64,000 bases of DNA from NCBI GenBank assembly GCA_945907045.1, contig CAMDSH010000001.1:124001-188000 (forward strand), read 5' to 3'. Position 1 is the stretch's first letter; every line of letters begins with the position of its first letter. This DNA comes from Rhizobium sp. Q54 (GTDB lineage Bacteria > Pseudomonadota > Alphaproteobacteria > Rhizobiales > Xanthobacteraceae). The translations under genes and the position numbers were made by a program. Shown one piece after another: positions 1 to 64,000 of this stretch. The notes under the pieces are model-generated. The model was given only the letters and a program-made list of their open reading frames with translations, was not told the DNA's origin and ran no database searches.

Positions 1-892
1 CGAACATCGCGACCACGGCGAACATCGTGACGCCGATATGGCGCTCGATAGGATGGCGCGAAAGGATGATGGATGTCGTGAGGGCGCCGACTGCGGGTGC
101 GGAACGCAATAGTCCGAGGCCGACCGGACCCATTTCCAGAATATCGCGCGCGAAAATGGGAAGGAGAGCAGTGGCACCGCCGAGCAGAATGACGAACAGA
201 TCGAGTGTGATGACGCCTAACAACCGGGGACGCGTGCGGATGAAATGGAACCCCGCCAATACCGAAGAGAGCGTCGGCGGTTCGCGCTCCTGCGGCGGGC
301 GCTGAATGTCGACGAACGAGACCAGGACGATCGAGAGAACAAAAAACATCGCGCACAGCGCGCAGACGAGAACGGGACTGATTGTGTAGAGCAGCCCGCC
401 GAGCGCGGGTCCGCAGATCACTGCCGTTTGATTGGCGGATGTCCAAGCGGCGACGGCGCGCGAAATGATCGGCGCGGGCACCAGCGAAGGAACCAGCGCA
501 TGCGCGGTCGGCAACTCGAAAGCGCGCGCACTGCCGATCAGGAACACCGCACCGAACAGCAACTCGCGGCTGAGCGTGCCGGTGATCATGCCGAGCACCA
601 CGGTGAGCGCGGCCAGCGCGTGCACGCATTGCGCGATCCGCACGATATGGCGGCGGTCGTAGCGGTCGGCGACGTGGCCGATCAGCAGCGTGAGCACGAC
701 GGCGGGAATGAACTGGATCAGCCCGACCAAGCCGAGATCGAGCGCGCTGCCGGTGAGTTCGTAAACCTTCCAGCCGATCACCACCGCGAGCATGTGATAG
801 CCCATCGTCGAAGCGAGCCGCGCGAGCCAGAACAGCACGAACGGACGCTGCGCCAGCAGGGAGGACGACGAGGCGGGAAGTTCAACGGACAT
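1..892 (-). CDS. MFS transporter, C-terminus beyond window edge
   Basis: Inner-membrane permease of the major facilitator superfamily, closest in feel to the EntS/MFS_3 group of exporters. 297 residues lie in the window and the reading frame is still open at base 1. The start ATG at 892 sits 3 bases after the stop of the upstream dehydrogenase gene, so this is the last visible gene of a tightly packed operon. The protein begins MSVELPASSSSLLAQRPFVL, followed by a first membrane segment, then long hydrophobic stretches and the loop GHVADRYDRRHIVRI, which fits the conserved cytoplasmic loop between segments 2 and 3 of MFS proteins. The context suggests uptake or export of the substrate or product of the sugar-acid-type enzymes encoded upstream; the substrate cannot be read from sequence. 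Plus-strand frames across this stretch are shadows. Confidence 0.85.
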   Translation of the reverse strand, partial: MSVELPASSSSLLAQRPFVLFWLARLASTMGYHMLAVVIGWKVYELTGSALDLGLVGLIQFIPAVVLTLLIGHVADRYDRRHIVRIAQCVHALAALTVVLGMITGTLSRELLFGAVFLIGSARAFELPTAHALVPSLVPAPIISRAVAAWTSANQTAVICGPALGGLLYTISPVLVCALCAMFFVLSIVLVSFVDIQRPPQEREPPTLSSVLAGFHFIRTRPRLLGVITLDLFVILLGGATALLPIFARDILEMGPVGLGLLRSAPAVGALTTSIILSRHPIERHIGVTMFAVVAMF

Positions 893-895
893 GGA

Positions 896-1654
896 TTAGA
901 GCGCCATGCCTCCATCGACGAGATGCGGCTGCCCGGTGATGTAGCTCGACTCATCGCTGGCGAGGAAAACCGCGAGCGCCGCGACTTCCTCCGCCGTGCC
1001 GAGCCGCGCCATCGGCTGACGTCCGATGAATGCCGTGCGGACTTCCTTGAGCGGCTTGCCGGTTTTCTTCGCCACCGCCTTCACGCGATCCTCGAACGAC
1101 GGCGAGACGATGGTGCCGGGGCAGATGGCGTTGCAGCGCACGCCCTTGGTGATGAAATCGGCGGCGACCGCTTTGGTGAGGCCAATGACGGCGGCCTTGG
1201 TCGCGCCATAGACGTAGCGGGCCGGCAGGCCCTTGATCGAGGAGACGCCCGACGACATGTTGACGATCGAGCCGCCGCCTTTCTTGAGCATCGCGGGAAC
1301 GAACGCCTTGATCGTGCGGTGCATGGATTTCACATTCAGATCGAACGAAAAATCCCAGTCCTGCTCCGAGCATTCCAGCACCGTGCCCTGATGCACGTAG
1401 CCGGCGACATTGGCGAGCACGTCGAGCCCGCCGTAATCTTTCGTAATTGTCTTCGCCAGCGCCTCGACCGCCTTGGTCGAGCGCACGTCGAGCTTCAGGC
1501 GCTTGGCTGCTTTCAGGCCCGCGAGCTTCTTTTCGTCGGCGTCGGTGGCGATCACCTTCGCGCCCTCGGCGATGAACGCCTCCGCGATGGCGCGGCCGAT
1601 ACCCTGTCCCGCGGCGGTGACGAGCGCGACCTTGCCCTTGAGTCGTCCGGCCAT
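896..1654 (-). CDS. SDR-family NAD(P)-dependent dehydrogenase (DHRS6 / 2-keto-3-deoxy-fuconate dehydrogenase-like)
   Basis: Classical short-chain dehydrogenase/reductase of 252 residues. The cofactor motif TAAGQGIG is at residues 13-20, NVAG at 82-85, and the catalytic set is Ser135, Tyr149 and Lys153 (YGATK). The stretch around DWDFSFDLNVKS and IGLTKAVAADF resembles the DHRS6/BDH2 and 2-keto-3-deoxy-L-fuconate 4-dehydrogenase subgroup from memory of those proteins. That reaction oxidises a 2-keto-3-deoxy sugar acid, which would fit the IlvD/Edd dehydratase at the head of the operon. The ATG at 1654 follows a good GGGAGAA ribosome site; the acetyltransferase stop is only 2 bases upstream. The exact substrate is inference. 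Confidence 0.9.
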   Translation of the reverse strand: MAGRLKGKVALVTAAGQGIGRAIAEAFIAEGAKVIATDADEKKLAGLKAAKRLKLDVRSTKAVEALAKTITKDYGGLDVLANVAGYVHQGTVLECSEQDWDFSFDLNVKSMHRTIKAFVPAMLKKGGGSIVNMSSGVSSIKGLPARYVYGATKAAVIGLTKAVAADFITKGVRCNAICPGTIVSPSFEDRVKAVAKKTGKPLKEVRTAFIGRQPMARLGTAEEVAALAVFLASDESSYITGQPHLVDGGMAL

Positions 1655-1656
1655 CG

Positions 1657-2361
1657 TTATTCTCCCAACTGCATTTGACTGAGACTTTTTTTCTGCCGTC
1701 CGCCGCCGTCGAAATTATCCGGTGACAACCAGCGCTCGAAGCGCGCCTTGCGCGCCGGCCAGTCGCCGTCGAGCATCGAAAACCACGCGGTGTCGCGGTT
1801 GCGGCCCTTGGCGATGACGTGCTGCTTCATGATGCATTCGAAACTGAAGCCGTAACGCAACGCCGCGTTGCGCGAGGCGGCGTTTTCCGAATGACATTTC
1901 CATTCATAGCGGCGGTAATGCAGCGTCTCGAACACATGGCGAGCGAGCAGATATTGCGCCTCGGTGGCGAGCGGGGTGCGCATCAGCGCGGGTGTATAGA
2001 CGACGTGGCCGACCTCGCATACGCGCATGTTGGGGCGGATTTCCATGATTGCGAAAATGCCGACGGGGTTCCCCGACGCATCGATGATCGCATACGAGTA
2101 GGGGTCTTCAAGCGCGGCGCGTTGCGGAACCCAGGCGAAAAATTCGGAAGGATTTTCAAACGGCCCGTACGAACTCATGTAGGTCCAGATTTCGTCGTGA
2201 CCTTTCACGGCCTCCCACAAACCGGCGGCATGTTTTGCGGCGAGCTTTTCGATCCGCCCGAAACGGCCTTGCAGTGTGACCGGCCCCGGACGCTGCGCCG
2301 GGGTGGCATCGACAAGTTCACCGACCGGCTGGCCGGTTTTCGGATGCGGAACGGAACTCAC
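1657..2361 (-). CDS. GNAT-family N-acetyltransferase (RimJ/RimL-like)
   Basis: 234-residue protein with the layout of RimJ/RimL-type acetyltransferases (Acetyltransf_3 fold): an N-terminal strand region, the central PVGIFAIMEIRPNMRVCEVG strands, and a C-terminal half with NAASRNAALRYGFSFE, the usual ...N..S..a..k.GF.. acetyl-CoA-side signature. Its start ATG overlaps the stop of the upstream PEP mutase/isocitrate lyase-like gene by 4 bases, and it is followed 2 bases later by the dehydrogenase, so all three are probably translationally coupled. Substrate unknown; such proteins acetylate small amines or protein N-termini. Why it sits in a catabolic operon is unclear. Confidence 0.85.
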   Translation of the reverse strand: MSSVPHPKTGQPVGELVDATPAQRPGPVTLQGRFGRIEKLAAKHAAGLWEAVKGHDEIWTYMSSYGPFENPSEFFAWVPQRAALEDPYSYAIIDASGNPVGIFAIMEIRPNMRVCEVGHVVYTPALMRTPLATEAQYLLARHVFETLHYRRYEWKCHSENAASRNAALRYGFSFECIMKQHVIAKGRNRDTAWFSMLDGDWPARKARFERWLSPDNFDGGGRQKKSLSQMQLGE

Positions 2362-3212
2362 GATTTTGGCCGGCGCGGAAAATCGTCGTGAAAGAATTTA
2401 TTCAGTTCGGCGTTGGGCACCGTTCCAGCGAAGCTGCCGAACTTGCCTTGTTGCGCGATCTCGCGCGCCGAATTGATGAACGCGGTCCACGCAACGCGTG
2501 CAAGCGTGCCGCCGACGCTGATGCGCCGCACGCCCATGCTGGCAAGATCGTCAACTGTAAGAGTATGCGCCGCCGACATCAGAAAATTCACCGGCTTCGG
2601 CGCGACGGCCTTCACCACCGCTTCGATCTGTTCGCGCGTCTTGATGCCGGGTGCGTACAGGCAATCCGCGCCCGCGTCCGAAAATGCACGCAGGCGGCGG
2701 ATGGTTTCGTCGAGATCGGGGCGGTTCTTGATGAAGCCTTCCGTGCGCGCGGTGAAAAGAACATCGCCTCCGGCCTTATCGATGGCCGCGCGCGCGGCGC
2801 GGACGCGCGTCAGCGCAAGATCGAACGGATAAAGCGGATTGGCGTCGTCGCTGGTTGAATCCTCAATCGATAATCCGGCGACGCCGGTCTCGACGCAGAG
2901 CCGCACGCTTTCGGCGACGCCAGCGGGATCGTCGGCATAGCCGCCCTCGAAGTCGGCGTTCACGGGGATATCGCTCACTTCGGCGAGTTCGCGGATATGC
3001 GCCAGCATCTCGTCGCGGCTCACCACGCCATCGGCCAAACCTTGCGCGTGCGCGAAGCCGGAGCTGGTGGTGGCCAATGCCTTGAAACCGAGACCCTGCA
3101 GGTAGCGCGCGCTGCCCGCGCCCCACGGATTGGGAATGACGAAACAGCCGCTCTCGTGCAGCTTGCGGAACGCGCGGCGCTTGTCGGCGATGGATGGATG
3201 GGAACCGGTCAT
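2358..3212 (-). CDS. isocitrate lyase / PEP mutase superfamily enzyme
   Basis: 284 residues with the TIM-barrel signature of the PEP mutase/isocitrate lyase superfamily. FVIPNPWGAGSARYLQGLGF (residues about 24-43) is the substrate-entry strand, NADFEGGYADDP carries the metal-binding acidic residues, and GVAGLSIEDS and LFTARTEGF are further core motifs. It lacks the KKCGH-type catalytic loop of true isocitrate and methylisocitrate lyases, so a 2-methylisocitrate lyase label would be over-specific; family members cleave or rearrange C-C or C-P bonds next to a carboxylate. It follows the dehydratase after 110 bases and overlaps the acetyltransferase by 4 bases. Confidence 0.88.
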   Translation of the reverse strand: MTGSHPSIADKRRAFRKLHESGCFVIPNPWGAGSARYLQGLGFKALATTSSGFAHAQGLADGVVSRDEMLAHIRELAEVSDIPVNADFEGGYADDPAGVAESVRLCVETGVAGLSIEDSTSDDANPLYPFDLALTRVRAARAAIDKAGGDVLFTARTEGFIKNRPDLDETIRRLRAFSDAGADCLYAPGIKTREQIEAVVKAVAPKPVNFLMSAAHTLTVDDLASMGVRRISVGGTLARVAWTAFINSAREIAQQGKFGSFAGTVPNAELNKFFHDDFPRRPKS

Positions 3213-3322
3213 GGCAAACTCACTTCATATAAAATCGGCCGGAGCCTGCCACGGTCGTGCGGAAGAGGACAGCGCATTTCACTGATCGGCAAGATCACTG
3301 AAATCAATCGACTGCATTCCGG

Positions 3323-5134
3323 TTAGTGATTATCTCTAAGCACGCCGCCGTTTTGAGCGACGCGCTGATATTTCACCGCTGGCTTGAGCACCATGCCGTC
3401 GGCGAGCTGATCGACCATCGCGCGCTGGATTTCCTGCCACGGCGTCTGGCTGGCGGGATATTTGTAGCCCCCGCGTTTCTGCAGCGCCACGCGGCGCGTG
3501 GCGAGTTCAGATTTCGAGATCAGAATATCCGCAGTGCCCTTGTTGAGATCGATGCGCACGCGGTCGCCGGTTTTCAGGAGAGCCAGCCCGCCGCCCGCCG
3601 CCGCTTCCGGCGAAGCGTTGAGGATCGAGGGCGAACCGGAAGTGCCGGACTGCCGCCCGTCGCCGATGCAGGGCAGCGCCATGATGCCGCGTTTGATCAG
3701 CGCCGCCGGCGGCTGCATGTTCACCACTTCGCACGAGCCGGGATAGCCGATAGGCCCCGCGCCGCGAATAAACAGCATCGTGCGCTCGTCGATTTTCAGC
3801 GACGCGTCGTCGATGCGGTGGTGATAATCCTCCGGTCCATCGAACACGACGGCGCGGCCTTCGAAGGCGTTGAGGTCTTTCGGGTTGATGAGATAGCGCT
3901 TGCGGAATTCTTCCGAGATCACGCTTGTCTTCATGATGGCGGAGTCGAACAGGTTCCCCGACAGCACGATGAAGCCGGCTTTCTTCTTCATCGGATTCTT
4001 GTATGGCTTGATGACGTCGGCATCCTGCACGCTCGCATTCTTGACGTTCTCGCCCATGGTCTTGCCGTTGACCGTGATTGCGCCGGCATGCAGACGCCGC
4101 GCTTTCAGCAATTCGTTCATCACCGCGGGCAGGCCGCCAGCGCGGTAATATTCCTCGCCGAGATATTTTCCCGCCGGCTGCATGTTGACCAGCAGCGGAA
4201 CGTCGTAGCCGACTTTCTCCCAATCCTGAATCGTCAACTTTACGCCGATGTGGCGCGCTATCGCATTGATGTGCACCGGCGCGTTGGTCGAGCCGCCGAT
4301 CGCCGAGCACGCGACGATGGTGTTCTCGAACGCCTTGCGGGTGAGAATGTCGGAGGGTTTCAAATCCTCACACACGATTTCCACCGCGCGCACGCCGGTC
4401 TCATACGCAATTTGCCCGCGCTCGCGGTAAGGCGCCGGAATGGCGGCGCAGCCGGGCAGCGACATGCCGAGCGCTTCCGCCAGCGCGTTCATGGTTGAGG
4501 CCGTGCCCATGGTGTTGCAGTGGCCAATTGATGGCGCGGACGCCGACGCGATCTCCAGAAATTCCTGATCGTCGATGCGCCCGGCGGCGAGTTCCTCGCG
4601 CGCCTTCCATACCGCCATGCCGGAGCCGCAGCGCTCGCCTTTCCACCAGCCGTTGAGCATCGGGCCGCCGGAGAGAACGATGGCGGGAATGTTCACGGTC
4701 GCCGCCGCCATGATGCAAGCGGGCGTGGTCTTGTCGCAGCCGGTCATCAGCACGACGCCGTCGAGCGGATAGCCGTACAGCACCTCGACGAGACCGAGAT
4801 ACGCGAGGTTGCGGTCGAGCGCGGCGGTCGGGCGCTTGCCGGTTTCCTGAATCGGATGGCAGGGAAATTCGAACGCGATGCCACCGGCCGAGCGGATGCC
4901 TTCGCGCACGCGATGCGCGAGCTCGATGTGATGGCGGTTGCAGGGCGAAAGATCAGACCCCGTTTGCGCGATGCCGATGATCGGCTTGCCGGAGCGAAGT
5001 TCCTTGCTGGTGAGGCCGAAATTGAGATAGCGCTCGAGATAGAGCGCGGTCATGCCGGGGTTTTCGGGATTGTCGAACCAGAGCGCCGAGCGCAATCGCA
5101 GTCCGGATTTTCCCGGTTTTGTTTTCTTCGCCAT
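3323..5134 (-). CDS. IlvD/Edd-family dehydratase (sugar-acid dehydratase type)
   Basis: 603-residue iron-sulphur dehydratase. The three cysteine motifs of the family are present: [17 protein letters not shown] and [11 protein letters not shown], the usual cluster ligands. The length and the N-terminal [20 protein letters not shown] resemble L-arabinonate/D-xylonate dehydratases more than the amino-acid enzyme IlvD (dihydroxy-acid dehydratase) or Edd. The likely reaction is removal of water from an aldonate to give a 2-keto-3-deoxy acid, fitting the sugar-acid-type dehydrogenase downstream. The frame stays open to 5236, but ATG 5134 is chosen because GGGAGG lies just upstream and [11 protein letters not shown] is a natural beginning. 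First gene of the minus-strand operon, divergent from the channel-like gene at 5225. Confidence 0.93.
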
Positions 5135-5224
5135 TTTTTCCTCCCGAAACCGCCAATTGCTTTCACCGCGAGGATGCGCTGAACTGCGCCGCCAACGCAA
5201 GGTGGGAGCGCGCACGGTAAGATC

Positions 5225-5668
5225 ATGTGGAGTCAATTACTCGCCGGCGGCGCAGTCAGCTTCATCAATTTCGGCATTCACGCGGTGATGACCACGCTCA
5301 TCGTCGTCGCCACCGGCCGTACCGCAAGGCGCACCGGCCATTTGCATGTCTTCGGGCGGCTCACCGCGCTGCTCGCCATCACCATGCTGGCGCTGATGAT
5401 CGCGCATGTGGTGGAAATCGCCGTGTGGGCGGCCTTCTACGAAAACGTGGGACTGACCACGGTGAACGCCAACGCCTTTGAGTTCGCGTTCGAGAACTAC
5501 ACCGCGCTCGGTTATGGCGACGCCGTGCCCAACCCCGCGCTGCGCCTGATTGGGCCGGTCACCGCGCTCAATGGCCTGCTGCTGATCGGCTGGTCGGTCG
5601 CCATCATCTTCGAGGTCATGCGGATGGCGGAAGTGCAATTCGAAAAGCCGCGCAAGCGGACCCGTTGA
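5225..5668 (+). CDS. small potassium-channel-like membrane protein
   Basis: 147 residues with three hydrophobic segments (about 5-30, 43-72 and 108-130) and a short re-entrant stretch between the last two containing [21 protein letters not shown] matches the selectivity-filter form T-x-x-G-Y-G-D of potassium channels (Ion_trans_2 family). The protein lacks a voltage sensor and any C-terminal ligand-binding domain, ending in a basic tail soon after the last helix. It would assemble as an oligomer in the inner membrane if it is a true channel. It starts 90 bases from the divergently transcribed dehydratase. An alternative start lies a few codons downstream, but the ATG at 5225 gives a complete first helix. 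Confidence 0.7.
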
Positions 5669-5736
5669 CGCGTGAGCCGCCGCTGCCGCTAAATAGGGCC
5701 AATCGGGTAAAAAACGAGAAACGCCGGGGAGAGACT

Positions 5737-6918
5737 ATGCTGAAGACCATCGCGGCTTTCGACCGCATTGGCGAGGAAAACGCCTTCGCCGTGCTCGCGC
5801 GCGCCAATGCGCTTGCCGCTCAGGGCCGCGACATCATCAATCTCGGCATCGGGCAACCTGACTTCAGGACGCCGGAACATATCGTCGAGGCGGCGATCAA
5901 GGCACTGCGCGACGGCCATCACGGCTACACGCCGGCGAACGGCATTCCGGCATTGCGCGAGGCGGTGGCCGCCGACCTGCACAAGCGCTTCAAGGTCGAG
6001 GTCTCGCCCGACAACGTGATGATCATGCCGGGCGGCAAGCCGACAATGTTCATGTCGATTTTGATGTTCGGCGAACCGGGCGTCGAAATTCTATATCCCG
6101 ATCCCGGCTTTCCGATTTACCGCTCGATGATCGAGTTCACCGGGGCGAAACCCGTACCGGTACCGATCCGCGAGGCGAATGGCTTTGCTTTCTCGGCGGA
6201 GGAAACGCTCAAGCTGATTACGCCGAAGACGCGGCTTCTTATTCTGAATTCTCCCGCCAATCCGACCGGCGGCGTCACGCCCAAGAGCGAAGTAGACAGG
6301 TTGGTCGCGGGGCTGGAGAAATTCCCCGACATCTGCGTGATGTCGGACGAGATTTACGACCAGATGACCTATGACGGCGAAAAGCACGTCTGCCTGCTGT
6401 CGTATCCTTCGCTGCGCGACCGGCTGATTTTGCTCAACGGCTGGTCGAAGACTTACGCGATGACCGGCTGGCGGCTTGGCTATGCGGTATTTCCCGGCAA
6501 GCTCTACGATTACGCACGCAAGCTTGCGGTCAATCTGCATTCCTGCGTCAACGCTTCGGCGCAATATGCCGGTCTCGCGGCACTGAAGGGCCCGCAGGAC
6601 GAAGTGGTGAAGATGGTTGCCGAGTTCGACAAGCGGCGGAAAGTGGTCGTCGCGGGACTGAACAAATTGCCCGGCGTGTCGTGCGCAACGCCGAAGGGCG
6701 CGTTCTACGCCTTTCCGAATGTCTCGCGCACCGGCTGGAAGGCGAAGGCGCTCGCCTCGTCGCTGCTGGAGGACGCCGGCGTCGCCATCATCGGCGGTCC
6801 GGATTTCGGCATCTTGGGCGAAGGCTACGTGCGGCTGTCGTATGCCAACTCGACGGAAAATATTCTGAAGGCGCTCGACCGCATGGGCGAATTCCTGGCG
6901 AGCCGGAAGGCGGCATAA
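5737..6918 (+). CDS. class I/II pyridoxal-phosphate aminotransferase
   Basis: 393-residue fold-type I aminotransferase, in the AspC/DapL/alanine-aminotransferase group. Visible motifs: GIGQPDFRTPEHI near the N-terminus, SPANPTGG (substrate/PLP contact), MSDEIYDQM (PLP pyridine Asp and Tyr), NGWSKTYAMTGWRLGY with the Schiff-base lysine and phosphate-binding arginine, and VRLSYANS with the carboxylate-binding arginine. ATG 5737 follows GGGGAGAG; an upstream in-frame extension to 5665 crosses the previous stop and looks unused. The next gene starts immediately after this stop codon, so the two are cotranscribed. Amino donor and acceptor cannot be assigned. Confidence 0.93.
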   Translation: MLKTIAAFDRIGEENAFAVLARANALAAQGRDIINLGIGQPDFRTPEHIVEAAIKALRDGHHGYTPANGIPALREAVAADLHKRFKVEVSPDNVMIMPGGKPTMFMSILMFGEPGVEILYPDPGFPIYRSMIEFTGAKPVPVPIREANGFAFSAEETLKLITPKTRLLILNSPANPTGGVTPKSEVDRLVAGLEKFPDICVMSDEIYDQMTYDGEKHVCLLSYPSLRDRLILLNGWSKTYAMTGWRLGYAVFPGKLYDYARKLAVNLHSCVNASAQYAGLAALKGPQDEVVKMVAEFDKRRKVVVAGLNKLPGVSCATPKGAFYAFPNVSRTGWKAKALASSLLEDAGVAIIGGPDFGILGEGYVRLSYANSTENILKALDRMGEFLASRKAA

Positions 6919-8088
6919 ATGTCAGTCGCCGCTGCCCGCGTTGCGCCGCTTGCCGCGCGGCCGCCGTTCCGCGCCGATCATGTCGGCAGCCTGCTCCGTC
7001 CGCAGAAACTAAAAGACGCGCGCGAGAAATTCCTCGGCGCGCAGACAGCTGACCAGCATCTTGGGCCGCACGACAACGCGCAGCTGCGCGCGGTTGAGGA
7101 CGAATGCATCCGCGAGGTCATCGCGCTGCAGGAGCGCGCCGGATTGCAGCTTGCCACCGATGGCGAATTCCGGCGGCGGAGCTGGTGGCTGGAACTGGTG
7201 ATGACCTGGGGCGGCGTCTCAGCCAACCGGCTCGGCATGACGGACCTCACCTGGCGCAACAATGACGGCAGCGAGAAACCGTTCTCGCGGTTGTGGATGA
7301 CCGGGCCGGTGACGTGGAAACCGAGCGCCGTCGTGCGTGCATTTGAGTTTCTGAAAACCAACACAAAAGTCACGCCGAAGGTGACGATCCCGGCGCCGAT
7401 CTTGCTGCACATGTATGGCGGCGGCGACAAGGGCGTGTGCGAGGGCCACTACAAGCACGCCGAGGATTTCTGGGCGGATGTCATCGTGGCGTATCGCAAG
7501 GAGCTTGCCGCGCTTGTCGCGGCCGGCGCGAGCTACATCCAGTTCGACGACACGTCGATTGCGTTCCTGTGCGATCCACGCCACCGCGCCACCGTGCAGA
7601 AATGGGGCAACGAGCCGGATGCGCTGCTGCTCGATTACGCCGAGCGCATGAACGCGGTGGTCGCCGGTTTGCCGGAACACGTAACGGTGACGATGCATCA
7701 GTGCCGGGGCAACCGCGAAGGTCACTGGGCGGCGGAAGGCGGCTACGATCCGGTGGCCGATGTGTTGTTCAACCGTGTCAACGTGCACGGCTATTTTCTC
7801 GAATACGACACGCCTCGCGCGGGCACCTTCGCGCCGCTGCGGCTGCTGCCGAAGGGCAAGACGGTGGTGCTTGGCATCATGTCGAGCAAGACGCCGGTGC
7901 TGGAATCCGCCGACGATCTCAAACGCAGGATCGACGAGGCCGCGAAATTCGTATCCCTCGATCAATTGGCTCTCAGCCCGCAATGTGGTTTCGCCTCGTC
8001 GATCGTCGGCAACCCGCTGACGCAGCAGGATCAGGAGGCTAAGCTCGCGCGTCTCGTTGAAGTCGCGCGGCAGGTTTGGGGTTCTTAA
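6919..8088 (+). CDS. MetE C-terminal-domain-like methyltransferase family protein
   Basis: 389 residues with the fold and metal motifs of the vitamin-B12-independent methionine synthase family: FRADHVGSLLRP at the start, QLATDGEFRRRSWW, YIQFDDTSIAF, the zinc motif MHQCRGN and the second cysteine motif SPQCGFAS. It is about half the length of full MetE, so it belongs to the single-barrel group that transfers alkyl groups to or from thiols (YxjG/YxjH-like proteins or coenzyme M-linked lyases are relatives); substrate not assignable. Its ATG directly follows the TAA of the aminotransferase with no gap, and its own TAA directly abuts repeat A1. Confidence 0.87.
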   Translation: MSVAAARVAPLAARPPFRADHVGSLLRPQKLKDAREKFLGAQTADQHLGPHDNAQLRAVEDECIREVIALQERAGLQLATDGEFRRRSWWLELVMTWGGVSANRLGMTDLTWRNNDGSEKPFSRLWMTGPVTWKPSAVVRAFEFLKTNTKVTPKVTIPAPILLHMYGGGDKGVCEGHYKHAEDFWADVIVAYRKELAALVAAGASYIQFDDTSIAFLCDPRHRATVQKWGNEPDALLLDYAERMNAVVAGLPEHVTVTMHQCRGNREGHWAAEGGYDPVADVLFNRVNVHGYFLEYDTPRAGTFAPLRLLPKGKTVVLGIMSSKTPVLESADDLKRRIDEAAKFVSLDQLALSPQCGFASSIVGNPLTQQDQEAKLARLVEVARQVWGS

Positions 8089-8138
8089 CCCTCCCCTTTG
8101 ACGGGGAGGGTCGGCGCGCGCAGCGCGCCGGGGTGGGG
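8089..8138 (+). repeat. family A palindromic repeat, copy A1
   Basis: Two hairpins in series: CCCTCCCC-TTTGAC-GGGGAGGG, then TCGGCGCGC-GCA-GCGCGCCG, ending in GGGGTGGGG. It starts at the base after the stop codon of the MetE-like gene and its G-rich end lies 8 bases before the DUF559 start, where GGTGGAG can act as that gene's ribosome site. A second copy in opposite orientation closes the DUF559 gene. Confidence 0.85.
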
Positions 8139-8146
8139 TGGAGCAG

Positions 8147-8566
8147 ATGGCAAACGAAATTGCCCGCCGGCTACGTAACAACCAAACCGATGCCGAACGA
8201 AAACTATGGCGGCGGCTGCGCCTTTTGAAAAAAGACGGCTACCATTTCCGCCGTCAGGTCCCTGTCGATTCTTTCATTGTTGACTTTGCCTGCTTCTCCG
8301 CGCGGCTTGTCATCGAGGTTGACGGCGGACAACATAATTTTGCCGCTGGCCTTCGCGCAGACCGTTCACGCGATGCCTTGCTGCGCCGCCACGGTTTCAA
8401 AGCTCTTCGATTTTGGAACAATGACGTGCTTCGCAATTCAGAAGGCGTCGAGTACGAAATCCAAAAACAGCTTACACTCGAAACCCCCACCCCAACCCCT
8501 CCCCGCAAGGGGGAGGGGCTTCGTCAGCGCCCGTCGCGGCGCTCATTGTTGAAAGATCGCCCATGA
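8147..8566 (+). CDS. DUF559 / Vsr-like endonuclease-domain protein
   Basis: 139-residue protein of the DUF559 family, which shares the Vsr / PD-(D/E)XK-like nuclease fold. Visible core: NNQTDAERKLWRRLR, then YHFRRQVPVDSFIVDFACFS, RLVIEVDGGQHN (the acidic metal-site region) and LRRHGFKALRFWNNDVLRN. The C-terminal tail beginning ETPTPTPPRKGEG is encoded by an inverted copy of the family A repeat and then reads on to overlap the acyl-CoA dehydrogenase start by 4 bases (ATGA). ATG 8147 is preferred; GTG 8138 lies inside the repeat. The natural protein probably ends near residue 110, with the tail a by-product of the repeat. DUF559 proteins elsewhere often end in similar Pro/Gly-rich tails, as I recall. 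Function unknown. Confidence 0.85.
   Translation: MANEIARRLRNNQTDAERKLWRRLRLLKKDGYHFRRQVPVDSFIVDFACFSARLVIEVDGGQHNFAAGLRADRSRDALLRRHGFKALRFWNNDVLRNSEGVEYEIQKQLTLETPTPTPPRKGEGLRQRPSRRSLLKDRP
8484..8519 (-). repeat. family A palindromic repeat, copy A2 (inverted)
   Basis: CCCCCACCCC followed by the hairpin CCCCTCCCC-GCAA-GGGGGAGGGG. The order is the reverse of A1, so A1 and A2 face each other across the DUF559 gene with their G/C-runs GGGGTGGGG / CCCCCACCCC innermost. It lacks the second TCGGC-type hairpin. It lies inside the DUF559 reading frame and encodes TPTPTPPRKGEG. Confidence 0.8.
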
Positions 8567-9786
8567 ATCTCTCCGAAGAACAGAACATGATGCGGCAGTC
8601 GTGCCGCGATTTCGTCGATGATGTGGTGCTGCCCTTCATCCGCAAAAACTGGCAGCTGGAATGGAGCATGTCGCCCGGAGAGAGGCTGCCGCCCTCGATT
8701 TTGCAGGGCGCCGAAAAAGTCGGTATCCGCGCGCTCGGCGTGCCGGAGGAATTCGGCGGCATCGAGCTCGACAAGGCGGCGGAGGTTTCGACCTTCGCGC
8801 TGATCGCCGAGGAGATTGCGCGCGGCGATTCCGGGTTGGCCGACAAGCTGGTGCAGAACTGGAAAGTCTCGGTGCTGCTGCGGCAGTTTGCGCCGCGCCA
8901 CTTGCAGGAAAAATGGTTCAAGCGGCTGATCGAGGATCCGCAATTTCTGCTCGCGCATTGCCTGACCGAGCCGCGCGGCGCGTCCGACCGCTGGCTGCCC
9001 TACAACGTGCCGGAAGCCGCGATGCAGACCCGCGCGGTGAAGGACGGCAAGGAGTGGGTGATCAACGGCCGCAAGCAGTTCATCTCCAACGGCTACGACG
9101 CCGGACTTTATGTTGTGTATGCCAACACCAATCCGAAAGTAGGGATGCTACAGGGCACCTCGTCGTTTCTGGTGCCGCGCGACACCAAGGGCTTAACGGT
9201 CGCGCGCTGCAACGAGACGCTCGGCTGCCGCTTCATGAACAACGGCGAGCTGGTGTTCGAAGACATGCGCGTGCCGGAGGATCATCTGCTGGTCGAGAAC
9301 GACGCGCTTGGCAAGGCGGGAATTTATTTTCGTCCCGGCAAGATTATTCAAGCGGCGAAAAATCTCGGCGTCGGCGTGCGCTGCTTCGAGGTTGCGTCCG
9401 ACTACGTGCAGAATTACGTGCAGGGCGGGCGCATTCTCATCAAGCATCAGGCGGTGGCGCTGCGCATCGCGGACATGGCGACGCGGATCGAAGCGGTGCG
9501 CGCGCTCCTGCAGCGCGCCTCGCGCGCGGTCGACGACAATGCGCCGGATGCCGACACGCTGTGCAACATGGTCAAGGTGTTTGCGTCGGAGGAAATTCTC
9601 AAGGTCGCGCAGCATTGTCTTGAACTGCACGGCGGCAATGGCGTGATGCTGGATTTCGGCGTCGAGAAGCTGTTCCGCGACGCCGCCATCTTCCTGCACA
9701 TGGACGCGACGGTGGACATCTCGAAAATGAAGATTGTGAAGTCGATGTTCCCGCTGACGGCAGGAAAATACGCCGGGCCGGAATGA
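8563..9786 (+). CDS. acyl-CoA dehydrogenase family protein
   Basis: 407-residue FAD flavoprotein of the acyl-CoA dehydrogenase superfamily, oxidising an acyl-CoA to the enoyl-CoA with transfer of electrons to ETF. N-terminal helical domain begins MNLSEEQNMMRQSCRDFVDD; the mid domain carries LTEPRGASDRW and WVINGRKQFISNG; the C-terminal domain ends LHGGNGVMLDFGVEKLFRDA, the usual C-terminal FAD/dimer signature. The expected catalytic glutamate position cannot be fixed by eye. The start overlaps the end of the DUF559 frame, probably because the repeat-gene unit was inserted just upstream. Ends tail-to-tail with the EamA gene, 2 bases apart. Confidence 0.92.
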   Translation: MNLSEEQNMMRQSCRDFVDDVVLPFIRKNWQLEWSMSPGERLPPSILQGAEKVGIRALGVPEEFGGIELDKAAEVSTFALIAEEIARGDSGLADKLVQNWKVSVLLRQFAPRHLQEKWFKRLIEDPQFLLAHCLTEPRGASDRWLPYNVPEAAMQTRAVKDGKEWVINGRKQFISNGYDAGLYVVYANTNPKVGMLQGTSSFLVPRDTKGLTVARCNETLGCRFMNNGELVFEDMRVPEDHLLVENDALGKAGIYFRPGKIIQAAKNLGVGVRCFEVASDYVQNYVQGGRILIKHQAVALRIADMATRIEAVRALLQRASRAVDDNAPDADTLCNMVKVFASEEILKVAQHCLELHGGNGVMLDFGVEKLFRDAAIFLHMDATVDISKMKIVKSMFPLTAGKYAGPE

Positions 9787-9788
9787 CG

Positions 9789-10727
9789 CTATTGCTTTAG
9801 CGCAAAGCGGAAGCCGACGAACACGATTCCCAAGCCGACAAGCTGCGGCAGGCTGGGAACGATGCCGAGCGCGAGATAGCCGATGATCAGCGCGAAACCC
9901 GGAACCAGAGCGGGGAAACTCGCCGCGCGTCCGGCGCCGAGCAGGATCACCGCGCGGGTGTAAAGATAAATCGGCAGCGCGCCCGCGAGCAGGCCTTGCA
10001 CAAGAATCTGCAAAATATTTTCCATCAGGCCGAGCCGCAGCACCGTCTCGAGGCCATTAAAAAAATAATACAGCGGCGCGAAGATCATCACCGACAGCGC
10101 GCCGACCACAATCGCAGCATGCGTTCCGGCCACGCGCCACTGCCGCAACAGCGTTCCGAAAATCGCCCAGAAAATTCCGGCGGTGGCGAACAGCAGATCG
10201 CCGCCGACGCCGTGTACGCCGATGGTCGCGAGCGACTCAACGCCGAACACGATCAGTCCGCAGACGATGGCGATGGCGCCGATCGAGCGGCGCGCGGTCA
10301 GCTTCTCGTGCAGCACCAGCGTGGCGAGGATCAGTCCGAACAAAGCCGCGCAGGCCGGCTGGATGGTGGTGCCGTGCCCGAGCGGCACCAGAATGAAACC
10401 GGTGTAGGCGAGCATGGCCTGACCTGGACCGGAGAGAACCGAAAGCACCAGCCCGCGCCACCAGCCCATGCCGCCGAGATCGATAAGCCCCCGCTGCATC
10501 ACGATGGGGAGCATCAGCATTCCGGTCCAGAAGAAGCGATGAAAGGCGAGGTCCGCTGGAGAGAACCCCACCTCGACGCCGTGCTTGGCCGCGACGAAGC
10601 CGGCGGCCCATCCCAGCGAAGCGCCCGCGCCGCAGAGCGAGCCGATCAGAATGGCCGAGGAAGCTGGCTTGGGCTGTTTTGGCAAAAGGGTTGGGCTGCC
10701 ATGCAAGGCAATGGGTGACGGGAACAC
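9789..10727 (-). CDS. EamA-family (DMT) transporter
   Basis: About 312 residues, ten hydrophobic segments in two EamA repeats: first from ILIGSLCGAGASLGWAAGFV to about LVLHEKLTARRSIGAIAIV, second ending LVPGFALIIGYLALGIVPSL. The motif of a loop Glu followed by basic residues (LHEKLTARR) is the typical end-of-repeat signature of drug/metabolite exporters. No ATG is available near the expected start; GTG 10727 is chosen because it leaves a short leader before the first helix, but TTG starts downstream are possible. The frame remains open far upstream across the opposite-strand gene, which is a shadow. It is divergent from the cleavage enzyme at 10794. Confidence 0.82.
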   Translation of the reverse strand: MFPSPIALHGSPTLLPKQPKPASSAILIGSLCGAGASLGWAAGFVAAKHGVEVGFSPADLAFHRFFWTGMLMLPIVMQRGLIDLGGMGWWRGLVLSVLSGPGQAMLAYTGFILVPLGHGTTIQPACAALFGLILATLVLHEKLTARRSIGAIAIVCGLIVFGVESLATIGVHGVGGDLLFATAGIFWAIFGTLLRQWRVAGTHAAIVVGALSVMIFAPLYYFFNGLETVLRLGLMENILQILVQGLLAGALPIYLYTRAVILLGAGRAASFPALVPGFALIIGYLALGIVPSLPQLVGLGIVFVGFRFALKQ

Positions 10728-10793
10728 GGCTGATACTCTAGGATCGCCGTTGGGTCCATTCGCAGAAGTGCATTCCGGGGAGCACGCTTTCTC

Positions 10794-11729
10794 ATGGCGA
10801 AGTCGCGTAAAGTCATCATCACCTGCGCCGTCACCGGCGCTATCCACACGCCGTCGATGTCGCCGCACCTGCCCATCACGCCGCAGCAGATCGCCGATGC
10901 GGCGCTCGGCGCAGCCGAGGCCGGCGCGGCTGTCGTGCACTTGCACGCGCGCAATCCGAAGGACGGCCGCCCGGATCAGACTCCGGAAGCGTTTCTCCCC
11001 TTCGTCAAAGTCATCAAGCAGGCCTCGAACGTCGTCATCAACCTGACCACCGGCGGCGCGCCGACCATGCTGGTGGAGGAGCGCGTGCGCCCCGCCGCGA
11101 CGCTCAAGCCGGAGGTCGCCTCGCTCAACATGGGCACCATGAACTTCGGGCTCTATCCGATGATCCCGCGCTACAAGGGCAAGTTCAAATACGACTGGGA
11201 GGAGCCGTATCTCGAAGGGTCGAAGAAGGGGATGTTCAAGAACACCTTCGCCGATATCGAATACATCCTCACGACCTGCGCGAAGAACAACACCCGCTTC
11301 GAGATCGAGTGCTACGACATCGGCCATCTGTACACGCTGCGGCACTTCCTCGACCGCGGCCTGGTGAAGCCGCCGCTGTTCATCCAGTCCGTGTTCGGCA
11401 TCCTTGGCGGCATCGGCGCGCATGCGGAAGATGTGATGCAAATGAGGCGAACCGCCGACCGTCTGTTCGGCGACCAATATCACTGGTCGGTGCTGGGGGC
11501 CGGCGCCAATCAGATGCGCGTTGCGGCCATGGCGGCCTCGATGGGCGGCAACGTTCGCGTCGGGCTTGAGGATTCGCTCTGGATCGGGCCCGGCAAGCTC
11601 GCCGAATCCAACGCCCAGCAGGTGACGACCGTTCGCAAGATCATCGAGGGCATCGGCCTCGAAATCGCCTCGCCCGACGAAGCGCGCGAAATCCTCTCGC
11701 TCAAGGGCGGAGACAAGGTCGCGTTCTGA
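10794..11729 (+). CDS. beta-keto acid cleavage enzyme (BKACE, DUF849 family)
   Basis: 311-residue TIM-barrel enzyme of the BKACE family, which condenses a beta-keto acid with acetyl-CoA to give acetoacetate and a new acyl-CoA, using a zinc ion. Visible: VIITCAVTGA at the first strand, VVHLHARNP with the zinc histidines, NLTTGGAP, ECYDIGHL, and VGLEDSLW with the conserved glutamate near the end. Family members work in carnitine, lysine and other catabolic routes; the keto acid cannot be deduced here. ATG 10794 gives MAKSRKVIITC. Divergent from the EamA transporter and followed 85 bases later by the antiporter. Confidence 0.93.
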   Translation: MAKSRKVIITCAVTGAIHTPSMSPHLPITPQQIADAALGAAEAGAAVVHLHARNPKDGRPDQTPEAFLPFVKVIKQASNVVINLTTGGAPTMLVEERVRPAATLKPEVASLNMGTMNFGLYPMIPRYKGKFKYDWEEPYLEGSKKGMFKNTFADIEYILTTCAKNNTRFEIECYDIGHLYTLRHFLDRGLVKPPLFIQSVFGILGGIGAHAEDVMQMRRTADRLFGDQYHWSVLGAGANQMRVAAMAASMGGNVRVGLEDSLWIGPGKLAESNAQQVTTVRKIIEGIGLEIASPDEAREILSLKGGDKVAF

Positions 11730-11814
11730 TCGATTTCTTGCCGCCTGTGACTGATTTTCCGTTGCTCTTGGCGGCGTGAAACCTTTCTATGGGGCTGGAG
11801 GATTCTTCTGGTCC

Positions 11815-13629
11815 ATGGATTCGCTCGACACCGTCAGCATTGCGATCCTGCTCGGCAGCGTGCTGGTGCTTGCCGGCATCATGTCGAGCCTGGTCGCGCT
11901 GCGCTTCGGCGCGCCATTGCTGCTGGTGTTCTTGATCGTCGGCATGCTGGCGGGCGAGGGCGGGCCGGGCGGCCTCAAGTTCGACGACGTGCGCACGACC
12001 TATATCGTCGGCTCGATCGCGCTGGCGCTCATTTTGTTCGACGGCGGCCTGCGCACCAAGCTGCAGACGTTTCGCAGCGTGCTGGCCCCGGCGAGCGTGC
12101 TGGCGACGTTCGGCGTGCTGCTGACCGCGGCCATCACCGCGCCGGTTGCCGTATTCTTGCTCAATATAGGCTGGATCGAGGGTTTGCTGGTCGGCGCGGT
12201 CGTCGCCTCGACCGACGCGGCGGCGGTGTTCTTTCTCATTCACGCCGGCGGCCTGCGCCTGCGGCCCCGCCTCGGCGCCACGCTGGAGGTTGAATCCGGC
12301 GGCAACGATCCGTTCGCGATCTTCATGACCATCGTGCTGGTCGAGGTGTTGCTGGTCGGCGCGCCGTCGTGGAGTTCGCTGCTGGTGGCGCTGGCGGTGA
12401 AAACATTGCTCGGCACGCTCATCGGCATCGCCGGCGGCGGGCTGGTGGTGTGGGTGCTCAACCGGCTCGGCCTCGCGCAGGGCCTGCACGCGCCGTTCGT
12501 CGCCGTGAGCGCGCTGGTGATATTCGCCTTTAGCGAGTCCGTTCACGCCTCGGGGTTCCTCGCGGTCTATCTCGCCGGGCTGGTGGTGGGAAACCGGCCG
12601 ACGCGCGCGCACAACTCGGTGGTTGTTTTTCTCGATGCGGTGACGTGGCTGGCGCAGATCGCGATGTTCGTGCTGCTCGGCCTGCTGGTCTGGCCGGGAC
12701 GGCTGCTGAGCAGCCTTCTGCCCGCGCTGGTGGTGGCTGCCGCTCTGATGGTGATCGCGCGGCCGGTCTCGGTATTCCTGTGCCTGTGGCCGTTCCGTTT
12801 TTCGTTGCGCGAAAAAGCTTTTATCTCATGGGTTGGATTGCGCGGCGCGGTCGGCATCTTCCTTGCCTCGGTTCCGTTGCTGGTCGGCTTGCCGAAAGCC
12901 CATCTCTATTTCGACGTCGCCTTCGTCGTGGTGCTGGTCTCGCTGCTGGTGCAGGGCTGGACGATTTCGCCCGCCGCGCGCTGGCTTGGCGTTGCGCTGC
13001 CGCGCACCGATCCGCGCCCGCCACGGCGCATCGAACTGGATTTGCCCGGCCAGCTTGAGCAGGAACTGGTCGGCTACGCCGTTCCCGCCAACAGTCCCTA
13101 TTTGCGCCGCCGCCTGATCCCGTCATGGGCGAAGCCGACGCTGGTGGTGCGCGACCAGCGCATTCTGACACCGGAGGAAGCGAAGGACGTGCGCGAAGGC
13201 GACCACTTTTATCTGCTGGCGCCGCCGGAGCGTGCGCAGGCGCTCGACAGGTTCTTCGTCAACATGCCGCCCTCCGCCGCGCCCGATCCGCACCTGCTCG
13301 GCGACTTCTTCGTGCAGGGCGATGCCACGCTTGGGGCGCTGGCGGAAATCTACGATCTGCAGATCGCGCCCGACCATGCCGGTATTTCATTGGCCGATCA
13401 TTTCGCGGGCGAACTCGGCCGCGCGGCGAAAGCGGGCGACATCGTGCAACTGGGGCCGATCGCGTTGCTGGCGCACAAGGTGGCGAAGGGCCGCGTCACG
13501 ATGATCGGCTTGCGGCTCGCCGAGCCCGAGCCGGAAACGCCGAAGACACCGCAAATGCGGGCGCTGGCGCTGCTGCGCCGCGCGAAGAAAATAATACGGA
13601 AGGCGTTCGGTCTAGATCGAGCGGCGTGA
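11815..13629 (+). CDS. potassium/proton antiporter, NhaP2/CvrA-type
   Basis: 604-residue cation/proton antiporter of the CPA1 group with a C-terminal cytoplasmic part. About 12 membrane helices occupy residues 1-400, with LFDGGLRTKL, VASTDAAAVFFL (the paired acidic transport-site helix) and ESGGNDPFAIFM. From about 415 a TrkA-C/CorC-HlyC-type regulatory region follows (PYLRRRLIPSWAKPTLVVRD and DHFYLLAPPERAQALDRFF). This architecture is that of NhaP2/CvrA proteins that export potassium. ATG 11815 is chosen over an upstream GTG at 11776 because GGAGGA lies about 12 bases before it. The gene end overlaps the convergent DUF6580 gene by 18 bases. Confidence 0.92.
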   Translation: MDSLDTVSIAILLGSVLVLAGIMSSLVALRFGAPLLLVFLIVGMLAGEGGPGGLKFDDVRTTYIVGSIALALILFDGGLRTKLQTFRSVLAPASVLATFGVLLTAAITAPVAVFLLNIGWIEGLLVGAVVASTDAAAVFFLIHAGGLRLRPRLGATLEVESGGNDPFAIFMTIVLVEVLLVGAPSWSSLLVALAVKTLLGTLIGIAGGGLVVWVLNRLGLAQGLHAPFVAVSALVIFAFSESVHASGFLAVYLAGLVVGNRPTRAHNSVVVFLDAVTWLAQIAMFVLLGLLVWPGRLLSSLLPALVVAAALMVIARPVSVFLCLWPFRFSLREKAFISWVGLRGAVGIFLASVPLLVGLPKAHLYFDVAFVVVLVSLLVQGWTISPAARWLGVALPRTDPRPPRRIELDLPGQLEQELVGYAVPANSPYLRRRLIPSWAKPTLVVRDQRILTPEEAKDVREGDHFYLLAPPERAQALDRFFVNMPPSAAPDPHLLGDFFVQGDATLGALAEIYDLQIAPDHAGISLADHFAGELGRAAKAGDIVQLGPIALLAHKVAKGRVTMIGLRLAEPEPETPKTPQMRALALLRRAKKIIRKAFGLDRAA

Positions 13630-14172
13630 ATAGGCCGGCAGCATGCGCACCAGCCATGCAGCACCGAACAGGATCACGACCCAGAACAAATCGCCTGCGA
13701 TGGCATTCTGCAGGAACGGCAGCGCCAGCACGTAGCATTTGATCAGGCCGTCGAGATCGTGCGTGTACATGCCGCTGAACGCCCAGACGGCGAAGTTCGT
13801 GGTGGCGAAGAAGATCAACGAGCACACCAGCGCGATCGGAATGAACATGCCCGCCGCGCGGAACTGCTTCGGCAGGAACGCCACCAGGGCTGGCAGCGAG
13901 ACCGAGACGTAGATCACCGCCGTCATCCGCCAGTCGTTGAAACCGAGCACAGCGTCGCTGATGAACATCGCGGCAAGCGGAACGATCAGCGCCAAAGTGC
14001 GCCAGCGCAAAACGGTGCCGGCGAACAGCGCGCTGGCGGCAATCGGCATGAACCCCGGCGCGTGCGGCAGGATGCGCGCGAGCACATCGAAGGCAACGAG
14101 CGCTGCGATCAGCAGCAGATCGTTGCGCAGGCTGGCGGGAGTGCGGGGCTCATCCGATGGCGTCGAAAACAT
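13612..14172 (-). CDS. small multi-pass membrane protein (DUF6580-like)
   Basis: 186 residues, about five hydrophobic segments: LLLIAALVAFDVLARILPH, FMPIAASALFAGTVL, LALIVPLAAMFISDAVLGF, a segment near MFIPIALVCSLIFFAT, and a last one around FWVVILFGAAWLV. The ordered P...FMPIAA.ALFAG pattern with an acidic residue in the third segment is what I associate with the DUF6580 family of ECF-S-component-like membrane proteins. Its 3' end overlaps the antiporter gene by 18 bases tail-to-tail, and a BtuF-like gene lies upstream on the same strand 107 bases away, so the two may share a cofactor-uptake role; this is inference. Confidence 0.75.
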   Translation of the reverse strand: MFSTPSDEPRTPASLRNDLLLIAALVAFDVLARILPHAPGFMPIAASALFAGTVLRWRTLALIVPLAAMFISDAVLGFNDWRMTAVIYVSVSLPALVAFLPKQFRAAGMFIPIALVCSLIFFATTNFAVWAFSGMYTHDLDGLIKCYVLALPFLQNAIAGDLFWVVILFGAAWLVRMLPAYSRRSI

Positions 14173-14279
14173 TGCGGGCCGTCCTCAAGTTCGAAATTCA
14201 AGAATGATAATAGCACATCTATCGTCCGCACTCGAACATTACCAGAGGCGGCATTAGCCCTTTGTTTAATGCGCTTAAT

Positions 14280-15086
14280 TTAAAGCGCTTGCGGCGGGCG
14301 GTTTCCGGCCCATTCGGCGACGATGCTTGCGAGCGCATCGAGCCCATCGGTGAGCGCGGCGGGGCCCGGCTGCAAAATCAACGGCGATTTGATCTCGCGC
14401 AGCCACCCCGTAGCGACCGCAGGCACATCGGCAAAGCCCGAGCGCGCGCGCACTTTATCGGCGGCGAATCTCTTGCCACACCAGGAGCCGACGATGATGT
14501 CGGGCTTGGCCGCGATCACCTGCGCGCCGGAGACGATTCGGTCTTTCGCGTTTTTGCGTACAGCCAGCTCGGGGAACACCTCGATGCCGCCGGCGGCTTC
14601 GATCAGCTCCGACACCCAGCCGATGCCGGAAATCATCGGCTCGTCCCATTCCTCGAAATAAACGCGCGGGCGGCGCGGCAGGCTTTCCGCGCGCAAACGC
14701 GTTGCGTCGAGTTTTTGCATGAGCGAGGTGGCAAGTGCTTCCGCCTTCTCCGCCGCGCCGACCAGTGCGCCAAGCGTGCGGATCATGTCGAAAATTCCGG
14801 CGACGTCGCGCTGGTTGAAGGCATGCACCGCGACGTTGGCGCGGATGAGTTCGGCGGCGAGATCGGCCTGCAGATCGGAAAACGTGAGGACGAGATCGGG
14901 TTCGAGCGCGAGGATTTTCGGCAGGTCGGCGGTGATGAACGCCGAGACGCGCGGCTTTTCTTTGCGCACGCGCGCGGGCCGCACCGCGTAGCCGGACACG
15001 CCAACGATGCGCCGCTCCTCGCCGAGGAGATAAAGCGTCTCCACGGTTTCCTCGGTGAGGCAAACGATTCGCTCGGGCGGGAACAT
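14280..15086 (-). CDS. BtuF-like ABC-type substrate-binding protein without visible signal peptide
   Basis: 268 residues with the two-lobe, helix-backbone fold of BtuF/FhuD-type binding proteins: ERIVCLTEETVETLYLLGEE at the start (the usual P.RIVSL.P..TE.L..LG pattern), PKILALEPDLVLTFSDLQAD, and PDIIVGSWCGKRF. Unusually the sequence begins straight at the mature domain (MFPPERIVCL) with no hydrophobic leader, so it would stay in the cytoplasm unless a start upstream was missed; repeat B1 occupies that upstream DNA. Substrate could be a corrinoid or another metal chelate. The molybdate transporter genes lie upstream on the same strand. Confidence 0.83.
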   Translation of the reverse strand: MFPPERIVCLTEETVETLYLLGEERRIVGVSGYAVRPARVRKEKPRVSAFITADLPKILALEPDLVLTFSDLQADLAAELIRANVAVHAFNQRDVAGIFDMIRTLGALVGAAEKAEALATSLMQKLDATRLRAESLPRRPRVYFEEWDEPMISGIGWVSELIEAAGGIEVFPELAVRKNAKDRIVSGAQVIAAKPDIIVGSWCGKRFAADKVRARSGFADVPAVATGWLREIKSPLILQPGPAALTDGLDALASIVAEWAGNRPPQAL

Positions 15087-15103
15087 GGAAGCATGATCCG
15101 TGT

Positions 15104-15173
15104 CCGCTCATTCCCGCGCAAGCGGGAATCCAGGGATGAGCGCTGGGTCGCCGCTTTCGCGGGGACGAGCGGA
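15104..15173. repeat. family B palindromic repeat, copy B1
   Basis: Begins CCGCTCATTCCCGCG and ends CGGGGACGAGCGG. It contains two hairpins, TTCCCGC-GCAA-GCGGGAA and a CCGC-TTTC-GCGG hairpin, inside imperfect terminal inverted repeats CCGCTC/GAGCGG. It lies 6 bases downstream of the modC stop and just upstream of the BtuF-like start. Confidence 0.8.
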
Positions 15174-15179
15174 TGATGG

Positions 15180-15845
15180 CTAGGCGCTGAGCAACTCCAA
15201 CCCGCCCGTCGCTGTGATGCGGCCTGCATCCATCCGCACGATACGCGTCGCGATGCGTTTCACCTCGTCGGCCTGATGGCTGACGTAGACGATCGGCATC
15301 TTGGCTTCGTCGCGCAGCCGTTCGAAATAGGGCAGGATTTCCGCCTTGCGGGTGGCATCAAGCGCGGCGAGCGGCTCGTCGAGCAGCAGCAGGCGCGGGC
15401 GCATCAGCAGCGCGCGGCCGAGCGCGACACGCTGGCGTTCGCCGCCGGAGAGTTTGCCGGGCCGCCGTGCGAGCAGCGGGCCGATATCGAGCATCTCGAC
15501 GATGCGCGCGGTTTCGGCCGGATTGTGCGCGAGGCCGCGCATCCGGCGCCCGTAATCGAGATTGCGCGCCACCGTCATGTGCGGGAACAGCCGGCCTTCC
15601 TGGAACACGTAGCCGATGCCGCGTTTGTGCGCGGCAAGATTGATGCGCATCTTGTTGTCGAACAGCACTTCGTCGCCGAGCACGATGCGTCCGCGATCCG
15701 GCTTGATGAGCCCGGCAATCAGATTGACGATCGTGGTCTTTCCCGCGCCGGACGGACCGAACAGAGCGGTGGCGCCACTCTCGCTCGCGAACAGCGCGCT
15801 GAGGGAAAAGCCGCCGAGATTTTTTTCGACGTCGACCAGCAGCAT
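15180..15845 (-). CDS. modC: molybdate ABC transporter ATP-binding protein ModC (no TOBE domain)
   Basis: 221-residue ATPase of the molybdate importer. Walker A GPSGAGKT, signature LSGGERQR, Walker B LLLLDEPLAALD and switch histidine in YVSHQADE are intact. E. coli ModC is about 350 residues with a C-terminal molybdate-binding TOBE/Mop domain; here the protein stops right after the ATPase domain (TATGGLELLSA). Shorter ModC forms do exist in alphaproteobacteria, so this need not be a truncation, but repeat B1 begins 6 bases after the stop. ATG 15845 is one base from the modB stop; the longer upstream frame overlaps modB and is rejected. Confidence 0.92.
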   Translation of the reverse strand: MLLVDVEKNLGGFSLSALFASESGATALFGPSGAGKTTIVNLIAGLIKPDRGRIVLGDEVLFDNKMRINLAAHKRGIGYVFQEGRLFPHMTVARNLDYGRRMRGLAHNPAETARIVEMLDIGPLLARRPGKLSGGERQRVALGRALLMRPRLLLLDEPLAALDATRKAEILPYFERLRDEAKMPIVYVSHQADEVKRIATRIVRMDAGRITATGGLELLSA

Positions 15846-15846
15846 A

Positions 15847-16542
15847 TTATTCCCCGTGCAACCGCGTACCGGCGCGGCGCGACAGCCACTCCGACAACAC
15901 CAGCGCCACCAGCGCGATGACAATGGCGATGATGACGAGTCTTCCTGCGGCGGCGTCTCCGCCGGGAATTTGCGTGAAGGTGTAGATCGCCGCGGAGATT
16001 GTTTGCGTCTCGCCCGGAATGTTGGAGACGAACGTGATCGTCGCGCCGAATTCGCCGAGCGCCTTGGCGAAGCACAGCACCATGCCCGCGATCAGGCCGG
16101 GCAACGCGAGCGGCAGGCTTATGGTGAGAAACACCCACAGCCGGTTGGCGCCCAGCGTGGATGCGGCGTCCTCCAGCTTGCGGTCGATGGCCTCGAACGA
16201 CAGGCGCAGCGGCCTCACCAGCAAAGGGAACGCCATCACCGCGCAGGCGAGCGCCGCGCCGGTCCAGCGGAACGCCAGTACGATGCCGAAGGTGCGCTCA
16301 AGAAATGCGCCGATAATCCCTTTTCGCCCGAACGCAATCAGCAGTAGATAGCCGGTCACCACCGGCGGCAGCACCAGCGGCAAATGTACGAGGCCGTCGA
16401 GCAGTGCCTTGCCCCAGAAATTCTTGCGCGCCAGCAGCCACGCCACCAGCAGCCCCAGCGGCAACGCCCCGAGCGTCGCCACCAGCGCGATGCGCAGCGA
16501 CAGCGTAATCGCGGTCCACTCGTCAGGGGTGAGCTCAAGCAT
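15847..16542 (-). CDS. modB: molybdate ABC transporter permease ModB
   Basis: 231-residue inner-membrane permease with about five or six helices. The EAA-loop motif is seen as EDAASTLGANRLWVFLTISL and the later segment AKALGEFGATITFVSNIPGE is strongly ModB-like. ATG 16542 (MLELTPDEW) is chosen; a GTG 18 bases upstream at 16560 falls into repeat A3 and is less likely. Followed one base after its stop by modC; preceded by modA with a pair of family A repeats between them, which may uncouple binding-protein and permease expression. Confidence 0.93.
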   Translation of the reverse strand: MLELTPDEWTAITLSLRIALVATLGALPLGLLVAWLLARKNFWGKALLDGLVHLPLVLPPVVTGYLLLIAFGRKGIIGAFLERTFGIVLAFRWTGAALACAVMAFPLLVRPLRLSFEAIDRKLEDAASTLGANRLWVFLTISLPLALPGLIAGMVLCFAKALGEFGATITFVSNIPGETQTISAAIYTFTQIPGGDAAAGRLVIIAIVIALVALVLSEWLSRRAGTRLHGE

Positions 16543-16558
16543 GACGATGCTTTTTCTC

Positions 16559-16679
16559 ACCCTCCCCTGGAGGGGGAGGGTCGGCGCAATCTGCGCCGGG
16601 GTGGGGTGTCTTGCAGAGGATGAAGATCACCCCCACCCGCCGCGCTTCGCTCGGCGACCTCCCTCTCCAGGGGGAGGTG
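16559..16679. repeat. inverted pair of family A repeats (A3/A4) between modA and modB
   Basis: A3 (16559-16608) reads CCCTCCCC-TGGA-GGGGGAGGG then TCGGCGCA-ATC-TGCGCCG and GGGGTGGGG. After a spacer of about 20 bases, A4 (16629-16679) runs the other way, starting CACCCCCACCC and ending CCTCCCTCTCCAGGGGGAGG. The head-to-head arrangement is the same as in polA and hrpB. Confidence 0.85.
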
Positions 16680-16694
16680 AAGGAAGGAAACTTT

Positions 16695-17477
16695 TCACGG
16701 GCCCGCCTTTACGAGATAGGTGAACCCGTAGCGCTCGAAGATCACTAGCGCCGTCGCCGTGCGCAGAAAGTCGAGATATTTCTTTGCGCCGGGTTTGGCG
16801 GTCGCCGTCAGCGCCACGGGATAGACGATGGCCGGGTGCGAGCTCGCCGGGAACGCGCCGACAATTTTCACATTCGGCTCCACCTTGGCGTCGGTCTCAT
16901 AAACGATGCCGAGTGGGACTTCGCCGCGCCCGACCAGCGCCAGCGCCGCGCGCACGTTTTCCGTCATCGCCATCTTGGGCTCGGCTTTCGCCCACGCGCC
17001 CAATTTCTCCAGCGCAGCCTTGGCATATTTGCCGGCCGGCACCGCGCGAACGTCGCCTGTTGCGATGCGCCCGTCGCCCGCAAGCGCGGCGATGTCGAAG
17101 CCGGGGCCGATTTTCACATCGGATAATTTTGAATCTTTCGGCGCGATGAGAACGAGACGGTTGCCGAGCAGATTAAAATTGCTTTTCAGCGCGATGGCTT
17201 TTTTGTCGAGGCCGTAGGTCATCCAGTCAAGATCGGCGGAAATGAAAATATCGGCGGGCGCGCCGGCTTCGATCTGCTTGATGAGCGCGGAGGATGCCGC
17301 ATAGCTGGCAGCGATCTTGATGCCGGTTTTTTCAGTGAACGATTTGTTCAGGTCGTCGAGCGCATTCTTCATCGAGGCGGCGGCGAAGACCGTCAGCGTC
17401 TCCTGCGCGTGGGCTGTGAGCGGCGCGCCTGCGAGCGCGGCGAACAGGCAAATTGCGGCAAGGCGGCGTGACAACAT
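16695..17477 (-). CDS. modA: molybdate ABC transporter substrate-binding protein ModA
   Basis: 260-residue periplasmic molybdate-binding protein. A signal peptide (MLSRRLAAICLFAALAGAPL..AHA) is cleaved before QETLTVFAAASM, the classic first strand with the anion-binding AASM serine. Further motifs are SYAASSALIKQIEAGAPADI and FISADLDWM, and near the end GIVYETDAKV. First gene of the modABC operon. I saw no clear ModE site upstream; the 144 bases before repeat C1 hold nothing else I can name. Confidence 0.95.
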   Translation of the reverse strand: MLSRRLAAICLFAALAGAPLTAHAQETLTVFAAASMKNALDDLNKSFTEKTGIKIAASYAASSALIKQIEAGAPADIFISADLDWMTYGLDKKAIALKSNFNLLGNRLVLIAPKDSKLSDVKIGPGFDIAALAGDGRIATGDVRAVPAGKYAKAALEKLGAWAKAEPKMAMTENVRAALALVGRGEVPLGIVYETDAKVEPNVKIVGAFPASSHPAIVYPVALTATAKPGAKKYLDFLRTATALVIFERYGFTYLVKAGP

Positions 17478-17621
17478 GGCGGTTCTCCGCCGGCGCGCAA
17501 ACGCCGGGCCAGGGGCCGAAATTTTTGTGTTGGCTGGCCGGAACCGCCGTTCCGGTATCCGCGTCGCGCGTCACGGCGCACCGCAGGTCAGGAACGCATC
17601 CTAGCAACTCTTTTTCTTTTT

Positions 17622-17746
17622 GTCATCGCCGGGCTTGTCCCGGCGATCCCGGTAAGAGAAGCAATGAAGTGCCATCATAATCGGGATGGCCGGGACATAG
17701 GCGTGCGAAAGCACGCCGTCCTTGGACGGCTATGCCCGGCCATGAC
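17622..17746. repeat. family C inverted-repeat element, copy C1
   Basis: 125-base element with terminal inverted repeats: GTCATCGCCGGG at the left and CCCGGCCATGAC at the right, plus internal CCGGGACA/TGTCCCGG-type arms. MITE-like in size. It lies between modA and the GMC oxidoreductase, and its right half is read in frame upstream of that gene, giving a false N-terminal extension. The second copy is at 41891-42011. The rest of the 291-base gap between 17478 and 17768 shows nothing recognisable. Confidence 0.8.
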
Positions 17747-17768
17747 AGACTGGGTGGGGGAATTCAGA

Positions 17769-19391
17769 ATGACCACTCCAGTTGAAGGCGAGTTCGATTA
17801 CATCATCGTCGGCGCGGGCTCCGCCGGCTGCGTGCTGGCGAACCGGCTGTCCGCCGATCCGTCCAAGCGCGTGCTTCTCCTGGAAGCGGGCGGGCGCGAC
17901 AACTGGATCTGGTTTCACATTCCGGTCGGTTATCTGTTCGCCATCGGCAATCCGCGTTCGGACTGGATGTTCAAGACCGAACCGGAGCCGGGACTGAACG
18001 GGCGCAGCCTGAATTATCCGCGCGGCAAGGTGATCGGCGGCTCGTCCGCGATCAACGCCATGATCTACATGCGCGGGCAGGCGGGCGACTACGATTACTG
18101 GCGTCAGCTCGGATTGCCCGGCTGGTCGTGGGACGACGTGCTCCCTTTTTTCAAGAAGCATGAGGACAGCTTTCTCGGGGACGGCGAGCATCACGCCACT
18201 GGCGGCGAATGGCGCGTCGAGCATCCGCGCGTGCGCTGGGACATCATCGATGCTTTCCGCGAGGCTGCGGCGCAGGCCGGCATCAACAAGATCGACGACT
18301 TCAATCGCGGTGACAACGAGGGCTCCTGCTATTTCCATGTGAATCAAAAACGCGGTCGGCGCTGGTCGGCGGCGCGCGGATTTCTCAAGCCCGTGCTGGG
18401 CCGGAAAAATTTGCGGCTGGAGACCGGGTGTCTCGCCGAAAATTTGCTGTTTGATGGCAAGCGCGCGGTGGGTGTGTGCTGGCGGCAGGATGGCGCAACA
18501 CGCACGGCGCGCTGCCGCGGCGAAGTGATCCTCGCGGCGGGCGCGATTGGCTCACCGCAACTGCTGATGCTCTCAGGCGTCGGCCCTGCCGCCGAACTTA
18601 AAAAATTCAACATCCCGCTGGTGCTCGATAAACCCGGCGTCGGCGAAAACCTGCACGATCATTTGCAGCTGCGCTTGATCTACAAAGTCTCCGGCATCAA
18701 GACGCTGAACGAAACTTACGCTTCGCTGCTCGGCCGCGCAGGAATGGGTTTGGATTATCTTCTTCGCCGGCGCGGGCCGCTCACCATGGCGCCGTCGCAA
18801 CTTGGCGCCTTCACGCGATCCGATCCTTCGCAGGACCGCGCCAACATTCAGTTCCACATCCAGCCGCTCTCGCTCGACAAGTTCGGCGATCCCTTGCATC
18901 CGTTCCCGGCTTTCACCGCGAGCGTTGCAAACCTGCGCCCGACCAGCCGCGGCTATGTGCGGCTCAACTCAACCGATCCGGCGGCCAAGCCCGCGATCAA
19001 GCCGAACTATCTCGGCACGCCTGAAGATAAACGCGTCGCCGCCGACTCGATCCGCGTGACGCGGCGGATCGTCGCGCAGCCCGCGCTGCAAAAATATCAT
19101 CCGGAAGAATATCTGCCGGGGCCTTCCGTTGCCGACAACGAGGCCGCGCTGGAGAAAGCCGCCGGCAACATCGGCACGACGATCTTCCATCCCGTCGGCA
19201 CCGCCAAGATGGGCCGCGACGGCGACGCGATGGCGGTGGTGGATGCGCGCCTGCGCGTCACCGGCATTACAGGTTTGCGCATCATCGACGCCTCGGTGAT
19301 GCCGTCGATAACGTCCGGCAATACCAATTCGCCGACCATGATGATTGCCGAAAAGGGCGCCAGCATGATTCTGGAAGACGCCCGTGGATAA
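17769..19391 (+). CDS. GMC-family FAD oxidoreductase (choline dehydrogenase-like)
   Basis: 540-residue glucose-methanol-choline oxidoreductase. The FAD dinucleotide motif is FDYIIVGAGSAGCVLANRLS near residue 10, GMC signature 1 is seen around YPRGKVIGGSSAINAMIYMRG, signature 2 at GAIGSPQLLMLSGVGP, and the C-terminal catalytic region includes TTIFHPVGTAKMG (active-site His) and the closing NTNSPTMMIAEKGA. Such enzymes oxidise alcohols to aldehydes. ATG 17769 (MTTPVEGEFDY) fits the family start; upstream in-frame ATGs lie in repeat C1. Substrate unknown; no betaine-aldehyde dehydrogenase is nearby. Confidence 0.93.
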   Translation: MTTPVEGEFDYIIVGAGSAGCVLANRLSADPSKRVLLLEAGGRDNWIWFHIPVGYLFAIGNPRSDWMFKTEPEPGLNGRSLNYPRGKVIGGSSAINAMIYMRGQAGDYDYWRQLGLPGWSWDDVLPFFKKHEDSFLGDGEHHATGGEWRVEHPRVRWDIIDAFREAAAQAGINKIDDFNRGDNEGSCYFHVNQKRGRRWSAARGFLKPVLGRKNLRLETGCLAENLLFDGKRAVGVCWRQDGATRTARCRGEVILAAGAIGSPQLLMLSGVGPAAELKKFNIPLVLDKPGVGENLHDHLQLRLIYKVSGIKTLNETYASLLGRAGMGLDYLLRRRGPLTMAPSQLGAFTRSDPSQDRANIQFHIQPLSLDKFGDPLHPFPAFTASVANLRPTSRGYVRLNSTDPAAKPAIKPNYLGTPEDKRVAADSIRVTRRIVAQPALQKYHPEEYLPGPSVADNEAALEKAAGNIGTTIFHPVGTAKMGRDGDAMAVVDARLRVTGITGLRIIDASVMPSITSGNTNSPTMMIAEKGASMILEDARG

Positions 19392-19473
19392 CGGTGCGGC
19401 CTCGTGGAACCTTGCCGCGGGTGTGTGCGTTTGAAACTTTCAGCGTAGATCACGCGGCAAAGGGGGCGGCCCG

Positions 19474-20223
19474 ATGTTGGACGATTATCTGCTGCTGGGA
19501 TTGATCGGTTTTGCCGCGCAGCTCGTCGATGGCGCGCTCGGCATGGCGTTCGGCGTGATCTCGACTTCGGCCATGCTGGCGATGGGCTTGCCGCCCGCGC
19601 AAGCGAGTGCCGTTGTGCATACCGCTGAAATTTTCACCACAGGTGCGTCGGCCGCCTCGCACATCTATCACCGCAATGTCGATTGGCGGCTGGTGACGCG
19701 GCTCGGCATAGCCGGCGTGCTTGGCGCTGTGCTGGGCGCGTGGATTTTATCGAACGTCGACAGCTCGGCGGCGAAGCCGTTCCTCGCGGTTTATCTCCTC
19801 ATCATCGGCATATTCATTCTGACGAAAGCCTGGCGGCTTGCCCCGCCGCGTGATGCGCCCGCGGGCTGGACCGCGCCGGTCGGTTTTGTCGCCGGTTTTC
19901 TCGATGCCAGCGGAGGCGGCGGCTGGGGTCCGGTCGCGACCTCGACGCTGGTCGGCTCGGGTCATGCGCCGCGCACGGCGGTCGGCTCGGTGAATACGAC
20001 GGAATTTTTCGTCACCATCGCGGCGGCGACGACGTTCTTTGTCGAGCTTGGCTCAGCGCCGTGGAAGGAATTACTCGCGCTCATCGTTGGCGGCATGCTT
20101 GCGGCGCCGCTCGGCGGCTGGATGGTCAAGCGCATTCCGGCGCGCTCGCTGATGGTGGCCGTTGGCTGCCTGGTGATGGGGCTTTCCGCCTGGCAGCTGG
20201 TGCGCTGGCTCAAACTGATGTGA
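19474..20223 (+). CDS. TSUP-family (TauE/SafE) membrane exporter
   Basis: 249-residue inner-membrane protein of the sulfite/sulfonate exporter TauE/SafE family, with about eight helices and two-fold repeat. FAAQLVDGALGMAFGVIST is the first-repeat signature and FVAGFLDASGGGGWGPVATS the second-repeat signature, both typical of the family. It starts after AAAGGGGG. The next gene, convergent, encodes a sulfonate/nitrate-type ABC binding protein, so a role in sulfur-compound traffic is plausible but not proven. Confidence 0.92.
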   Translation: MLDDYLLLGLIGFAAQLVDGALGMAFGVISTSAMLAMGLPPAQASAVVHTAEIFTTGASAASHIYHRNVDWRLVTRLGIAGVLGAVLGAWILSNVDSSAAKPFLAVYLLIIGIFILTKAWRLAPPRDAPAGWTAPVGFVAGFLDASGGGGWGPVATSTLVGSGHAPRTAVGSVNTTEFFVTIAAATTFFVELGSAPWKELLALIVGGMLAAPLGGWMVKRIPARSLMVAVGCLVMGLSAWQLVRWLKLM

Positions 20224-20230
20224 GGCGCCG

Positions 20231-21175
20231 TTATTTGAGCGGGACCTGCAGCAGTTCCTTCAACTGTTCCTGGCTGAGTGGCGCGGCGATGAATTTCAGC
20301 GCCACCGCGTCGGTCATGGCCTGATCCATCCCGGCGATAACGTCGGGATTGGCATTCGCCTTCGGGATGAAATCGTCGCGCGTGCGCTTGGCGACATCCT
20401 CGGACACCTTCGCCCATGCCGCATAAGCTTTGAGCGAAGCGGGATCTGAATACATCCATTCCAGCGTCTCGCGATAACCGGCCATGTATTTGCTGAACGC
20501 CGCCGGATTTTTCTTCAGTGCATCGGCGTTGGCGAGGATGAAGCGGACGGTCTGGTTGGCGAATTCGGGCACGTCGCTGCCGCGCGCGACGATGCGGATT
20601 TGCCCCGCGTTCAACTGCGCGATGCCGATCGGCGCCGCCGTCCAGCCGACATCGATCTGCTTGCTCATGGCCTGCGTGAGCGTGGCGACGGGGCTGCCTG
20701 TCGCGGTCGGCTGCACCTGCACGCCGTTGAGTTTGGCGAGGCCGAGCACCATCAGGTTGGTGGATGAGCCATTCGTGGAAAAGGCGACGGTCTTGCCGGC
20801 GGCGTCCTTGAACGTCTTGATCGGCGAATCCGCCGGCACATACCAAAATTCATAAGCGCCCTTCATCGTTGCGCCGATCACACGCACCGGCGCGCCCTTG
20901 GCGAAGGCGCTGAACGTGCCGAGCGTGCCGATGCCGATCCCGACATCGACGGCGCCGGAGATCACCGCCTGCTGGCTCTCGCCGCTGCCTTGCGTGTAAA
21001 GGAGTTCGAGATTGAGGCCGCGCTTTTTGAAGAAACCCTGATCCTGTCCGATTTCCGAAATCGAATTCTCATAGACGCCGCGCTGGCCGATGGCGACCTT
21101 GAGCGTGTCTTGCGCTTGGGCGAACGAGCCGCCAAGCACCGAGGCGGCGAGGGCGATGAGACCAATCTTGCGCAT
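20231..21175 (-). CDS. ABC transporter substrate-binding protein (SsuA/NMT1-like)
   Basis: 314 residues with signal peptide MRKIGLIALAASVLGGSFAQA and a mature part starting QDTLKVAIGQRG. The order of motifs (QDQGFFKKRGLNLEL, GSGESQQAVISGAVDVGIG, KDAAGKTVAFSTNGSSTNLM) is that of periplasmic binding proteins for sulfonates, nitrate or thiamin precursors. No permease or ATPase gene is adjacent, so partners must be encoded elsewhere. It ends 7 bases from the convergent TSUP gene. Confidence 0.88.
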   Translation of the reverse strand: MRKIGLIALAASVLGGSFAQAQDTLKVAIGQRGVYENSISEIGQDQGFFKKRGLNLELLYTQGSGESQQAVISGAVDVGIGIGTLGTFSAFAKGAPVRVIGATMKGAYEFWYVPADSPIKTFKDAAGKTVAFSTNGSSTNLMVLGLAKLNGVQVQPTATGSPVATLTQAMSKQIDVGWTAAPIGIAQLNAGQIRIVARGSDVPEFANQTVRFILANADALKKNPAAFSKYMAGYRETLEWMYSDPASLKAYAAWAKVSEDVAKRTRDDFIPKANANPDVIAGMDQAMTDAVALKFIAAPLSQEQLKELLQVPLK

Positions 21176-21234
21176 AGGCTTCCTCCGGAAGTTTATTGTT
21201 GGGACGAAGCCTAGCGCATTTTCCTGCCGTGAGA

Positions 21235-22092
21235 CTATCCGGCGCGGACCTTCACCTGCATGCTGCCCACCTTCGAAATCGAAGCGTCGATAATGTCACC
21301 GGGCTTGATGGGGCCAACGCCCTCCGGCGTTCCGGTCAGCAGCACGTCGCCCGGCATCAGCGTGTAGAACGAAGATGCGAACACGATCAGGTCCGCGATG
21401 CCGATGATGAGATCGCGCGTGTTGGCGCGCTGGCGCGGCTCGCCGTTCACTTTCAGTTCGAGATCGAGGCTTGAGGGGTCCGGTACGCTGTCGGCGGTCA
21501 CGAAACAGGGCCCGAGCACGCAATAGCTGTCGATCGATTTGCGCAAGCTGCGCTCCTCCGGCCCGCGCACGGTGATGTCGAGCCCGATGCAATAACCCGC
21601 GATATGATCGAGCGCGTGTTCGCGCGTGACGCGGTCGGCCTTCGTGCCGATGATGGCGGCAAGCTCGATTTCGTGGTCGGTGCGCCTCTCCGCATGGCGG
21701 ATGGCAATGCCTTCGCTTGGGCCGACGATGGCGCTGGTTGCTTTCAGGAACAGTCCGACATTCTGGATTTCCGCCACCTGCTTCTGGTGATGGATTTCCG
21801 CGTCGGCGCGCGCTTCCTCAAGATGCTTTTTGTAATTGACCGGCGCTGCCACCACCTTGCCCGCATTGGCGATGGGGCTGAGCAGCTTGAGGTCTTTCAA
21901 CGCGAGCGGCTTTGCGCTTTTCGCAGTGGCTTCGATGGCGCCGCGCAATTCGGGCAGATGCGCGATCAGCAGGTCAACGCGCGGCAGCGGATAGTGCGCG
22001 GCCGGCAACGCTGACAACGCGGATGTGACATCGAACACGCGCTCGCCATCGACGAGGCCAAGGCGGTCGGCGTCAAACCGGCACAATTTCAT
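21235..22092 (-). CDS. fumarylacetoacetate hydrolase (FAH) family protein
   Basis: 285-residue FAH-family enzyme. The N-terminal strand domain (MKLCRFDADRLGLVDGERV) precedes the catalytic core with VVAAPVNYKKHLEEA, FLKATSAIVGPSEGI, the metal-site region DHEIELAAIIG, and the late signature LLTGTPEGVGPIKPGD. The family hydrolyses C-C bonds in diketo acids or acts as decarboxylase/hydratase. Cofactor ligands (two Glu, one Asp) appear intact. Possible roles include the diketo-acid step of sugar-acid or aromatic catabolism; nothing nearby fixes this. It lies 59 bases before the ABC binding-protein gene on the same strand. Confidence 0.92.
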   Translation of the reverse strand: MKLCRFDADRLGLVDGERVFDVTSALSALPAAHYPLPRVDLLIAHLPELRGAIEATAKSAKPLALKDLKLLSPIANAGKVVAAPVNYKKHLEEARADAEIHHQKQVAEIQNVGLFLKATSAIVGPSEGIAIRHAERRTDHEIELAAIIGTKADRVTREHALDHIAGYCIGLDITVRGPEERSLRKSIDSYCVLGPCFVTADSVPDPSSLDLELKVNGEPRQRANTRDLIIGIADLIVFASSFYTLMPGDVLLTGTPEGVGPIKPGDIIDASISKVGSMQVKVRAG

Positions 22093-22121
22093 CGGGAAAC
22101 TCTCCGCCGCTATTCGGCTTC

Positions 22122-23198
22122 TTACTTCGCCTCAACCACGGCTTTGCACGCGGGCGGCAGCTCGGAGAGCAGCATCGGTTTGTACGCGACCGGAGGTTTG
22201 CGCGGGGTGCGTGCCTTCTCGCTGAACCACCAGTCGAGTTCCTTGCCGCAATCCTCGCCGCCCGTAATAGGCGGCTGCTTTTTGCAATTCGGCGAATCTT
22301 CCGGGCAGCTCAGCCGCACGTGGATGTGGTCGTGATGGCCGTAGAACGGGCGCACCTTGGTGAGCCATGAGCGGTCGCCGGTGGCCGTCTTGCACAGTTC
22401 CTTCTTGATCGCGGCGTTGACCAGCACGCGCTCGACATCGGGGGCTTGCGTCGCTGCCTTGATGAAGTCGAGATATTTCGGCGACCAGATTTCCGGATTG
22501 ATGTTGATCCAGTCGGCGGCGACGAGATTGATCGCGGACATTTCCTCGCGCTCCGCCCTGGTCAGTTCTCGATCCGGCATCGGCGTAAACCACACATCGA
22601 CGTCGAGGCCAGTCTGATGGCTGAGGTGGCTGCTGACCATCGGTCCGCCGCGCGGCTGCGCGAGGTCGCCGACCAGAATGCCGCGCCAGCCGGTAGCCTT
22701 GGCGACGCGTGCGGAAAAACTTTTCACATAGCGCACGAGATTGGGATGACCCCAGTTGCGATTGCGCGAGAGCCGCATCACCTGCCAGTTGGGGCCGTTG
22801 ATCGGAAGTTCGACGCCGCCGGCGAGACAGCCTTTCGGGTAATAGCCGATCGCGACGGCCTCGCCGATGCTGGGAAGCTTCACGGCGCCGAACATTTTAC
22901 GGGCCTCGCGTTGCTCGGCTTTCTGTGGAGGCGGCACGCGCGGCAGCGGCACATTCACGGGCGCTTGCACCTTACTGTCGGGGACAGGCGGCGCGGCGGG
23001 CGCTACGGCCGCGGGCGGCGACGGCGCGGTCGGCGATTCATTCGACGGCGGTTCGTCATTTGCAGGCGGCGTGGCGGGCGGCTCTGCTGTCGCCTGCGCG
23101 AGAATAACGCCGTGCGCGCCGAAGCGGTCGGCGACGTTCGGCGTGCTGGCGAGGAACGCCAGCCCCAGCAGCAATGGGATCGCGGCCCGGACGATCAT
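22122..23198 (-). CDS. mepA: penicillin-insensitive murein endopeptidase MepA
   Basis: 358-residue periplasmic LAS-type zinc endopeptidase cutting D-Ala-mDAP cross-links. A signal peptide at residues 1-35 is followed by a Pro/Ala-rich linker (about 36-95) not found in the E. coli enzyme, then the catalytic domain. Metal-binding motifs are SHLSHQTGLDVDVW (His and Asp) and GHHDHIHVRLSCP. Conserved cysteines near the C-terminus (CPEDSPNC, GEDCG) fit the known disulphides. Divergent from the L,D-transpeptidase gene, giving a murein-remodelling gene pair. Confidence 0.94.
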   Translation of the reverse strand: MIVRAAIPLLLGLAFLASTPNVADRFGAHGVILAQATAEPPATPPANDEPPSNESPTAPSPPAAVAPAAPPVPDSKVQAPVNVPLPRVPPPQKAEQREARKMFGAVKLPSIGEAVAIGYYPKGCLAGGVELPINGPNWQVMRLSRNRNWGHPNLVRYVKSFSARVAKATGWRGILVGDLAQPRGGPMVSSHLSHQTGLDVDVWFTPMPDRELTRAEREEMSAINLVAADWININPEIWSPKYLDFIKAATQAPDVERVLVNAAIKKELCKTATGDRSWLTKVRPFYGHHDHIHVRLSCPEDSPNCKKQPPITGGEDCGKELDWWFSEKARTPRKPPVAYKPMLLSELPPACKAVVEAK

Positions 23199-23372
23199 GC
23201 CTGCGGGTCTAGCGATTTCGCGCCCCGCTGTCAGGCAAAAAAACGCCTTTGGTTAAGGCCGCCGGGACGATTTCCTCAACTATCGCAATGACTTTTATGG
23301 TTAACGGGCCCTTTACAAGCTTGGCCGCCCTACGCGATGCTTGGCCTTAGCTGTAAGGAATTGGCGCCGGGG

Positions 23373-23996
23373 ATGTACATGCGTTGGGTTGGAATTGCGG
23401 CGGCGTGCATCGTCTTCAGCCTTAGCCCGCCCGCTCAGGCGGCGCTGCTCGTGAGCGTCGATAAAACCCAGCAGCAACTCACCGTGACGATCGATGGCGC
23501 GGAGACTTATCGCTGGCCGGTCTCGACCGGCAAAGACGGCTACGACACGCCGGGCGGCAGCTTCCGCGCCTACCGGATGGAGCCGGTGTGGTTCTCGACC
23601 AAATTCGACGACGCGCCGATGCCGAATTCGGTTTTCTTTCACGGGGGCTATGCGGTGCACGGAACGCTGGAGCAATCCAGGCTCGGCCGTCCGGTGTCGC
23701 ACGGCTGCGTGCGGCTTTCGCGTGAGAACGCCCAGCTACTTTACGATCTGGTGAAAAAGCACGGTCTGGCGAACACCCGCGTGGTCGTCTCCGGCGCCAT
23801 CACGGTTGCGAATATGCGGATGCCGGAGCCGCGCCGGGATTTCCGTTCCGTGCTGCAGAAAACGAAAGCCGAGGCGCGCGGCTCACGCGCGAAACAAAAA
23901 ATCGTGGTGCGCTACGTCACGCGGCAATACCAGTTCGACGACACGCGCGAGCAGCGCCTGCGCCGGCAATATCGCGAAGCGGGTTTTCGCTGGTAG
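23373..23996 (+). CDS. L,D-transpeptidase (YkuD domain)
   Basis: 207-residue periplasmic enzyme forming or anchoring 3-3 peptide cross-links. Signal peptide around MRWVGIAAACIVFSLSPPAQA; the YkuD domain follows (LLVSVDKTQQQLTVTIDGAE) with the catalytic HGGYAVHGT and SHGCVRLSRENA, where the cysteine is the nucleophile. A basic C-terminal tail (REQRLRRQYREAGFRW) follows. Start at ATG 23373 or 23379; the earlier ATG at 23337 would put residues in front of the signal peptide. A TTAA-N7-TTTA sequence at 23301-23315 may be a CtrA-like site. Confidence 0.92.
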   Translation: MYMRWVGIAAACIVFSLSPPAQAALLVSVDKTQQQLTVTIDGAETYRWPVSTGKDGYDTPGGSFRAYRMEPVWFSTKFDDAPMPNSVFFHGGYAVHGTLEQSRLGRPVSHGCVRLSRENAQLLYDLVKKHGLANTRVVVSGAITVANMRMPEPRRDFRSVLQKTKAEARGSRAKQKIVVRYVTRQYQFDDTREQRLRRQYREAGFRW

Positions 23997-23997
23997 C

Positions 23998-24046
23998 GGG
24001 CGCGATCCCGAAAAGCTGGAACCGGCTTTCGGTTAAGATCGCGCCC
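23998..24046. repeat. family D palindrome (Rhizobiales GATCCCGAAAAG type)
   Basis: GGGCGCGATC at 23998-24007 pairs perfectly with GATCGCGCCC at 24037-24046; inside, CCGAAAAGC and GGCTTTCGG pair again. I recognise this GATCCCGAAAAG...GGTTTTCGG form as a repeat that is very common in Bradyrhizobium and relatives. It starts one base after the L,D-transpeptidase stop and could serve as a terminator for both convergent genes. Confidence 0.8.
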
Positions 24047-24064
24047 AAAATCAGAAGCGCCGGC

Positions 24065-24547
24065 TTACTCGATGACGATCTCGCCAACCATGCCGTGATC
24101 GGCGTGGGATTTTCCGTCGCTGCCTGTGATGCCGCAGCGCAGGTCGGTCACGCGGCCGGCGGCGACCGGAACAAACCACCATTCCGCCGACTGTCCCGGA
24201 TAAACCTCGATCTCGCGGATCGCGCCCTTGAATTCGGCGAGCGTCACCGGCTTGCCGTCGCGCGCCTGCGTCACCTGCACCTTGCGGGTGTAAACCATCT
24301 GCGAGAAGCCGTGCGAGGTGAAGTAATGCGGATCGTTGCTCGGATTGCGCAAAATTAATTTGTACAGCTTGCCGGTTTCGAAGGTCAGCTTGTTCGGCGT
24401 GAAGATATGCTGGCCGGGCTTGCCGAGATCGACGGTGACCTCGATCGGCGTCTGTCCGGCGAGATTGCCGGCGGCCAGTGCTGCGCCGGAAACCGCGCCG
24501 AGAAGAAAAGCGAAGCCCGCCGCTCGCGCCAGATTAAATGTACGCAT
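24065..24547 (-). CDS. periplasmic cupredoxin-like copper protein
   Basis: 160 residues. Signal peptide (first 25 residues ending ALAA) followed by a beta-rich domain. Probable type-1 copper ligands are in order: His in DPHYFTSHGF, Cys in LRCGITG, and His with a following Met in SHADHGMVG. The domain carries an inserted loop before the copper motifs, as in several uncharacterised alphaproteobacterial cupredoxins. Expected to carry electrons or bind copper in the periplasm; the partner is unknown. Convergent with the L,D-transpeptidase gene, with the family D palindrome between. Confidence 0.85.
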   Translation of the reverse strand: MRTFNLARAAGFAFLLGAVSGAALAAGNLAGQTPIEVTVDLGKPGQHIFTPNKLTFETGKLYKLILRNPSNDPHYFTSHGFSQMVYTRKVQVTQARDGKPVTLAEFKGAIREIEVYPGQSAEWWFVPVAAGRVTDLRCGITGSDGKSHADHGMVGEIVIE

Positions 24548-24666
24548 GGTTTGTCCCCCCAGAGTTCAAGTTGCGAGAGGTTATTGCAATTGCGAATTAT
24601 TTGCAAATAGCACCAACACGGCGGCGGCTGAGGCTGACGGCGGATTGCGGAGAAAGGGCGAGGGTC

Positions 24667-26472
<1,806 letters not shown>

Positions 26473-26563
26473 GCGGGCGGGATAACATCCGGAGCGCGGT
26501 CATCGCAAGCTCTGCTGTGGGGCGGTGGACGCTTGGTGGCACGCATGTCATAGAGGCGCCCTT

Positions 26564-28105
26564 ATGGCGATCCCGTGGTTCATCGAACGGCAGCTGGCGT
26601 TCTACCGCCGCCTCATCGACGCCCTGTCCGATCCGGCGCGCCGCAACCGCGTCATGCTCGCGCTCGCGCTGGCCTACGCGATCTGCTGGACGCTCTACGC
26701 CACCATCGCCAAGTCCAGTCAGGGCATGAACGCCGACATGGCGGAGATGGTCGTCTGGGGCGGGCATTTCGAATGGGGATATCCGAAGCATCCGCCGTTC
26801 TTGCCATGGGTCATCGGCGCCTGGTTCGCGGTGATGCCGCGCGCCGACTGGGCGTTTTATCTGCTCTCGGGTCTTAATCTCGGGGCGGGGCTTTACGTTT
26901 CCTTCCTGCTGGCGGGCGAATGGCTGGAGGGCGAGAAGCGCGCCATTGCGCCGTTCCTGCTTGCGCTGATCCCGTTCTATAATTTTCTCGGACTTAAACT
27001 CGATCAGAACTCCGGAATGATCGTTTTTTGGGCGCTCACCATCTGGGCGTTCATGCGCTCGCTCGACACACGAAAGGCGAGTTATGCCGCCATCGCGGGC
27101 CTTGCCGCGGCGGCGACAGTGCTGACGAAATACTGGGGCGCGTTTCTCGTGCTCGCGCTCATTCTCGCGGCATTGTACGACCGGCGGCGCAGTCTTTATT
27201 TCCGCTCCGCCGCGCCGTGGGTGAGCGCGCTCATCGGCGGCATCATCGTCGCGCCGCATGTTGTCTGGCTGATCCAGAACGATTTTCCGCCGACGAAGTG
27301 GGTGGCGACGCGGCGCATGGCGGCCACGCTTACCGAGGCGCTGGGCTCGCTGCCGGAATACACCTTCGGCACGCTCGGCTACGCCGCCGCCGCCCTCATT
27401 GTCGTTGCGATTTTCGCGCGCCCAACCATCGCCGCCAGCCGGGACAGCCTGTTGCCGCGCGAACCGGAACGGCGAACCGCCGCCATCATCTTCTGGGTGC
27501 CGCTGCTGGTGCCGTACGCGTTCGCCTTCGTCTCCTATACGAACTTGTTGTCGCTGTGGAACACGGCTTCGCTCGCGCTGCTGCCGGTGATCCTGCTGGC
27601 GTCACCGCTCGTCGTTATGCGCCGGGAAGGCGCGCCCTGGATCGCCGCCACCGCGGCAACCATCACGATTGCGCCGCTGCTGGTCGCGCCATTGATCGCG
27701 TATGCGACGGTGAAAACCGGCGTGGAGAATTACGCCGCTTACGCGCGGCCCGCCGCCGCCCGCATCGAGAGCGAATGGAAAGTGACCACCGCCGCGCCGC
27801 TGAAAATTCTCGCCGGGCCGTTCGCGCTCGCCGACACGGCGGCGTTTTATCTCAGCGAGCGCGTGGAAACATGGGCCGACTATTCCAGCTATCTCTCGCC
27901 GCGCATCAATGAGCGCGTCATCGCGCGCGACGGGATGGCCATCATTTGCCCGGCGGACGATCCGGGCTGTCTCGGCGTCATCGACGCCGAGATGAAGAAG
28001 GGCGCGATGGGCCGCCGCACGGAAGTCGAGATCGTGCCGCGCTGGTTCGGCTTCGCCGGAACGCCGAACAAATTCATCATCGCGACCATCGCGCCGCATT
28101 CATGA
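26564..28105 (+). CDS. PMT/ArnT-like membrane glycosyltransferase, copy 1
   Basis: 513-residue multi-pass protein of the GT-C (PMT_2, GT39/GT83) type, using a polyprenyl-phosphate sugar to modify an envelope lipid, glycan or protein. DMAEMVVWGGHFEWGYPKHP holds the conserved acidic residues of the first periplasmic loop, then about ten helices follow (LTKYWGAFLVLALILAALYD is one), and a soluble C-terminal region from about residue 400. ATG 26564 is the natural start. It overlaps the second copy by 4 bases (ATGA), so the two are cotranslated. Confidence 0.88.
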   Translation: MAIPWFIERQLAFYRRLIDALSDPARRNRVMLALALAYAICWTLYATIAKSSQGMNADMAEMVVWGGHFEWGYPKHPPFLPWVIGAWFAVMPRADWAFYLLSGLNLGAGLYVSFLLAGEWLEGEKRAIAPFLLALIPFYNFLGLKLDQNSGMIVFWALTIWAFMRSLDTRKASYAAIAGLAAAATVLTKYWGAFLVLALILAALYDRRRSLYFRSAAPWVSALIGGIIVAPHVVWLIQNDFPPTKWVATRRMAATLTEALGSLPEYTFGTLGYAAAALIVVAIFARPTIAASRDSLLPREPERRTAAIIFWVPLLVPYAFAFVSYTNLLSLWNTASLALLPVILLASPLVVMRREGAPWIAATAATITIAPLLVAPLIAYATVKTGVENYAAYARPAAARIESEWKVTTAAPLKILAGPFALADTAAFYLSERVETWADYSSYLSPRINERVIARDGMAIICPADDPGCLGVIDAEMKKGAMGRRTEVEIVPRWFGFAGTPNKFIIATIAPHS

Positions 28106-29625
28106 AACTGACGTTGCAAAATCCACTGCGCTGGATCGGCCATTTGCTGAGCGTGCTCACCGATCCGGCGCGGCGCGAACGCGCGATGATCGCGGTGCTC
28201 GGCGTCTATACGCTGCTGTGGGCGTGTTACGGCGTCATCGCCAAAGGCAGCCAGGACGTGCACCCCGACATGGCGGAGCTGTTCGCCTGGGCGCGCGAGC
28301 CGTCGTTCGGATATCTCAAGCATCCGCCATTCGCCGCCTGGGTGGTGAAGCTCTGGTTCACGGTGTTTCCGGCTGCCGACTGGTCGTACTACCTGCTCGG
28401 CGCGGTCACGGCGTCGGTTGGCTTATGGATCATCTGGCGGCTCTCCGCGCGTTATCTCGATGCCGGAAAGCGCGTGCTCGCGATCGCGCTGCTCAGTCTG
28501 ATTCCGTTCTTCGGTTTCCACGCGCTCAAATACAACGTCAACACGGTGCTGATTCCGCTATGGGCGGCGACGACGTTGTGTTTCCTGCGCTCGTTTGAGA
28601 CGCGCAGCATTCCGTGGGCCGCGCTCGCGGGCGTGTGCGCCGCCGCCGCGATGCTGGGAAAATACTGGTCGATATTTCTGCTCGCAGGATTGGCGCTGGC
28701 CGCGCTCGCGGATTCTCGCCGTAGCGTTTACTTCCGCTCGGCGGCGCCGTGGGTGACGGTTGCGGCAGGTGCGCTGGTGCTGGCGCCGCATCTGGCGTGG
28801 CTGGTTGCTTACGATTTCGCGCCATTCAGCTACGCCGTCACCTTGCACGGCGCAAAAAATTTCACCGATGCCGCCATGAGCGCGGCGGGCTATCTCGCCG
28901 GTGGCGCGGGTTATGCAGCCCTGCCCGTCGTGCTGGTGCTGATAGCGGCGCGCCCAAGCCGCTCAGCGCTCGCCGAAATGCTTTGGCCGCCCAAGCCTGA
29001 GCGGCGGCTGATCGCAAATGCGTTCTGGCTGCCGTTCCTGTTGCCTGCGCTGGCCGCGCTCGCAACCCGCATCGAAATCAATTCGCTTTGGGCGATGTCG
29101 GCGTGGACGTTATTTCCGGCTGTGCTGCTCGCGCCGCGCATTTCCATCAGCCGCAAGGAAGCCGTGAAAATCCTCGCGCTGGCGGTTGCGTTTCCGCTCG
29201 TCATGCTGGCGGCATCGCCGTTCATCGCCAACTCCATCCACCGCGGCGGCATGCCGAGCGAACAAACTCACGCTAGCGTGCTGGCTCCATCGGTCGAGCG
29301 CACATGGCGCGAGACGACGAACAAGCCGCTGCGTCTTGTTACCGGCGATCTCGCTTATCAGCTGGCGTTTTATTTGCCGGATCGGCCGGGCGCGTTTCCG
29401 GATTTCGACATGAGCAACTCGCCGTGGATTAACGAAGCGCGCATCGCCCGCGACGGCATCGTCATGGTGTGCCGCGCGAGCCACCAAAATTGTATGACGC
29501 ATATGGAGCGCCGCGCGGCGGCTGGCCCGGCAGGAAAGCGCCAGACGGTCACCATCGCGCGCCGGCATTCCGGCAGCGACGGCAACCCCGAGCGTTATCT
29601 GATCGTGACGATCCCGCCCAAATAA
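28102..29625 (+). CDS. PMT/ArnT-like membrane glycosyltransferase, copy 2
   Basis: 507 residues, clearly a paralogue of the gene before it: the same order of motifs (LTDPARRERAM, DMAELFAWAREPSFGYLKHP, MLGKYWSIFLLAGLALAALA, SVYFRSAAPW) at matching positions but divergent in between, so the tandem duplication is old. GT-C fold with the first-loop acidic motif, about ten helices, and a C-terminal soluble tail. The two may act on different positions of the same envelope acceptor or as a heterodimer; both are inference. The stop is followed after 7 bases by a GC-rich hairpin. Confidence 0.88.
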   Translation: MKLTLQNPLRWIGHLLSVLTDPARRERAMIAVLGVYTLLWACYGVIAKGSQDVHPDMAELFAWAREPSFGYLKHPPFAAWVVKLWFTVFPAADWSYYLLGAVTASVGLWIIWRLSARYLDAGKRVLAIALLSLIPFFGFHALKYNVNTVLIPLWAATTLCFLRSFETRSIPWAALAGVCAAAAMLGKYWSIFLLAGLALAALADSRRSVYFRSAAPWVTVAAGALVLAPHLAWLVAYDFAPFSYAVTLHGAKNFTDAAMSAAGYLAGGAGYAALPVVLVLIAARPSRSALAEMLWPPKPERRLIANAFWLPFLLPALAALATRIEINSLWAMSAWTLFPAVLLAPRISISRKEAVKILALAVAFPLVMLAASPFIANSIHRGGMPSEQTHASVLAPSVERTWRETTNKPLRLVTGDLAYQLAFYLPDRPGAFPDFDMSNSPWINEARIARDGIVMVCRASHQNCMTHMERRAAAGPAGKRQTVTIARRHSGSDGNPERYLIVTIPPK

Positions 29626-29632
29626 TTTCCCC

Positions 29633-29650
29633 CTCCCCGCTTGCGGGGAG
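29633..29650. terminator. hairpin between convergent glycosyltransferase and ahcY genes
   Basis: CTCCCCGC-TT-GCGGGGAG, a perfect 8-base-pair stem with a 2-base loop, 7 bases after the glycosyltransferase stop and 12 bases after the ahcY stop. It looks like the first hairpin of a family A repeat standing alone. No T-run follows on the plus strand, so true intrinsic termination is uncertain. Confidence 0.5.
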
Positions 29651-29662
29651 AAGGATGCCTGA

Positions 29663-31087
<1,425 letters not shown>

Positions 31088-31181
31088 TGGGCGGTCCCTG
31101 AATATGGAAATGCACGCGGCACAAGACGGGGCCGCAATCGTGCCGTGGCTATAGCAGGGCCGGGCGTAGGTCGCAATGGAT

Positions 31182-31201
31182 ATATAAGGATTTCTTTATA
31201 T
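31182..31201. promoter_or_regulatory. imperfect palindrome upstream of ahcY, candidate operator
   Basis: ATATAAGGATTTCTTTATAT; eight of ten positions pair between the half-sites. It lies 95-114 bases upstream of the ahcY start. An ArsR-family SAH-responsive repressor (SahR) controls ahcY in several proteobacteria, so this could be its site. It also marks the sharp start of the AT-rich island, so it may instead belong to the island edge. Confidence 0.35.
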
Positions 31202-31207
31202 TGGATT

Positions 31208-31630
31208 TTAGCGCTTTCGGACCGCTCCAGCTGATGCATCATTGAGATATTGAGGTTTGGCTTTTTTTACTTTGTGAGTTGGTTCAATCGAACCATCAGC
31301 GAGAGCTCGCAACTGACGACGGCGCCATTCTAGATTTGCTGTTTTGGCGTTTGGATGATTCTTGTCCAGCCTGTTAACGACAGTTTTGACTTCGGCATCC
31401 TTCATTCCATCAACAATCAAATTGAATATCTCAGCCCCGAGCGCTTTGCGAATATCTTTGACCGAACTTAGATCAGCCGTTTTTGACTTCAGTTGTTTGA
31501 CGACGAGAGTTCTTAGTTTCGTAGCGAGGACACTCGTAGCTTTGACTACGTGTATCTTGATTTCAGGGAAGGCTGCTGGATGAGCGGCAATGGCGCGCAA
31601 CACAGCAAATGCATCCAGATCAAGCGCCAT
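31208..31630 (-). CDS. small basic helical protein of the AT-rich island, function unknown
   Basis: 140 residues, no recognised domain. Predominantly helical-looking, lysine/arginine-rich: LRTLVVKQLKSKTADLSSVK, IFNLIVDGMKDAEVKTVVNR and RRRQLRALADGSIEPTHKVK. The C-terminal 30 residues are strongly basic, which would suit a DNA-binding or adaptor protein. Its ATG is 11 bases inside the end of the ParA-type gene, preceded by an excellent AAAGGAGAT ribosome site, so it is the third member of a tightly coupled operon. Because ParA proteins usually act with a small DNA-binding partner, a ParB-like role is possible; there is no sequence support for the ParB fold itself. Confidence 0.75.
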   Translation of the reverse strand: MALDLDAFAVLRAIAAHPAAFPEIKIHVVKATSVLATKLRTLVVKQLKSKTADLSSVKDIRKALGAEIFNLIVDGMKDAEVKTVVNRLDKNHPNAKTANLEWRRRQLRALADGSIEPTHKVKKAKPQYLNDASAGAVRKR

Positions 31631-32540
31631 GTAATATCTCCTTTACTTCTTCAGCGAGACTTTCGAGGAATGGAGCCGAGCCTTTCCATTTTTGTGAAAG
31701 AGTTGGCCAGGGTTTATCAATGTTTCCATCCACATCGACCTTCTCTACCTTGCCAAGTGCTTCGGCAATTGCGGCCATTTCCGGAACCTCTGTTTCAAAA
31801 ATATTAAATTTCGGCGGTTTCCTCCGGCGTTCAAGGTAGAGTTTTGTGGTCGTTAAATTTTGCTCACGAGTGGGACGTCGACGAGTTATTAAAACGTGCG
31901 GCTTTTTTGGTTTTTTTAATTTTGTTTCGTTTGCGATTTCGCCTGTCCACAGATTGCTGCAAAATGATTGCAAGCCATACGTGGAAAGGAAATCGGGTAT
32001 CGTTGGTACGATGACCATATCAGCGAGCCGCAGACTAACTTCTGTCAACACCGAAATTCCGGGCGGGCAATCGATCAGTATATATCGATAACTAGTGCGG
32101 GTTTGCGAGAGTTGCTCTTTGAGCAAATTATAGATCAGATCAACGATCCGATCGAGGCTAAGACCAGATTTGGTGAGTTTGTATATGAGTTCACGTTCGA
32201 TCAGTCGCAGCCTTGAACTTGAAGCCAGCAACGAAACCGGAAGTTGGGTACCCATGTGTGAGACATTGCTGACGTTAGTTCGAATACAATCTTCAAAATC
32301 AGTCTGTTTCTTGTCGAAGATGCGATCTTGAAGAAAGCCGTCAATCGTATGACCTTTCTTTATAAGACTTCTTAGTGTTGAGCTTCCCGCAAAACAGATT
32401 GATGCGTTTGCTTGAGGGTCAAGGTCGATGACTAGAGTTTCAACTAGTTCGGCGGCAAGAACCTCCGCCAATCCGACCACTGTGGCAGTCTTACCCACTC
32501 CGCCCTTCATGTTGGCTACAGCGATGATTTTACTTTTCAC
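31620..32540 (-). CDS. ParA/MinD-type P-loop ATPase of the AT-rich island
   Basis: 306 residues. The deviant Walker A motif is at the N-terminus (IAVANMKGGVGKTATVVGLA), the switch I region LVIDLDPQANAS follows, and Walker B is YILIDCPPGISVLTEVSLRL with the usual ADMVIVPTIPDFLS beyond. Such ATPases dimerise on ATP and bind DNA or membranes to position plasmids, chromosomes or protein assemblies. The second half (VLITRRRPTREQNL, KPPKFNIFETEVPE) is unusually basic in one loop. The start is GTG 32540, overlapping the stop of the upstream nuclease-like gene by 4 bases (GTGA). Codon use is AT-richer than in flanking genes. Not the chromosomal ParA, which would sit with parB near the origin. Confidence 0.9.
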   Translation of the reverse strand: MKSKIIAVANMKGGVGKTATVVGLAEVLAAELVETLVIDLDPQANASICFAGSSTLRSLIKKGHTIDGFLQDRIFDKKQTDFEDCIRTNVSNVSHMGTQLPVSLLASSSRLRLIERELIYKLTKSGLSLDRIVDLIYNLLKEQLSQTRTSYRYILIDCPPGISVLTEVSLRLADMVIVPTIPDFLSTYGLQSFCSNLWTGEIANETKLKKPKKPHVLITRRRPTREQNLTTTKLYLERRRKPPKFNIFETEVPEMAAIAEALGKVEKVDVDGNIDKPWPTLSQKWKGSAPFLESLAEEVKEILHGA

Positions 32541-33340
32541 TGCCGCGTTCCATTGATTAGAGCGAGAACTTCTCGTCTCTGAGAATCATTTAGCCGTTCA
32601 CGCAGGAACTCATCCACTTCGGAAGCCAAAGTTGTCTTTCGGATAGGCTCCGTCAGAATTTCCCACGTATCGGGATTTTTTGGTTCGCGAATGCGGATGA
32701 GCCCGATACCGTGCTGGTCGCATTGTTTTTGAATGCCAGCCAGCCGTTGCTCCGCTTTCGATTTTGCGGGCAGGTGCCAAACAAGATGACCAAAGTGTGT
32801 AAAACGCGTTTGTGCGAGAGCCTCATAAACTGCAAGATCGGTTGCCCCAACTTCTGTTTTCAATTCGAAGCTATGCACATCCAGTTCAATTCCCGGCAGG
32901 AAGCTAAATTGCTTTATGCTAACTAGCGTGAAATCAGGGCGAGCCCAGCGGATTCCTGGCTTGCCCACGGTGGAGGTATCGTAAACTTTATACTTTGCAC
33001 CCTTCAAAAAATTTGATGTTTCCCGAAACGGTTCATCCAAATATTTTTTCAGCCAAGGCATTAATTTAGCCTCGGGCCAAACACCCGATACATTCGATTC
33101 TACTGGAGCGTTGGCACGACGCTGCAAAGTACGAAAAATTTGACCGCCTTGGCCGCCTTTGAGAGCGAGGTGGCCCTCGCGTCGCAACAATTCGCGAGCG
33201 CGAAGATAGCGATCTTCATCAATCGAGTCGGCTAAAGCCTGTGACAGCATCACCCGCATAACCCGATTCAAAACTGCCGTCCCATCCTCCGGAAGGAGAA
33301 CGAGCATTTGCTTTGAAATTTCTTCGACGGCGACAGGCAC
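32537..33340 (-). CDS. winged-helix plus PD-(D/E)XK nuclease-like protein of the AT-rich island
   Basis: 267 residues from GTG 33340. The first 65 residues look like a winged-helix module (EDRYLRARELLRREGHLALK then the wing GGQGGQIFRTL). The central part has a restriction-type nuclease core: WARPDFTLVSI gives the Asp, LDVHSFELKTE gives the E-x-K about 20 residues later, followed by a helix with Gln (YEALAQTRF) and the strand GHLVWHLPA. This D...ELK...Q layout is that of COG2958/HrgA-like uncharacterised nucleases as I know them. The GTG start has GGGGGGCGG directly before it; an ORF continues upstream to 33376 without good ribosome sites. First gene of the three-gene operon; the likely effector if the system is defensive. 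Confidence 0.72.
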   Translation of the reverse strand: MPVAVEEISKQMLVLLPEDGTAVLNRVMRVMLSQALADSIDEDRYLRARELLRREGHLALKGGQGGQIFRTLQRRANAPVESNVSGVWPEAKLMPWLKKYLDEPFRETSNFLKGAKYKVYDTSTVGKPGIRWARPDFTLVSIKQFSFLPGIELDVHSFELKTEVGATDLAVYEALAQTRFTHFGHLVWHLPAKSKAEQRLAGIQKQCDQHGIGLIRIREPKNPDTWEILTEPIRKTTLASEVDEFLRERLNDSQRREVLALINGTRQ

Positions 33341-33510
33341 CCCGCCCCCCGGCGTTAAACGACACTGCAATAACAACTAAAAAGAGTACCTGAAGATGTT
33401 GCCAAAGTAAGCCGCTTGCTGCCGCAACTTTCAGCGTCTACGGCGGCGTTGGCGCATGGAAAAAGCCGCGGCGTCAACGTAAGATTGGAATGTTTTAAAG
33501 GGGGCGCGCG

Positions 33511-33996
33511 ATGTTTTTGGGTTCACCGACGTACACGTTGATTCATGTGGCGATCAGCCTGGTGGCGCTGGCCGCCGGATTCGTCGTCCTGTTTGGAATG
33601 TTCGGTTCGAAGCGATTGAACGGCTGGACCGCGCTGTTTCTCATCACCACGGTCGCGACCAGTGCAACCGGCTTCGGCTTTCCCTTCAGCAAGCTGCTGC
33701 CCTCGCACATCGTCGGCATCATCTCGCTCGCCGTGCTCGCGGTCGCGATCCTCGCGCGCTATCCGTTTCATCTCGCGGGTTCATGGCGCTGGGTTTATGT
33801 CGTGAGCGCCGCGCTCGCGCTGTATTTCAATGCCTTCGTCGGTGTCGTGCAGTCGTTCCAGAAAATCGCGTTCCTGCAGCCGCTGGCGCCGACGCAATCC
33901 GAGCCGCCGTTCCTCGTGGCGCAATTGGTGCTGATGGGAATTTTCGTGGTGTTGGGATTTATCGCGGTGAAGAAATTTCACCCCGCGATGGCGTGA
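33511..33996 (+). CDS. four-helix membrane protein, function unknown
   Basis: 161 residues with four hydrophobic helices: YTLIHVAISLVALAAGFVVL, TALFLITTVATSATGFGFPF, IVGIISLAVLAVAILARYPF and a last one VLMGIFVVLGFIAVKKF. No charged catalytic residues stand out and I do not recognise a family. It starts after AAAGGGGG, faces away from the island and ends 10 bases from the convergent ptsH gene. GC content is back to the level of the core genome, so it is not part of the island. Confidence 0.8.
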   Translation: MFLGSPTYTLIHVAISLVALAAGFVVLFGMFGSKRLNGWTALFLITTVATSATGFGFPFSKLLPSHIVGIISLAVLAVAILARYPFHLAGSWRWVYVVSAALALYFNAFVGVVQSFQKIAFLQPLAPTQSEPPFLVAQLVLMGIFVVLGFIAVKKFHPAMA

Positions 33997-34006
33997 GCGC
34001 TCCGCG

Positions 34007-34306
34007 CTAGTCTTCTTCGCCGAAGCCGCTGCTCACCAGCGCGACGATGGCGTCCATCACTTCCGCCGCCTGCCGTCCGCTCGCCACCACGGTGATCGAT
34101 GTGCCGGTGCCGGCGGCGAGCATCATCAGCCCCATGATCGAAGTGCCGCCGACGGTCTCGTTGTTACGGCTGACTTTCACGTCGGCCTCAAAGCGCTCGA
34201 CGCATTGCACGAATTTCGCCGAGGCGCGGGCGTGCAGACCTTTTTTATTGACGATTTCGATCACCTGCGTGATCGCGCCGGCTTGAGGCGAGCCGGGATC
34301 GCTCAT
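34007..34306 (-). CDS. ptsH: HPr phosphocarrier protein
   Basis: 99 residues. KKGLHARASAKF carries the phosphorylated histidine, and the serine-phosphorylation region by HPr kinase is GGTSIMGLMML. In Hyphomicrobiales this HPr belongs to a regulatory phosphotransferase system (PtsP-HPr-EIIA) that signals nutrient status rather than importing sugar. Its ATG overlaps the end of the EIIA gene by 4 bases. Confidence 0.97.
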   Translation of the reverse strand: MSDPGSPQAGAITQVIEIVNKKGLHARASAKFVQCVERFEADVKVSRNNETVGGTSIMGLMMLAAGTGTSITVVASGRQAAEVMDAIVALVSSGFGEED

Positions 34307-34704
34307 TTACCGGTGAGAACCCGGCTGGCGATGGTGCAGTATTTGCGCCCCGCTTCCTGCGCGGCGCTCACGGCGTCGGCGAGCGGGCAGGTCTCACGCA
34401 CTTTGGCGAGCTTGATCAGCATGGGAAGGTTGATGCCGGCCAGCACTTCGACCTTGGGCTGGCTCATCACGGAGATGGCGAGGTTGGAGGGCGTGCCGCC
34501 GAACATGTCGGTGAGGATTGCGACGCCTTCGCCGCTGTCCACCCGTTTGACCGCGTCGATGATGTCCTTGCGCGCCTGCTCGACGTCATCGTCGGGGCCG
34601 ATGGTCACGGCCTCGATCTGACGCTGCGGCCCCACGACGTGTTCGAGCGCCGAGCGGAATTCGACGGCCAGGCGGCCGTGCGTGACGAGAACGAGACCGA
34701 TCAT
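34303..34704 (-). CDS. manX: PTS EIIA component of the mannose family (regulatory)
   Basis: 133 residues. MIGLVLVTHGRLAVEFRSAL carries the active histidine, GVAILTDMFGGTPSNLAIS is the mannose-class EIIA signature and GINLPMLIKLA follows. In the order Hyphomicrobiales this soluble EIIA takes phosphate from HPr and, without EIIB/EIIC partners, acts as a regulator coupled to HprK and ChvG/ChvI. ATG 34704 is chosen because the family starts MIGLVL; the longer frame to 34830 is unused upstream DNA. The ribosome site GGAGATTTCCGG is adequate. Confidence 0.95.
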   Translation of the reverse strand: MIGLVLVTHGRLAVEFRSALEHVVGPQRQIEAVTIGPDDDVEQARKDIIDAVKRVDSGEGVAILTDMFGGTPSNLAISVMSQPKVEVLAGINLPMLIKLAKVRETCPLADAVSAAQEAGRKYCTIASRVLTGK

Positions 34705-34790
34705 CCGGAAATCTCCGCGGACATTCGGGTGCGCCACACGAAAGGGGGCAGGTTCATGAACATCCGAAGGCCGAGAACAAAAGCTTATGT

Positions 34791-34802
34791 CCCTATATAG
34801 GG
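34791..34802. promoter_or_regulatory. perfect palindrome CCCTATATAGGG upstream of the EIIA gene
   Basis: Twelve-base perfect palindrome located 87 bases upstream of the EIIA start, in the 232-base gap after hprK. Could be an operator or part of a core promoter region (TATATA). No matching regulator known to me. Confidence 0.25.
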
Positions 34803-34936
34803 GCGATGCTGCACTGCGATAAGAGGGCAAGGCAAGGGGCTCGGATGGGGTGTTTTCGAGAGGCCGATCCTAAGCCGTTATGGTTACTTTTTCCCCACCG
34901 GAGGGAGTTGCGGGGTAGCGCAGGCCCCGGCGCAGG

Positions 34937-35392
34937 TCAATTCCCGGCTGGGACAGTGCCCAGGAAAGCCAATACAAAAGGCAGGGCGTCCATGCCTGCT
35001 GCGACCGCTAGCCGCGGCAGCCGGATGCCGGAGAGCGTCGTTTCCAGCGCCTCCGCCGTGGGCAGGCGTCCGGCGTCCGTAGCCGCCAGATCGACCACCA
35101 GCCCCACCGCGGCCAACGGCTCGAACGGCAGATGGCGGATGCCGAGACCGCGAATTTCCAGCAGGCCTTCAAGCTTGGCAGCGGGGCGGACCAGCAATCG
35201 GCCATGCGCGGCTTCGATATGCGCGCGGTCGTCCGCGATCAGCCGGGCAAAGGGTAACGCGCCTGTTCCGGCAGCCTGCAGCAGAGCGAGCGCCAGCCGC
35301 GACTTGCCGGAGCCCGACGGGCCGCGGATCAGCGCGGCCTTGGCTCCGATGAGAACCGCAGAGGCATGAATAGTCGCGCCGGCGTCCGCCAT
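34937..35392 (-). CDS. hprK: HPr kinase/phosphorylase, short alphaproteobacterial form
   Basis: 151 residues, half the length of the Firmicutes enzyme because the N-terminal domain is absent, as is normal in alphaproteobacteria. Walker A RGPSGSGKSRLALALL, capsule-type motif region RLIADDRAHIE, and the signature GLLEIRGLGIRHLPFEP are present. Phosphorylates HPr on serine and links PTS signalling to ChvG/ChvI. ATG 35392 overlaps the chvG stop by one base (TGATG), so translation is coupled. Confidence 0.95.
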   Translation of the reverse strand: MADAGATIHASAVLIGAKAALIRGPSGSGKSRLALALLQAAGTGALPFARLIADDRAHIEAAHGRLLVRPAAKLEGLLEIRGLGIRHLPFEPLAAVGLVVDLAATDAGRLPTAEALETTLSGIRLPRLAVAAGMDALPFVLAFLGTVPAGN

Positions 35393-37194
35393 CACATCGC
35401 CGGCAGCCGCACGATGAAGCGCGCGCCCAGCACCGGCGGCGTGGCGGATGCGGGTGCAACGCCGAGACGGTTTTCGACGTTCACGCTGCCGCCGTGCGCT
35501 TCCACGATCTGCTTGGAGATGGAGAGACCGAGCCCTGAGTTATGGCCGAAGGAATGTTGCGGGCGGTCGGTGTAGAAACGCTCGAAAATCTTTTCCAGCG
35601 CATCGGGGCGGATGCCGGGGCCGTCGTCATCGACAACGATTTCGACTTCGTTCTTCAGCCGCCGCGCGGTCACGCGCACAGTGCCGCCCGGCGGCGAGAA
35701 CGAACGCGCGTTGTCGATCAAATTGCTGATCACTTGCCCGATGCGGGAATCGTGTCCCGGCACCGCGAACGCTGCCGGTGCGCCGCCTTCGAAGGCGAGC
35801 GTAACGCTGACACGGTTTTCGTGCTGCACTTCGTTGCCGACCGTCACCAATGTCTCGAGCAGTTCGGCGAGATTGACCGGCGCGACTTCCTGCCGCTGCA
35901 ACTCGGCGTCGAGGCGGCTGGCGTCGGAAATATCCGAGATCAGCCGGTCGAGCCGCTGCACGTCGTGCTCAATGACGGCGAGCAACCGCGCGCGGCTTTC
36001 CTCCGACTTTGTCATCGGCAGCGTTTCCACCGCCGATCGCAATGACGTGAGCGGATTTTTCAGCTCATGCGCGACATCGGCGGCGAAGCTTTCGATCGCC
36101 TCGATGCGGGAATAAAGCGCATTGGTCATGTCGCGCAGCGTGCCGGACAGATGCCCGATTTCGTCGCGCCGCCTGGTGAAATCCGGGATTTCGACGCGCG
36201 AGCGGATGCGCCTTCGCACGCGTTCTGCGCCGTCGGCGAGCCTGCGCACCGGGCCGGCGATGGTGCCGGCGAGCAGCATCGAGAGCACCACCATCACGCT
36301 GGCGGCGACCAGGAACACTTTGACGATGGCGAGCCGCTCGGCTTCGACGATCTGGTCGATGTCGGCGCCCTGCGTCGAGAGCATCAGCGCGCCGCGCACC
36401 GCGCGGAAACGCTGCACCGGCACGGCGACCGAAACGATCACCTCGCCGCGGTCGTTGATGCGAACGATGCTGGCGTGCAGCCCGTTGAGCGCCTGCACCA
36501 CTTCCGGGTATCCGGTGCCGTTTTCCGGTCCCAACTCGCGGTAGAGCGGAAGGTCGCCGCGGCTGAGCCAGCGGCGCATGGCGATGAAGGTGCGTTCCGC
36601 GATGCCCGGTTTTTCCACGTTCGGCGGCGGCAGATCGAAGCGCAGCACGTCGCCGCGGCCATACAGGCTGCGGCTGTCGAGGATGAGCACGCCATCGCGG
36701 TCGTAGATACGCGCGCGCGTCTTGGTCGGTGACACAAGGCGGCGCAGCACCGGCGCCACGCGCTCCGGGTTGATCGGGAATTCGAGGCCGGAAAGCGCGT
36801 CGTCAGGCGGCCCGTAACTTTCGCCCGCTTGCAACTCCAGCAGCCGTTCCGGATCGATGGTGATGGAATCGGTTTCCACCGTGGCGGAGGCGGCGATGGC
36901 GCCGGCGATGATCTCGCCCTGCACCAGCAGACTCTGCACGCGCGCGTCGATCAATCCCGCGCGGAATTGCGAGAGATACAAAATGCCGATCACCAGCGTG
37001 AGCAGGCCGGCGAGATTGAGGAAGACGATGCGGCGCGTCAGCGACGAGAAGCTTTGCGCGACGAAAAAATGCCACGCCGGGCGCACCATGTTCTTGATGC
37101 GCTCGAAGCGTCCGCGCGCGGGCGGCGGCGGAGTTTCGCCGGCTTGCCCCGCTTCGGCGTTGGGTGCCGTGATGTCTGTGGTTCGATCGAGCAC
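35392..37194 (-). CDS. chvG: ChvG (ExoS) sensor histidine kinase
   Basis: 600-residue inner-membrane sensor of the acid/host-signal two-component system. Pro-rich cytoplasmic N-terminus, helix 1 at about 55-75 (IVFLNLAGLLTLVIGILYL), a periplasmic domain of about 200 residues, helix 2 near 290-310, a HAMP domain (AGPVRRLADGAERVRRRIRS), the phospho-acceptor VAHELKNPLTSLRSAVETLP, and an ATPase domain with IDNARSFSPPGG and GLGLSISKQIVEAHGG. In Agrobacterium the periplasmic inhibitor ExoR controls ChvG; ExoR is not in this window. It is followed by hprK with overlapping stop/start. Confidence 0.97.
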   Translation of the reverse strand: MLDRTTDITAPNAEAGQAGETPPPPARGRFERIKNMVRPAWHFFVAQSFSSLTRRIVFLNLAGLLTLVIGILYLSQFRAGLIDARVQSLLVQGEIIAGAIAASATVETDSITIDPERLLELQAGESYGPPDDALSGLEFPINPERVAPVLRRLVSPTKTRARIYDRDGVLILDSRSLYGRGDVLRFDLPPPNVEKPGIAERTFIAMRRWLSRGDLPLYRELGPENGTGYPEVVQALNGLHASIVRINDRGEVIVSVAVPVQRFRAVRGALMLSTQGADIDQIVEAERLAIVKVFLVAASVMVVLSMLLAGTIAGPVRRLADGAERVRRRIRSRVEIPDFTRRRDEIGHLSGTLRDMTNALYSRIEAIESFAADVAHELKNPLTSLRSAVETLPMTKSEESRARLLAVIEHDVQRLDRLISDISDASRLDAELQRQEVAPVNLAELLETLVTVGNEVQHENRVSVTLAFEGGAPAAFAVPGHDSRIGQVISNLIDNARSFSPPGGTVRVTARRLKNEVEIVVDDDGPGIRPDALEKIFERFYTDRPQHSFGHNSGLGLSISKQIVEAHGGSVNVENRLGVAPASATPPVLGARFIVRLPAM

Positions 37195-37282
37195 TTGGGT
37201 TCCAGCCTGCCGGGTTTCGATCGTGCCCTTGAAAGGCGCCCCGATATTCTATCGCAAGCGGGCGCGCCCCGTCAGCCGCGCG

Positions 37283-37981
37283 TCAACCTTCCTGGAAACG
37301 GTAGCCGACGCCGTACAGCGTTTCGATCATCTCGAAATCGTCGTCCACGACCTTGAACTTCTTGCGCAGCCGCTTGATGTGGCTGTCGATGGTGCGGTCG
37401 TCGACGTAAACCTGGTCGTCGTAGGCGGCGTCCATCAGCGCGTTGCGGCTCTTCACCACGCCGGGCCGCGTCGCCAGCGCCTGCAAAATCAAAAATTCAG
37501 TGACCGTGAGCGTCACCGGCTCGTTGCGCCAGGTGCAGGTATGACGTTCCGGATCCATGCGCAACTCGCCGCGCTCAAGCGCCTTGGCATCGGTCTCCTT
37601 CGCCGTCGCCGGATCTTTCGGGCTGACGCGGCGGAGCACGGCTTTCACGCGCTCGACCAGCAGACGCTGCGAGAACGGTTTGCGGATGAAATCGTCGGCG
37701 CCCATCTTGAGGCCGAACAGCTCGTCAATCTCCTCATCCTTGGAGGTGAGGAAGATCACCGGCATGTCGGATTTCTGCCGCAGGCGGCGCAGCGTCTCCA
37801 TGCCGTCCATGCGAGGCATCTTGATGTCGAGAATGGCGAGGTCCGGCGGCGAGGTCTTGAAGCCGTCGAGCGCGGAGGCACCATCGGTATAAGTCATGAT
37901 GCGGTAGCCTTCGGCTTCGAGCGCGATCGAGACCGAGGTCAAAATATTTCGGTCGTCGTCGACAAGAGCGATAGTTGGCAT
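37283..37981 (-). CDS. chvI: ChvI response regulator (OmpR family)
   Basis: 232 residues. Receiver domain [20 protein letters not shown] with the phospho-acceptor Asp in [13 protein letters not shown] and the conserved Lys in [10 protein letters not shown]; the C-terminal winged helix ends [18 protein letters not shown]. With ChvG it controls exopolysaccharide, envelope and virulence/symbiosis genes. ATG 37981 is the family start; the frame opens further upstream to 38053 without use. The 163 bases upstream are the likely promoter for chvI-chvG-hprK. Confidence 0.97.
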
Positions 37982-38144
37982 AAAGCCCCTCTTCCGTGAC
38001 GGGTTCCCGCTTGCTGTGAAGCCTGCAAACGTGGGCCGAAATGTGACATTCATGCAACAACTATGTGATTCGGTTGCGATTACAACCCCAGTTGGCCAAA
38101 GATCGCCCCGCGCCGCCGAAAAACATTAACGAGCATCCGCGCCG

Positions 38145-38867
38145 ATGAAGCCCGACGCCGATTTCGATCCCAAGCTTGCGGCCAAGAAATTGCTGCGCGA
38201 GGCGCGTTCCGGCGCACTGGCGACGCTGATGGCAGGTTCCGGCGATCCCTATGCCTCGCTGGTCAACGTCGCGACCGATGCGTCCGGCGCGCCGTTGCTG
38301 CTGCTTTCAAAATTGGCCGTGCACACCAAAAACATCCTCGCCGATGCCCGCATCTCGCTGATGCTGGACGAGCGCAAAGAGGGCGATCCGCTGGAAGGCG
38401 CGCGCGTGATGCTCAACGGCACAGTGGCTGTCACGGAGGATCCCGCCGCGCGCAGGCGTTATCTCGCGCGCCATCCGTCGGCAGAAATGTTCGCAGGCTT
38501 CGGCGATTTTGCATTCTACCGGCTGGAGATTAAGCGCGCGCATCTTGTCGCCGGTTTCGGCCGCATCGTCGATCTTAAAGCCGGCGATGTGCTGACCGAT
38601 CTTTCAGGCGCCGAGGCGCTCGTTGCAGCCGAGGACGACATTCTCGCTCACATCAATGCGGATCACGCCGATACCTGCCGGCTGTACGCGGTGAAATTGC
38701 TCGGCGGTCCGGATGGCGACTGGCGCTGCGCCGGTTGCGATCCGGAAGGACTCGAATTGCAGATCGAGCGTCTCGCCCTGCGGTTGCCGTTTCCGCAACG
38801 CGTCAACGCTCCGGGGCCGCTGCGCGCGGTGCTCAAACAGCTCGCGGACAAAGCACGCGCGAAATGA
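38145..38867 (+). CDS. HugZ-family heme oxygenase-like / pyridoxamine-phosphate oxidase-fold protein
   Basis: 240 residues with a flavin-reductase/PNPOx split-barrel (GDPYASLVNVATDASGAPLL, SLMLDERKEGDPLEGARVML) and a C-terminal DUF2470-type domain (ILAHINADHADTCRLYAVKL), the domain pair of HugZ proteins. HugZ homologues degrade heme in pathogens, but many members have lost this role; no heme transport genes are near. The INADHAD region supplies possible metal or heme ligands. Divergent from chvI; followed 5 bases later by repeat B2. Confidence 0.85.
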   Translation: MKPDADFDPKLAAKKLLREARSGALATLMAGSGDPYASLVNVATDASGAPLLLLSKLAVHTKNILADARISLMLDERKEGDPLEGARVMLNGTVAVTEDPAARRRYLARHPSAEMFAGFGDFAFYRLEIKRAHLVAGFGRIVDLKAGDVLTDLSGAEALVAAEDDILAHINADHADTCRLYAVKLLGGPDGDWRCAGCDPEGLELQIERLALRLPFPQRVNAPGPLRAVLKQLADKARAK

Positions 38868-38872
38868 ATTTT

Positions 38873-38963
38873 CCGCTCATTCCCGCGGAAGCGGGAATCC
38901 AGCGCTGTTGCCTCACGCATAGTTGACGCAGAACTGGACCCCCGCTTTCGCGGGGGTGAGCGG
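38873..38963. repeat. family B palindromic repeat, copy B2
   Basis: Begins CCGCTCATTCCCGCGGAAGC and ends with the CCCCGC-TTTC-GCGGGG hairpin followed by GTGAGCGG. Terminal repeats CCGCTCA/TGAGCGG are perfect. The 24-base stretch between the two hairpins differs from the other copies. It starts 5 bases after the HugZ-like stop. Confidence 0.85.
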
Positions 38964-39055
38964 AATTTTTGCCATGCACGGCCCAACGCTGCCCACGGAT
39001 GGACTCGCGCCATCTCGCCGCTCCACAATCGCCCGACAAAAAATGGGAGGCGACG

Positions 39056-40081
39056 ATGCGGCGAATTCTGTTCGCAACAATTTTGAGTCTAACCGCGATG
39101 CCGGCCGCGCTGGCCGACGAAGACATCGTGCTGCGCGGCATGGGCTCGTTCCATATCGGCGGGCGCGTCGCAGAAATCAGCGGCAAGCCGATCCGCGAAA
39201 TCGTGCGTCAGCCGGGCGGGCCGCTGACCAAATACGATCCCAACGGCCAGTTCATGGCCGAGCAGATGTACGTGCAATATTTTCTTCCCAAAAACCGCAA
39301 GGGAAAGCTGCCGCTGCTGATGTGGCACGGCGGCGGATTGACCGGCGTCACTTATGAGACGACGCCCGACGGCCGCGAAGGCTGGCTCAACATGTTCGTG
39401 CGCAAGGGCTGGGACGTTTATGTTTCCGACGCGGTCGAGCGCGGACGTTCGGGATTTTCCTCGCCCGATGTCTGGCCTTCGGAGCCGACCTTCTTGAACT
39501 ATCAGGATCCTTATGAGCGGTTCCGTATCGGCGAAGGCGCCGGTTCTTGGAACGCCGATCCGGCCAAGCGCAAGCCCATTCCCGGCACGCAGTTTCCGGT
39601 CGAGTCTTACGGCAACTTCATGAAGCAGAATGTGCCGCGCTGGCTATCGACCGACGACGCGATCATCGCGGCCTATGTCGAACTGGTCGACAAAATATGT
39701 CCTTGCGCCGTCCTGGTGCACAGTCAGGGCGCATCCTTCGGCTTCAAGGTCGCCGAAAAGCGGCCGGACAAGTTCAAGGTCATCGTTGCGATCGAGCCCG
39801 CGACCGCCGGCATCCTCGCCAATGCCCCCGCGCTGAAGAACGTTCCGGTACTGATGGTGTTCGGCGATCACGTCGAAGAGCACCCGCGCTGGGCGGCCTT
39901 CAAGAAAATCGACCTGGCTTATGCCGATGCCATCCGCGCGGCAGGTGGAAAAGTAGACGTGGTTAACCTCCCCGAGCTCGGCATCAAGGGGAACTCGCAC
40001 ATGCTGATGATGGATAAGAACAACGCCGTGACTGCCGATCTCATCCAGAAGTGGCTTGCCGACAAGGGTTTGGTGGACTGA
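39056..40081 (+). CDS. secreted alpha/beta-hydrolase (esterase-like)
   Basis: 341 residues with signal peptide [20 protein letters not shown] and an alpha/beta-hydrolase domain. Oxyanion-hole region is [11 protein letters not shown], the nucleophile elbow is [11 protein letters not shown] (Ser), the acidic residue is likely in [10 protein letters not shown], and the catalytic His in [12 protein letters not shown]. This resembles the secreted family of esterases once annotated only as alpha/beta hydrolases. ATG 39056 follows GGGAGGCGACG. Substrate unknown. Confidence 0.85.
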
Positions 40082-40110
40082 TTGCACTGCGGCATGCGCC
40101 GGATGCAACC

Positions 40111-40159
40111 CCGCGCTGCCAGCATTGCGGTTACGTATAATTCCGGCTTGGCAGCGCGG
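40111..40159. other. 11-base perfect inverted repeat upstream of pckA
   Basis: CCGCGCTGCCA at 40111-40121 and TGGCAGCGCGG at 40149-40159, separated by 27 bases. It lies between the esterase stop (30 bases away) and pckA (104 bases). It could be a terminator of the esterase message without T-run, or an operator for pckA, which is known to be under ChvI control in rhizobia. Confidence 0.4.
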
Positions 40160-40262
40160 AATATCGCCACTATGGTCGCGCGCTTTCCGGGGCGGGGCTA
40201 TACTCTCGCGCCAGTGGGCAAGCGTCCGGCGGAAAAATAGCCGCCGTGTGGGGGAGGTCTGC

Positions 40263-41882
40263 GTGCAAGAAACTGGCGTGCGAAACGGCGCTTACGGCGC
40301 CGACAAATTCGGTTTGAAGGATTTGGCAGGGGTTCACTGGAACCTGACCGAGCCTTCGCTCTATGAACACGCCATCGCCGCGGGCGAAGCCACGGTTGTC
40401 GCGGGCGGCGCGCTCTGCGCCGAGACCGGCCACCACACGGGCCGCAGCCCGAAGGACAAGCACACGGTTGTCGATGCGCTGACCGAGAACACGGTCTGGT
40501 GGGACGGCAATCGCAAGATGACGCGCGAGAACTTTGACGCGCTTCTGGGCGACTTCCTCGATCACTGCAAAGGCAAGAAGCTGTTCGCGCAGGACCTCTA
40601 CGGCGGCGCCGAAGCGAAATACCGCATCAAGACGCGCGTGTTCACCGAACTGGCCTGGCACTCGCTGTTCATCCGCACGCTGCTGATCCGCCCGGAGCGC
40701 AGCGAACTTAAAAGTTTCGTTCCCGATCTCACCATCATCGATCTGCCCTCGTTCAAGCCCGACGCGAAACGCCACGGCGGACGCGAAGGCTCCGACACGA
40801 TGGTGGCGATCGATTTCACCCGCAAGATCGTTTTGATCTGCGGCTCGTCTTATGCCGGCGAGATGAAGAAGTCGGTGTTCACGACGCTCAACTTCTATCT
40901 GCCGGCGCAGAATGTGGTGCCGATGCACTGCTCGGCCAACGTCGGACCGGACGGCGACAGCGCGCTGTTCTTCGGCCTCTCCGGCACCGGCAAGACCACG
41001 CTCTCCGCCGATCCCAACCGCACGCTGATCGGCGACGACGAAACCGGCTGGGGTCCGGACGGCATCTTCAATTTCGAAGGCGGCTGCTACGCCAAGACGA
41101 TCAACCTGTCGCGCGAAGCCGAGCCGGAAATCTGGGACGCCACCAACCGCTTCGGCGCCGTGCTTGAAAACGTCGGCTTCGATCCGGAAACGCGCGTGCC
41201 GGATTACACCGACCAGTCGAAGACCGAGAACACGCGCTCGGCCTATCCGCTGGAATCGATTCCGAACGCTTCGCGCACCGGCCGTGCCGGTCATCCGAAG
41301 AACGTCATCTTCCTCACCGCCGACGCATTTGGCGTCATGCCGCCGATCGCGAAATTGACGCCGGCCCAGGCGATGTATCACTTCCTCTCCGGCTACACCG
41401 CGAAAGTCGCGGGCACCGAGAAGGGTCTCGTCGGCGTGCAGCCGGAATTTTCGACCTGCTTTGGCTCGCCCTTCCTGCCGCGTCCGCCGTCGGAGTACGG
41501 CGATCTGTTCCGCAAATACATCACCGAGCACAACGTCGATTGCTGGCTGGTCAATTCGGGCTGGACCGGCGGCAAATACGGCGTCGGCCGCCGCATGCCG
41601 ATCAAGGCGACGCGCGCGCTGGTCACGGCGGCGCTCAACGGCTCGCTGAAAAAGGCGGACTTCCGCACCGATCCCTACTTCGGGTTCTCGGTGCCGACGT
41701 CGGTGGCGGGTGTCGAGCCGCATCTGCTCAATCCGTTCAAGACCTGGAAGGACAAGGCCGAGTTCGACAAGACCGCCCGCGCGCTGGTGCGGATGTTCCA
41801 GGAGAACTTCGTCAAGTTCGAAAAGCACGTCGGCCCCGACGTGAAGGCGGCCGCGCCGGAAGTGCGCATCGCCGCGGAGTAG
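40263..41882 (+). CDS. pckA: phosphoenolpyruvate carboxykinase (ATP)
   Basis: 539 residues. Converts oxaloacetate and ATP to phosphoenolpyruvate for gluconeogenesis. Motifs: [10 protein letters not shown], the kinase-type P-loop [20 protein letters not shown] metal/nucleotide site, and [19 protein letters not shown]. The start is GTG 40263 (read [17 protein letters not shown], as in Bradyrhizobium), preceded by GGGGGAGG; the longer upstream frame is not coding. The gene is adjacent to chvI/chvG in most of the order, here with two unrelated genes between. Confidence 0.97.
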
Positions 41883-41890
41883 GCCCGTTC

Positions 41891-42011
41891 GTCATGGCCG
41901 GGCAACCGGGTCCGACCTTTGGTCGGCCCGGATGTAAACTTGTCCCGGCCATCCCGATCAGGTGAGCACTGCCTTCCTAAGCGGGATGCCCGGCACAAGG
42001 CCGGGCATGAC
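41891..42011. repeat. family C inverted-repeat element, copy C2
   Basis: 121 bases with terminal inverted repeats GTCATGGCCGGGC and GCCGGGCATGAC, and an internal TGTCCCGGCCATCCCGAT that pairs with the equivalent part of C1 in inverse order (C1 has ATCGGGATGGCCGGGACA). So C1 and C2 are the same element in opposite orientations. It starts 8 bases after the pckA stop. Confidence 0.85.
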
Positions 42012-42020
42012 AAAAGAAAA

Positions 42021-42050
42021 AAAGGGCGGTCCTTGCGGGCCGCCCTTTTT
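42021..42050. terminator. bidirectional Rho-independent terminator (pckA / Spy-like gene)
   Basis: AAAGGGCGGTCC-TTGC-GGGCCGCCCTTTTT: a 12-base stem with one G-T pair; a T-run follows on the plus strand and an A-run lies before it, giving seven Ts on the minus strand. It terminates pckA and the convergent Spy-like gene. Confidence 0.85.
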
Positions 42051-42072
42051 GCTTTTGGGATTTTTAGAAACG

Positions 42073-43749
42073 TCAGCCGTTCGAGCGCGCCGCCGTCATG
42101 GTGTTGAAGCGCGCCTTCTGCTCGTTGTTCAGCACCGCATAGAACTCGTCGAGCGCGGGCTGCAATGTCTTGGCGGCTTCCACCATCGCCTGCAGCCGTT
42201 TCTCGGTCGCTTCGAGACGGCCGGCGGGCGTCAGCGGCGTTTCCTCCGGGCATGCCGTCTGCAACGTGTCGGCGGCTTGCTTGTTGGCCTGCTCAAGCCG
42301 GTCGAGCGCACCTTGCTGATCGTCGCTCGGCTTCACGGCGTCCTCGATCTGCTCGATGGGGAGATTGACCAGACCGGGCTTGGCTTCGCCGCAGGCCTTG
42401 GCGTTGTCGGCCTCGGTGCGCTTGCGCGCGTCGCGGTCGGCTTGCCGTTGCCTGATATCGGGACCGATGGCGTTGAAGCGCGCCTTCTGCTCGTCGCTGA
42501 GCGAATTGTAGAACTTGTCGAGCGCAGGACGCACGGTGAGAACCGCTTCCAGCGTCGCTTCGAGACGCTTCGTCATCGCCTGCAGGCGGCCCGACGGCGT
42601 CATTGGCGCCGCCGACGTGCATGAAGTCTTGAAGGCGCTCGCCGCTTTCGCCGCCGCTTCCTTCACATCGCCGAGCAGGATTTTCTGTTCGGCATTCGGC
42701 TGCACGGCTTGCTGGATTTCCGCGAACGGCCATGCGGTGATGCCCTGTCCGGGATCGCCGCACAGCGCCGCCACGTCGCGGTTCGCCTGCGCGCTGCCGG
42801 TCGTCTCATTGGGGGCGGCATTGGCGTAGTTGGAATAAGGCCCGCCGTCCGCCCAGAACACGCCGTCGAACATCTCGTCGTAGGCGTAGGCCCAATAGCC
42901 GTCATCATAAGCGTCCGGCCAGAACGCATAGTCGAAGATGTCGGAATAGGCGTAAGGCCAGAACACGCGGCCAAGCCACGGCACGAAGGCCGCGCGCTGC
43001 CCGCGCGCCCACGCATGCCGGGCGGCGAAGCGTCCGGCGCGGTTGCGTGCGTTAGGAGCAGCGGCGGCTTGCGCCTGCACGGCGAAGCGGCCTTGCCGCG
43101 CCGCCTGTGTGCTCACGCGCGCGTTGCCGTTACGGCGTTGCAGTGACCGCGCTTGCGTCTGCGCTTGTGCCTGCGGGCTCTGCACGTTTTGCTGATTTTG
43201 CTGGACGCGCTGGCGCTGAATTTCCTCGCGGCGCTGCGCGCGCTGTTGCGGGGGAAGCGCGCGCAACTCACGCTCTTCCTGCCGGCGCTGCACGCGTTCC
43301 TGCAGCGGGTTTTGCCGCTGCTGCACGCGTTGCTCGATACGGTTCTGCGGCGCCTGAACGGCGGCTTTCGCCGGGCTCTGGTTGGCGGCGGGACGGGAAA
43401 TCTGACGCTCCGGATTTACGGGCCGCGCGGGCTGCGCCACGTGCGGTGCCGGGCGCATGGCGGGCCGTGCCGCCGGAGGGGCGGACGGCCGCGCGATGGC
43501 TGCGGGGCGTTGCGGAGCGGATGGCCGAGCGGCAGCCGCGGGACGCGGCGGCGCAGCGGGGCGCGCAACCGGGGCGGGCCTTGCCGCTGGAGGCGGTGCG
43601 GGTCTTGCCGCGGGAGCCGGAGCCGCCTTTGCAGGCGCCGCGGGCGCGGGCTTCTTGGGCGGATCCTGTGCGTCCGCCGGCGCCGCGACGGCGATCGCGG
43701 ATGCGCAAACAATAAGTATTGCCGCCAATTTGTTGCCAGACTTGAACAT
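42073..43749 (-). CDS. secreted Spy/LTXXQ-motif protein with Pro/Ala/Arg-rich region and two repeat domains
   Basis: 558 residues. Signal peptide (MFKSGNKLAAILIVCASAIAVA..A) then residues about 29-110 rich in Pro/Ala, a Gln/Arg-rich coiled stretch (about 110-215), a Tyr/Trp/Asp-rich part (VFWPYAYSDIFDYAFWPDAY) and two homologous helical modules at about 330-435 and 445-550. Each module has a Cys-containing start, MTPSGRLQAMTKRLEATLEA or LTPAGRLEATEKRLQAMVEA, and ends LSDEQKARFNAI or LNNEQKARFNTM, the LTXXQ-like motif of Spy/CpxP periplasmic chaperones. Probably an envelope-stress chaperone or metal-responsive protein. Many repeated frames in other strands are shadows. Confidence 0.85.
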   Translation of the reverse strand: MFKSGNKLAAILIVCASAIAVAAPADAQDPPKKPAPAAPAKAAPAPAARPAPPPAARPAPVARPAAPPRPAAAARPSAPQRPAAIARPSAPPAARPAMRPAPHVAQPARPVNPERQISRPAANQSPAKAAVQAPQNRIEQRVQQRQNPLQERVQRRQEERELRALPPQQRAQRREEIQRQRVQQNQQNVQSPQAQAQTQARSLQRRNGNARVSTQAARQGRFAVQAQAAAAPNARNRAGRFAARHAWARGQRAAFVPWLGRVFWPYAYSDIFDYAFWPDAYDDGYWAYAYDEMFDGVFWADGGPYSNYANAAPNETTGSAQANRDVAALCGDPGQGITAWPFAEIQQAVQPNAEQKILLGDVKEAAAKAASAFKTSCTSAAPMTPSGRLQAMTKRLEATLEAVLTVRPALDKFYNSLSDEQKARFNAIGPDIRQRQADRDARKRTEADNAKACGEAKPGLVNLPIEQIEDAVKPSDDQQGALDRLEQANKQAADTLQTACPEETPLTPAGRLEATEKRLQAMVEAAKTLQPALDEFYAVLNNEQKARFNTMTAARSNG

Positions 43750-43865
43750 GGCAAGTTCCTCCAGAGCTGTATCCCTCTCAACTGCTATTAACGCGCATGG
43801 TTCGCCGATCCTGCGCGGCTCATGGAAATGTGATCGCGGATTAAAGTTTGGTCATGTGGCGGCGC

Positions 43866-43897
43866 AAAAAAAAAGCGCGCCGGAAAATCCCGGCGCG
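43866..43897 (-). terminator. Rho-independent terminator of the lytic transglycosylase gene
   Basis: On the minus strand GCGCGCCGG-loop-CCGGCGCGC forms a perfect 9-base-pair stem (43875-43883 with 43889-43897) with loop of 5 bases, followed by nine Ts (43866-43874). It lies 28 bases after the stop. Confidence 0.9.
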
Positions 43898-43924
43898 CCT
43901 GAATTTCGTACGTTGCCGCCTAAA

Positions 43925-45184
43925 TCAGCGGGAGGCGGAACCGCTTGTCTGGCTGCCGCGCAGACGGTCGATCAGTTCCGTGGTCGGATAAGAGTCGGCT
44001 GGCATGCCGGCTTTCAACTGCGCCTTCTTGATCGCGGCGCGGGTCATCGAGCCGAGCTTGCCGTCGATCTTGCCGACATCGTAGCCCTGCCGCGCCAGCA
44101 AATTCTGCAGATCGGTCATCTGCTGCGGGTTGAGCACGGTGACCTCGCCGTTGCCGCGTCCGACCGGCGGTGCGCCGTCGAGCCGGGTGGCGAAATAGGC
44201 GACCGTGGTCGAATAGACCATCGCCGAATTCCACCCCAGGAAGGATTTGAAATTCGGGTAGGCGAGGAACGCGGGGCCCATGCGGCCCATGGGAAGAAGC
44301 AGCGATGCTTGCAGACCGTCGGCCGGCAGCGTGCCTTTCGCCGCGGTCACGCCCCACTTCACCCACTGCGAACGCGGGTGCTTGATCTCAACGTCGGCCT
44401 GCTCCCACGGCATGTTGGCGGGAACGCGCACTTCCTGCAGCCAGGGTTCGCCGCGCGTCCAGCCGAAGCTGGCAAGGAAGTTGGCGGCGGAAGCGAGCGT
44501 GTCCGGCACGCTCTTGATCAGGTCGCGCTTGCCGTCGCCGTCGAAATCGACGCTGTGGTTGTAATAGTCGGACGCCGTGAACTGCATGGCGCCAAGCTCG
44601 CCCGCCCAGTCGCCGCCGTTCATGTCGGCGACGGCGAGATCGCCGCGCTCGAGAATGCGCAGCGCGTCGAACAATTGCGTGCGGAAATAGTCCGAGCGGC
44701 GGCAGTCGTACGCCAGCGTCGAGATCGCGCGCAAGATGTTGTGCTTGCCGGTGTTGGCGCCGAAGTCGCTCTCCAGGCCCCAGAACGCGGTGAGCACGGA
44801 AGGAGGAATGCCGTATTGCTGCTCGACCTTGGCGAACAGCGCGGCGTGTTTCTTGATCATGTTGGCGCCGTGCTGCATCCGGTAGCCTGCGACCATACGG
44901 TCGGAGAATTGCAGGAAGCTCTGCTGGAACACGCCCTGGCCGCGGTCGCGGCGGATGATTTCGGGGTCGAACGCCATGAACGGCACGGCGTCGGCGATGA
45001 CCTGGGCCGAGATGCCCTTCGCCGCGGCGTCGCGTTTGAAATCCTCGACCCAGCGCTCGAACGTGCCGGTGTTGCGGCAATTCGCGGCGGCTGTGGGCGC
45101 CGCGGGCGCGGGATTCGCCAAAGCGGGCGCGGCAAATATGACGGCGAGCGCCGCGATTGCCAGTTTGTGTGCCGTGAAGCGCAT
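43925..45184 (-). CDS. lytic murein transglycosylase (MltB type) with peptidoglycan-binding domain
   Basis: 419 residues. Signal peptide MRFTAHKLAIAALAVIFAAPALA; SLT-like MltB catalytic domain with the glutamate in LTAFWGLESDFGANTGKHN and the conserved WAGELGAMQFTASDY; C-terminal peptidoglycan-binding domain (LQNLLARQGYDVGKIDGKLG). It cuts glycan strands to 1,6-anhydro ends; no lipobox Cys is seen, so it is soluble in the periplasm. ATG 45184 gives the signal peptide; the longer frame is unneeded. A strong terminator follows. Confidence 0.93.
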   Translation of the reverse strand: MRFTAHKLAIAALAVIFAAPALANPAPAAPTAAANCRNTGTFERWVEDFKRDAAAKGISAQVIADAVPFMAFDPEIIRRDRGQGVFQQSFLQFSDRMVAGYRMQHGANMIKKHAALFAKVEQQYGIPPSVLTAFWGLESDFGANTGKHNILRAISTLAYDCRRSDYFRTQLFDALRILERGDLAVADMNGGDWAGELGAMQFTASDYYNHSVDFDGDGKRDLIKSVPDTLASAANFLASFGWTRGEPWLQEVRVPANMPWEQADVEIKHPRSQWVKWGVTAAKGTLPADGLQASLLLPMGRMGPAFLAYPNFKSFLGWNSAMVYSTTVAYFATRLDGAPPVGRGNGEVTVLNPQQMTDLQNLLARQGYDVGKIDGKLGSMTRAAIKKAQLKAGMPADSYPTTELIDRLRGSQTSGSASR

Positions 45185-45277
45185 TATTTTGTCCCAATGT
45201 TGCGAATGAATTTTGGTGAATCTGCCCATCGCACAGGTAGGGTCAAGTTCGTTCGGTCGGCAGCGTTAAGAGAGAAA

Positions 45278-45301
45278 CTTAAGATCGCAATTCTTAAGAT
45301 C
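45278..45301. promoter_or_regulatory. direct repeats CTTAAGATC between divergent genes, candidate operator
   Basis: CTTAAGATC occurs at 45278-45286 and at 45293-45301, spaced 15 bases start to start; each contains the palindrome CTTAAG. Related TTAAG and CTTAA sequences lie at 45266 and 45312. They occupy the gap between the lytic transglycosylase (starting 45184) and the oxidase (starting 45345), so either or both could be regulated. Confidence 0.4.
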
Positions 45302-45344
45302 TGACTTGAGACTTAACGCGGGCAAATCTGAGACAATAAGCCTT

Positions 45345-46439
45345 ATGGAACTTCTGGTGATCGGGGCGGGCGTCGTCGGGCTCGCGGTGGCGCGCGCGGC
45401 GGCGATTGCGGGTCATGACGTGGTGGTGGCGGAAGCCGCCGGCGCCATCGGCACCGGCATCTCCTCGCGCAACAGCGAGGTGATCCACGCCGGCATGTAC
45501 TATTCCACCGGTTCGCTGCGCGCCCGCCACTGCCCCATTGGACGGCGGATGCTTTACGAATTCTGCGCCTCGCACGGCGTGCCGCATCGCAAATGCGGCA
45601 AGCTGATCGTGGCGGTCAACGCTTTGGAAGCAAAAAAGCTGGAAGCCATTTCCGCGCAAGGCAACATCAACGGCATCGAAGGTTTGCGCCTGATCGACGG
45701 TAATGAAGCGCGCGCGCTGGAGCCGGCGCTCACTTGCGTTGCCGCGCTGATTTCGCCGGAGACCGGCATCATCGACAGTCACGCCTACATGCTCGCGCTG
45801 CGCGGCGATCTTGAGGAGAAGGGCGGGGCTATCGCCTTCAATACGCCGGTGGAGGCGATTGCGCGCGAAGCGGCGCGGTGGTCGGCGCGTTTCGGCGGCA
45901 ATGACGCCACGACATTGACGTTCGACGCGGTGGTCAATTGCGCCGGGCTGAAAGCGCAGGATGTCGCCGCGCGCATGCAGGATTATCCGGCCGCGCGCAT
46001 TCCGCGTCTCGTGCTCGCAAAGGGTAATTATTTTTCCTACGCGGGCCGCCCGGCGTTCTCCCGGCTGATTTATCCTGCCCCGGTCGATGGCGGGCTTGGC
46101 GTGCACGTCACGCTCGACATGGCGGGGCGCATGCGCTTCGGGCCCGATGTCGAATGGATTACGAAAGAAGATTACGAGGTCGATCCCGCCCGCGCGGCGT
46201 CGTTCTACGAGCGCGTACGCACCTACTGGACCGGGCTGCCGGACAACTCGCTGATCGCGGATTATTCCGGCATCCGCCCGAAGCTGAGCGGGCCGGGCGA
46301 ACTGATCGTCGATTTCATTATTGAAGGACCGCAGCAGCACAAGCTGCCGGGACTGGTGCAGATGTTTGGAATTGAATCGCCCGGTCTCACGTCATCGCTG
46401 TCGCTGGCGGATGCGGTGCTTGCTCACCTTGCGAGCTGA
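45345..46439 (+). CDS. lhgO: L-2-hydroxyglutarate oxidase-like FAD oxidoreductase
   Basis: 364-residue DAO-fold flavoprotein resembling LhgO: GAGVVGLAVARAAAIAGHDV dinucleotide motif, SSRNSEVIHAGMYYSTGSLR, and the late GIESPGLTSSLSLADAV, all characteristic. It oxidises L-2-hydroxyglutarate to 2-oxoglutarate and passes electrons to the membrane quinone pool. ATG 45345 is chosen; the frame upstream crosses the operator-like repeats. The 3' end overlaps the DUF2865 gene tail-to-tail by 16 bases. Confidence 0.88.
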   Translation: MELLVIGAGVVGLAVARAAAIAGHDVVVAEAAGAIGTGISSRNSEVIHAGMYYSTGSLRARHCPIGRRMLYEFCASHGVPHRKCGKLIVAVNALEAKKLEAISAQGNINGIEGLRLIDGNEARALEPALTCVAALISPETGIIDSHAYMLALRGDLEEKGGAIAFNTPVEAIAREAARWSARFGGNDATTLTFDAVVNCAGLKAQDVAARMQDYPAARIPRLVLAKGNYFSYAGRPAFSRLIYPAPVDGGLGVHVTLDMAGRMRFGPDVEWITKEDYEVDPARAASFYERVRTYWTGLPDNSLIADYSGIRPKLSGPGELIVDFIIEGPQQHKLPGLVQMFGIESPGLTSSLSLADAVLAHLAS

Positions 46440-47143
46440 GCGCGGCGCGGGTCTTCGCGCGCGGGCTCCGTCACCGTCACATTAACGAGGCCGGGATTCT
46501 CCGGCATGATTTTCACCGCCGAGAGCTTGTCGCGATAATTTTGCGAGAGCCCGCGATAGTCGGACACCGGCGTGAAATTCGCAGCCTTGCCGTTTTTGCC
46601 GCTGACCGCGACCAGCCCTGTTCGCGTCGCGACGATGTCGCCGGGGCGCAGCGTCTGGTCGTTTTTGGGATCGAACGCGGCAAGGCCGAAGGCGTCGCGG
46701 CCATTGCAACTGCAGCCATCGACGACGCGGTCGCGATAGACGAACGCGTTGTCGAGATCGGCGTAGCGGGTGCCGTCGCTCGCCGTGGCGTTATCGATTT
46801 TGGCTCCGGAATAAATCTTGGTCTTGCTTGCCGGGCAGAACGATTTGCATGTCTCGGCCGCGCTGGCGTTGCCCTGCGCCTGCACCGGGAAATAACGCCC
46901 GTCGCAGGTGCGCACGCAGTAGGCCAGCGCAGGCCCGCTCTCCACGGCACGCCGCTCGTCGCCGCCGAACAGGGCGGTGAACGGATCGGTGAAGGCGTGA
47001 AGATTTGCCGGCGGGCTCGGACGGCGGTTGTTGCCGAACAGGGCTTCGAACAGGCCTTGCGCCGAAGCCGGCGCCGGCAGCACAAGCGCAGAAGCCGCCA
47101 CCAGGAGAAGCCATCGGATGCAGCTGTTACGGGGGCCAGACAC
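46424..47143 (-). CDS. DUF2865 secreted protein
   Basis: 239 residues from GTG 47143, giving a clean signal peptide (SGPRNSCIRWLLLVAASALV then LPAPASA). The cysteine-rich middle part carries YCVRTCDGRYFPV and ETCKSFCPASKTKIYSG, the signature of the Hyphomicrobiales DUF2865 family, and a later DGCSCNGRDAFGL. Cysteines likely form disulphides in the periplasm. GTG 47143 is preceded by GTGGAG; ATG 47191 would add 16 residues before the signal peptide. No function is known. Confidence 0.85.
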   Translation of the reverse strand: MSGPRNSCIRWLLLVAASALVLPAPASAQGLFEALFGNNRRPSPPANLHAFTDPFTALFGGDERRAVESGPALAYCVRTCDGRYFPVQAQGNASAAETCKSFCPASKTKIYSGAKIDNATASDGTRYADLDNAFVYRDRVVDGCSCNGRDAFGLAAFDPKNDQTLRPGDIVATRTGLVAVSGKNGKAANFTPVSDYRGLSQNYRDKLSAVKIMPENPGLVNVTVTEPAREDPRRAQLAR

Positions 47144-47315
47144 GGAAATTCTCCACTGCACACGCGACTGAAATTCGCGTGGAATCTCCATGACTCAACG
47201 CGCCGAAGCTTGGAAGGTTGCACTGCGGAGTTGGTCGCGGCCCGCGTTCAAAAGGTTCACGGGCGCAGGCGCTTAAGGAGGTCGTGGACCCGGCGCGGTA
47301 AACGCGCGGTCAACG

Positions 47316-47337
47316 CCGCCGGTTGAAACACCGGCGG
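47316..47337. terminator. 8-base-pair hairpin downstream of the ArsB/NhaD-type permease
   Basis: CCGCCGGT (47316-47323) pairs with ACCGGCGG (47330-47337), loop of 6 bases. It lies 58 bases after the permease stop on the minus strand, without T-run. The 251-base gap between the DUF2865 start and the permease stop shows no gene. Confidence 0.35.
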
Positions 47338-47394
47338 GCTGAGCGTTCCGTCATCGCGATTGCTTGCAATCGAATAAAATTGGCGCGAGCGCGA

Positions 47395-48732
47395 TCAGAA
47401 ATACCGCCACCAGACGTAAACATGACAGATCGCGATCGAGACGATCATCATCGGGAAGGCGTAGAGCGAATAGGTGATGAAGCGGAACGGAACGCCGTTG
47501 CGCTCGCCGATGCCGGCGACCGTCAGGTTCGCCGACGCGCCGATCAGCGTGCCGTTTCCGCCCAAGCAGGCGCCGAGCGAGAGGCACCACCACAGCGGCT
47601 CGATCTTGTCGGCTCCGCCATAAGCCGGCGCCATGCTCTTGATCAGCGGGATCATTGTGGCGACGAACGGAATGTTATCGACGATGGCGGAGAGGACCGC
47701 CGACGCCCACAGGATCGAGTAACCCGCGGTCGCCATGTTGCCGCCGGTCGCGGCCACCAGCTTGCCAGCGAGCAGCGAGAGCAGGCCGCCAACCTCGACG
47801 CCGTGCACGACGATGAACAGGCCGATGAAAAAGAAGATCGTGATCCATTCGACGTCGCCGAAGGTCTTATGGATGTTATGCGCGGCCTTTTCGGCGTGAT
47901 GCGCCCAGTTATCGAGCAGCATCAGCACCGCCGCGCCCGCCATCGCGATGGTCGCGGGTTCGAGATGCAGCGGCCGCGCCAGCACGAAGGCGATCATCAC
48001 CAGGGTGATCACCACGAGGGATTGCTTGAGCAGCAGCCAGTCCTTGATGGAGCGGCGGGCGCGCATCGCCATCACGCGATCTTGCGCGGGCTTCGTCGCC
48101 TTCAGATCGCGGCCCCAGAGCAGATGGATCATGATCGCCTGCACGACCATCACCACGATGATCACGGGCGTCAGATGAACGACGAACTGGTTGAAGGTGA
48201 GGCCGACCTGCGTGCCGATCAGGATGTTGGGCGGATCGCCGATCAACGTCGCGGTGCCGCCGATGTTGGAGGCGAAGATTTCCGCGAACAAATAAGGATA
48301 AGCCGGCACCTTCAGCGTCTTCACGATCGCCAGCGTCACCGGGACGACGAGCAGCACGGTCGTCACGTTATCGAGCAGGGCAGAGAGCACGGCGGTGGTG
48401 ATCTGCAGCAGGAACAAAATGCCGGCGGGGTGCGCCTTCGCCGCCTGCGCGGACCAGATCGCGAGGGCTTCGAACATGCCGGAGCGGCGCGAGATCGACA
48501 CCAGGATCATCATGCCGGTGAGCAGGCCGATGGTGTTCCAGTCGACGCCCTTGAGCGCTTCTTCCTGGTTCATCACGCCGACCAGGATCATCACGCTGGC
48601 GCCGACCAGCGCGATGATCGCGCGGTTGACCTTCTCCGACATGATGATGGCGTAGGTGACGGCAAGGACGCAGGTGGAGACCCACATCGGGTTGAGGCCG
48701 AAATAGACGCTGGAAACCGCGTGCGCGGTCAT
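47395..48732 (-). CDS. ArsB/NhaD-type anion or Na+/H+ permease
   Basis: 445 residues, about twelve helices. DNVTTVLLVVPVTLAIVKTL and DNIPFVATMIPLIKSMAP are the two paired SDN/DNxP motifs of the ion transporter superfamily; IGGTATLIGDPPNILIG and LGGNGTLIGASANLTVAGI are the substrate-site loops, closest to the SLC13/ArsB/P-protein group. Could export arsenite, import citrate or exchange Na+/H+; no arsR/arsC or similar gene nearby to decide. Start ATG 48732. Confidence 0.88.
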   Translation of the reverse strand: MTAHAVSSVYFGLNPMWVSTCVLAVTYAIIMSEKVNRAIIALVGASVMILVGVMNQEEALKGVDWNTIGLLTGMMILVSISRRSGMFEALAIWSAQAAKAHPAGILFLLQITTAVLSALLDNVTTVLLVVPVTLAIVKTLKVPAYPYLFAEIFASNIGGTATLIGDPPNILIGTQVGLTFNQFVVHLTPVIIVVMVVQAIMIHLLWGRDLKATKPAQDRVMAMRARRSIKDWLLLKQSLVVITLVMIAFVLARPLHLEPATIAMAGAAVLMLLDNWAHHAEKAAHNIHKTFGDVEWITIFFFIGLFIVVHGVEVGGLLSLLAGKLVAATGGNMATAGYSILWASAVLSAIVDNIPFVATMIPLIKSMAPAYGGADKIEPLWWCLSLGACLGGNGTLIGASANLTVAGIGERNGVPFRFITYSLYAFPMMIVSIAICHVYVWWRYF

Positions 48733-48812
48733 AATGAAGTCCCCCCGAAAAATCAGGCGGCAAACTCAGGCATGGCTTGGCGCAAGTCAAGACAACCTAA
48801 GAATGCCTCGCG

Positions 48813-48977
48813 TCATTTTGCCGGACGGATCACATACCAATAGAGCGCCGGGAAGGCGACTGCCGCCATCCCCAGCGATTGCCAGAACAAGACCAGATGG
48901 TCCTGCTTCATCGACCAAAGATAGAAATTGGCGGCCACCCAGAGCAGCGTCAGTACGATTGCGGCAACGTGCTTCAT
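48813..48977 (-). CDS. 54-residue membrane protein
   Basis: Reads MKHVAAIVLTLLWVAANFYL, then WSMKQDHLVLFWQSLGMAAV, then AFPALYWYVIRPAK. Two hydrophobic helices with a polar turn (SMKQDH) between them. Its codon choice is like neighbouring genes and its length below 60 residues makes it easy to miss. It ends 80 bases before the ArsB/NhaD permease start on the same strand, so it may be a small partner of that permease. Confidence 0.6.
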   Translation of the reverse strand: MKHVAAIVLTLLWVAANFYLWSMKQDHLVLFWQSLGMAAVAFPALYWYVIRPAK

Positions 48978-49095
48978 GGTGTCAACTTATGTCGTGACGC
49001 TCGGAGCCGCACAGTGGCAAAAGGCCGCCTTGCGGCGCTCCGTCGCGGTGCTGAACTCAGTCTTAAGTCGAAGAACAATCGAGGGAGAGACATCG

Positions 49096-49572
49096 ATGGC
49101 CGGCAGCATTCGCTTTTCAAATCCCAAGACGCTCGCAAAACCGCCGGGCTACTCTTACGTGGTCGAGGCAAGCGGGCCGGGCCGCACGGTTTATTTCGCC
49201 GGACAGCTCGGCCTCGACATGGAAAACAAGCTGGTCGGCGCGTTCGGTGACTTCCGCGCGCAATGCGTTCGGGCGTTCGAGAACATGGAGCTTGCGCTTG
49301 CCGCTGCGGGCGTCGCGTGGGCCGACGTCGTGAAGATCAACAATTATGTGGTCGATATTTCCGTGAACATCGCGATTTTCCGCGAGGTGCGAGACAATTA
49401 TCTCAACACCAAGGCGCCGCCCGCTTCGACCACCGTCGGGGTTCCGGCTCTGGCGCGCCCCGGCGCGCTGTTCGAGATCGAGGCGATTGCGATTGTGCCG
49501 GACAAGGCGGCGAAGGCGGCATCCGGCGGTGCAAAGAAAAAGAGCAAGGCGTCGAAAAAGAAAAAGAGGTAG
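49096..49572 (+). CDS. RidA-family protein with lysine-rich tail
   Basis: 158 residues. RidA/YjgF fold (TVYFAGQLGLDMENKLVGAF, ENMELALAAAGVAWADVVKI, REVRDNYLNTKAPPASTTVG, ALFEIEAIAIVP), then a lysine-rich extension of about 25 residues (KKKSKASKKKKR). RidA proteins hydrolyse reactive imine/enamine intermediates; the arginine usually found in the active loop aligns near PALARPGALFE. ATG 49096 follows GAGGGAGAG. Repeat B3 begins 8 bases after the stop. Confidence 0.9.
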   Translation: MAGSIRFSNPKTLAKPPGYSYVVEASGPGRTVYFAGQLGLDMENKLVGAFGDFRAQCVRAFENMELALAAAGVAWADVVKINNYVVDISVNIAIFREVRDNYLNTKAPPASTTVGVPALARPGALFEIEAIAIVPDKAAKAASGGAKKKSKASKKKKR

Positions 49573-49580
49573 TTTTTTCT

Positions 49581-49656
49581 CCGCTCACCCCCGCGAAAGC
49601 GGGGGCCCAGTTCTGCATGCATGGCTCTGGATTCCCGCTTACGCGGGAATGAGCGG
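49581..49656. repeat. family B palindromic repeat, copy B3
   Basis: CCGCTCACCCCCGCGAAAGC opens it and GCGGGAATGAGCGG closes it; hairpins CCCCCGC-GAAA-GCGGGGG and ATTCCCGC-TTAC-GCGGGAAT. In inverse orientation to B2. Fits exactly between the convergent RidA and polA genes, 8 and 7 bases from their stops. Confidence 0.85.
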
Positions 49657-49663
49657 TAGAGAC

Positions 49664-52600
49664 TCAGTGCGCCTCTTCCCAGTTTCCGGCGGCGCGGGCT
49701 TCGACGGCGAGCGGCACCGAAATATTCAGCGCCGGGTGCGGCGCGTCCACCATCACCTTCTCCACCACCGGCAATGTCCTGGCGACCTCGCCGTCGGGCA
49801 CCTCGAAGATCAGTTCGTCGTGCACCTGTAGCAGCATCTGCGCGCTCAGTTTCGCCTTCGCCAGTTCCGGCTCGATGCGGATCATGGCGCGGCGGATGAT
49901 GTCGGCTGCGGTGCCTTGCAGCCGCGCGTTGATGGCGGCGCGCTCGTTGAAAGCGCGGATCGAGGCGTTGCTGTTCTTGATGTCGGGGTAGTGGCACTTG
50001 CGCCCGAACAGGGTGAGCACGTAGCCGTGCTCGCGGCAGAATTCCTTGGTCTCTTCCATGTAGTCGCGGATGCCGGGGAAACGCTCGAAATATTTCTTGA
50101 TGTAGGCGCCGGCTTCCTCGCGCTCGATGCCGAGCTGGTTGGCAAGGCCGAACGCCGAGATGCCGTAGATGATTCCGAAATTGATCGCCTTGGCGCGGCG
50201 GCGCACGTCGGACGGCATGTCCTTCACCGGCACGCCGAACATCTCCGACGCCGTCATGGCGTGAATGTCGATGCCATCGCGGAAGGCCTTTTTCAGTTGC
50301 TCGATTTCGGCGATTTCGGCGAGCAGGCGCAATTCGATTTGCGAATAGTCGGCTGAAACAAGCTTGGTGCCCGGCACGGCGATGAAGGCGCGGCGGATTT
50401 TCCGTCCCTCTTCGGTGCGGATCGGGATGTTCTGCAAATTCGGTTCGGACGATGACAGCCGCCCGGTGCTGGTGGCGGCGAGCGCGTAACTGGTGTGCAC
50501 GCGCTTGGTGTCGGGATTGACGTAATTCGGCAGCGCGTCGGTGTAGGTCGAGCGCAATTTCGAAACCTGCCGCCAGTCGAGAATTTTCTGCGGCAGTTCG
50601 TGGCCTTCTTCCGCCAGCTCTTCGAGCGCGCGCGCGCCGGTCGACCATTGCCCGGTCTTGGTCTTGGTGCCGCCTTCCAGTTTCATCTTGCCGAACAGAA
50701 TGTCGCCGAGCTGTTTCGGCGAGCCGGGATTGATCGGTTCGCCCGCGAGCTTCTGAATCTCCGCTTCCAGCCCGGCCTGCTTCTGCCCGAATTCGCCGGA
50801 GAGCCGCGAGAGCACCTGCCGGTCGATGGAAATGCCGCGCCGCTCCATGCGCGCCAGCACCGCGGGCATCGCGCGCTCCAGCGTCTCATAGACGGTGGCG
50901 ACATGCTCGGCGGCGAGCCTTGGTTTGAGCGCGAGCCACAGCCGCAGCGTCACGTCGGCGTCCTCGGCGGCGTATTCGCTCGCCTTGTCGATCGCCACCA
51001 GATCGAAAGTCATCCGCGCCTTGCCGGTGCCGGCGACCTCGCCGAAGTGGATCGTCTTGTGGCCGAGCCATTTCTCCGAGAGATCGTCCATGCCGTGCCC
51101 GCCCTTGCCGGCGTCGAGCACGTAAGAAATCAGCATGGTGTCGTCGTAGGATTCGATTTCGATGCCGCGCTGCGCGAACACCAGCCAGTCGTATTTCAGG
51201 TTCTGACCGATCTTCAGCACGCTCTTGTCTTCGAGCATCGGCTTGATGACTTTCAGCGCATCGGCTTCCGGAATTTGCCCTTCGCAAAGCCCGCCGGCGA
51301 ACAAGCCGTCCGCGCCGCCTTCGCCGCCCTGGCGATGGCCGGTCGGCACGTAGCAGGCTTCGTTCGGCGCGACGCTGAATGAAAATCCGCAAAGCTGCGC
51401 GGTCATCGGATCGAGGCTGGTGGTCTCGGTATCGACGGCGATGAAACCGGTCTCGTGTGCGCGCGCGACCCAGGCTTTCAGCCGGTCGAGCGATTGCACG
51501 GTTTCATATTTCGAGCGGTCGATTTTGGCTCCGTGCAATTTCGCCGCGCGCGCGGCGGCGAACGAGATCGGCGTGAGTGCAGCTTCCCCTTTCCCTCCCC
51601 CTGAAAGGGGGAGGGTGGCCGCCGAAGGCGGTCGGGTGGGGGTCGAACCGCGCGTGGTGACCCCACCCGGCGCCGCTTGCGCGTCGCCACCCTCCCCTTG
51701 CCGGGGAGGGATAGAAGAAGACACCAGCTTCGCATCCGCCTCGATTTCGGACACGTCGATGTCGGAGGCTTCCGCGACGCGGCGGGTGAGCGTGGAAAAT
51801 TCCATCGCCTTGAGAAACGCGACGAGATGTTTGTAATCCGGCTCGTGCACCGCAAGATCGTCAACCGGAACTTTCAGCGGCACGTTCTGGTCGAGCGTGA
51901 CCAGCTTCTTGGACAGCCGCGCCAAATCCGCGTTGTCGATCAGGGTCTGCCGGCGCTTGTCCTGCTTGATCTCGCCGGCGCGCTTGAGCAGCGTTTCGAG
52001 GTCGCCGTATTCGCCGATGAGCTGCGCGGCGGTCTTGACGCCGATGCCGGGAACGCCGGGAACGTTGTCGGATGAATCGCCGATCAGCGCCTGCACTTCG
52101 ATCACTTTGTCGGGGCCGACGCCGAATTTCTCCACCACTTCGGCAGGGCCGATGCGGCGATCCTTCATGGTGTCGTACATCACCACCGATTTGCTCACGA
52201 GCTGCATCAAATCCTTGTCGGACGACACGATGGTGGTCGTCGCCTTCGCCTCGTTGGCGAGGCGCGCATAGGTGGCGATCAGGTCGTCGGCCTCAAAGCC
52301 GGCCTGTTCGAGACACGGGATGTCGAAGGCGTGCACCGCTTCGCGAATGAGCGGAAATTGCGGAATGAGATCGTCCGGCGGCGCGTCGCGGTTCGCCTTG
52401 TATTCCTTGTACATCTCGGTGCGGAACGTCTTTTCCGATTTGTCGAACACAACTGCCAAGTGAGTTGGCCGCTCGTCCGCTTTCATGTCTCGCAGCAGCT
52501 TCCACAACATGTTGCAGAAGCCGAGCACGGCGTTGACCTGCAGGCCGTCGGATTTTCGGGTGAGCGGCGGCAGTGCGTGATAGGCGCGGAAAATGTAGCC

Positions 52601-52702
52601 GGAGCCGTCGACCAGAAAGAGATGGTCGCCCTTCTTGAGCGGGCGCGATTTCGCTGGCGATGCGGCGGGGGTGGATTTTTTAGGCTTGGCGGAAGCTGGC
52701 AT
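49664..52702 (-). CDS. polA: DNA polymerase I, with an intragenic family A insertion
   Basis: 1012 residues; E. coli PolA has 928. The 5' nuclease domain occupies about 20-310 (HLFLVDGSGYIFRAYHALPP, SSDKDLMQLVS), the 3'-5' exonuclease from about 395 (FIAVDTETTSLDPM retains the Asp-x-Glu proofreading pair), and the polymerase domain has motif A SADYSQIELRLLAEIAEI, motif B RRRAKAINFGIIYGIS and motif C LLQVHDELIFEVP. Residues about 331-370 come from an inverted family A repeat pair and read as a Pro/Gly/Thr-rich peptide in the linker between the nuclease and exonuclease domains, leaving both catalytic parts intact. Downstream of the acyltransferase on the same strand. Confidence 0.97.
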   Translation of the reverse strand: MPASAKPKKSTPAASPAKSRPLKKGDHLFLVDGSGYIFRAYHALPPLTRKSDGLQVNAVLGFCNMLWKLLRDMKADERPTHLAVVFDKSEKTFRTEMYKEYKANRDAPPDDLIPQFPLIREAVHAFDIPCLEQAGFEADDLIATYARLANEAKATTTIVSSDKDLMQLVSKSVVMYDTMKDRRIGPAEVVEKFGVGPDKVIEVQALIGDSSDNVPGVPGIGVKTAAQLIGEYGDLETLLKRAGEIKQDKRRQTLIDNADLARLSKKLVTLDQNVPLKVPVDDLAVHEPDYKHLVAFLKAMEFSTLTRRVAEASDIDVSEIEADAKLVSSSIPPRQGEGGDAQAAPGGVTTRGSTPTRPPSAATLPLSGGGKGEAALTPISFAAARAAKLHGAKIDRSKYETVQSLDRLKAWVARAHETGFIAVDTETTSLDPMTAQLCGFSFSVAPNEACYVPTGHRQGGEGGADGLFAGGLCEGQIPEADALKVIKPMLEDKSVLKIGQNLKYDWLVFAQRGIEIESYDDTMLISYVLDAGKGGHGMDDLSEKWLGHKTIHFGEVAGTGKARMTFDLVAIDKASEYAAEDADVTLRLWLALKPRLAAEHVATVYETLERAMPAVLARMERRGISIDRQVLSRLSGEFGQKQAGLEAEIQKLAGEPINPGSPKQLGDILFGKMKLEGGTKTKTGQWSTGARALEELAEEGHELPQKILDWRQVSKLRSTYTDALPNYVNPDTKRVHTSYALAATSTGRLSSSEPNLQNIPIRTEEGRKIRRAFIAVPGTKLVSADYSQIELRLLAEIAEIEQLKKAFRDGIDIHAMTASEMFGVPVKDMPSDVRRRAKAINFGIIYGISAFGLANQLGIEREEAGAYIKKYFERFPGIRDYMEETKEFCREHGYVLTLFGRKCHYPDIKNSNASIRAFNERAAINARLQGTAADIIRRAMIRIEPELAKAKLSAQMLLQVHDELIFEVPDGEVARTLPVVEKVMVDAPHPALNISVPLAVEARAAGNWEEAH
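51593..51710. repeat. inverted pair of family A repeats (A6/A7) inside polA
   Basis: A6 (51593-51642) is CCCTCCCCC-TGAAA-GGGGGAGGG, TGGCCGCC-GAA-GGCGGTC, GGGTGGGGG. After an 18-base spacer A7 (51661-51710) runs opposite: CCCCACCCGGCGCC, a short arm, then CCCTCCCC-TTGC-CGGGGAGGG. The coding frame of polA continues through the pair. Confidence 0.9.
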
Positions 52703-52733
52703 GGCCCGAATGTGGGCCGTCAGCCGGGCTTTA

Positions 52734-53801
52734 TCAATGCGGAATGAGCTTGCTGTGAATCATTCCGCCGGCTGCGGCTTCGCGCTTGGATGCTTCCTTG
52801 GGAGAAAGCCAGAAACGCGCCGGACGTTCGTACAGGAACCTGAGCGGCGTTAAGCGCACGGCCCAGTACATCGCCAGCGCGCCGAGCACGCCTGCGGCGG
52901 TGACGATGAGAGAGATCGTGCCGAGGTCGGTAATCAATCCGCTTTTGAGCAGGAAGGTTCGCATCGCCGCCATCGGGAGGAAGAAGCCAAGATAGATGAC
53001 GATGGAATTCTCGCCGCAATAACGTAAGGGGCGGAACGCATCGTGCAGCGAGAGCAGCGCCGCGAAGCGGACAACCGCGGCGGCGCCGATCAGTCCGAGC
53101 GCCAGCGATACGAACGGCCAATCGGCATAACCGTTCCACACCATGAAGCCGTTCACGATGGCCCAAAGGAAGAGGAGGACGACGCCTTTCATCGGCTGCT
53201 TCTGCACACTCTTCGCCATCTTGAAGATGTGCGGCGCGAGAACATAGCCGGTGTAGAAATAAACGAACCGCGCGGCGAACTCGTCGATCACGGTCCATCC
53301 CGTTTCGATGGGTGCGATCTCCAGCGCGGCGGCGATCAGCCAGACCAGAACTGGGTGCACGGAGCGCGTGAGCTTGGTGACGACAAAGAAAATGGGAAGC
53401 AGATAGATGAACCACAGCGTGCCGAACGGCTCGATGAAGCTTTCAAGATAAAATCCGAATGTCGCCGCCACGCCGTGTCCGGAGATCAGCCCCGGCGCCT
53501 TGAAGGCGAACTGGACTGCGGTCCACAGCAGATAGAAATAGACGAAGTGCACGACCTTGCGGTCGAGATAGGTGCGCCAGGGCCGTTCGATCACCAGCGC
53601 CAGGAACAGCCCGGAGATCAAAAAGAAATCCGGCATGCGGAACGGCTTGGCCAAGGCGACCAGCGCATGCATCCAGCCTTCATGACCGAAGGCCATCTCG
53701 ACGCCGAGCGTCGAATGCATCGTCACCACCATGACAATGCAAAAGCCCTTGGCGTAGTCGACCCAGTCGATGCGGGTGCTGCGGGGATGCGTGGCGTTCA
53801 T
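52734..53801 (-). CDS. acyltransferase family 3 membrane protein
   Basis: 355 residues with ten or so helices. IDWVDYAKGFCIVMVVTMHS is the typical start of acyltransferase-3 proteins with conserved Asp and, in place of the usual catalytic His position, His in TMHS; FRMPDFFLISGLFLALVIER is the second signature. Such enzymes transfer acetyl or succinyl groups to envelope sugars, as in OpgC or O-antigen acetylases. ATG 53801 gives MNATHPRSTRIDWVDY; the frame is open further upstream but the family begins here. Confidence 0.88.
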   Translation of the reverse strand: MNATHPRSTRIDWVDYAKGFCIVMVVTMHSTLGVEMAFGHEGWMHALVALAKPFRMPDFFLISGLFLALVIERPWRTYLDRKVVHFVYFYLLWTAVQFAFKAPGLISGHGVAATFGFYLESFIEPFGTLWFIYLLPIFFVVTKLTRSVHPVLVWLIAAALEIAPIETGWTVIDEFAARFVYFYTGYVLAPHIFKMAKSVQKQPMKGVVLLFLWAIVNGFMVWNGYADWPFVSLALGLIGAAAVVRFAALLSLHDAFRPLRYCGENSIVIYLGFFLPMAAMRTFLLKSGLITDLGTISLIVTAAGVLGALAMYWAVRLTPLRFLYERPARFWLSPKEASKREAAAGGMIHSKLIPH

Positions 53802-53943
53802 TCCGGCATTGTCGGAAAAAGCCGTTTCTTTCCCCTTTACGCGGCGGAATAAACCCAGGCCGTAACCCAAGCCCAACGTCCGCCCTCGCCACCACAAATT
53901 GCCTCTGCTATGAGACGCGCGCCGGCCCGAGGGGTCGGAATTG

Positions 53944-53952
53944 GTTAACCAT
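53944..53952. promoter_or_regulatory. CtrA-like half site upstream of ugd
   Basis: GTTAACCAT, identical to the TTAACCAT half-site bound by the cell-cycle regulator CtrA in alphaproteobacteria, 17 bases before the ugd start. The second half-site of the canonical TTAA-N7-TTAA is missing. Short motif, so chance is possible. Confidence 0.3.
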
Positions 53953-53968
53953 ATTTGCGACGGACACC

Positions 53969-55279
53969 ATGCGCGTTGCCATGATCGGCACCGGCTATGT
54001 CGGCCTCGTCTCCGGGGCCTGCTTCGCCGACTTCGGCCACGAGGTGACCTGCGTCGACAAGGACGCGGACAAGATCGCTGCGCTTAATCGCGGCGAGATC
54101 CCGATTTTCGAGCCGGGGCTTTCCGATCTCGTCGCCAGCAACGTCGCGGCCAAGCGGCTGAAGTTCACCACCGATCTTGCCCCCGCCGTGGCGGCGGCGG
54201 ACGCCGTGTTCATCGCGGTGGGTACGCCGTCGCGGCGCGGCGATGGCCACGCCGACCTGACCTTCGTTCATGAAGCCGCGCGCGAGATCGCGGCCGCGGT
54301 TTCCACCTTCACGGTCGTCATCACCAAATCCACGGTTCCGGTCGGCACCGGCGATGAGGTCGAGCGCATTATCCGCGAAGCGCGGCCCAAGGCTGATGTC
54401 GCGGTGGTGTCGAATCCGGAATTTTTGCGCGAGGGCGCAGCGATCCAGGACTTCAAGCATCCCGACCGCATCGTGGTCGGCACTGATGAGGCGCGCGCCC
54501 GAGAGGTGATGACGGAACTCTACCGCCCGCTTTATCTCAATCGCGCGCCGATCATGTTCACCGACCGTCGTACCGCCGAGCTGATCAAATACGCGGCGAA
54601 TGCGTTCCTCGCCACGAAGATTTCCTTCATCAACGAGATTGCCGATCTGGCCGAAAAAGTCGGCGCCAACGTGCAGGAGATCGCGCGCGGCATCGGCCTC
54701 GACAATCGCATCGGCCCGAAATTTCTTCACGCCGGTCCGGGTTACGGCGGCTCGTGCTTCCCGAAGGACACGCTCGCGCTGCTTAAAACGGGACGCGATC
54801 ACAACGCGCCGCAGCGCATCGTCGAAGCTGTGGTCGCGGTCAACGATGCGCGCAAGCCTGCGATGGCGGGGAAAGTTTCCGCGGCGCTGGGCGGAAACCT
54901 GAAAGGCAAAACCGTCGCGGTGCTGGGGCTCACCTTCAAGCCGAACACCGACGACATGCGCGAAGCGCCATCGATCCCGCTGATCGGCGCGTTGCAGGAG
55001 ATGGGCGCGAAGGTCCGCGTCTACGATCCGGTCGGCATGAACCAGGCGAAATCGATGCTCAAGAACGTGACCTATTGCGACGGTCCTTACTCGTGCGCCG
55101 AGGGCGCGGCGGCGCTGGTCATCGTCACCGAATGGGAGCAGTTTCGCGCGCTCGATTTTGCGCGGCTGAAGCAGGCGATGACGCAGCCGGTGCTGATCGA
55201 TCTGCGAAATGTCTACCGGGCCGAGGATGTCGCCCGCCACGGCTTCGTCTACGAGAGCGTTGGCCGGCCGGCGAAATGA
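53969..55279 (+). CDS. ugd: UDP-glucose 6-dehydrogenase
   Basis: 436 residues. NAD-binding MRVAMIGTGYVGLVSGACFA, TKSTVPVGTGDEVERII, the catalytic Cys in PGYGGSCFPKDTLALL, and the C-terminal UDP-binding domain (LGLTFKPNTDDMREAPSIPL). It makes UDP-glucuronate for polysaccharides. Starts 167 bases from the divergent acyltransferase, consistent with an envelope sugar theme; followed 29 bases later by hrpB. Confidence 0.97.
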   Translation: MRVAMIGTGYVGLVSGACFADFGHEVTCVDKDADKIAALNRGEIPIFEPGLSDLVASNVAAKRLKFTTDLAPAVAAADAVFIAVGTPSRRGDGHADLTFVHEAAREIAAAVSTFTVVITKSTVPVGTGDEVERIIREARPKADVAVVSNPEFLREGAAIQDFKHPDRIVVGTDEARAREVMTELYRPLYLNRAPIMFTDRRTAELIKYAANAFLATKISFINEIADLAEKVGANVQEIARGIGLDNRIGPKFLHAGPGYGGSCFPKDTLALLKTGRDHNAPQRIVEAVVAVNDARKPAMAGKVSAALGGNLKGKTVAVLGLTFKPNTDDMREAPSIPLIGALQEMGAKVRVYDPVGMNQAKSMLKNVTYCDGPYSCAEGAAALVIVTEWEQFRALDFARLKQAMTQPVLIDLRNVYRAEDVARHGFVYESVGRPAK

Positions 55280-55308
55280 CCGCGGCCAAAATGGTGGCGC
55301 ATTGACCG

Positions 55309-57888
55309 ATGCGCGCATTCGATAGCCCGCTTCCCATCGATCAGGCGCTGCCGGAGCTGACCGCCGCTTTGCGCGCGCGCGAATCCGCCGTGCTGGTCGC
55401 GCCGCCCGGCGCCGGCAAAACCACGCGCGTGCCGCTGGTGCTCATGGATGAGCCATGGGCGGCAAACAAGAAAATCCTCGTATTGGAACCGCGCCGGCTG
55501 GCCGCTCGCGCCGCCGCCGCGCGCATGGCGGCGACTCTCAAGGAAGATGTCGGGCAAACAGTTGGTCTGCGTGTCCGCTTCGGCTCGAAAATTTCCAAAG
55601 CAACGCGCATCGAAGTCATCACCGAAGGCATTTTCACGCGGCTCATTCTCGACGATCCTTCGCTCACGGGTGTCGCCGCCGTGCTGTTCGACGAATTTCA
55701 CGAACGCTCGCTCGATGCCGATCTGGGTCTCGCGCTTGCCCGCGACGCGCAACAGGGACTGCGCGACGATCTCAAACTGCTGGTGATGTCGGCGACGCTC
55801 GACGGCGCGCGCGTGGCGAAGCTCCTTAACGACAAGAAACATGGCGATGCGCCGGTGGTGGCGAGCGAGGGCCGCAGCTTTCCGGTCGAGACGCGTTATC
55901 TCGGACGCGATACGCAGACGCAAATCGAGCGGCAGGTGGCCGACGCGGTGGCGCGCGCGCTGCGGGCGGATGCGGGCTCGGCGTTGGTATTTCTTCCCGG
56001 AGCCGCCGAAATTCGCCGCACCGAGACGATGCTCAAAGAACGCATCAGCGATGCATCGGTCGATATCGTGACGCTTTATGGCGCGCTTGATGCGCAGACG
56101 CAGGACCGCGCTATCTCGCCCGCGCCGGCTGGACGGCGGAAAGTCGTGCTGGCGACGTCCATCGCGGAGACCTCGCTCACCATCGAGGGCGTGCGCATCG
56201 TGGTGGACTGCGGCCTCTCTCGCGTGCCGCGTTACGAGCCCGATGTCGGCGTCACAAGGCTGGAAACCGTGCGCGTGTCGCGCGCGGCGGCGGACCAGCG
56301 GCGCGGCCGCGCGGGCCGCACCGAACCGGGCGTGTGCTACCGGCTGTGGGACGAACCGCAGACCGGTTCGCTGGAAGCTTTCACCCGGCCTGAAATTCTG
56401 TCCGGCGATCTGTCCTCGCTGCTGCTCGATCTTGCGCAGTGGGGCGTCAACGATCCGGCGAAGCTTTCGTTTCTCGATTCTCCGCCGGCTCCCGCGCTTA
56501 CCGAGGCGAAGGCATTGCTCATTGAGCTGGGCGCGATCGATGTTGACGGGCGCATCACCGGGGAAGGAAAAGCACTGCGCAAATTGCCGCTGCCACCCCG
56601 GCTCGCGCGCATGGTGGTCGACGCGGCGGCTGCGGGTGAAGGCCTGCTCGGCGCGGAGATCGCCGCAGTACTCACCGAGCGCGGACTGGGCGGCGACGAC
56701 GCCGATTTGCGCCATCGTCTCGATCAGTTTCGACGCGACCGCTCCCGCCGCGCCGAGGACGCGCGCGGGATGGCGAAGCGGTGGGCTGATCTTTCTTCTC
56801 CCTCCCCTGAAAGGGGAGGGTCGGCCGGCGTGGCCGGCCGGGGTGGGGTCAACATGGAAGGGACCCCCACCCGGACCGCTGCGCGATCCGACCTCCCCCT
56901 TGCAGGGGGAGGTATAGAAAGCGTGGGCGCTCTTCTTGCGCTGGCCTATCCCGACCGCATCGCAAAAAGTCGCGGCGGCGGCAAGGGCGCATTCCTTCTC
57001 GCCAACGGGCGCGGCGCGAATATCGACGTTGCGTCCCCGCTCGCGCGCGAGCCGTTCATCGCGGTGGCGGAACTCACCGGCACGGCGGCGCAAAGCCGCA
57101 TCGTGCTGGCGGCGGCGATGCCGCTTGCTGAGATCGAGGCGCGCTATGCCGCGCACATCGAGAGTCGCGACGAAGTATCTTTCGACGCAGCCTCGGCGAG
57201 CTTACGCGGGCGGCGCGGGCGTAAATTGGGAGCGCTGGTTCTCGCCGAACAGGCGGTGCCGGTAAAACCGGACGCCGACAGCGCGCGCGAATTGGCCAAA
57301 GGCATTCTCGCATTGGGCCTCAATCGTCTGCCGTGGACGAAGCCGCTGGCGCAATGGCGCAACCGCGTCATGTTTCTGCGCCGTTCGGAAGGCGACGAAT
57401 GGCCCGATCTTTCGGATGCGGGACTTGCCAGCACAATCGCCGAATGGCTTGAGCCGATGCTGCTCGACAAGACATCGCTCGCGCAAATTTCCGCCGACGA
57501 TCTGGCGCAAGCTCTTACAGCTCAAGTGCCGTGGAATTTGCGCAAGCGGCTCGATGCCGAAGCGCCGACGCATTTCGCCGCGCCGTCGGGCTCCAGCGTG
57601 CCGATTGATTACGAGGCGGAGGAGGGTCCGAAGCTTTCGATCCGCGTGCAGGAACTATTCGGCCTCGCCAAACATCCCGCCATCGCGGGAGGCCGCGTGC
57701 CGCTGGTGATCGAATTGCTTTCGCCCGCGCACCGCCCGGTGCAGGTGACGCGCGATCTGCCCGGCTTCTGGCGCGGCTCTTATGCGGACGTGAAAACCGA
57801 AATGAAGGGCCGCTATCCGCGCCACCCCTGGCCGGACGATCCGACCACCGCGCCGGCCACCCGCCGCGCCAAGCGCCGTGGCGAATAA
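55309..57888 (+). CDS. hrpB: ATP-dependent helicase HrpB, with an intragenic family A insertion
   Basis: 859 residues (E. coli HrpB about 810). Motif I APPGAGKTTRVPLVLMD, motif II LFDEFHERSLDADLG, motif III MSATLDGARVA, motif VI QRRGRAGRTEPGVCYRLW, and the HrpB C-terminal domain ending with the basic RRAKRRGE. Residues about 498-535 (GGSAGVAGRGGVNMEGTPTR and neighbours) are translated from an inverted family A repeat pair, between the HA2-type region and the C-terminal domain. The insert is 114 bases, 38 codons, so frame is kept exactly. Function: RNA helicase of uncertain role. Confidence 0.95.
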   Translation: MRAFDSPLPIDQALPELTAALRARESAVLVAPPGAGKTTRVPLVLMDEPWAANKKILVLEPRRLAARAAAARMAATLKEDVGQTVGLRVRFGSKISKATRIEVITEGIFTRLILDDPSLTGVAAVLFDEFHERSLDADLGLALARDAQQGLRDDLKLLVMSATLDGARVAKLLNDKKHGDAPVVASEGRSFPVETRYLGRDTQTQIERQVADAVARALRADAGSALVFLPGAAEIRRTETMLKERISDASVDIVTLYGALDAQTQDRAISPAPAGRRKVVLATSIAETSLTIEGVRIVVDCGLSRVPRYEPDVGVTRLETVRVSRAAADQRRGRAGRTEPGVCYRLWDEPQTGSLEAFTRPEILSGDLSSLLLDLAQWGVNDPAKLSFLDSPPAPALTEAKALLIELGAIDVDGRITGEGKALRKLPLPPRLARMVVDAAAAGEGLLGAEIAAVLTERGLGGDDADLRHRLDQFRRDRSRRAEDARGMAKRWADLSSPSPERGGSAGVAGRGGVNMEGTPTRTAARSDLPLAGGGIESVGALLALAYPDRIAKSRGGGKGAFLLANGRGANIDVASPLAREPFIAVAELTGTAAQSRIVLAAAMPLAEIEARYAAHIESRDEVSFDAASASLRGRRGRKLGALVLAEQAVPVKPDADSARELAKGILALGLNRLPWTKPLAQWRNRVMFLRRSEGDEWPDLSDAGLASTIAEWLEPMLLDKTSLAQISADDLAQALTAQVPWNLRKRLDAEAPTHFAAPSGSSVPIDYEAEEGPKLSIRVQELFGLAKHPAIAGGRVPLVIELLSPAHRPVQVTRDLPGFWRGSYADVKTEMKGRYPRHPWPDDPTTAPATRRAKRRGE
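56800..56913. repeat. inverted pair of family A repeats (A8/A9) inside hrpB
   Basis: A8 (56800-56849): CCCTCCCC-TGAAA-GGGGAGGG, TCGGCCGGC-GT-GGCCGGCC, GGGGTGGGG. Spacer of 14 bases. A9 (56864-56913): CCCCCACCC, arm, ACCTCCCCC-TTGCA-GGGGGAGGT. The length is exactly 38 codons. Confidence 0.9.
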
Positions 57889-57981
57889 TTCAAATTGATG
57901 CGGCGCGTTTAACCGCCCGCTCACCATCCGGGAAAACGGGTACGCGGCCGCGTCACGCATTAAGCCGGTTTTTGCAAAGCC

Positions 57982-58548
57982 ATGCTGAGATCGCCCGTCA
58001 ACGTCAGGATTTTGTCCGCCATGCGCCAGATCATGCTTTTTGCCGCTGTGCTGCTCGTCCTCGGCGGCGTGGTCGCCAAGATTGCCGACAAGAACATGTT
58101 GCAGGCATCCTCGCCTGCGATGAGCGCAAAATCCGCGACCGTGGGCGCAGCGCCCGCCGCGCAGACGGCAGCTAACGGGCGGACGATGACCGTTCCGCGT
58201 GACGCACGCGGCCATTTTCAGGTGGAGGCCAGCATCAACGGCCGCCGCCTCGATTTCATGATCGACACCGGCGCTTCGGTTATCGCCATGCGGGAATCCG
58301 ACGCCGCCCGGCTCGGCATCCACCCTTCGCCGAGCGACTATACGGCGACGGTTTCCACGGCCAACGGCAGCATCAAGGCCGCCCGCGCGCAGTTCAATTC
58401 GGTCGATGTCGGCGGCATCCGCATTTTCGACGTTGCCGGGCTGGTTCTGCCCGACGAGGCATTGCGGGAAAATCTGCTCGGCCTCTCGTTCCTCTCCCGC
58501 CTGCGGCGGTTCGAATACGCCAACGGCAAGATGGTCCTCGAACAGTAA
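57982..58548 (+). CDS. retropepsin-like aspartic protease (TIGR02281 type)
   Basis: 188 residues (175 if ATG 58021 is used). A single N-terminal membrane anchor (IMLFAAVLLVLGGVVAKIAD) is followed by a linker and a one-domain clan AA protease: catalytic FMIDTGASVIAM (DTGA), hydrophobic flap region and GLSFLSRLRRFEYANGKMVL at the C-terminus. It would be active as a dimer facing the periplasm. The two ATGs cannot be separated by ribosome site. Confidence 0.87.
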   Translation: MLRSPVNVRILSAMRQIMLFAAVLLVLGGVVAKIADKNMLQASSPAMSAKSATVGAAPAAQTAANGRTMTVPRDARGHFQVEASINGRRLDFMIDTGASVIAMRESDAARLGIHPSPSDYTATVSTANGSIKAARAQFNSVDVGGIRIFDVAGLVLPDEALRENLLGLSFLSRLRRFEYANGKMVLEQ

Positions 58549-58617
58549 GCTTTCCCGCGAGGGGCGCTTAGGCTATGCCTCGGCGCGCTGATTTGCGCGT
58601 GCCGCCCGAGGGCCTAG

Positions 58618-60117
58618 ATGTTTCCCAAGCCGAAATCTGCGCTGTCGCCCAATACCTATGACTACGAGTCCTCGCCGCTGGTGAAGCCGACGGGATTCCG
58701 CGAATACGACGCGCGCTGGCTGCTGGAAAAAGAAATCAACCTGATGGGCGTGCAGGCGCTGGGCATGGGGCTCGGCACGCTGATCCGCCAAATGGGCGTG
58801 AAACCCGAGATCGTCACCGCGCACGATTTTCGCGGCTATTCCGCCTCGGTGAAGATGGCGCTGGTTTCCGGCCTGCTCGCCGCCGGCTGCAAGGTGCATG
58901 ACATCGGCCTCGCGGTGACGCCGATGGCGTATTTCGCGCAGTTCGAGCTGGACGTGCCGTGCGTCGCGATGGTCACCGCCTCGCACAACGACAATGGCTG
59001 GACCGGAGTGAAGATGGGCGCCAACCGGCCGCTCACCTTCGGGCCGGACGAAATGACGAAGCTGAAAGATATTGTGTTGAATTCACGCTTCGATCTCAAA
59101 GGCGGCGGGTCTTACGCCTTCGTCGAAAATTTTCCCGCGCGCTACATCGCCGACCTCACCAAGCGCCCGAAGCTCAAGCGCAAGCTGAAAGTCATCTGCG
59201 CCTGCGGCAACGGCACGGCGGGCGCTTTCGCGCCGCAGGTGCTCGCCGCGGTGGGCTGTGAAGTGGTGCCGCTCGACTGCGAGCTCGATCACACCTTCCC
59301 GAATTACAATCCCAACACCGAAGACATGAAGATGCTGCACGCCATGCGCGATGCGGTGCTCAAGCATAAAGCCGATGTCGCGCTCGGTTTTGACGGCGAC
59401 GGGGACCGCTGCGGCGTCGTCGACAACACCGGCGATGAAATTTTTTCCGACAAGGTGGGCGTGATGCTGGCGCGCGACATGTCGAGCCAGCACAAGAACG
59501 CGCTGTTCGTCGCCGACGTGAAATCCACCGGGCTGTTCGCGACCGATCCAGTGCTGAAAGCCAACGGCGCGAAAACCGATTACTGGAAAACCGGCCACTC
59601 CTATATGAAGCGCCGCGTCAACGAGATCGGCGCGCTCGCCGGCTTCGAGAAGTCGGGGCATTTCTTCTTCAACAAGCCATACGGCCGTGGCTATGACGAC
59701 GGACTGATCTTCGCGCTCGCCGTATGCGACATGCTCGACCGCAATCCGGGAAAGAGCATGGCGGACCTGAAAAACGCGCTGCCGAAGACCTGGGGCTCGC
59801 CTACGATGTCGCCGCATTGCGACGACGAGAAGAAATACGGCGTGGTCGACGCGGTGGTGAAATATTTCGAGGCGGCGAAGGCGAAGGGCGAAAAGATCAT
59901 CGGCCAGCCGATCCGCGATCTCGTCACCGTCAACGGCGTGCGTATCACGGCGGAGGACGGCACCTGGGGCCTGGTGCGCGCTTCGTCCAACAAGCCGGAG
60001 CTGGTGGTGGTGGTCGAAAGCCCGGTGTCGGAGGCGCGCATGCGCGAGATGTTCAAGGCGGTGGACGCCGTGCTGCGCACGCATCCCGAAGTGGGCAAAT
60101 ACAATCAGACGATTTGA
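58618..60117 (+). CDS. phosphomannomutase/phosphoglucomutase
   Basis: 499 residues, alpha-D-phosphohexomutase family. Phosphoserine loop VTASHNDNGWTGVK, metal loop FDGDGDRCGVVD, sugar loop region FEKSGHFFF, and phosphate-binding RASSNKPELVVVVES. It interconverts glucose- or mannose-1-phosphate and -6-phosphate for exopolysaccharide and LPS synthesis, which fits ugd and kdsB nearby. ATG 58618 (MFPKPKSALSPNTYDYESSP). Repeat B4 starts 13 bases after the stop. Confidence 0.93.
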   Translation: MFPKPKSALSPNTYDYESSPLVKPTGFREYDARWLLEKEINLMGVQALGMGLGTLIRQMGVKPEIVTAHDFRGYSASVKMALVSGLLAAGCKVHDIGLAVTPMAYFAQFELDVPCVAMVTASHNDNGWTGVKMGANRPLTFGPDEMTKLKDIVLNSRFDLKGGGSYAFVENFPARYIADLTKRPKLKRKLKVICACGNGTAGAFAPQVLAAVGCEVVPLDCELDHTFPNYNPNTEDMKMLHAMRDAVLKHKADVALGFDGDGDRCGVVDNTGDEIFSDKVGVMLARDMSSQHKNALFVADVKSTGLFATDPVLKANGAKTDYWKTGHSYMKRRVNEIGALAGFEKSGHFFFNKPYGRGYDDGLIFALAVCDMLDRNPGKSMADLKNALPKTWGSPTMSPHCDDEKKYGVVDAVVKYFEAAKAKGEKIIGQPIRDLVTVNGVRITAEDGTWGLVRASSNKPELVVVVESPVSEARMREMFKAVDAVLRTHPEVGKYNQTI

Positions 60118-60130
60118 AGCGCATCTTTCC

Positions 60131-60192
60131 CCGCTCATTCCCGCGACAGCGGGAATCCAGTTCTGGGTCCCCGCTTTCGCGGGGACGAGCGG
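60131..60192. repeat. family B palindromic repeat, copy B4
   Basis: CCGCTCATTCCCGCGACAGC opens; CCCCGC-TTTC-GCGGGG hairpin and ACGAGCGG close it. Same orientation as B2 but with a shorter centre (CCAGTTCTGGGT). Confidence 0.85.
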
Positions 60193-60208
60193 TCTGAGAG
60201 ACTAGGGC

Positions 60209-61336
60209 ATGAAAATTGTCATTCTGGGCGCCGGGCCCGCGGGGCTTTATCTCGGCTATCTGCTCAAGCGCCGCCGTCCCGATATTCAGGTCGATATCGT
60301 CGAGCAGAATCCGGCGGGAGCTACCTTCGGCTTCGGCGTGGTGTTCTCCGACCGCGCGCTGGAATTCCTCAAGGACGACGATCCGGAAACGCATGCGGCC
60401 ATCGCGCCGCAGATGGAATCGTGGAGCGACATCACACTGGTTGCGCGCAACGAGCGCATCGTCATCGACGGCATCGGCTTTGCCGCCGTCGGGCGGCTGA
60501 AATTGCTGCAACTTTTACAGGCGCGAGCGCGTTCTGTAGGTGTGAACCCGCAATTTGAACGCGCCGTTACATCGCTGGATGAATTCGAGGGCGCCGATCT
60601 GATTGTCGGCGCCGATGGCGTCAATTCGCTGGTGCGGCGCACATTCGCCGAGTCGTTCGGCGCGAGCGTGAATTATCTCGCCAATCATTTCGCCTGGTTC
60701 GGCACCAGCAAGGTTTTCGACACGCTCACGCAAACGTTCCGTCACACGCCGATCGGCGATTTTAACGCTCACCATTATCGATACGCGCCGGGGCGCAGCA
60801 CGTTCATCGTCGAAGTCGATGACGCCACCTTCGCCCGCGCCGGGTTTGCGAAAATGGCGGACGACGAATCCCGCGCGCTCTGCCAGAAGGTTTTCGCCGA
60901 TGCGCTTGGCGGTCATTCGCTGATATCCAACAATTCGATCTGGCGGCGCTTTCCGCAGGTACATAACGCGCATTGGCATCACGGCAAACATGTGCTGATC
61001 GGCGATGCGTTGCATACCGCGCATTTTTCCATCGGCTCCGGTACCCGCCTCGCGATGGAAGACGCCATCGCGCTCGACAAGGCGCTGTCGGATAAAGGGG
61101 ACGATGTTGCTGTGGCGCTGCCGGCGTTCGAAGCCGCGCGGCGGCCGATCTTGGAAAAAATCGTCACCGGCGCCGGCGCCAGCGCGTCGTGGTATGAGCA
61201 TTTCGCCGAGCACATGCAACTCGCGCCGATGGATTTCGCGATGAGCTATGTGACGCGCTCCGGCCGCATCGATATCGAACGGCTGCGCAAGCTCTCGCCG
61301 CAATTCGTCGCGCGCTACGAGCGGGAACATTCATGA
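60209..61336 (+). CDS. FAD-dependent aromatic-type monooxygenase (VioD/salicylyl-CoA hydroxylase-like)
   Basis: 375 residues. GXGXXG motif MKIVILGAGPAGLYLGYLLK, the acidic ribose-binding Glu in VDIVEQNP, and the second flavin motif LIGDALHTAHFSIGSGTRLA. Similarity of the opening (FGFGVVFSDRALEFLKDDDP) to salicylyl-CoA/anthraniloyl-CoA hydroxylases and VioD suggests hydroxylation of an aromatic or tryptophan-like substrate. The full-length relatives often have an extra C-terminal domain which is absent here. Overlaps the next gene by 4 bases (ATGA), so they are cotranslated. Confidence 0.85.
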   Translation: MKIVILGAGPAGLYLGYLLKRRRPDIQVDIVEQNPAGATFGFGVVFSDRALEFLKDDDPETHAAIAPQMESWSDITLVARNERIVIDGIGFAAVGRLKLLQLLQARARSVGVNPQFERAVTSLDEFEGADLIVGADGVNSLVRRTFAESFGASVNYLANHFAWFGTSKVFDTLTQTFRHTPIGDFNAHHYRYAPGRSTFIVEVDDATFARAGFAKMADDESRALCQKVFADALGGHSLISNNSIWRRFPQVHNAHWHHGKHVLIGDALHTAHFSIGSGTRLAMEDAIALDKALSDKGDDVAVALPAFEAARRPILEKIVTGAGASASWYEHFAEHMQLAPMDFAMSYVTRSGRIDIERLRKLSPQFVARYEREHS

Positions 61337-62574
61337 CGGGCGGCGATACGCAGGTTGCCGTCATTGGCGGCGGCGCGGCCGGCGTTGCGGCGGGCCGCAG
61401 GCTGCGCGCAGCCGGTATCGAATGCCTTGTGATCGAGGCGCGTTCACGTCTCGGCGGGCGGGCATGGACCGTGAACGCGCAAGGCTTCGCGCTCGATCTC
61501 GGCTGCGGTTGGCTGCATTCCGCCGACCGTAATCCGTGGGTGAAGGTCGCCGAAGAACAAGGCCATACCGTCGACAGGACGCCGCCGCCCTGGATGCGGC
61601 CTGCGCTGACCATCGGCTTTTCGCTGGAAGAACAGATCAGCTATCGCAACGCGCTGGAAGCATTCCACGAGCGCATAAGCGCGGCCGCGAAAAATGAACC
61701 GGACACGGCGGCGTCGGCGCTGCTGGAGCCGGGTTGCCGCTGGAACAATCTGATCAACGGGGTAAATACCTACATCAGCGGCGCGGAGACCGACCGCGTT
61801 TCGGTTCGCGATTTCGACAACTACGACGACAGCGGTGTGAACTGGCGCGTGATCGAGGGTTACGGTTCGACGATTGCGGGCGCCGGTGTGGATTTGTCCA
61901 TCGTGCTGGACAATCCCGTGCGCCGCATCGACCACAGCGGAAAGCGGCTAAAGATCGAAACCGCGAAGGGTGTATTCAATGCCGATCAGGTCATCGTGAC
62001 GCTGCCGAGCACGGTGATTGCCGAAAGCGAAAATCTTTTCGCCCCGGCCCTGCCGGAGAAAACGCAGGCCGCGGAAAATCTGCCGCTAGGTCTCGCCGAC
62101 AAGCTGTTTATGTCGCTCGACAGCGCGGAGGAATTCGAAAAGGACAGCCGCCTGTGGGGCGACAACGATCGCACCGGAACGGCGACCTATCACTTGCGCC
62201 CCTTCGGCCGCCCGCTGATCGAAGCCTATTTCGGCGGACGCCATGCGGCTGAACTGGAAGCGGCGGGCGAGGGCGCGTTCTTCGATTTTGCCGTGTCTGA
62301 ACTTGTTGCGCTGTTCGGCAGCGATTTTGCTCGCCGCATAAAGCCCGTTCAAATTCACCCCTGGGGCGCCGATCCCTTTGCGCGCGGATCGTACTCCTAC
62401 GCAAAGCCCGGCAAGACGGATTGCCGTGCCATCCTCGCAGCGCCAGTAAATGATCGTCTGTTTTTTGCCGGGGAAGCCTGCTCGCGTAACGATTTCTCCA
62501 CCGCGCATGGCGGCTGGCTCACCGGCGCCGCTGCTGCCGACGAGGTGATTGCCGTGCGGCAGCGCAAGCGCTGA
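61333..62574 (+). CDS. flavin-containing amine oxidoreductase
   Basis: 413 residues, monoamine-oxidase fold: VAVIGGGAAGVAAGRRLRAA, the RxGGRxW motif SRLGGRAWTVNAQGFALDLG, and the C-terminal flavin loop FAGEACSRNDFSTAHGGWLT. No Cys for covalent FAD attachment at the MAO position, as usual in bacteria. Paired with the monooxygenase by an overlapping start/stop; together they could oxidise an aromatic amine or build a pigment-like compound, but no further pathway genes are present. Ends 3 bases from the convergent pheA. Confidence 0.87.
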   Translation: MTGGDTQVAVIGGGAAGVAAGRRLRAAGIECLVIEARSRLGGRAWTVNAQGFALDLGCGWLHSADRNPWVKVAEEQGHTVDRTPPPWMRPALTIGFSLEEQISYRNALEAFHERISAAAKNEPDTAASALLEPGCRWNNLINGVNTYISGAETDRVSVRDFDNYDDSGVNWRVIEGYGSTIAGAGVDLSIVLDNPVRRIDHSGKRLKIETAKGVFNADQVIVTLPSTVIAESENLFAPALPEKTQAAENLPLGLADKLFMSLDSAEEFEKDSRLWGDNDRTGTATYHLRPFGRPLIEAYFGGRHAAELEAAGEGAFFDFAVSELVALFGSDFARRIKPVQIHPWGADPFARGSYSYAKPGKTDCRAILAAPVNDRLFFAGEACSRNDFSTAHGGWLTGAAAADEVIAVRQRKR

Positions 62575-62577
62575 CGC

Positions 62578-63435
62578 TTAAGCCTTCTCTTCCTTGAAGG
62601 TCTTGCGGAAGGCGTGCGCGGGATAAACGCCGAGAATTTTCATCTCCTTGGAGAAGAAGGCAAGCTCCTCGAACGCGAACGCCATGTTGCGGTCGTCGGG
62701 GTGGCCCTCGACGTCGGCATAGAACTGCGTGGCGAAGAAATTCCCCTCGACCATGTAGCTCTCGAGTTTCGTCATGTTGACGCCGTTGGTGGCGAAGCCG
62801 CCCATCGCCTTGTAGAGCGCGGCCGGCACGTTGCGCACCCGGAACACGAACGTCGTAATCACCGGCCCGGTGGCTTTCGCCCATTTTGCTTCGCGCGAGA
62901 GCACGATGAAGCGCGTGGTGTTGTGCGCTTCGTCCTCGATGTCCTCGGCGAGAATGTCGAGGCCGTAGATTTCCGCGGCGAGGCGCGAGGCGATGGCGGC
63001 GCAGCTTTTGTCGCCGCGCTCGGCGACTTCGCGCGCGGAGCCGGCGGTGTCGGCGGCGACGATAGCCTTGATGCCGAGCTTGCGGATGATGTTGCGGCAC
63101 TGGCCGAGCGCATGCACGTGGCTCTCGACCGTCTTGATGCCCTTGAGCGTCGCGCCCTTCGGCGCCAGCAACTGGTGGCGCACGGGCAGGAACCATTCCG
63201 CCACGATATGCAGGCCGGAATCCGGCATCAGATGGTGAATGTCGGCGACGCGCCCGGCGATTGAGTTCTCGACCGGGATCATGCCGAGATCGGCTTCGCC
63301 GGAGGTCAATGCCGCGAAGGCGTCCTCGAAGGTCGGGCAGGGCACCGGCTCATGGTCCGGATAGGCGGCGTTGCAGGCGAGATGCGAATTCGCGCCCGGC
63401 TCGCCCTGGAATACGATGGTTTTCTTCGCCGCCAT
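62578..63435 (-). CDS. pheA: prephenate dehydratase
   Basis: 285 residues, monofunctional PheA (no chorismate mutase domain). Catalytic domain begins KKTIVFQGEPGANSHLACNA, MIPVENSIAGRVADIHHLMP, and contains the conserved NTTRFIVL (TRF motif); the ACT domain follows with NVPAALYKAMGGFATNGVNM and TKLESYMVEGNFFATQFYAD. In phenylalanine synthesis it converts prephenate to phenylpyruvate and is feedback-regulated through the ACT domain. Downstream of kdsB on the same strand, 32 bases away. Confidence 0.96.
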   Translation of the reverse strand: MAAKKTIVFQGEPGANSHLACNAAYPDHEPVPCPTFEDAFAALTSGEADLGMIPVENSIAGRVADIHHLMPDSGLHIVAEWFLPVRHQLLAPKGATLKGIKTVESHVHALGQCRNIIRKLGIKAIVAADTAGSAREVAERGDKSCAAIASRLAAEIYGLDILAEDIEDEAHNTTRFIVLSREAKWAKATGPVITTFVFRVRNVPAALYKAMGGFATNGVNMTKLESYMVEGNFFATQFYADVEGHPDDRNMAFAFEELAFFSKEMKILGVYPAHAFRKTFKEEKA

Positions 63436-63467
63436 AATGTCCCGTTACGCGGTCCTTCGTGCCGGAG

Positions 63468-64000
63468 TCAACTTTTGCCCGCCAGCATCTTGCGCGCCTT
63501 TTCCAGTTCCTCGGGCGTATCGACGCCGAGCGGCACGCTGCCGACGATGGCAACATCGATCCGCATGCCGGCGTCGAGCGCGCGCAATTGTTCCAGCTTT
63601 TCGCTCTGCTCGTTGGCGGAGGGCGGCAGCTTGACGAAACGCTCCAGCGCCGAGCGGCGATAGGCATAAAGCCCGATGTGATGATAATGCGGCCCCGGCC
63701 CGGTGGCGTTGGCGCGCGTGAATTTTATCGCGTGAAAGCGTCCGGTCGTTACCGGCCTGCCCGATACCTTGACCACGTTCGGGTTGGTCAGTTCGCCCGC
63801 GATTTTGATCTCTGCGGCGAGCGTCGCGATATCGACCTTGGGGTCTGTCAGCGGGCCCAGCGAGGCGCGGATATCGGCGGGCTCGATGGTCGGCAGGTCG
63901 CCCTGCACATTGATGATGATGCTGGCGCGCGCCTGCGGGTCGGCCTTGCCCAGCGCTTCGAAGATGCGGTCGGAGCCGGAGACGTGATCGGCGCGCGTCA
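63468..64000 (-). CDS. kdsB: 3-deoxy-manno-octulosonate cytidylyltransferase, N-terminus beyond window end
   Basis: 177 C-terminal residues are inside the window; the frame is open at base 64000. Motifs: [40 protein letters not shown], the late [16 protein letters not shown] and [20 protein letters not shown], all typical for CMP-KDO synthetase. It activates KDO for lipopolysaccharide. Internal ATG 63908 is not the start. Confidence 0.93.

Follow-up and report, generated by a model that had tools for sequence, protein, structure and literature searches.

A compact set of three minus-strand genes at positions 31208-33340 of the window (the whole stretch of 64,000 nucleotides from Rhizobium sp. 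Q54 that was analysed) encodes a predicted nuclease (A), a ParA ATPase (B) and a small basic protein (C). Judged by comparison with other genomes, the trio appears to be a rare, conserved unit that has no name and whose members can be exchanged or lost independently of each other, a behaviour to be expected from something that attacks foreign DNA. We give about an even chance to the reading, drawn from sequence comparison and predicted folds, that the trio constitutes a DNA-targeting system not described before, most likely directed against phages or other incoming DNA, in which A would serve as the effector and B and C as an exchangeable control and recognition part. The nuclease fold of A, the ParA residues of B, co-conservation, purifying selection, phage-borne variants, module exchange, the occurrence of B-C without A and the match of the A winged helix to a DNA methyltransferase all support this reading. 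The three genes are as follows:

32537-33340, minus strand: gene A, predicted winged helix plus PD-(D/E)XK nuclease (ORF, 19-homologue alignment, AlphaFold2, Foldseek)
31620-32540, minus strand: gene B, ParA/MinD-type deviant-Walker ATPase, 306 aa (Pfam AAA_31, alignment, PDB relatives)
31208-31630, minus strand: gene C, small basic protein, predicted helical with a basic tail, 140 aa (alignment, model, charge)

A preliminary description, made from the sequence alone, had proposed an AT-rich operon of three minus-strand genes with 4- and 11-base overlaps, an RPDF...FELK core in the first product, a ParA Walker motif in the second and a basic third product. The ORF positions agree with this arrangement, with overlaps of 4 bases (GTGA) between A and B and 11 bases between B and C, and all three protein features were found, the Walker motif of B reading KGGVGKT. 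The trio has a GC content of 47.6% and its 3-kb flanks have 63.2% and 64.5%, and the lowest-GC 1-kb bins of the window are those of 31-33 kb; homologous trios fall below both of their flanks at 12 of 15 loci, so low GC is common without being universal. Translation of A from a GTG at 33340 gives 267 aa, and from the most upstream start, a TTG at 33376, 279 aa; we favour the GTG because 14 intact homologues (L011-L023 and L025) measure 267-277 aa. The trio is present in a single copy in its own genome, no Rfam family matched within 29000-35500, and a chance origin is excluded because the same three genes recur in the same order in other genomes.

Predicted functions of the three proteins

No Pfam, NCBIfam, PADLOC or PHROGs family matched protein A above cut-off. 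An AlphaFold2 model based on 19 homologues (mean pLDDT 88.7) begins with a helix-helix-helix-strand-strand unit, which we read as a winged helix, and continues into an alpha/beta core. A Foldseek search of the PDB with this confident model pointed to a restriction-endonuclease-like core fold, returning AF2093 (E 1.9e-5), MspJI (E 0.003, probability 1.00) and AspBHI, with winged-helix proteins at lower ranks; since the whole-chain TM-scores by query length of the named matches and the lower ranks are low (0.18-0.38), the assignment of the nuclease fold rests on the domain and the motif. The D...(D/E)xK active-site motif is present, and four residues, E102, D148, E171 and K173, stay unchanged in 19 of the 19 homologues aligned, an alignment that takes in one member without a recognisable winged helix (L028) and, for another (L027), only the stretch after an in-frame stop. 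A is thus predicted to be a PD-(D/E)XK nuclease with a winged helix, in agreement with the winged-helix-like N-terminus and nuclease core suggested earlier. Some large proteins, with open frames of 1049-1984 aa, have an N-terminus to which the winged helix of A likewise matches; a type III-like DNA methyltransferase is among them. In the L027 homologue (4397-5254) the in-frame stop separates the winged-helix and nuclease parts, and the gene adjoins one that looks uvrB-like by eye.

MspJI and AspBHI are modification-dependent restriction endonucleases that carry an SRA-like recognition domain; the predicted nuclease fold of A aligns with theirs, whereas A has a winged helix and comes coupled with a ParA ATPase and C. 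The best viral fold match of A, obtained by Foldseek against BFVD, is to MmcB-like phage proteins (best E 1.4e-6), putative DNA repair nucleases; A has no Pfam or NCBIfam match to that family, and the operon is different. The fold match favours a DNA repair or recombination cassette, in which A would act like the MmcB-family repair nucleases and be loaded by the ParA ATPase, as does the placement of the trios of L018-L020 ahead of recJ (Pfam RecJ_OB in L018 and L020, with both of which a locus lacking A, L113, is syntenic). However, no repair genes were noticed at the other sites except a helicase beside the L022 trio, and repair genes are normally not so patchy in their distribution. We consider a repair role very improbable.

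The ParA Walker motif expected in the second gene is borne out. B matches Pfam AAA_31 (E 7e-33), its deviant Walker residues (GGVGK, D39, D41 and D157) are invariant in 18 of 18 aligned sequences, the signature Lys12 is kept in at least 90% of them, and the nearest solved structures by sequence in the PDB are Soj/ParA, so that B is predicted to be an ATPase-competent ParA-type protein; PADLOC gave only weak superfamily-level matches for it. The small, basic character noted for the third protein likewise held, C having 140 aa, a pI of 10.3 and a net charge of +13, and its homologues are basic in 18 of 18 cases (pI 9.8-10.3). The model of C (mean pLDDT 85.2) shows a predicted helical core and a low-confidence basic tail. 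No Pfam or NCBIfam model matched C above cut-off, the best PDB sequence match had an E value of 0.29, Foldseek found no fold match below E 1, and PADLOC gave a single weak partial match, to the JukA model (E 0.0012, 16.5 bits). In one homologue of C (L022, 9213-9929) the helical domain is apparently duplicated, giving two profile matches.

B shares its deviant Walker motifs with the ParA/Soj proteins of ParABS systems, which raises the possibility that B and C form a ParA-type positioning or partition pair for chromosomal cargo or for an ancient integrated element, with A as an accessory DNA-processing enzyme outside defence. The closeness of B in sequence to Soj/ParA among solved structures, the basic C in all 18 cases and the ability of B-C to stand alone would fit such a role. 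Unlike in ParABS, though, the partner C is not of a known ParB type, and the trio is chromosomal and lies beside a nuclease. C belongs to no known partner family or fold, searches of Pfam, NCBIfam, the PDB and predicted folds having revealed no ParB or RHH-type centromere-binding partner in it; the two intergenic stretches beside the locus hold no parS-like repeats, only one short direct repeat pair and a palindrome at ahcY; the presence of the trio is patchy (12 of 391 genomes); and plasmid searches gave no match to C and one partial match to A, on an Ensifer replicon where that spot carries no gene annotation. Such a positioning role is in our judgement unlikely. The preliminary description had also allowed for a plasmid-partition locus with a ParB-type third protein; C matches no ParB-type family, and a partition locus of known type was rejected given the lack of a ParB-type partner and of parS-like repeats in the two adjacent intergenic stretches and the one partial plasmid match.

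Co-conservation, exchange and loss of the genes

A profile search of genome contigs for A gave 19 loci, with A-B-C in order at 15 (L011-L025, L024 being decayed) and A-B at the other four, which are distant; three of these four have a different small ORF directly after B and one lies at a contig edge. After duplicates were merged, 18 intact non-redundant trios were obtained (the window, L011-L023, L025, L073, L076 and L077). The decayed trio (L024, 1064-2394), in a USC-alpha MAG, adjoins a tpiA-like gene, where Methylocapsa (L017) carries an intact one, and a transposase-like ORF lies upstream of it (all by eye). Among 391 family genomes the A profile matches 19; in the strong matches (>370 bits) B and C are adjacent in 12 of 12, and the remaining seven comprise two homologues without B within 1.5 kb, four winged helices in large proteins and one short fragment. 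Strong trios were found in 2 of 265 genomes of one genus and 2 of 16 of another, and class-wide and phylum-wide samples gave weak A matches only (4 of 385 and 9 of 398 genomes, G000 left out). Distant A-like nucleases without a detected ParA in the fetched flanks exist, implying that A is part of a wider nuclease family in which the coupling to ParA marks the trio branch. The omega values in computable trio pairs are 0.06-0.42, many of them at high dS, and comparison shows the trio genes to be, by these ratios, under purifying selection.

Seen from C, co-conservation is less strict. A C profile matched 9 of 150 relatives, six with the trio and three (G063, G082 and G087) in which the frames of B and C are open and A gave no match, so the expectation that the three genes travel together stands for the partners of strong A genes, in all 12 cases, and does not hold strictly for A itself. 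One A-less locus (L111) is syntenic with the trio locus L090 and has about 140 bases in the place of A, another (L113) is syntenic with L018, and a search there for a remnant of A gave nothing beyond chance level (best tblastn E 0.08). Omega is 0.20-0.56 in two A-minus pairs, and in A-plus pairs B and C have values of 0.06-0.38; because dS is high, this is only suggestive of a weaker constraint on B-C in loci that lack A. In the clade of the window, A without B-C was not seen while B-C without A occurs, a pattern that fits an A that is useless or harmful without its controllers. The persistence of B-C without A could also mean that the pair has a function of its own.

The clearest rearrangement is found between two sister genomes (L019 and L020), the only two of their genus that the analysis covered; their A is 96% identical. 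Their DNA is about 94% identical upstream, through A and through about 160 bases of B, only about 50% identical over B after about codon 54 and over all of C, and about 93% identical again from within 100 bases past C. A has a dN/dS of 0.10 at a dS of 0.19, whereas the dS of the swapped part of B is 1.54. At the sequence level, the difference reads as if another allele had taken the place of B-C while A was retained; faster evolution of B-C as its cause was rejected because synonymous divergence is also high in the swapped part. This clean swap is a single case, from two metagenome-assembled genomes that by their names belong to one sample series, and a misassembly behind it is unlikely. Over all 18 trios, the identities of B2 (part of B) and C correlate with r 0.67, no stronger than those of A and B2 (0.70) once the L019-L020 pair is left out, and co-evolution of B2 and C apart from A was not upheld without that pair. 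Comparison of the loci thus shows A to be detachable and B-C to be exchangeable, the latter in one clear case.

The same observations bear on a toxin-antitoxin-like addiction or abortive module, in which A would be a DNase toxic to its own cell, restrained by B-C and set free by infection or by loss of the locus, and the A-less B-C loci would be orphan antitoxins protecting against the A of relatives. The constant company of strong trio-type A genes by B-C (12 of 12) beside the three of nine cases of B-C without A, the translational overlaps of the genes and the phage-borne variants described below are what such a module would predict. Exchange of most of B and C with A held constant is nevertheless awkward if B-C must bind A specifically, and we know of no precedent for a ParA ATPase as an antitoxin. 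We regard an addiction module as an unlikely account of the trio.

Genomic sites and phage-borne variants

The trio of the window lies between HPr/PTS-IIA/HprK/ChvG-ChvI-like genes and ahcY (names by eye and synteny), in an interval that consists of the trio and a divergent ORF. Two neighbouring features border it:

33511-33996, plus strand: 161-aa membrane-protein-like ORF (ORF call), divergent, between the trio and HPr; neighbour
31182-31201, no strand assigned: palindrome ATATAAAGAAATCCTTATAT, at the insert edge, upstream of ahcY; neighbour, outside the system

Neither Pfam nor PADLOC matched the 161-aa ORF and the fetched syntenic loci contain no relative of it; it is probably a separate insertion. 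The palindrome begins 6 bases past the stop codon of C, and a similar form is found at six of six displayed empty sites; it is probably a SahR-type operator, SahR with a 20-bp palindrome being described for alphaproteobacteria in PMC4239095.

The trio is absent at 20 of 20 other same-genus HPr-ahcY sites examined (L036-L055, drawn from the 40 genomes with an ahcY match among 43 searched). Ten of these have gaps of 111-157 bp, three have gaps of 287-417 bp without a called gene, and seven hold unrelated genes, among them some that by eye look glutathione-peroxidase-like, TadE-like, LysR-like and cytochrome-like. In the closest empty relative by ChvG identity (L050, 90.7%) the gap is 129 bases. 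The HPr-ahcY interval is a permissive insertion point; a defence hotspot at this place was rejected, as 13 of the same-genus sites have no called gene and seven have unrelated ones. Three relatives carry the trio at the same place: the match is direct in L013, while the HPr side of L012 and the ahcY side of L011 have other genes. The trio is therefore at least partly inherited there. The earlier view of an acquired operon thus fits the absence from all 20 other same-genus sites and fits less well with the shared location in three relatives.

Further recurrent places of the trio, with flanking genes named by eye where they have no Pfam match, are near AzlC and glcD-like genes (L014, L016 and L090) and between secG-like and tpiA genes (L017 and L024), and trios were also found in Methylobacterium (L023 and L025); the surroundings are usually housekeeping genes. 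With PADLOC (E <= 0.001), 5 of 27 flanking proteins, in 4 of 12 trio loci, gave matches; the proteins were hand-picked and have no background rate, so that an enrichment of defence genes near trios is neither proved nor excluded. Directly upstream of the L021 trio (1853-3426), two proteins match PADLOC candidate M41/M30 (best 4.6e-105). By eye, this pair looks TcmP-like and Gp37/68-like. Just downstream of the L016 trio (10218-10916) lies a match to candidate S40 (1e-78), which may simply be a common protein, as a similar-looking ORF is present at L092 (15265-15894, by eye). The helicase beside the L022 trio matches M16A (3e-19) and also RecD-like models, and a neighbour in L023 has a short 2OG-domain match. 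A location in defence islands is weakly supported, with these five matches in four of the 12 loci on one side and the housekeeping appearance of the other flanks on the other.

Distant variants, A'-B-C', are borne by phages. One, in a Hyphomicrobium MAG (L028), follows head-decoration, protease, tape-measure and neck genes, and another, on a viral contig (L056, the same as L085), has a tape-measure gene on one side and genes for an integrase, an excisionase and a primase on the other. Homology between C and the small third proteins of these variants was not detected (hhalign probability 1.7%). L056 was the only contig with a relative in the scans of viral contigs, phage records gave no match to the A of the window or to the A' of L056, and the plasmid searches gave none to this A' either.

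Proposed mechanism and relation to known systems

In a DNA-targeting system of this kind, ATP-bound B together with C would form a DNA-binding complex for recognition or licensing, and A would be recruited to this complex and then cut the DNA. The part of B-C beyond the ParA Walker region would be the changing part that decides what is recognised, with A as the constant, detachable effector. More specifically, it is possible, and we propose it tentatively, that the ParA-type ATPase and the basic adaptor make up a swappable unit for recognition, one that brings an unchanging PD-(D/E)XK nuclease to foreign DNA, so that specificity would change when strains exchange the ParA body and adaptor, in the way that type I restriction systems swap hsdS alleles. 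Several observations speak against the DNA-targeting reading. Most examined neighbours are not defence genes, the single clean exchange comes from metagenome assemblies, B-C coupling gives no independent statistical signal without the L019-L020 pair, the phage-borne C' is not detectably homologous to C, and the scans of viral contigs gave a single contig with a relative and the phage records none.

Gabija, Septu, OLD and similar defence systems combine a nuclease with a P-loop NTPase. The trio shares this layout, but its ATPase is of ParA type and no PADLOC model matches A. As for Juk (jumbo phage killer), the partial JukA match of C is close to what chance would give, and nothing else in the operon matched Juk. 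PADLOC-DB 2.0.0 gave nothing for A, weak superfamily-level matches for B and the one weak partial JukA match for C; with Pfam and NCBIfam adding nothing usable for A or C, assignment to a known defence family was rejected. The earlier statement that no named system could be matched therefore holds for PADLOC-DB 2.0.0, Pfam, NCBIfam and the literature searched. The titles and abstract openings returned by full-text searches of open-licence PMC articles describe no ParA ATPase-nuclease operon, an absence that is weak evidence; the word ParA was not found in the accessible part of PMC12839542, and an association with ParA is said to be absent for ParB-like nucleases in PMC5512222. We thus found no described ParA-nuclease operon in the family libraries and among the titles and abstract openings covered.

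As no curated model in the searched libraries matches A or C, the system will probably be overlooked by annotation pipelines. The trio is a variation on the nuclease-plus-NTPase layout, and could turn out to be new in category if it is truly the ParA engine that directs the nuclease. Plasmids, chromosomes and other cargo are what ParA ATPases are known to move, and a lasting genetic link between such an ATPase, a nuclease and an adaptor open to exchange would mean that the same engine also polices DNA. The natural A-less and module-swapped alleles offer ready-made controls for laboratory tests; if the reading is true, partition machinery would here have been recast as a retargetable restriction system.
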